IMG/VR virus record: IMGVR_UViG_3300021375_000214
Span: 1 to 20,237 of that record
DNA: 20,237 nt
DNA from: a virus
Reading direction: 5' to 3' (one strand)
Below are positions 1 through 20,237 of the stretch, piece by piece. Position 1 is the stretch's first letter; the number at the start of each line of letters is the position of its first letter. Made by a program: the position numbers and the translations under genes. The notes under the pieces are model-generated. The model saw only the letters and a list, made by a program, of their open reading frames with translations. It searched no databases and was not told the origin of the DNA.

Positions 1-59
1 TAGGTCTACCAGAGATAGTTGGAGATTTATATAATCCCTTAAAAGGTGTAAGTTTTTAG
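1..59 (+). CDS. C-terminal end of an upstream gene (partial)
   Basis: An open frame enters from the left edge (codons beginning at base 3) and ends at TAG 57-59, giving the tail GLPEIVGDLYNPLKGVSF. The stop lies one base before the ATG of the next gene, the tight packing seen throughout this block, so it is probably a real co-transcribed gene end. Eighteen residues are too few to assign a function. Confidence 0.55.
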   Translation, partial: GLPEIVGDLYNPLKGVSF

Positions 60-60
60 T

Positions 61-633
61 ATGGCAAATTGGTTAAATAAAGTAGCAAAATATCATAAAG
101 AGTGGGTACAAATAGCAAAAACATTAGGAGCAAAAGACTATGCTGAAGACGTAGTACAAGAATCTTATATAAAATTACATATGTATGCAAGTGAAGAAAA
201 ATTATTTAATAATGGAATTATTTCAAAAGGTTATATGTATTTTGTAATACGTTCTGTTTTTTTAAGTTATATAAACTCAAAAAACAAAATAAATAAAATA
301 CAAATAGAAGAGTTTTTTAAAGATAAAGATTTTATAGAAATACCAGACAAAGATCTTGATAAGTTTACAGTTAATGATAATTTAGATAAAGAAAAAGCTT
401 TTTGGAAATTATGTAAAAAAATGGATGAAGAATTAGAAAAATGGCATTGGTATGATAAAAGTATTTATAAATTATATAGAGATACAGAGCTAAGCATAAG
501 AGGTATGGCAAAAGACACGTCTATTAGTTCTGTTAATATATTTCACACACTAAAAAAAGGGAAAGATAAAATGAGAGATAAGTTTAGTGAAGACTATGAA
601 GATTTTAAAAACGAAGACTATAATTTAATATGA
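61..633 (+). CDS. Sigma-70-like regulator (ECF-type region 2 and region 4)
   Basis: A 190-residue protein that probably binds RNA polymerase and directs it to phage promoters. Residues 25-40 (KDYAEDVVQESYIKLH) match the core-binding segment of sigma region 2, where the D-x-x-Q-E-x-x-x-K/R pattern is typical of ECF sigmas. Residues about 128-173 (LSIRGMAKDTSISSVNIFHTL within it) look like a region 4 helix-turn-helix followed by a basic stretch. The middle is highly charged and the C-terminus acidic. Length fits ECF-like factors. Its ATG follows the upstream stop by one base, and its 3' end overlaps the next gene by ATGA, so it is part of the early operon. It is a natural candidate for controlling late genes, but a non-sigma DNA-binding role cannot be excluded. 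Confidence 0.65.
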   Translation: MANWLNKVAKYHKEWVQIAKTLGAKDYAEDVVQESYIKLHMYASEEKLFNNGIISKGYMYFVIRSVFLSYINSKNKINKIQIEEFFKDKDFIEIPDKDLDKFTVNDNLDKEKAFWKLCKKMDEELEKWHWYDKSIYKLYRDTELSIRGMAKDTSISSVNIFHTLKKGKDKMRDKFSEDYEDFKNEDYNLI

Positions 634-1040
634 AACCACCAAAAGACAAACGTACTAAAGAGTACAAAGAATGGAAAGCAAATTACGACAAACAATCAAA
701 AGGTCTAGGAGATACTATTGCCAAGATAACTAAAGCTACTGGAATAGCTAAAGCTGTGAAGTTTATAGCTGGAGAAGATTGTGGCTGTGATGAAAGGCAA
801 GTAGCTCTTAACAAGGCATTTAGATATAAAAGACCAAAGTGTTTACTAGAAAATGAATACGTTTATTTAAAAGAATGGTTTGCATTAAACAGAACAAGAG
901 TAAACCCATCAGAACAAAAACAATTACTAAAAATATACAACAGAGTATTTAACGATAAAAAAGTAATGACATCTTGTGGGAGTTGTATAAGAACTATAAC
1001 TAATGAACTAAACTCTTTATATAAAACTTATGGAAATTAG
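630..1040 (+). CDS. Conserved Cys-rich phage protein, possibly metal-binding
   Basis: A 136-residue protein of unknown function. The N-terminus is strongly basic (MKPPKDKRTKEYKEWK), followed by a helical segment (GLGDTIAKITKATGIAKAVKF) and five cysteines: C51 and C53 (CGC), C71, and C116 and C119 (CGSC). The paired CxC and CxxC motifs suggest one bound metal ion, probably zinc, in a small alpha-helical fold. I associate this kind of sequence with hypothetical proteins of Bacteroidota phages but cannot name a function. It overlaps the sigma-like gene by four bases and the phosphoesterase gene by eleven, so the three are probably translationally coupled. A nucleic-acid-binding or transcription-partner role beside the sigma-like gene is only inference. 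Confidence 0.7.
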   Translation: MKPPKDKRTKEYKEWKANYDKQSKGLGDTIAKITKATGIAKAVKFIAGEDCGCDERQVALNKAFRYKRPKCLLENEYVYLKEWFALNRTRVNPSEQKQLLKIYNRVFNDKKVMTSCGSCIRTITNELNSLYKTYGN

Positions 1041-1740
1041 ACCACGTATTAACGGAAACAAAAAAGCAGCTTACGAGAACATAACAAAGAAAGAAACAAG
1101 AGTGCTTGTTATAGGAGACTTACACGAGCCATTTTGTTTAGATGGATATCTCGAGCATTGTCAAGAAACCTATGCTAAATATAATTGTAATACAGTTATA
1201 TTTATAGGGGATGTTATAGACAACCATTACAGTAGTTACCACGAATCAGATGCCGATGGTTTAGGTGGAGGTCAAGAGTTAGAACTTGCAATAAGTAAAA
1301 TAGCTAACTGGTACAATGCTTTTCCTAAAGCTCACGTTACTATAGGGAATCACGATAGACTTATAATGCGTAAAGCACAAACAAGTGCAGTACCAAAGAA
1401 ATGGATAAAAGCTTACAAAGATGTACTAGAAGTGCCACAATGGAAGTTTGTTGATAGAGTTGTAATTGATGGTGTGCAGTATATACACGGAGAAGCTGGA
1501 ACTGCAAGAACTAAATGTAGAGCTGATATGCAAAGTACTATTCAAGGACACTTACATACCCAGTGTTATACAGAGTGGTATGTAGGCCAAAACTTTAAAG
1601 TATTTGGTAGTCAAGTAGGTTGTGGAATAGATGCAACTGCTTATGCTATGGCATATGCTAAAAGAGGAAAGAAACCAGCTATTGCTTGCGCAGTAGTGTT
1701 AGGAGGGCATACAGTAATTAATGAACTAATGGAATTATGA
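1030..1740 (+). CDS. Calcineurin-like metallophosphoesterase
   Basis: A 236-residue enzyme with the full set of metallophosphatase motifs: GDLH at 29-32 (D30, H32), GDVID at 60-64 (D61), GNHD at 106-109 (N107, H108), H153 in YIHGE, and GHLH at 173-176 (H174, H176). These residues hold two metal ions and hydrolyse phosphomonoesters or phosphodiesters. The substrate cannot be read from sequence; phage relatives are often loosely annotated as phosphatases or nucleases acting on DNA or nucleotides. The gene sits in the early block with an exonuclease and nucleotide-metabolism genes, which fits nucleic-acid processing. The ATG lies inside the previous gene and the stop overlaps the next start (ATGA). 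Confidence 0.85.
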   Translation: MEIRPRINGNKKAAYENITKKETRVLVIGDLHEPFCLDGYLEHCQETYAKYNCNTVIFIGDVIDNHYSSYHESDADGLGGGQELELAISKIANWYNAFPKAHVTIGNHDRLIMRKAQTSAVPKKWIKAYKDVLEVPQWKFVDRVVIDGVQYIHGEAGTARTKCRADMQSTIQGHLHTQCYTEWYVGQNFKVFGSQVGCGIDATAYAMAYAKRGKKPAIACAVVLGGHTVINELMEL

Positions 1741-1889
1741 AAAATAAAAAATACACAACTAAAGAAAGGTTTAAGATACTAGAATCAACAGTAGCTACTT
1801 TATATGTAGCGATAGAAAAACTATCTAAAAGAATAGATGGCATAGATAAATTTTTAACTAAAGCAACAAAAGATTACAAAGAAGACTAG
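1737..1889 (+). CDS. Small helical hypothetical protein (50 aa)
   Basis: A short frame starting with an ATG that overlaps the phosphoesterase stop (ATGA) and ending at TAG 1887-1889. The product, MKNKKYTTKERFKILE... through ...KATKDYKED, is charged and predicted to be one long amphipathic helix with heptad-like spacing (ILESTVATLYVAIEKL). Start overlap, codon use and position directly ahead of a promoter support a real gene closing this operon. The function is unknown; a small coiled-coil partner protein is possible. Confidence 0.6.
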   Translation: MKNKKYTTKERFKILESTVATLYVAIEKLSKRIDGIDKFLTKATKDYKED

Positions 1890-1909
1890 TATATATTAAC
1901 AAAATTGTT

Positions 1910-1918
1910 TATATTTGC
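1910..1918 (+). promoter_or_regulatory. Bacteroidota-type promoter -7 box (TATATTTGC)
   Basis: TATATTTGC exactly fits TAnnTTTG(C), the -7 element of the primary Bacteroidota sigma factor. It lies in the 44-base gap after the 50-aa gene, 16 bases before the ATG at 1934, so transcription would start close to that ATG. No clear TTG is seen 19-21 bases upstream, so the -33 element is weak. It would restart transcription for the exonuclease and nucleotide-modification genes. Confidence 0.6.
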
Positions 1919-1933
1919 ACAAAACAAAACAAA

Positions 1934-2155
1934 ATGAAAAAAGAAATAACAGTAGAATATGATAACATAGCATTAGTTGTTGTAGGAGAATATCAAAAAG
2001 GACAAGATGGAAGTTATATGTATCCAGATTTCAGTAGTGATTTTAATTGTTTTAAAGTGTTATGTGGAGGACAAGACATTATAGACATACTAGAACAAGA
2101 AGTAATTGATGAGCTAGAGAATCAAGCTATAGAAATAATTGAAGAACAATGGTAG
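1934..2155 (+). CDS. Small acidic hypothetical protein (73 aa)
   Basis: A 73-residue protein beginning MKKEITVEYDNIALVVVGEY and ending in an acidic helix (EQEVIDELENQAIEIIEEQW). The first half has alternating beta-type hydrophobic residues and the second is helical, suggesting a compact alpha/beta domain. No catalytic motif is apparent. It is the first gene after the promoter at 1910 and overlaps the exonuclease gene by seven bases, suggesting coupled translation. The function is unknown; a partner of the exonuclease is possible but unproven. Confidence 0.65.
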   Translation: MKKEITVEYDNIALVVVGEYQKGQDGSYMYPDFSSDFNCFKVLCGGQDIIDILEQEVIDELENQAIEIIEEQW

Positions 2156-2835
2156 TTTTATTTGATGCAGACAGTTTAGTGTATTCTTCTTGCTGTGGTG
2201 TTGATGACATACTAGATGAAGCTATAGGAAAGTTTGATGAGATATTTATGTCAATTGTAAATAGACTAGAAGAAACCTACCAAATAGAAAGAGTAATTAC
2301 TTTTAACAATAGTAAGGGTAATTTTAGAAAACTACTAGACCCTAATTATAAAGCAAACAGAAAAAAGCAAGAACATCCTAAATTACTATATGAGATGCAC
2401 GAACATATCCAAGAGATATATAGCACAAAAAGTTCTTATGGTGTAGAGACAGATGATTTGGTTGCAACGTATTGGAAAACACTTACAGACGAGTTAGGAC
2501 ACAACAACGTAATAATAGTATCACTTGACAAAGATTATAAGCAACTACCTTGCCTTATGTATAACTATCACTACAAACACCAAGAGATAATAGATATAAG
2601 TCCTTACGAAGCCTTATATAACTTCTACGAGCAAATGATAGTAGGAGATAGTTCAGACAATGTAAACTACTGTAAGGGTTATGGAAAGGCATATGCAAAG
2701 AAATTGTTTAAAGATTGCAAGACACATTATCAATTTACTAAAAAGACATACGAGTTATTTAAAACAATATATAAATCAAAAGCAAAATTAAAATACATAC
2801 AATGTTATAACCTTTTAAAATTAAGAACAAAATGA
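2149..2835 (+). CDS. Phage 5'-3' exonuclease / flap endonuclease (PIN-like, FEN family)
   Basis: A 228-residue nuclease of the T5 D15 / T4 RNase H / Pol I 5'-nuclease family, expected to remove primers and flaps or degrade duplex DNA during phage replication. The acidic metal ligands are visible in order: D6 and D8 (LFDADSL), E100, D102 and D103 (VETDDL), D127 and D129 (SLDKDYKQL), and D167 and D170 (VGDSSDN). The segment DPNYKANR (64-71) matches the helical-arch entry (Y-K-x-N/x-R), and residues 164-187 (ending YCKGYGKAYAKKLF) form the helix-three-turn-helix DNA-binding element. The length is slightly short but nothing essential is missing. It overlaps both neighbours by a few bases and stands in a replication/nucleotide cassette. 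Confidence 0.88.
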   Translation: MVVLFDADSLVYSSCCGVDDILDEAIGKFDEIFMSIVNRLEETYQIERVITFNNSKGNFRKLLDPNYKANRKKQEHPKLLYEMHEHIQEIYSTKSSYGVETDDLVATYWKTLTDELGHNNVIIVSLDKDYKQLPCLMYNYHYKHQEIIDISPYEALYNFYEQMIVGDSSDNVNYCKGYGKAYAKKLFKDCKTHYQFTKKTYELFKTIYKSKAKLKYIQCYNLLKLRTK

Positions 2836-3050
2836 AAATAAAAACAAAAGACGAAATAGTTAGACAAGTAATAAGTAAAATAGACCAACGTAGTATTATA
2901 GGACAACAAAAATATGGAGGTACTATGATGGAAGAAATAAAAGGAGAAATAAAAGATGTAAATAGATTTGTAATAGATGTACAAGAAGAATTGATGGATG
3001 CTTTGTTATATTTAGAATCAGTTAAAGAATTATTAAAAGATAAATTATAA
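2832..3050 (+). CDS. Small MazG-like (all-alpha NTP pyrophosphatase type) protein
   Basis: A 72-residue all-helical protein. The pattern R-S-I-I-G-x-x-K-Y-G-G near residues 20-30 and VQEELMDALLYLE near 50-62 resemble the metal-binding EExxD region of MazG-like / phage nucleotide pyrophosphohydrolase proteins, which split dNTPs into dNMP and PPi. It is shorter than most of that superfamily and keeps one clear acidic pair (E52, E53 with D56), so catalytic activity is uncertain. It overlaps the exonuclease by ATGA and sits two bases ahead of the hydroxymethylase-like gene, which favours a role in dNTP pool control. I infer that it could be a dCTPase-type companion. Confidence 0.55.
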   Translation: MKIKTKDEIVRQVISKIDQRSIIGQQKYGGTMMEEIKGEIKDVNRFVIDVQEELMDALLYLESVKELLKDKL

Positions 3051-3051
3051 A

Positions 3052-3708
3052 ATGATTAAAACAATTTTTGAAAACGCAGAAGAAGCTTATGTTTATCAAC
3101 TTAATAGAATATTAGTTTATGGCGTAGACTATGATGATACAAAAGCTTTGTTTAATGTAGGTTTTACAATACAAAACCCTATAGATAATCATATTACAAA
3201 TAAAGAACGAAATTGGAGTTTACAATATGCTAAAGCTGAATGGGAATGGTATAAGTCTGGTGATCGTAGTATTGATAAGTTAGGTCAAATATATGGTAAA
3301 ATACCGCCTATATGGGAAAAAATGGCTGATAGTAATCGTAATGTTAATTCTAATTATGGTTATCAATGGCAACGTAATAATCAAATAGATTATGTATGCG
3401 CTAAACTTAGACAAAACAATAACACAAGGCAAGCAGCAATAAGTATATACGATGCGAAAGAATGGACTTCGTATCAAAAAGATACTCCTTGTACTTATGC
3501 AGTACAATTTACAATATTAGATAATAAATTAAATATGTCAGTTCTTATGCGTTCTAATGATATCTGGTATGGTTTTTGTAATGATCAATATCAATTTTCA
3601 ATGTTACAACAATTAGTTGCTAATAGGTTAACTATTGAAATAGGTTCTTATTACCATTTTGCACACAACTTACATTTATATAATAACATAAAAAATAAAA
3701 TAAAATGA
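3052..3708 (+). CDS. dCMP hydroxymethylase-like protein (thymidylate synthase fold)
   Basis: A 218-residue thymidylate synthase-fold enzyme. Visible family features are E63 in EWEWYKSGD (TS catalytic Glu), NSNYGYQW at 99-106, R126 (phosphate), nucleophile C147 in TPCTYAVQF, RSND at 167-170, G174, and H208/Y210 in the HLY motif. Three points favour cytosine over uracil substrates. The TS substrate Asn position is D178 (GFCND), as in T4 gp42. Cys is followed by Thr rather than the TS His. The NSNYG and MRSND..GF.ND strings closely match T4 gp42 as I remember it. The expected product is 5-hydroxymethyl-dCMP using methylene-folate. The protein stops about 25-30 residues early, so the C-terminal folate-closing tail is short or absent. 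Arg is often CGT here, unlike neighbouring genes. An ordinary TS or a dCMP methyltransferase remains possible. Confidence 0.72.
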   Translation: MIKTIFENAEEAYVYQLNRILVYGVDYDDTKALFNVGFTIQNPIDNHITNKERNWSLQYAKAEWEWYKSGDRSIDKLGQIYGKIPPIWEKMADSNRNVNSNYGYQWQRNNQIDYVCAKLRQNNNTRQAAISIYDAKEWTSYQKDTPCTYAVQFTILDNKLNMSVLMRSNDIWYGFCNDQYQFSMLQQLVANRLTIEIGSYYHFAHNLHLYNNIKNKIK

Positions 3709-4019
3709 AATTTAACGAAATAAGAAATTGGGCTAAAAACAAAGGCATATTAGATAAAGGAGATGTAAAAACACAATACATAAAACTTCAAGAGGAATGC
3801 GGCGAATTAGCAGAAGCAATATTAAAACAAGACAAGTTAGAAATGTCAGACGCGGTTGGAGATATTATTGTAGTATTAACTTCTTTATCAGAACTTGGAG
3901 GATTTAAAATAGAATCAGCAATAGAAGGCGCTTGGTTAGAAATAGCAAATAGAAAAGGGAAAATGATAAATAACAACTTTGTAAAAAATACAGATCATAT
4001 AATAGCAGGAACCGAATGA
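3705..4019 (+). CDS. MazG-type nucleotide pyrophosphohydrolase
   Basis: A 104-residue all-alpha NTP pyrophosphatase. It has the two-part metal site of the MazG family: EECGE (about 30-34) followed about 16 residues later by SDAVGD (48-53), with a helix (IIVVLTSLSEL) between this and a C-terminal ENxxxK-like region (EIANRKGKM). It would convert a dNTP to dNMP and pyrophosphate. Directly after the hydroxymethylase-like gene, with a four-base overlap, the natural inferred substrate is dCTP, supplying dCMP and keeping unmodified dCTP out of DNA. MazG proteins also act on dUTP, damaged nucleotides or (p)ppGpp, so specificity is not proven. The gene contains one of only four GATC sites and the only CAGG I found in the window. 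Confidence 0.8.
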   Translation: MKFNEIRNWAKNKGILDKGDVKTQYIKLQEECGELAEAILKQDKLEMSDAVGDIIVVLTSLSELGGFKIESAIEGAWLEIANRKGKMINNNFVKNTDHIIAGTE

Positions 4020-4435
4020 GAACATATTTAGCAAAAATTAAAATACCAGATAACTTAAAAAAACAATCAGTAGGTTATATAGGCGAAAAAGTATTTGAAC
4101 ACTGGTTCAAAGTAAATTATAATGACGAACAATTGTTTAAACAAAAAGCCGACAGAGATTATAACAAAATAGACTATGCTGATGAAAAAGGTTTTAAATA
4201 TCAAGTTAAAACAACAAGTAAAAAATCTTATACATTTAATTGCTCTACAGATAAGATAAATAATCATTTAAATAGTGATTACTATATTTTTGTACAATTA
4301 AAAAACGAATACGCATACATAGAAAACTTTAGAACAAAACAATATATATTAGATAATATTATACAAAGCTTTAAATACAAAAACTCTTCATACGTTAAAC
4401 CAGAGAATTTATTGCAAGAAGTATTATCTATATGA
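4016..4435 (+). CDS. Putative PD-(D/E)XK-fold nuclease
   Basis: A 139-residue protein with a likely restriction-endonuclease-like core. An early helix carries GEKVFEHWF (about 23-31) with a candidate Glu. KIDYAD (about 51-56) provides the Asp, and YQVKTTSKK (about 62-70) gives the Q-x-K variant of the (D/E)xK motif. The rest alternates strands and helices and ends in a helix. Such small nucleases serve as Holliday-junction resolvases, recombination nucleases or restriction-like enzymes. In an early replication block a resolvase or replication nuclease seems most likely, but degradation of unmodified host DNA beside a base-modification gene is also conceivable. It overlaps the MazG gene by ATGA and the next gene by four bases. 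Confidence 0.55.
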   Translation: MRTYLAKIKIPDNLKKQSVGYIGEKVFEHWFKVNYNDEQLFKQKADRDYNKIDYADEKGFKYQVKTTSKKSYTFNCSTDKINNHLNSDYYIFVQLKNEYAYIENFRTKQYILDNIIQSFKYKNSSYVKPENLLQEVLSI

Positions 4436-4662
4436 AAAAAAAAGATAAGGATTTAGTTAAAGAGTTTTACAACCTTGCATTATACGATTACGAAAAAGGT
4501 ACAGACTTAGAAGAACTAAAAATTATCTTAAATGATTATGAAGATAAAGAAATGTATTTACAATGTGCTGGTATTAATTTAGCTATACAATATATAGAAT
4601 TTTTAATATATTTAGAAATAATAAAACATATAAACGAAATAAATGACAACGCAACAAATTAA
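4432..4662 (+). CDS. Small acidic helical hypothetical protein (76 aa)
   Basis: A 76-residue, Lys/Glu-rich and largely helical protein (MKKKDKDLVKEFYNLALYDY...). A moderately hydrophobic stretch, INLAIQYIEFLIYLEII at about 48-64, is interrupted by Gln and Glu and is more like an amphipathic or buried helix than a membrane span. There is no recognisable domain. It overlaps the nuclease gene by four bases and the DnaA-like gene by twenty, so it belongs to the same operon. The function is unknown. Confidence 0.6.
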   Translation: MKKKDKDLVKEFYNLALYDYEKGTDLEELKIILNDYEDKEMYLQCAGINLAIQYIEFLIYLEIIKHINEINDNATN

Positions 4663-5113
4663 ACAATTGATAGAAACAGAACTAAACATAGAAATAAATG
4701 CTAAAAGTAGAAAAAGAAAAAATGTTTACGCTAGAGCTATATATTTTAAAATATGTAGAGACAGAACACATTTATCTTTAAAAGAAATAGGAGATACACT
4801 TAAATTAAATCACGCAACAGTATTACACGGTATTAATAACGTATTTCCTACATTTGAAATATATAATCCAGAGTATATGGAAGTATATAGAAAAATAAAA
4901 AATAGTGAAGAATACATACCTGTAGAAGATAGATACAATACATTAAAAGAAGACTACTATAAATTACAAAGTAAATACGATAGTATAAAAGACGCTAAAA
5001 CAAAAAAAGAATATAACTCTTTAGTTAAAATAATTAAAGAAATACCTGAAGAAAAACTAGACGTAGCTAACCTAAGAATAGATGCAATGGTTAAAATGCT
5101 TAAGACTTACTAA
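4643..5113 (+). CDS. DnaA domain IV-like DNA-binding protein
   Basis: A 156-residue protein whose residues about 23-67 resemble the DNA-binding domain IV of DnaA: a basic start (RKRKNVYARAIYFKICRD), then a helix-turn-helix (LSLKEIGDTLKLNHATVLHGI). The NHATVLHG string matches the DnaA signature DHTTVLHA. The AAA+ ATPase part of DnaA is missing; instead a Lys/Glu-rich coiled-coil region follows (about 95-156). It may bind DnaA-box-like sites in the phage origin or promoters, or compete with host DnaA. It ends the early block with a 59-base gap before the terminase genes. I did not find a clear TTATCCACA box in the window. Both of the CCTG sites I found lie in this gene. Confidence 0.72.
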   Translation: MTTQQIKQLIETELNIEINAKSRKRKNVYARAIYFKICRDRTHLSLKEIGDTLKLNHATVLHGINNVFPTFEIYNPEYMEVYRKIKNSEEYIPVEDRYNTLKEDYYKLQSKYDSIKDAKTKKEYNSLVKIIKEIPEEKLDVANLRIDAMVKMLKTY

Positions 5114-5123
5114 TAACAAAAAG

Positions 5124-5168
5124 AAAAGATATTTGTTATATAAAAAATAATTAATAATAATCTTTTTT
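5124..5168 (+). terminator. Possible weak terminator after the early block
   Basis: AAAAGAT at 5124-5130 can pair with ATCTTTT at 5160-5166, and the right arm runs into a T-rich stretch. The 29-base loop is AT-rich and the stem short, so this is only a weak candidate. Its position in the sole gap between the early and packaging genes makes it plausible. Confidence 0.3.
5135..5148 (+). promoter_or_regulatory. Variant of the recurring CGTTTTATAAAAAA element, before the terminase genes
   Basis: GTTATATAAAAAAT resembles the element found before four late genes at 7212, 14149, 15163 and 17413, though it lacks the leading C. It lies 38 bases ahead of the small terminase ATG, almost the same distance as the 15163 copy from its gene. 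It may be a late promoter, but AT-rich chance similarity is a real risk here. Confidence 0.3.
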
Positions 5169-5172
5169 AATT

Positions 5173-5418
5173 ATGGATAAAAGGAAAAACAACGGAGGAC
5201 ATACAACAGCTGGTAGAAAGCCTAAAGCAGAAGAGGTAAAGTTAATTGAAAGACTAACACCACTTGAACCTCAAGCTTATGCAGCTCTAAAAAAAGGAAT
5301 AGAATCTGGAGAATTTAAGTTTATACAAATGTTCTATCACTACTATGCTGGTAAACCAAGAGAAACAAAAGACATTACATTAAATACTGAACAACCTTTA
5401 TTTAATATTATTGATTAA
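5173..5418 (+). CDS. terS: Probable small terminase subunit
   Basis: An 81-residue basic protein (MDKRKNNGGHTTAGRKPKAEEVK...) placed directly before the large terminase, with the stop overlapping the terL ATG by one base. The N-terminal GRKPKAEE-type segment, the helical centre and the ending KPRETKDITLNTEQ are what I associate with very short small-terminase proteins in Bacteroidota phages. These recognise phage DNA and hand it to the large subunit. It is much shorter than classical TerS proteins of 140-180 residues and may contain only the DNA-binding and oligomerisation core. Assignment rests mainly on position and general similarity. Confidence 0.65.
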   Translation: MDKRKNNGGHTTAGRKPKAEEVKLIERLTPLEPQAYAALKKGIESGEFKFIQMFYHYYAGKPRETKDITLNTEQPLFNIID

Positions 5419-6581
5419 TGTTTGTAGTAACAACTGCAATTAAAAAACTTCTTAAACTTAAGAAACGTAAAAAGATAGTTCAAGGTGGAACATCTGCTGG
5501 TAAAACGTTTGGTATACTACCTATCCTCATAGATAGAGCTATAAAAACTCCTAACGTAGAAATAAGCGTAGTTAGTGAATCTATACCACATTTGCGTAGA
5601 GGTGCTTTAAAAGACTTCCTAAAGATTATGATGATGACCAATCGTTATAATGATATACAATACAATAAGTCAATGCTTAAGTATAAGTTTGCAAACGGAA
5701 GTTACATAGAGTTCTTTAGTGTTGAATCAGCAGACAAGTTAAGAGGAGCAAGAAGACACACACTATATGTAAATGAAGCTAACAACATACCTTACGAAGC
5801 ATACAACCAATTAGCAATAAGAACATCTGGAGAGATATGGATTGACTTTAACCCTACCTCATCATTCTGGGCGCATACAGAACTACAAGGCAAAGATGAT
5901 GCTGACTTTATAAAGCTAACGTATTTAGACAACGAAGCATTACCAGACACAATTATAAACGACATAGAGAAAGCTAAATACAAAGCAAAGACATCTACCT
6001 ATTGGAATAACTGGTGGAATGTTTACGGACTAGGAGAGATAGGAAGTTTAGAAGGTGCTTGTATAAAAGATTGGAAACCTATTGACTTACCAGACGAAGC
6101 AAGACTACTTTGTTATGGTATGGATTTTGGATATACTAATGACCCTTCTACTTTAATAGCACTTTACAAATACAACAACGCTTATATATTTGATGAGGTT
6201 ATTTACCAAAGAGGATTACTAAATAGTCAGATAAGCAACTTACTTAAAACACACCAAGCAAAAGAAATCATATATGCAGATTCAGCAGAACCTAAAAGTA
6301 TTGCAGAGTTATCAAGCTATGGTCATATGGTAATGCCAGTAAAGAAAGGTAAAGACTCAATAGTGTATGGTATCAACCTCATCAATCAAAATGAAATCTA
6401 TATAACTAATAGAAGTCATAACCTAATTAAAGAACTACAGAACTACATTTGGTTAAAAAACAAAGAAGGAGAAACACTTAACAAACCTATAGATGCTTTT
6501 AACCATTGTATTGATGCGATGAGGTATGCTATTACTTCACAATTAGAGAATCCTAATAAGGGTCAATATTACATTTACTAA
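5418..6581 (+). CDS. terL: Large terminase subunit (ATPase and nuclease)
   Basis: A 387-residue packaging motor protein. The N-terminal ATPase has Walker A QGGTSAGKT at 22-30 and Walker B TLYVNEA with E120 as catalytic Glu. A coupling-type motif may lie at 143-147 (DFNPT). The C-terminal RNase H-like nuclease shows D236 (GMDFGYTNDPST), D288 (YADSAEPKS) and D366 (HCIDAMRY). The Walker A in GGTSAGKT form and the DFGY-NDPST nuclease signature place it with the Terminase_3 / PBSX-SPP1 kind, suggesting headful packaging, though that inference is loose. The length is a little short but all catalytic parts are present. It overlaps terS by one base and is followed by a host-type promoter. Confidence 0.95.
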   Translation: MFVVTTAIKKLLKLKKRKKIVQGGTSAGKTFGILPILIDRAIKTPNVEISVVSESIPHLRRGALKDFLKIMMMTNRYNDIQYNKSMLKYKFANGSYIEFFSVESADKLRGARRHTLYVNEANNIPYEAYNQLAIRTSGEIWIDFNPTSSFWAHTELQGKDDADFIKLTYLDNEALPDTIINDIEKAKYKAKTSTYWNNWWNVYGLGEIGSLEGACIKDWKPIDLPDEARLLCYGMDFGYTNDPSTLIALYKYNNAYIFDEVIYQRGLLNSQISNLLKTHQAKEIIYADSAEPKSIAELSSYGHMVMPVKKGKDSIVYGINLINQNEIYITNRSHNLIKELQNYIWLKNKEGETLNKPIDAFNHCIDAMRYAITSQLENPNKGQYYIY

Positions 6582-6599
6582 AAAAAGTTATTAATAATT

Positions 6600-6629
6600 T
6601 TGTTAATTAAATAAATAGTTATATATTGC
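6600..6629 (+). promoter_or_regulatory. Bacteroidota-type promoter upstream of three small genes
   Basis: TTG at 6600-6602 and TATATTGC at 6622-6629 are separated by exactly 19 bases, the spacing of the Bacteroidota TTG-N19-TAnnTTTG promoter, with one mismatch in the -7 box. The site lies between terL and the ATG at 6652 in a region where flanking late genes lack this promoter type. It would let the host polymerase transcribe the small genes independently. Confidence 0.6.
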
Positions 6630-6651
6630 AGTATAATTAAACAACAAAACA

Positions 6652-6762
6652 ATGAAAAAACTAAAACACTACTTAACATTATCATTATTCTCATTTGTAT
6701 TATTAATTGCAAGTGTAGTATTATTATCTCTTGAATCTATTATACATAACTTAATATTTTAG
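6652..6762 (+). CDS. Small single-span membrane protein (36 aa)
   Basis: A 36-residue frame from ATG 6652 to TAG 6760-6762. The product is a short basic start (MKKLKHY), one hydrophobic helix (LTLSLFSFVLLIASVVLLSL) and a short tail ending ESIIHNLIF. It should insert in the inner membrane with the N-terminus inside. It follows a good host-type promoter by about 22 bases and precedes another small gene by two bases. Tiny membrane proteins expressed alone in a late region often act in superinfection exclusion or host-membrane modulation, but nothing in the sequence proves this; a non-coding leader is the alternative. Confidence 0.55.
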   Translation: MKKLKHYLTLSLFSFVLLIASVVLLSLESIIHNLIF

Positions 6763-6764
6763 AT

Positions 6765-6944
6765 ATGGTAGAGGTAAAACAAGGCGAAGTAATAGTAACA
6801 AAAAACAACACAACAAAAATATACACATTAAAAGAATACACAGATACAATATACTATAGAAAACTATATACAAGAATATATCAAATAATTTGTTTATTAG
6901 CTACTATGTTTATTCCAGCAATAATGATTAACTTGTTTAAATGA
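6765..6944 (+). CDS. Small C-terminally membrane-anchored protein (59 aa)
   Basis: A 59-residue frame from ATG 6765 to TGA 6942-6944. The first 38 residues are polar and tyrosine-rich (MVEVKQGEVIVTKNNTTKIY, then LYTRIY). The last 20 form one hydrophobic segment (IICLLATMFIPAIMINLF) ending in Lys. This predicts a cytoplasmic domain tethered by a C-terminal span. It overlaps the next gene by ATGA and follows the previous one by two bases, so three small genes form one transcription unit. The function is unknown. Confidence 0.6.
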   Translation: MVEVKQGEVIVTKNNTTKIYTLKEYTDTIYYRKLYTRIYQIICLLATMFIPAIMINLFK

Positions 6945-7156
6945 CAAGAAACGTAAGAGAAGCAATGAGCTGGTGTTTTAAGAATGACATCAAGGTAATA
7001 GTAAAACCATTAACAAGAACAAGAAGACCAGAAGTTAAATTAGAGATACATAGAGAAGGAAGAATACAAATAGGAAATGAAACATACAGACAAGACAAAA
7101 AGTTAGGAGATAAGATACAAGAACTGTACTTATACCTATATAAGACATTAAGATAA
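6941..7156 (+). CDS. Small basic hypothetical protein (71 aa)
   Basis: A 71-residue, Arg/Lys-rich protein (MTRNVREAMSWCFKNDIKVI...) with an apparent beta-hairpin region (EVKLEIHREGRIQIGNE) and a C-terminal helix (DKIQELYLYLYKTLR). It resembles small hypothetical proteins I associate with Bacteroidota phages near the structural genes, but I know no function. It is the last of three co-transcribed small genes and is followed 19 bases later by a strong hairpin terminator. Basic charge and size would suit a nucleic-acid-binding or inhibitor protein; this is inference. Confidence 0.65.
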   Translation: MTRNVREAMSWCFKNDIKVIVKPLTRTRRPEVKLEIHREGRIQIGNETYRQDKKLGDKIQELYLYLYKTLR

Positions 7157-7175
7157 TTTTTAGGTTAATAGTTAG

Positions 7176-7211
7176 AAAAGAGGGTTGCTTTATACAAAGT
7201 AATCCTTTTTT
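7176..7211 (+). terminator. Strong rho-independent terminator after the small-gene unit
   Basis: Bases 7176-7191 pair with 7196-7211 over 16 positions, including three G-T wobbles, around the four-base loop ATAC. The right arm ends in a run of six T followed by CGTTTT. This is the longest hairpin I found in the window, and it separates the small-gene unit from the tail genes. Confidence 0.8.
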
Positions 7212-7226
7212 CGTTTTATAAAAAAC
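7212..7226 (+). promoter_or_regulatory. Recurring late element CGTTTTATAAAAAAC
   Basis: The 14-mer CGTTTTATAAAAAA occurs here and identically at 15163, and in close variants at 14149 and 17413, each just ahead of a late gene. Here it directly follows a strong terminator and lies 20 bases before the ATG at 7232, which suggests a restart of transcription. It does not fit the host TAnnTTTG box. A translation-enhancing A-rich leader is an alternative reading. Confidence 0.45.
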
Positions 7227-7231
7227 ACTTT

Positions 7232-7888
7232 ATGCAATTAGAAGTTTCTATACCTAGTACACTAAAAGAAGTTCAGTTAAAAGACTATCAAGATTTCTTA
7301 CTTATAGAGAATCCAAGTAATGATGATTTACTTAAATGCATCCTCAACATAAACACAAAAGAGCTAGGCAAGATTAAAGACAAAGATGTAGATTACTTAA
7401 TCAATCACATCAATAAACTATTCGACCAAGAACATAAGTTTATCCCTACGTTCTATTTAAATGGTGTTTCTTATGGTTTTATACCAAACCTAGATGAGAT
7501 TACCTATGGAGAAAATAAAGACGTTACAAGCTATATAAATGAATGGGGTAATATGCATAAAGCAATGGCTGTACTATTTAGACCACTTAAACAAAAGCAA
7601 GGACATAAGTACTTAATAGAAGAATATGAAGGAAGCCACAAGTACAGCGAGGTAATGAAACAAATGCCATTAAGTGTTGTATTAGGTGCTATGGTTTTTT
7701 TTTACAATTTAACCAACGAATTGCTGAACTATATACCGAGTTATTTGGAGAAAGAAGTAGTGAAGGAACAGATGATAGGTCAAATTTCTCAAGAAAATGG
7801 GGAAGCTATTCAGAACTATATACACTTGCTCAAGGAGACATTACAAGATTTAAAGAAGTTGCAAGACTTCCGTTACACCAGTGTTTAA
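7232..7888 (+). CDS. Tail assembly chaperone, unshifted product (218 aa)
   Basis: A 218-residue protein in the position of a tail assembly chaperone, which coats the tape measure during tail building. Residues 1-157 form the shared N-terminal part (MQLEVSIPSTLKEVQLKDYQ...) and residues 158-218 the unshifted tail, which is helical and charged (LNYIPSYLEKEV, EAIQNYIHLLKETLQDLKKL). A run of nine T at 7695-7703 marks the branch point to a second frame. The unshifted tail has no stop for 61 codons in very AT-rich DNA and looks protein-like, so both endings may be made. A hairpin terminator and the late element precede the start at 7232. I assign it by layout and by the typical shifted ending. Confidence 0.7.
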   Translation: MQLEVSIPSTLKEVQLKDYQDFLLIENPSNDDLLKCILNINTKELGKIKDKDVDYLINHINKLFDQEHKFIPTFYLNGVSYGFIPNLDEITYGENKDVTSYINEWGNMHKAMAVLFRPLKQKQGHKYLIEEYEGSHKYSEVMKQMPLSVVLGAMVFFYNLTNELLNYIPSYLEKEVVKEQMIGQISQENGEAIQNYIHLLKETLQDLKKLQDFRYTSV

Positions 7889-7956
7889 TGTACTTGGCAT
7901 TTGAAAAAGAAAAAGCAGAATTAGAAACAAGAATGATAAAACGTAAATCACAATAA
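7232..7956 (+). CDS. Tail assembly chaperone, -1 frameshift product (about 241 aa)
   Basis: Shifting -1 on the run of T (slippery T TTT TTT at 7696-7702) joins residues 1-157 to an 84-residue extension read from TTA 7702 to TAA 7954-7956. The extension is clearly coding: AELYTELFGE, then KWGSYSELYTLAQGDITRFK and LPLHQCLMYLAFEKEKAELE. The pattern KWG-YS-(I/L)Y-LA-GDI is one I associate with Bacteroidota phage tail chaperone proteins. No ATG or other good start opens this frame near the junction, so it must be reached by ribosomal frameshifting, transcriptional slippage or a T-run length difference. The extension ends one base before the next gene. Two-product chaperones by frameshift (such as lambda gpG/gpGT) are common in long-tailed phages. 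Confidence 0.68.
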
Positions 7957-7957
7957 T

Positions 7958-8422
7958 ATGCAAGGATTTTATAATCTATCCGAAAAGATAAGACAAACAC
8001 TACAACTAGATGACTTTGTCAATACAGTTACCTATGGAGACATATACGATGTAGACTTAAACAAACAGACTATATTTCCCTTATCACACTTTATGGTAAA
8101 TAGTGCAACTATGCAAGGTAACGTATGGAGCTTCAACATATCTCTATTATGTATGGATATAGTAGATGAGAATAAGAAATTTGCAGAGGGAATACCACAA
8201 GAGTTTAGAGGTAACAACAATGAACAAGATGTATTTAATACACAACTAGCAGTAGCTAATAGATTACTAGAGTTATTATTAAGAGGAGACTTATATGTAG
8301 ACAAATACCAATTAAGTGGAGACCCTACATTAGAACCTTTTGTAGATAGATTTGAAAACAAGTTAGCTGGATGGACAGTTACATTTGATGTGCTAATTCC
8401 TAACGATATGACTATATGTTAA
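7958..8422 (+). CDS. Probable tail terminator / tail completion protein
   Basis: A 154-residue protein (MQGFYNLSEKIRQTLQLDDF...) ending in RFENKLAGWTVTFDVLIPNDMTIC. The alternating beta pattern, a central helix (VFNTQLAVANRLLELLL) and the RFENKLAGW-type ending resemble tail completion or terminator proteins of flavobacterial phages, which cap the tail tube and join it to the head. It sits between the chaperone and a neck-type protein and overlaps the latter by seven bases. The exact role is inferred from position and general pattern. Confidence 0.5.
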   Translation: MQGFYNLSEKIRQTLQLDDFVNTVTYGDIYDVDLNKQTIFPLSHFMVNSATMQGNVWSFNISLLCMDIVDENKKFAEGIPQEFRGNNNEQDVFNTQLAVANRLLELLLRGDLYVDKYQLSGDPTLEPFVDRFENKLAGWTVTFDVLIPNDMTIC

Positions 8423-8949
8423 AGAACTTGCAAACAGAGTTACAATCTTTTGGTAAGTATGTAGTACAACAATCAAGGTCTAATCTTACTAAACAAAAAC
8501 ATAATGTAAGTAAAGACTTGTATAATAGTATTCATTACAAATTAGAAGAAAATAATGGAAACTTTGATTTAGCATTTATAATGGATGAGTACGGAACATT
8601 TTTAGATAAAGGTGTTAAAGGTGCTAATCCTAGTTTAGTTAAAGGTGGTAAACAAAAAGGAGGTAATAGTCCTTATAGTTTTAAAAACAAAAGACCACCT
8701 ATGCAACCTATAGCTGATTGGGCTAAAAAAAGAAACATAAGATTAAGAGATAAAGAAGGAAAGTTTAAAAAAGGTAATTATAGAACAATAGGATTTATAT
8801 TACAAAGAAGCATATTTGCACAAGGAATAAAACCAAGTATGTTTTTTACTAAACCATTTTTAGCAGCCTTTGATAGATATCCAGAATTATTAAGTAAAGC
8901 ATTTGCACAAGACATAACAGACATATTTAAAGACAACAACAATGAGTAA
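8416..8949 (+). CDS. Probable head-tail joining (gp10 / neck-type) protein
   Basis: A 177-residue basic protein starting with a long helix (MLKNLQTELQSFGKYVVQQS). A mid-region reads EYGTFLDKGVKG, followed by a Gly/Lys-rich loop, RPPMQPIADWAKKRNI and a second segment ending SMFFTKPFLAAF. The combination of an FxDxGVKG-type strand, the P-I-x-x-W helix and PSxFxxxAF-like ending is typical of HK97 gp10-like neck or tail-completion proteins. It overlaps its neighbours by seven and eight bases. The specific role at the head-tail junction is inferred. Confidence 0.5.
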   Translation: MLKNLQTELQSFGKYVVQQSRSNLTKQKHNVSKDLYNSIHYKLEENNGNFDLAFIMDEYGTFLDKGVKGANPSLVKGGKQKGGNSPYSFKNKRPPMQPIADWAKKRNIRLRDKEGKFKKGNYRTIGFILQRSIFAQGIKPSMFFTKPFLAAFDRYPELLSKAFAQDITDIFKDNNNE

Positions 8950-10084
8950 AATAAACGTAAGAAGTCCTTACTTCGTAAACCTATCAACTACTAACTTGGT
9001 AAGCGCAAAGCTTGAGATAAGAATATATGTAGGAGCAGCAGAAACAACTTGGCTAGGAAGCCCACAATACACATTAACCTCAACAGCTATAAACGAAAAA
9101 GTAAACTTTGAAATAGCAGAGTTAATAAAAGACTACATACCAGCAGCATTTAATGGAGTATATCCAAATGATTTAAATGCAACAGAAGATTACACAACCT
9201 CTTACGTTGATTATAGAGTAACAGAAACATTAACTACTGGAGTACAAACACCAGTTGATACATTAGGAGTAAGAGCATTTTATGGTTATGGATATTTTGA
9301 AGAAGGTGCAAACCCTCAACTACTACAAGGCTACTTACAATCAAACACAACAATACTAAAACTACACGATGCTCCTATAAGAATACCAGTAGATAATGAA
9401 AACACTAACTCTGTTGCATTTTTATATAAAGGACAACAAGTATATTCTTGGCTTCCTAGCGTTGGTCTTAAAATACAAGACCAGATTGTTTATGTAAGTA
9501 ATGGTGTTAATGGTGCAGATAGCTTTGAAGAAAGAGTAGAATTAGATGGAGGTACATTTGAAGACAATGCTTGTATTAACGAGTTTGAAGATGACTTTGA
9601 GTTATTCCCAGTTGATGAGGTTTTAGTTAGTGGTGTTGAGGGATTGACTATAATTAAAATAGACAACATAGACGAATGTAAATACACACCTTATAAACTA
9701 ACCTTTATAAATAAGTTTGGAGCATATCAAGATATATGGATGTTTAAGAATTCTAAACTTGCAATGACTACTGAAAAAGACAAATACAAATCTAACATAA
9801 TAAACAACGGAACATACGAAACGTATAACGCACAAGTTAGATTACTATCTAAAAACGCAAACCAAAGACTTACTTTAAATAGTGGTTATTATCCAGAAAG
9901 CAATAACGAAATATTCAGACAACTATTTTTAAGTGATAAAGTATGGATAGAATACAAAGAAAAAACACTAGCTGTAAATATAGAGAACAACAATATAGAC
10001 TACAAAACAAGTCTTACTGATAGTTTAATAAACTACACAATAGATGTAAGTTTTGCATTTGATACTATAAACAACATAAGATAA
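8942..10084 (+). CDS. Large tail structural protein (380 aa)
   Basis: A 380-residue protein rich in beta strands, Thr, Asn and Tyr, with no signal peptide or membrane span. The N-terminus (MSKINVRSPYFVNL) and the acidic middle (FEDDFELFPVDE, about 218-229) suggest a virion component. It lies between the neck-type gene and another tail protein, ahead of the tape measure. Proteins of this kind in Bacteroidota phages are usually called phage structural or tail proteins; a distal-tail role is possible. I see no enzymatic motif. It abuts the next gene with no gap between its TAA and the next ATG. Confidence 0.55.
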   Translation: MSKINVRSPYFVNLSTTNLVSAKLEIRIYVGAAETTWLGSPQYTLTSTAINEKVNFEIAELIKDYIPAAFNGVYPNDLNATEDYTTSYVDYRVTETLTTGVQTPVDTLGVRAFYGYGYFEEGANPQLLQGYLQSNTTILKLHDAPIRIPVDNENTNSVAFLYKGQQVYSWLPSVGLKIQDQIVYVSNGVNGADSFEERVELDGGTFEDNACINEFEDDFELFPVDEVLVSGVEGLTIIKIDNIDECKYTPYKLTFINKFGAYQDIWMFKNSKLAMTTEKDKYKSNIINNGTYETYNAQVRLLSKNANQRLTLNSGYYPESNNEIFRQLFLSDKVWIEYKEKTLAVNIENNNIDYKTSLTDSLINYTIDVSFAFDTINNIR

Positions 10085-12154
10085 ATGAATTTAGAATTAT
10101 ATATAGATAATGTTAGAGTTGATTTATTTAAAGATGAAGCAATTACTCTTACTGACACACAACAAAACATTCGTGATATTGCTTTAGTGTTTACTCCTTT
10201 TAGTCAGCAGTTCAACTTACCAGCATCCTCTACTAACAATAAGATATTTAAGCATTACTACAACAACGATATAGTAAATGGATATGATGCTAGGTTTAGA
10301 GTAGATGCTATTATAAAACTAGATGGAGCAGATTTTAAAGTAGGCAAGATTAGATTAGATTCTGTATCTATGAAAAACAATAAAGCACACGCTTACAAGG
10401 TGGTGTTCTTTGGGAATACTTCAAGTCTTAAAGATATATTTGGAGATGAAACATTAAGCGCTTTAAATCCTTTAAATGCTTATGATATAAAATATAATAA
10501 TAGTGATGTTTTAAATGCTTTTAAAGATGGTTTACAAAGTACTGGATTAAAAGCTACTTCTACTGCTAACAGAAATATTACTTTGCCTTTAATCACTTTA
10601 CAAAACTATTATAGTTATGATTCTACAAACACAATAACTACACCTAACCTACATAATGTAAATTGGAATCTATTACAAAGAGAATTAAAACCAGCAATAA
10701 AATGCAAACGTATTATAGAAGCAATACAGACTCAATACAATATAGAGTTTAATATGGCAGATGAAACTGGTATAACAAGTTTTTTTGATAGTGATGTATT
10801 TGATGAATTGTATTTATGGCTACATAGAGAGAAAACACCTATAACAAATCCAGAAACTACTACACCTTTATTTGGTATTGATTTTCAACAAAGGTCAAGG
10901 AAATTAACATTTGCAGATTTTACATTTGTTTCTGGTGTTGATTATTTAAGTGGAGGTAATCTAGTAATAAGTGATGAATATAATTATTCAATTAGGTTAG
11001 TTTTAGATAGTAATGCTGGAGTTGAGTTAGAGATTATATCAATAGATAAACTTACAAACGAATTGTTGGATTATCAAACAAGAATAACACCACCTAGTAA
11101 TTACAATGTTACATTAAGAGATTTAGATAGTGGTACTTTGTCATCTAGAACTTATGATATAGAGTTTAGATTTAATACTCCAACAGTAGGAGTATTTGAT
11201 GCAGAAACAATGCTTATAACACGAACACTAAAAGATGGAACACCAGTAGATTCTGGTAACTATTCTTATAATGCTTTTAATTTAGAGCAAAATATATTTA
11301 TACAAGACTATATACCTAATATGAAAGTCCTTGACTTTATGACTACTTTGTTTAAGATGTTTAATTTAACTGCATATACTAAAAGGGGTTCTAGTAAAAT
11401 ATATGTAGAAACATTTGATGACTTTATGTCTACTGGCAATACTCACGATATTTCTAAATACATAGTTGTAGATTCTAACAATATAGACAGACCAATACCA
11501 TATTCAAGAATTAACTTTAATTATTCTACATCTGTTACGCAAACATCTTTAAGATACTTAAATCAGTTTAGCCAACAGTTTGGAAACCTTAACTATTCAG
11601 CACCAGAAAAATACGATGGTCAAAGCTATGATATACAAGTAGACGGACAACGTAGTCAATTAATAAACATAATTGATGAGAATGATGATTTGACTGGAAT
11701 TGTTTATGGTTGGTGGGTAGATGCCGAAAGTAAAACAACATTAGGTAGTCCGTATATGTTTTTCAATGATTTAATTGATGTAGCAGATTATCCAGTTACT
11801 TCTCTTGTAATAGAAGAATACAATGCGCCTTCTAATGTTAGTCCAGACAGAAATCATACTTTAAACTTTGGAATTGAGTATAACGAATATACTGGTAATG
11901 TAAATGAAAATAGTTTGTTCAATAGATTTTATTCTCAATACATAGTTAAGCTTTTTGAAGAACAAGCTAGAGTTGTAAAGTTTACTGCTCAATTACCCTC
12001 ATCAATAGTTTTAAATTATGAACTAAATGATGTGTTTATTGTAAACGGACAAGAGTACTTTATAAATAGCATAAGAACTAATTTGCTAACTAACAAAAGT
12101 GAATTGGAATTAATAACCAAACAAAGTGATTACACACCAAGCGTATTAACATAA
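10085..12154 (+). CDS. Large tail protein, possible tail-tip/hub component (689 aa)
   Basis: A 689-residue beta-rich protein beginning MNLELYIDNVRVDLFKDEAI. Its opening segment, with TPFSQQFNLPAS near residues 37-48, is one I associate with large conserved tail proteins of Bacteroidota phages. The long middle shows repeating strand patterns, and the end (NDVFIVNGQEYFINSIRTNL near 645-665) looks like a beta sandwich. It starts immediately after the previous stop. Position and size fit a tail-tip or hub protein, but I see no peptidase or lysozyme motif and cannot assign a specific role. Confidence 0.55.
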   Translation: MNLELYIDNVRVDLFKDEAITLTDTQQNIRDIALVFTPFSQQFNLPASSTNNKIFKHYYNNDIVNGYDARFRVDAIIKLDGADFKVGKIRLDSVSMKNNKAHAYKVVFFGNTSSLKDIFGDETLSALNPLNAYDIKYNNSDVLNAFKDGLQSTGLKATSTANRNITLPLITLQNYYSYDSTNTITTPNLHNVNWNLLQRELKPAIKCKRIIEAIQTQYNIEFNMADETGITSFFDSDVFDELYLWLHREKTPITNPETTTPLFGIDFQQRSRKLTFADFTFVSGVDYLSGGNLVISDEYNYSIRLVLDSNAGVELEIISIDKLTNELLDYQTRITPPSNYNVTLRDLDSGTLSSRTYDIEFRFNTPTVGVFDAETMLITRTLKDGTPVDSGNYSYNAFNLEQNIFIQDYIPNMKVLDFMTTLFKMFNLTAYTKRGSSKIYVETFDDFMSTGNTHDISKYIVVDSNNIDRPIPYSRINFNYSTSVTQTSLRYLNQFSQQFGNLNYSAPEKYDGQSYDIQVDGQRSQLINIIDENDDLTGIVYGWWVDAESKTTLGSPYMFFNDLIDVADYPVTSLVIEEYNAPSNVSPDRNHTLNFGIEYNEYTGNVNENSLFNRFYSQYIVKLFEEQARVVKFTAQLPSSIVLNYELNDVFIVNGQEYFINSIRTNLLTNKSELELITKQSDYTPSVLT

Positions 12155-12306
12155 TGATAGTAATAAAATTATTAAACATAGATGAGTTTTACGGAGTAAG
12201 TGAAACTATAGAAATAGCAAAAGGCAAAAACAAAATGCCAGAAACATTTAAAGAAGGATTCAAACAAATTAAAAGACATACAAAATGGCAGAAAAATACA
12301 AAATAG
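12154..12306 (+). CDS. Small hypothetical protein overlapping the tape measure (50 aa)
   Basis: A 50-residue frame whose ATG overlaps the previous stop (TAATG) and whose TAG at 12304-12306 lies 22 bases inside the tape measure gene. The product begins MIVIKLLNIDEFYGVSETIE and ends in a basic helix (KEGFKQIKRHTKWQKNTK). The double overlap fills the only gap in this part of the tail operon, which argues for a real gene. The function is unknown; a small tail assembly factor is possible. Confidence 0.55.
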   Translation: MIVIKLLNIDEFYGVSETIEIAKGKNKMPETFKEGFKQIKRHTKWQKNTK

Positions 12307-14126
12307 AATTTGAGGTAGATTCTAGTGGAGCAGTAAAAAATGTTGAAAAGGTAGACGATGCTTTAAAGGATACTGGTAAAACAGCCAAAAAGGAATTATC
12401 TGCAATTGAAAAAGGCGTAAAAAAAGTAGGTCAAGCTGGAAAGACTATTGCAAGTGGTGGTTTAAAAGCTATAGGTTTAGGTTTAAGAGGTATTGGTAAG
12501 GCTTATTTAGCTGCTGGTATAGGAATAATAGTATCTGGGTTTACATTTTTATATAATGCTTTAAAAGAGAATCAAGAAGTACTAGATACGTTTAATACTG
12601 TGTTTGAAACTTTATCTATTATTGGAAGTCAAGTCGCTGATGTTATAGTTAATGTTTATAAAAGTGTAGCAAGTGCTACAGAGAATTTTGATGCTTTAGG
12701 TAAAGTCATAAAAAGTTTATTAACTATTTCTATTACACCTTTAAAATTAGCTTTTGATGGAATTAGATTAGGTTTACTATCAGCACAATTAGCTTGGGAA
12801 GAATCCTTCTTTGGAGATGAAGACCCAGAAACAATTAAAAGACTTAATGAATCTATATTTGAAACAAAGCAAAGTCTAGCAGACACAGCCAATGAAGCTA
12901 TATCTGCTGGTAAAAGTATTGTTACAAATTTTGGAGAAGCAGTTACAGAAATTGGTAATATATCAAAACAAGTAATTGAAGGAGTTAAAGACATAAGTAT
13001 TGAAGCTGCAATTGAAACTGCAAAAACAAATGTAGCATTAAAGAAATCTGCTGAATTAGCAAGAGTTGAAAATCAAGGGTTAATTGAGCAATATGACAGA
13101 CAAGCCGAACAACAAAGACAAATAAGAGATAATGATTTAATTTCTATTGAACAAAGAATAGTAGCTAATGATAAACTTAAAGCCACATTAGAAGAACAAG
13201 AAAAATTAATGCTTGAAAATGCTCGTTTAATACAAGCATCTGCACAAGCACAATTTGATAAAAATGCAAGTGATGAAAACGCATTAATATTAGCTGAAGC
13301 TAAAAATGAAGTTAAAGCTGTAGAAGCACAGATTGAAGGCTTTATGTCTGAACAAGAATCTAACAGAGTTGCTTTATTAAAAGAAAAAATAGAACTAGAT
13401 TTAGTAAATGATGAAGCTACTGCAATTAGGCAAAACGAACAAAGATTGTTTGAAGCAGAAATGGATGAAAACGCTGTTACTAGATTACAAACTACTTTAG
13501 CAAATTTAAAAGCAGAAGAAGAAGCTGAAACATTAAGGCTTAAAAACAAAAGAGATAACTTTGAACAAGGTACACAATCTTATATAGATGCTAACAATGA
13601 ATTATTAGATTATCAACAAGCAAACGCTAATCAACAAGTTAAAATAGAAAAGGAATTAGCAGAAGCAAAACAAGCTCAAATCAAACAAACATTAGGAGAT
13701 ATAGCAAACATAGTTGGTCAAAATTCTAAATTCGGTAAATCTATTGCTATAGTACAAGCAATACAAGATACGTTTGCTGGAGCAAATAAAGCTCTTTCAC
13801 AAGGAGGATTATTTGGATTTGTAGGTGCAGCATCAATAATTGCTACTGGTATAAGAAACGTTAAACAAATAGCATCAACTAAACCACCAGAGCCACCAGC
13901 TGGATTAAGAGGTGGAGGAGCAAGTACTTCTGTGGCAACACCAAGTATTCCAACACCTACTGCACCACAAACACCATCGTTTGATATATTAGGTACAAGT
14001 ACAACAAACCAAATAGCTTCTGCATTAGGACAACAAGCACCAGTACAAGCATTTGTTGTGAGTCAAGATGTTACAACTGCACAAAGCTTACAAAACAATA
14101 TAGTACAAGGAGCATCACTAGGATAA
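12285..14126 (+). CDS. Tail tape measure protein (613 aa)
   Basis: A 613-residue protein that should set tail length and pass into the cell envelope at injection. After a short N-terminal beta segment (KYKIEFEVDSSGAVKNVEKV) comes a Gly/Lys helical region and a hydrophobic stretch at about 72-92 (KAYLAAGIGIIVSGFTFLYNA). The centre (about 240-490) is a long Gln/Glu/Ala coiled coil. A second hydrophobic segment (about 505-530, GGLFGFVGAASIIATGI) is followed by a Pro/Thr/Ser/Gly linker and the ending VQAFVVSQDVTTAQSLQNNI, an ending I associate with flavobacterial tape measures. At about 1.5 Å per residue it predicts a tail near 90 nm. No lysozyme or peptidase domain is visible. Confidence 0.85.
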   Translation: MAEKYKIEFEVDSSGAVKNVEKVDDALKDTGKTAKKELSAIEKGVKKVGQAGKTIASGGLKAIGLGLRGIGKAYLAAGIGIIVSGFTFLYNALKENQEVLDTFNTVFETLSIIGSQVADVIVNVYKSVASATENFDALGKVIKSLLTISITPLKLAFDGIRLGLLSAQLAWEESFFGDEDPETIKRLNESIFETKQSLADTANEAISAGKSIVTNFGEAVTEIGNISKQVIEGVKDISIEAAIETAKTNVALKKSAELARVENQGLIEQYDRQAEQQRQIRDNDLISIEQRIVANDKLKATLEEQEKLMLENARLIQASAQAQFDKNASDENALILAEAKNEVKAVEAQIEGFMSEQESNRVALLKEKIELDLVNDEATAIRQNEQRLFEAEMDENAVTRLQTTLANLKAEEEAETLRLKNKRDNFEQGTQSYIDANNELLDYQQANANQQVKIEKELAEAKQAQIKQTLGDIANIVGQNSKFGKSIAIVQAIQDTFAGANKALSQGGLFGFVGAASIIATGIRNVKQIASTKPPEPPAGLRGGGASTSVATPSIPTPTAPQTPSFDILGTSTTNQIASALGQQAPVQAFVVSQDVTTAQSLQNNIVQGASLG

Positions 14127-14148
14127 TAAAACAAAAAACTAAATTAAA

Positions 14149-14163
14149 CGTTTATAAAAAAAG
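14149..14163 (+). promoter_or_regulatory. Recurring late element, variant CGTTTATAAAAAAAG
   Basis: This copy has one T fewer and one A more than CGTTTTATAAAAAA at 7212 and 15163. It lies 19 bases before the protease ATG at 14168, matching the 20-21 base spacing at 7212 and 17413. It is in the 41-base gap that separates the tail block from the head block. Confidence 0.4.
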
Positions 14164-14167
14164 AACT

Positions 14168-14785
14168 ATGGAAATTATAGAATTAATAATAGATGAGAAC
14201 GAAGAACTATCTGGCATAGAAGCTATATCAGTAGTAGAGTCTCCAGCAATAGAAGAAGATTTTATAGCACTTAAAAACCAAGAGCAAATAAGACTTGCAG
14301 AAATAAGTAAAGAAAAAAGACTACTTATAGGTGCAGCACTTATACCAGAACGACCTATTTATCGTAAGAATGGAGAAAATGAGTTTTACATCTACTTCTC
14401 TAAAGATACAGTAGCAAAAGCATCACAAATGTTTTTAAAACGAGGTAATCAAGGACAAGCAACATTAGAACACACAGAAGAAAAACTATCTGGTATGACT
14501 ATAGTTGAATCTTGGTTAGTAGAGGATGATGTTCACGATAAATCTCGTAAGTATGGTTTAGATATGCCTTTAGGTACTTGGATGGTTGCAATGAAAGTAG
14601 ATAACGATGATATTTGGAACAACTATGTAAAAGAAGGTAAAGTAAAAGGATTTTCAATAGAAGGCTACTTTGCAGACAAACTAAATAGACCACAAGATAA
14701 ACAACAAGACCAATTAAGCGAAGACGATAAACTACTAAACGATATAATAGATGTACTCAAGGAATCAGAGACCAACAAAAAGTAG
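14168..14785 (+). CDS. Prohead protease, XkdF family
   Basis: A 205-residue protein with the XkdF-type phage serine protease pattern: LIGAALIPERPIYR at 53-66, YIYFSKDT at 74-81, EH at 101-102 (candidate catalytic His), IVESWLVED at 112-120, DKSRKYG and GTWMVAMKV at 136-144, and GFSIEG at 161-166 with S163 as candidate catalytic Ser. It should cleave scaffold and capsid precursors during head maturation. The C-terminus is hydrophilic and acidic. It opens the head module and overlaps the next gene by 35 bases. Confidence 0.85.
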   Translation: MEIIELIIDENEELSGIEAISVVESPAIEEDFIALKNQEQIRLAEISKEKRLLIGAALIPERPIYRKNGENEFYIYFSKDTVAKASQMFLKRGNQGQATLEHTEEKLSGMTIVESWLVEDDVHDKSRKYGLDMPLGTWMVAMKVDNDDIWNNYVKEGKVKGFSIEGYFADKLNRPQDKQQDQLSEDDKLLNDIIDVLKESETNKK

Positions 14786-15134
14786 AACATCTCCACAAGG
14801 AGGTAAAAGAGGATGTTTATGTAAAGACAATACTTATAACTCTAAATGTTGTAATGGAGATTTACAAAATCAAGGTATAGGTAAAACAAGTGGAGAAACT
14901 CCTATAGGAGATGAGTATTATTACAAAGTACAAAGATGTGGTCATAGTATGCAAAAAGAAATACATTTACATAATCAACAATTAGTTGTAGGTAATGTGT
15001 ATTATTTAGAATTTGAAAATACTGGTCATAGCAACTGTTATACAGTATTAGAAGTTAAACCAAGTGGAGAACAACACGTAGATACTGCAACGCTTTATAA
15101 CGATTGTACAGCTTGTTTAACAGCACATCCATAA
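14751..15134 (+). CDS. Cys-rich conserved phage protein (127 aa)
   Basis: A 127-residue protein. The N-terminus is basic and Ser/Thr-rich (MYSRNQRPTKSRTSPQGGKR) and is encoded inside the 3' end of the protease gene in another frame. Cysteines lie at about 22, 24, 33, 34, 63, 96, 119 and 122, several with nearby histidines (CGHSMQKEIHLHN, CTACLTAH). The later part looks like a beta sandwich (YYYKVQRCG, VVGNVYYLEFENTG, CYTVLEV). This suggests a metal-stabilised or disulfide-stabilised small structural protein. I associate similar sequences with Bacteroidota phage head regions but know no function. It is followed by a hairpin terminator. Confidence 0.65.
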   Translation: MYSRNQRPTKSRTSPQGGKRGCLCKDNTYNSKCCNGDLQNQGIGKTSGETPIGDEYYYKVQRCGHSMQKEIHLHNQQLVVGNVYYLEFENTGHSNCYTVLEVKPSGEQHVDTATLYNDCTACLTAHP

Positions 15135-15168
15135 CGAATTTACAACACTAAATATAGTAATTCGTTTT
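15133..15168 (+). terminator. Hairpin terminator between the Cys-rich gene and the scaffold gene
   Basis: AACGAATTTAC at 15133-15143 pairs with GTAATTCGTT at 15157-15166, a 10-bp stem with one bulged T and a 13-base loop, followed by TTTT. It overlaps the stop codon of the upstream gene and directly precedes the element at 15163. Confidence 0.6.
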
Positions 15169-15177
15169 ATAAAAAAG
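15163..15177 (+). promoter_or_regulatory. Recurring late element CGTTTTATAAAAAAG
   Basis: Identical over 14 bases to the copy at 7212. It overlaps the right arm of a terminator and lies 37 bases upstream of the scaffold ATG at 15200. Terminator followed at once by this element repeats the arrangement at 7176-7226 and is compatible with a late promoter for the scaffold and capsid genes. Confidence 0.45.
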
Positions 15178-15199
15178 TAAATACTTAAAATTAATATAT

Positions 15200-15760
15200 A
15201 TGAACTCTAAAGAAACCCTTAACAAAGTTAAGACATTACTAGGTTTAGAAGTTCAGTTAGAGGAGAGAAAGTTGGAAAACGGAACTCGCTTTGAAGCTGA
15301 TTCTTTTGAAGCTGGTAAAGAAATCTTTATCATTACTGATGAAGATGAAAGAATTGCAGTACCAAAGGGAGAGTACCTTTTAGATGATGGCTTTACAGTT
15401 ATCGTTGAAGAAGATGGTATTATCTCTGAAGTTAAAGAAGCAGTTGAAGAAGTAGTAGAAGAAGTTGTAGAAGCACCAGTTGTGGAAGAAGTTGAAGCTG
15501 CTGAAGAAGCTGACGTACAAGACTGGAAAGGTATGGAAATAAGAATTAAAAATCTTGAAGATGCTATCGCTGATTTAAAATCACGTTTTAGCGAAAAAGA
15601 TGATTATAGTTCTGAAGAAACTGAAGTGGAATTATCTGCTGATGTAAAACCAATTAAACACAATCCAGAGTCTAAAGGAGAAGTAGAAATGAACCTTTAC
15701 GCTCAAAACAAACCAATGAGTACTCAAGATAGAGTATTTGCTAAATTATTTAAAAACTAA
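15200..15760 (+). CDS. Probable capsid scaffolding protein
   Basis: A 186-residue acidic protein immediately before the major capsid gene. The N-terminus (SKETLNKVKTLLGLEVQLEE) is a conserved-looking helix. Residues about 21-75 form a small beta domain (FEAGKEIFIITDEDERIAVP). A Glu/Val/Ala tract at about 77-104 and a coiled-coil segment (MEIRIKNLEDAIADLKSRF, about 111-129) follow. High charge, coiled coil, lack of catalytic motif, and location between protease and capsid fit a scaffold that drives procapsid assembly and is then cleaved by the XkdF-type protease. The C-terminus (MSTQDRVFAKLFKN) is basic, a common capsid-docking feature. Confidence 0.65.
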   Translation: MNSKETLNKVKTLLGLEVQLEERKLENGTRFEADSFEAGKEIFIITDEDERIAVPKGEYLLDDGFTVIVEEDGIISEVKEAVEEVVEEVVEAPVVEEVEAAEEADVQDWKGMEIRIKNLEDAIADLKSRFSEKDDYSSEETEVELSADVKPIKHNPESKGEVEMNLYAQNKPMSTQDRVFAKLFKN

Positions 15761-15778
15761 AAATTAAAAACCAAAATT

Positions 15779-16741
15779 ATGTCAAATAAGATAGACCTTG
15801 CGACTACAGTAAACATTACTTCAACTTATGCTGGAGAATTTGCTGGAAAGTACATTAGCGCTGCTTTATTAAGCGCTTCAACAATTGAAGACGGAGGCGT
15901 AGAAGTTATGCCAAACGTAAAATTTAAATCAGTTATTCAAAGAATTGAAACTGGTAGCTTAATCGCAGATGGAACTTGTGATTTTTCTGCTTCTTCAAAC
16001 GTAAACTTAACTGAAGTAGTTATTCAACCAGAAGAATTCCAAGTAAACTTACAATTATGTAAGTCTGACTTTATCAACACTTGGGAGTCAATCCAAATGG
16101 GATATTCTGCATTCAATCCAAACGGATTACCTACATCATTCGCTGATTATTTAGTAGGACACGTAGCATCTAAAGTTGCTGCTGCAAACGAAACTAATAT
16201 CTGGACTGGAAATTTAGGTGGAGCGCAAGCTGGAGAATACAACGGATTAGAAACTCTTGCTGCTGCTGATGCAACAGTATTAGATGTATCTTCGCCAGTT
16301 CCTTTAACTGCTGCTAACATCATTGATGAAATGCAAAGAGTTGTGGATTTAATTCCAAACGCACTTTACGGAAAAGAAGATTTAAAGTTATACGTATCTA
16401 ACAAAGCTGCTAAATTATACATTAGAGCTTTAGGTGGATTTGCTGTAGCTGCAACATCAAACGCTGGTTCTGATAACAAAGGTACTCAATGGTACGGAGG
16501 AGGAAGCTTATCATTTGGTGGTATTCCAATCTTTGTAGGTAGAGGAATGTCAGATGATACAATGATGGCTGCTCAATCTAGTAACCTTTTCTTTGCAACT
16601 GGATTACTTAACGATTACAACGAAGTAAGAGTAATTGATATGACTCCAATTGATGGAAGTCAAAACGTAAGACTTGTAATGAGATTTACTGCTGCTGCTG
16701 CAATAGGAGTAGGTGCTGACGTAGTTTACTACGCTGGATAA
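15779..16741 (+). CDS. Major capsid protein (HK97 fold likely)
   Basis: A 320-residue protein in the right place: after protease and scaffold, before the tail tube. It is Ala/Gly/Asn-rich and uses GCT, AAC and GGA codons more than the early genes, as expected for a highly expressed virion protein. Notable segments are an N-terminal stretch (MSNKIDLATTVNITSTYAGE), a central helix (NIIDEMQRVVDLIP near 181-194), GIPIFVGRG near 247-255, and the ending AAAIGVGADVVYYAG. The alternation of a long spine-type helix with P-domain strands is consistent with the HK97 fold, but this is inferred from length, order and sequence texture. No accessory domain is seen. Confidence 0.8.
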   Translation: MSNKIDLATTVNITSTYAGEFAGKYISAALLSASTIEDGGVEVMPNVKFKSVIQRIETGSLIADGTCDFSASSNVNLTEVVIQPEEFQVNLQLCKSDFINTWESIQMGYSAFNPNGLPTSFADYLVGHVASKVAAANETNIWTGNLGGAQAGEYNGLETLAAADATVLDVSSPVPLTAANIIDEMQRVVDLIPNALYGKEDLKLYVSNKAAKLYIRALGGFAVAATSNAGSDNKGTQWYGGGSLSFGGIPIFVGRGMSDDTMMAAQSSNLFFATGLLNDYNEVRVIDMTPIDGSQNVRLVMRFTAAAAIGVGADVVYYAG

Positions 16742-16752
16742 TTAAACTAAAT

Positions 16753-16777
16753 AAGGGGAGGGTAAAACCTCCCTTTA
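16753..16777 (+). terminator. Hairpin terminator after the major capsid gene
   Basis: AAGGGGAGG at 16753-16761 pairs with CCTCCCTTT at 16768-16776, nine pairs including one G-T wobble around a six-base loop, followed by an AT-rich stretch with a short T run. It lies 11 bases after the capsid stop and would favour high, separate capsid mRNA levels. Confidence 0.75.
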
Positions 16778-16804
16778 TATTATTAACTCAAAAAACTTAA
16801 ACAT

Positions 16805-17335
16805 ATGTCTTGTGATATTACTGCTGGAAGATTAGAGCCTTGTAAAGACTCGGTTGGAGGGATAATAGCAATCTACATCTCAAATTATACAAGTGGTTTA
16901 TTAGGAACTGCTACTTTTGGAACTGATGATGAGATTACTGCTTTTGCATCTCCTTTAACTTTTTACAAATACGACTTAAAAGGAGCTAACTCTTTCGAAC
17001 AAACAAACGAGAACTCAAGGGAAAATGGAACGTCATTCTGGACACAAACTGGAACGATAGTTTTAAAGAAACAAGACCTTGCTACTCGTAAAGAATTAAA
17101 ATTATTAAGTTATGGAAGACCTCAAGTAATCGTACAAGATTATAATGGGAATTACTTTTTAGCTGGAATTGAAAATGGATGTGAATGTGCTGTTAATACA
17201 GCTACTGGAGCAGCTATGGGAGATTTAAATGGCTATAACATAACATTTACTGGAACTGAAAAACAACCAGCATATTTTGTAGCTTCTTCAATTATTGGAG
17301 ATACAACTAATACTGTTGTAGTAGTAGGAACTTAA
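16805..17335 (+). CDS. Probable major tail tube protein
   Basis: A 176-residue beta-rich protein starting MSCDITAGRLEPCKDSVGGI. Later segments include FYKYDLKGANSFEQTNENSR, RPQVIVQDYNGNYFLAGIENG and GAAMGDLNGYNITFTGTEKQP. The CDITAGR-PCKDSVGG start and the YGRP...VQDYNGN-LAG pattern are ones I associate with tail tube (major tail) proteins of Bacteroidota phages. It is flanked by terminators on both sides, as expected for an abundant virion protein expressed alone. Placement between capsid and portal genes is unusual. Another abundant virion protein remains possible. Confidence 0.68.
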   Translation: MSCDITAGRLEPCKDSVGGIIAIYISNYTSGLLGTATFGTDDEITAFASPLTFYKYDLKGANSFEQTNENSRENGTSFWTQTGTIVLKKQDLATRKELKLLSYGRPQVIVQDYNGNYFLAGIENGCECAVNTATGAAMGDLNGYNITFTGTEKQPAYFVASSIIGDTTNTVVVVGT

Positions 17336-17358
17336 TTTTTATACATTTTTCTTAAATT

Positions 17359-17387
17359 AAGGGTATTCTAACGAGTACCCTTTTTTT
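17359..17387 (+). terminator. Rho-independent terminator after the tail tube gene
   Basis: AAGGGTATTC at 17359-17368 and GAGTACCCTT at 17373-17382 form a 10-bp stem with one G-T wobble and the loop TAAC, followed by seven T in a row (17381-17387). It is a textbook intrinsic terminator, 23 bases after the tail tube stop. Confidence 0.85.
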
Positions 17388-17412
17388 ATATAAAACACTT
17401 TTGCCCTTTTTT

Positions 17413-17427
17413 CGTTATTTAAAAAAG
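17413..17427 (+). promoter_or_regulatory. Recurring late element, variant CGTTATTTAAAAAAG
   Basis: Two mismatches from CGTTTTATAAAAAA at 7212 and 15163. It lies 21 bases before ATG 17434, matching the spacing at 7212 and 14149, and follows a strong terminator. A further partial copy, TATATAAAACACTT at 17386-17399, shares the TAAAA-CACTT end of the 7212 site. Confidence 0.4.
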
Positions 17428-17433
17428 CTTTTA

Positions 17434-17769
17434 ATGATAATACTAAATACTAATACAACTGCACAACAATTAAAGTTTATTCCTAGAGAATATTCTGCTG
17501 ATAGTGTTATTATTACAGACCAAGACACAAACACACCAGTAACATACTCTAGTTTAACATTTACTAAAAATAAATACTATTTAGAGGGTAATGTAACGTT
17601 TAGTCCAGCTTTAAAAGAAGGAACATTTTATACACTATCTGTTTTAAATGGAACAAGCGTAGTTTATAAAGACAATATATTTTGTACAGACCAAACTATT
17701 AGTACATATAGTATTAATAAAGATGTTTATACAGAACACGCAACAACTAACGAATACGTAGTAATATGA
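17434..17769 (+). CDS. Small structural-type hypothetical protein (111 aa)
   Basis: A 111-residue protein starting at ATG 17434 (MIILNTNTTAQQLKFIPREY...). An upstream in-frame TTG at 17401 is rejected because the extra residues (MPFFRYLKKLL) come from the terminator and leader region containing the late element. The sequence is strand-rich and Thr/Asn/Tyr-rich, with a repeated-turn pattern like a small immunoglobulin-type or beta-sandwich domain (TPVTYSSLTFTKNKYYLEG, TFYTLSVLNGTSVVYKDN). It overlaps the portal gene by four bases. A head or neck accessory protein is likely, without stronger evidence. Confidence 0.62.
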   Translation: MIILNTNTTAQQLKFIPREYSADSVIITDQDTNTPVTYSSLTFTKNKYYLEGNVTFSPALKEGTFYTLSVLNGTSVVYKDNIFCTDQTISTYSINKDVYTEHATTNEYVVI

Positions 17770-19577
17770 GCGAATTTTTCGTAACAAAACTTGCAGCCTA
17801 CACAGCTCCAGAAGTTGTAGAGTTAAAGAATAAAGATTGGGTACAGTATGGGGTAGATAACGACTACTTTAATTACATAATTGATGTAAACAACAACTCA
17901 ACGACTTGTAGAGCAATTACTATAGGTATTTCTAATATGATTTATGGTAAAGGTCTTGCAGCACACGATGCAGACAAAAGACCAGAGCAATATGCTCAAA
18001 TGATGTCATTATTTAAGAAGTCTGATTTAAGAAAATTCATAAATGACTACAAAGTATTAGGAATGGCTGCATTTCAGTTAGTTTATCAAGATGGTAGAGT
18101 AAAAGAAGTACATCACTTTCCAATGGAAACATTAAGAGCTGAAAAATGCAATGATGAAGGAGAAATAGAAGGATGGTACTACTCAAACAACTGGGGTAAC
18201 TTAAAACCAACAGAAAAACCAGAAAGAATACCAGCGTTTGGGTTTGGTAAAGCAAATGGCGTTGAAATGTACGTTTTAAAGCCTTATGAAGCTGGTAAGT
18301 ACTATTATAGTAGTCCAGATTGGTCTTCTGCGATGCCTTACGCTGTGTTAGAGGACGAAATAGGAGATTACCTTATAAATGATTGTATAAATGGATTTAG
18401 TGGCACTAAAGTGGTTAATTTTAACAACGGAGTACCAGACCAAGAAAAAATGCAATCAATAAAGAGCGATGTACTAAACAAACTAACTGGAAGCAGAGGA
18501 GAAAAAGTAATCGTTGCTTTTAATAACAACTCTGAATCTAAAACTACAATAGATGACATTCCTTTAAACGATGCACCAGCACATTATCAGTATTTAGCTG
18601 ATGAGTGCTTTAGAAAATTAATCGTTGGTCATAGGGTTACATCTCCAATGCTTCTAGGAATACGTGAAGGTAATGATGGACTAGGAAACAATGCAGAAGA
18701 AATAAAGAACGCTACACAACTATTTGACAACATAGTTATACAATGCTTTCAAGACCAAGTAATAGAGTGTATAGATGCAATCTTATCAGTTAATGATATA
18801 GCATTAGATTTATACTTTAAAACGCTTAAACCTCTTGACTTTAGTGATATTGACATAGTTAATGAAGAAATCATTGAAGAAGAAACTGGATATGAGTTAA
18901 GTAAGACTTGTTGCTCATCAGATTCAGAAGAAGAATTAACAGAAGAAGAATCAGAGAACATATTAGGTCATTTAGCAGAGAGTGGAGAACAAATGTCAGA
19001 AGAATATGTGTTTGTTGATGAAATAGACGAGGAAGAAGACATAGACAACGAAGATTGGGCAAATTACTTAATAAACGAAAAGAAAAGCACACTATCTAAA
19101 GTAAAAGGTCTGTTAGGTTTAAAAGATGAAATAGATTCCAAGAAAAAAGGAAGTTCTTTTAGTTATTTAGATTCTAAAAACGGATTATATAAAATAAGAT
19201 ACACTTACGCAATAGGTTCATCAAAAGCAAGTAGTTCTCAAAGAGACTTTTGTAGAAATATGATGAATATGGCAAATGCTGGTACTGTATGGACAATAGA
19301 GGACATAGACAGAGCAAGTAGAGAGGGTGTTAATAGAGAATTAGGGCATAAAGGTAGGTCTTACGACTTGTTTAAGTTCAAAGGTGGTATTTATTGTAGA
19401 CACAAATGGAAAAAGGTCTTATATAGGCTAGAAAGCAATACAGAGCCATCAGAGAATTTAGGAAACTATAAAAAGACAAGAACTATTCCTAAAAGTTATA
19501 TGAAAAACCCAAGAGGTTCTAAACAAGCTGGAATTGCGCCAGAGAATATGCCTAATAGAGGAGCATACCCTAAATAA
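17766..19577 (+). CDS. Portal protein with C-terminal Cys/His-containing domain
   Basis: A 603-residue protein. Residues about 1-365 are portal-like: GVDNDYFNYIIDV at 29-41, a stem-type helix region with DYKVLGMAAFQLVYQDG at 94-110, HHFPMETLRAEK at 116-127, and VTSPMLLGI at 291-299. It should form the dodecameric ring through which DNA passes. An acidic linker (about 366-430, many Glu/Asp) leads to an STLSKVKGLLGL helix (441-452) and a distinct basic domain at about 465-555 with RYTYAIG, QRDFCRNMMNMANAG, YDLFKFKGGIYCRHKWKK. That domain holds C496, C544 and H546 and looks separately folded. Standalone portals are often 400-500 residues, so this is an extended portal, perhaps fused to a head-morphogenesis function. 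Confidence 0.82.
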   Translation: MSEFFVTKLAAYTAPEVVELKNKDWVQYGVDNDYFNYIIDVNNNSTTCRAITIGISNMIYGKGLAAHDADKRPEQYAQMMSLFKKSDLRKFINDYKVLGMAAFQLVYQDGRVKEVHHFPMETLRAEKCNDEGEIEGWYYSNNWGNLKPTEKPERIPAFGFGKANGVEMYVLKPYEAGKYYYSSPDWSSAMPYAVLEDEIGDYLINDCINGFSGTKVVNFNNGVPDQEKMQSIKSDVLNKLTGSRGEKVIVAFNNNSESKTTIDDIPLNDAPAHYQYLADECFRKLIVGHRVTSPMLLGIREGNDGLGNNAEEIKNATQLFDNIVIQCFQDQVIECIDAILSVNDIALDLYFKTLKPLDFSDIDIVNEEIIEEETGYELSKTCCSSDSEEELTEEESENILGHLAESGEQMSEEYVFVDEIDEEEDIDNEDWANYLINEKKSTLSKVKGLLGLKDEIDSKKKGSSFSYLDSKNGLYKIRYTYAIGSSKASSSQRDFCRNMMNMANAGTVWTIEDIDRASREGVNRELGHKGRSYDLFKFKGGIYCRHKWKKVLYRLESNTEPSENLGNYKKTRTIPKSYMKNPRGSKQAGIAPENMPNRGAYPK

Positions 19578-19585
19578 GATAAGAA

Positions 19586-20101
19586 ATGGCAAAAGCATTA
19601 TTTATAACAACTAAAGACATTAAAAGGTATTCTGTACTTTCTGGTAATGTAGACCCAGACAAGTTTATCTATATGGTAGAGATTGCACAAGATACAGAGG
19701 TACAAAATTATTTAGGAACTAAACTTTTAGAAAAGATACAAGCATTAATTATAGCTGGAACTATAAACGACCCAGCTAACGCTGCTTATAAGACACTTTT
19801 AGAGACGTATGTGAAGCCTATGACTATTTATTGGGCATTAGTATGCTATATGCCTTTTGCTGCTTACACAGTAGCTAATGGTGGCGTATATAAACACACA
19901 TCAGAAAGTAGTGTAACAGTAGACAAAGATGAGGTTGATTATTTAGTAGAAAAATATAGAGACATAGCACAATTTTACACTAATAACTTTATAGACTTTA
20001 TGGTATATAATCAAAATACGTATCCAGAGTACAACGCAAATACTCAAGATGATACATATCCAGACACTTCTAACGCAGATTTTGGTGGATGGGTATTATA
20101 A
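19586..20101 (+). CDS. Head-tail connector protein
   Basis: A 171-residue protein with the start FITTKDIKRYSVLSGNVDPD and all-helical core (FIYMVEIAQDTEVQNYLGTKL). Later segments are PFAAYTVANGGVYKHTSES and DEVDYLVEKYRDIAQFY. This pattern, ending NADFGGWVL, matches what I remember as DUF6712-type proteins of Bacteroidota phages, equivalent to gp6-like connectors that extend the portal. It follows the portal by eight bases. Family identity is by memory, not a search. Confidence 0.72.
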   Translation: MAKALFITTKDIKRYSVLSGNVDPDKFIYMVEIAQDTEVQNYLGTKLLEKIQALIIAGTINDPANAAYKTLLETYVKPMTIYWALVCYMPFAAYTVANGGVYKHTSESSVTVDKDEVDYLVEKYRDIAQFYTNNFIDFMVYNQNTYPEYNANTQDDTYPDTSNADFGGWVL

Positions 20102-20202
20102 GATATAAACAAAAAAAAGAGAATATTGTAAAGTTAGTACAATATCTAAAAAAGAAATATGTGGACACAAACGAACACACTAGACATAGAAATAAATTAT
20201 AA
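20089..20202 (+). CDS. Small basic helical protein overlapping the connector gene (37 aa)
   Basis: A 37-residue frame from ATG 20089, inside the connector 3' end, to TAA 20200-20202. The product (MGIIRYKQKKENIVKLVQYL...) is very basic and helical and ends HTRHRNKL. A 13-base overlap with the connector and typical codon use support it. Small basic proteins at this point in other phage genomes are mostly of unknown role. Confidence 0.5.
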   Translation: MGIIRYKQKKENIVKLVQYLKKKYVDTNEHTRHRNKL

Positions 20203-20220
20203 CTATAAAACAAATAAGTA

Positions 20221-20237
20221 ATGGATACTGGAACATG
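20221..20237 (+). CDS. Possible start of the next gene (truncated by window edge)
   Basis: ATG at 20221 opens a frame reading MDTGT to the window end. A TAA just before it (20219-20221) ends a 20-codon frame that starts at 20159, and TAATG coupling is common here. Only five codons are visible, so this is a weak call. Confidence 0.3.

Follow-up and report, generated by a model that had tools for sequence, protein, structure and literature searches.

Does the thymidylate synthase-like gene at positions 3052 to 3708 of a small marine phage make 5-hydroxymethyl-dCMP, and would 5-hydroxymethylcytosine (5hmC) then reach the DNA of that phage? The answer is probably that the phage DNA carries altered cytosines, which would help the phage to escape host defences. 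The window (the whole stretch of DNA that was analysed) is a viral record of 20,237 bp with a G+C content of 30.6%. Over 20,234 bases it is 99.98% identical to part of an IMG/VR contig of 28,963 bp (G001), which therefore probably covers most of this phage. The gene is surrounded by closely packed rightward genes with 4-bp overlaps: an exonuclease gene (ending at 2835), a gene for a 72-amino-acid (aa) protein (2832 to 3050), the candidate dCMP hydroxymethylase gene (dCH; 3052 to 3708), a MazG gene (3705 to 4019), and an open reading frame (ORF) starting at 4016. The coordinates, reading frames, and overlaps of at most four bases given in a preliminary description of the locus were borne out by an ORF check, with a single 1-bp gap between the 72-aa gene and dCH.

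Substrate and product of the enzyme encoded at 3052 to 3708

The 218-aa product of dCH (plus strand) indeed belongs to the thymidylate synthase (TS) fold family, as had been claimed, with matches to PF00303 in Pfam (E = 3e-24) and to PHROG 160, thymidylate synthase (E = 8e-39). Its top PDB matches were T4 gp42, the deoxycytidylate hydroxymethylase (1b49, E = 1.8e-18), and the CMP hydroxymethylase MilA (5b6d, E = 5e-18), both ahead of any thymidylate synthase. In T4 numbering, the published marks of dCMP hydroxymethylases are Glu60, Ser94, Tyr96, Cys148 with Asp145 three positions ahead of it, and Asp179, together with the absence of the C-terminal tail (PMC6400193). Asp145 and Ser94/Tyr96 distinguish hydroxymethylation from methylation (PMC6400193) and hence inform on both product and substrate.

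The protein was aligned with T4 gp42, E. coli ThyA, and the dUMP enzymes of Vi01 and SPO1, taken from annotated records as controls, and all the signature residues were present. Asp178 (codons Asn177-Asp178, 3580 to 3585), at the place of the cytosine-selecting T4 Asp179, occupies the position of Asn177 in E. coli TS. The nucleophilic Cys147 is followed by Thr148, which replaces the His of TS, and preceded by the water-activating Asp144, the counterpart of T4 Asp145 at the place where an Asp or Glu is expected (Asp144-Thr-Pro-Cys147-Thr148, 3481 to 3495; T4 roles from PMC6400193). Ser100-Asn101-Tyr102 (3349 to 3357) corresponds to the Ser(or Thr)-x-Tyr signature of T4 Ser94/Tyr96, and Glu63 (3238 to 3240) corresponds to T4 Glu60, which activates methylene-tetrahydrofolate (methylene-THF) (PMC6400193). 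A TS-like C-terminal tail is missing, with the stop 8 residues past HLY, and close relatives are alike in this respect. At the selecting position, Asn was found in E. coli TS and, as expected, in the Vi01 and SPO1 dUMP enzymes (the two dUMP enzymes nevertheless keep an Asp at the place of T4 Asp145), and Asp was found in T4, ATCCB, and VPE25; the latter two Asp-type enzymes have annotated beta-glucosyltransferases close by. In a genome-phenome study of modified-cytosine contigs, no residue differences ranked higher than those at positions 177 (Asn to Asp) and 147 (PMC8670742).

The dCH gene is real and under strong purifying selection, with a dN/dS of 0.06 to 0.17 in comparisons with its relatives. 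Among 80 viral relatives (66 to 100% identical), GFCND was found in all 80, and the stop fell within a few residues of HLYN in nearly all. In a more divergent set (alignment A3; n = 29, down to 42% identity), Glu63, Ser100, Tyr102, Cys147, Thr148, and Asp178 were invariant and Asp144 was nearly so. The motifs listed in the preliminary description (C147-T148, N177-D178 within GFCND, NSNYG, and MRSND) were all found and are conserved, with Asp rather than Asn at the substrate position in the alignment to T4 gp42, the SPO1 dUMP enzyme, and TS.

An ordinary thymidylate synthase making dTMP would share the fold, and many phage records annotate relatives of dCH in this way, but the changes of Asn177 to Asp and of His147 to Thr, the missing folate-closing C terminus, and the presence of the water-activating Asp make this identity extremely improbable, and it was rejected on these residues. 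MilA shares the cytosine-selecting Asp and the Cys-Thr motif; it differs in its preference for CMP and in a large extra C-terminal region. Lys133 and Ala176 of MilA are tied to ribose preference (PMC5175136), and the window enzyme has Arg126 and Ser168 at these places, as in dCMP enzymes; dCMP rather than CMP is therefore the predicted substrate, and a CMP hydroxymethylase was likewise rejected.

A rival reading of the product is a dCMP methylase as in phage Xp12, in which Asp178 would select cytosine and hydride transfer would yield 5-methyl-dCMP and DNA with 5-methylcytosine. According to work cited in PMC8670742, the single Asn-to-Asp change by itself converts thymidylate synthase to a dCMP methylase. 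However, the published features that set hydroxymethylation apart from methylation are all there (Asp144, Ser100/Tyr102, and no C-terminal tail), and we regard the methylase as quite unlikely. Judged by its residues, the product of 3052 to 3708 is very probably a dCMP 5-hydroxymethylase. The earlier reading as such an enzyme is thus strongly supported, to which the roles of Asp144 and Ser100/Tyr102, the Arg126/Ser168 pair, and the missing tail have been added.

The enzyme would work like T4 gp42. Cys147 would attack C6 of dCMP, Asp178 would hold and protonate the cytosine, and methylene-THF would give the carbon; a water activated by Asp144 and held with Ser100 and Tyr102 would then add the hydroxyl group, replacing the hydride transfer of thymidylate synthase, with 5-hydroxymethyl-dCMP as the predicted product. 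The window enzyme resembles gp42 in its fold, in all catalytic and cytosine-selecting residues, and in having no TS-like tail, whereas it is 28 residues shorter, ending approximately 20 residues earlier when counted after the shared HxY motif. One of the two phosphate-binding Arg residues, T4 Arg124, is Gln127 in the window enzyme, as it is Gln in the dUMP enzymes; the window enzyme also has no equivalent of T4 Arg220, a residue in contact with the water network at the cofactor. The closest isolate protein found was a deoxycytidylate hydroxymethyltransferase of Bacteroides phage BF486P2, 45% identical over 98% of the length and also with a short C terminus (226 aa). Unlike the window phage, BF486P2 has two copies on either side of a dUTPase gene, and clustering of the genes at its locus yielded no relative either of the MazG of the window or of the pyridoxal phosphate (PLP) enzyme gene described below. 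The two dCMP-hydroxymethylase-type genes of BF486P2 (L082:9171-9932 and 12004-12684, with dut between) include one that is far diverged and has an LPYDAF motif.

Neighbouring genes and the supply of nucleotides

Two pyrophosphohydrolase-like genes had been described as flanking dCH, in the manner of a dCTPase companion; this held for the downstream gene only. The 104-aa product of 3705 to 4019 (plus strand) is a MazG-type nucleoside triphosphate pyrophosphohydrolase by its match to PF03819 (E = 1.3e-8, 35.4 bits with a cut-off of 22) and a weak match to PF01503 (E = 7e-4). It has the EExxE metal motif as EECGE (residues 30 to 34) and a second motif, DAVGD, which reads D-x-x-G-D in relatives. 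The dN/dS of the gene was approximately 0.015. MazG lies directly downstream of dCH in 77 of the 80 viral loci, and the other three contigs end within approximately 0.8 kb; the adjacency occurs in two phage backbones, of approximately 30 and 66 kb. In phages of the 66-kb type, MazG is a domain of a protein of approximately 258 aa that also matches T5orf172 weakly at its N terminus (L054:9412-10185), and ribonucleotide reductase genes follow downstream. Thymidylate synthase domains co-occur with the MazG-related PF01503 in modified-cytosine contigs (PMC8670742). The window MazG clade also matched 1,090 phage records, the majority from phages of Streptococcus and Staphylococcus, a spread which indicates that the clade is not specific to modification and is common too in phages with no known modification. 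Its position and family make the downstream MazG a plausible dCTPase companion of dCH.

The upstream 72-aa gene (2832 to 3050, plus strand) adjoins the dCH/MazG pair in both phage types, and its family was present in 68 of the loci compared, the window included. Its protein had no Pfam, NCBIfam, or PDB match and matched only function-unknown families in PHROG (PHROG 11184, E = 8e-5). When its profile was compared with those of MazG and DUF6378, the hhalign probability was below 4%, a weak negative given the shallow profiles. The assignment of this gene as MazG-like or as a pyrophosphohydrolase is thus unsupported. The 72-aa and MazG proteins had weak to moderate matches in Flavobacterium phages, which are no more than a hint that the host of the window phage is probably Flavobacteria-like.

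The partnership recalls T4 gp42 and the dCTPase gp56, a nucleotide pyrophosphohydrolase, with the difference that in the window the two genes are directly adjacent. MazG would probably hydrolyse dCTP to dCMP, thereby supplying the substrate and lowering the amount of competing dCTP. Unlike in T4 (169 kb), neither a gp1-type kinase nor a glucosyltransferase came to light in the window phage, as read from its contig of approximately 29 kb. The T4 gp1-type dNMP kinase family (PF21448) was absent from nine viral records (the window phage and eight related records), with a positive T4 control; neither a DNA polymerase nor a glycosyltransferase was recognised when the ORFs of G001 were read by eye, and no amino acid:DNA transferase (ADDT) match was found in the 28,963-bp contig. 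Further processing of 5hmC by genes outside the window, such as a glycosyltransferase, as the preliminary description had proposed, thus finds no support in the 28,963 bp known of this phage, although its nearest relatives do have candidate genes of this type (see below). With no T4-type kinase found and no polymerase recognised, host enzymes would have to phosphorylate and incorporate the hydroxymethyl-dCMP, and this, which we infer, is the weakest step of the explanation. Host kinases and the host DNA polymerase would put hydroxymethyl-dCTP into phage DNA, whereupon many restriction enzymes would be blocked.

A different outcome of the same chemistry is that hydroxymethyl-dCMP is made and little or none of it enters DNA in a phage with no kinase of its own, the enzyme serving instead to redirect or deplete the dCMP/dCTP pool of the host during infection. 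The missing T4-type dNMP kinase and the unrecognised DNA polymerase would fit such a role, and the MazG partner might itself drain dCTP. On the other hand, dCH of close relatives lies beside a PLP enzyme and an ADDT-fold protein (see below), an arrangement that is most sensible if hydroxymethylcytosine reaches DNA or a nucleotide acceptor, and we consider pool draining unlikely. The explanation as a whole, i.e., a gp42-like dCMP 5-hydroxymethylase, a MazG dCTPase, host kinases and polymerase, and 5hmC in phage DNA, appears probable to us, and the presence of 5hmC in virion DNA, taken by itself, is somewhat favoured. It would place dCMP hydroxymethylation in phages of approximately 30 kb that have none of the T4 support genes, and it prompts the question of how hydroxymethyl-dCMP gains its phosphates and enters DNA. 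The window also encodes, at 4643 to 5113, a protein with a DnaA C-terminal DNA-binding domain (Bac_DnaA_C, E = 6.5e-12), which may possibly have an origin-binding role in this phage with no recognised polymerase.

A four-gene cassette in close relatives

In nine loci with a dCH 88 to 94% identical to that of the window, four genes stand in place of the 72-aa gene, encoding a DUF6378 protein, proteins of 315 and 303 aa, and a PLP-dependent enzyme of the PALP family; the cassette lies directly upstream of dCH (e.g., L009:7038-10001; also L003 and L105-L165). One of these relatives (G003; 30,604 bp) has a 127-bp direct terminal repeat, so its genome is probably complete, and it is nearly gene-for-gene like the window phage otherwise, except for a gene stretch in the tail-fibre/lysis region. 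A search with the 303-aa protein retrieved 65 contigs, of which 62 also had the PLP enzyme, 58 the 315-aa protein, 56 dCH, and 50 MazG, nearly always in the same order.

AlphaFold gave good models of the 303-aa and 315-aa proteins (pLDDT 87.5 and 89.3, respectively). With Foldseek against BFVD, the 303-aa model matched viral proteins that carry an amino acid:DNA transferase annotation (E = 3.7e-9, TM 0.79) and, more weakly, pyrophosphorylase-clade and 5-hydroxymethyldeoxyuridine (5-hmdU)-kinase helical proteins. This lead comes from the viral structure library only; sequence searches against Pfam, PHROG, the PDB, and named phages gave nothing useful for the protein, and its fold matched none in the PDB. 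The Pfam ADDT family PF18724 had no sequence match in the cassette phages, although Vi01 did match, and sequence-profile alignment also gave none. The fold of the 315-aa model resembles that of SGNH hydrolases, and a GDS motif is invariant in this protein, which has sequence relatives in phages of Stenotrophomonas and Tenacibaculum and in T4-like phages of Aeromonas.

Thymidine hypermodification involves PLP enzymes, and the relatives resemble that route (ViI, M6, phiW-14) in pairing a hydroxymethylase with a PLP enzyme and an ADDT-fold protein. They differ from it in that the base would be cytosine, in the inclusion of the SGNH-fold and DUF6378 proteins, and in that the 5-hmdU DNA kinase helical domain (PF18723) was not found in the cassette phages, with a positive Vi01 control; the window phage itself has none of the PLP, ADDT-fold, SGNH-fold, and DUF6378 genes. 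In thymidine hypermodification, 5hmdU in DNA is first phosphorylated by a kinase, and amino acid:DNA transferases take part (PMC6449724, PMC11955845). Carbamoyloxymethyl- and carboxymethylcytosine are known cytosine hypermodifications (PMC8670742, PMC12783734), and no cytosine route with an amino acid:DNA transferase and a PLP enzyme was found in the literature searched. The cassette looks like an uncharacterised 5hmC-decorating route, which the window phage does not carry. We tentatively propose, at somewhat less than even chances, that the six-gene operon (DUF6378, SGNH-fold, ADDT-fold, PLP enzyme, dCH, and MazG) could put an amino-acid-derived group on 5hmC with no 5-hmdU DNA kinase, and that the window phage would be a natural variant in which these four genes for decoration are absent and 5hmC stays unadorned.

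In a quick dCH tree, the cassette label changed only three times and the window gene was placed, with strong support, among cassette-bearing relatives, which fits a recent loss or replacement of the cassette in the window phage. The sets in the tree were fetched by different searches, so that a claim of an ancestral cassette is biased by sampling, and we do not rely on it. Whereas the window enzyme is of a known kind, the operon of its relatives is the more interesting lead for specialists, and the paired relatives, one backbone with or without four genes, offer a clean comparison for discovering cytosine hypermodification, useful for restriction biology and DNA-modification chemistry.

Relatives of the 315-aa SGNH-fold protein were present in 43 phage records, mostly of Aeromonas T4-like phages, and in Aeromonas phage 25 the gene lies near motA (L167:8989-10035); the protein of these phages is a candidate for an uncharacterised modification of hydroxymethylcytosine. 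Relatives of the PLP enzyme were found in Erythrobacter and Microcystis phages inside genes annotated as DNA modification methylase (L168:6001-6813 and L169:6998-7708), in one of the two beside two ParB/sulfiredoxin genes. One contig of 76,964 bp (G018) has dCH copies at 6351 to 6902 and 72614 to 73090, near its two ends (L043 and L047, which are one contig); the pair may represent an over-assembled terminal redundancy rather than a true duplication.
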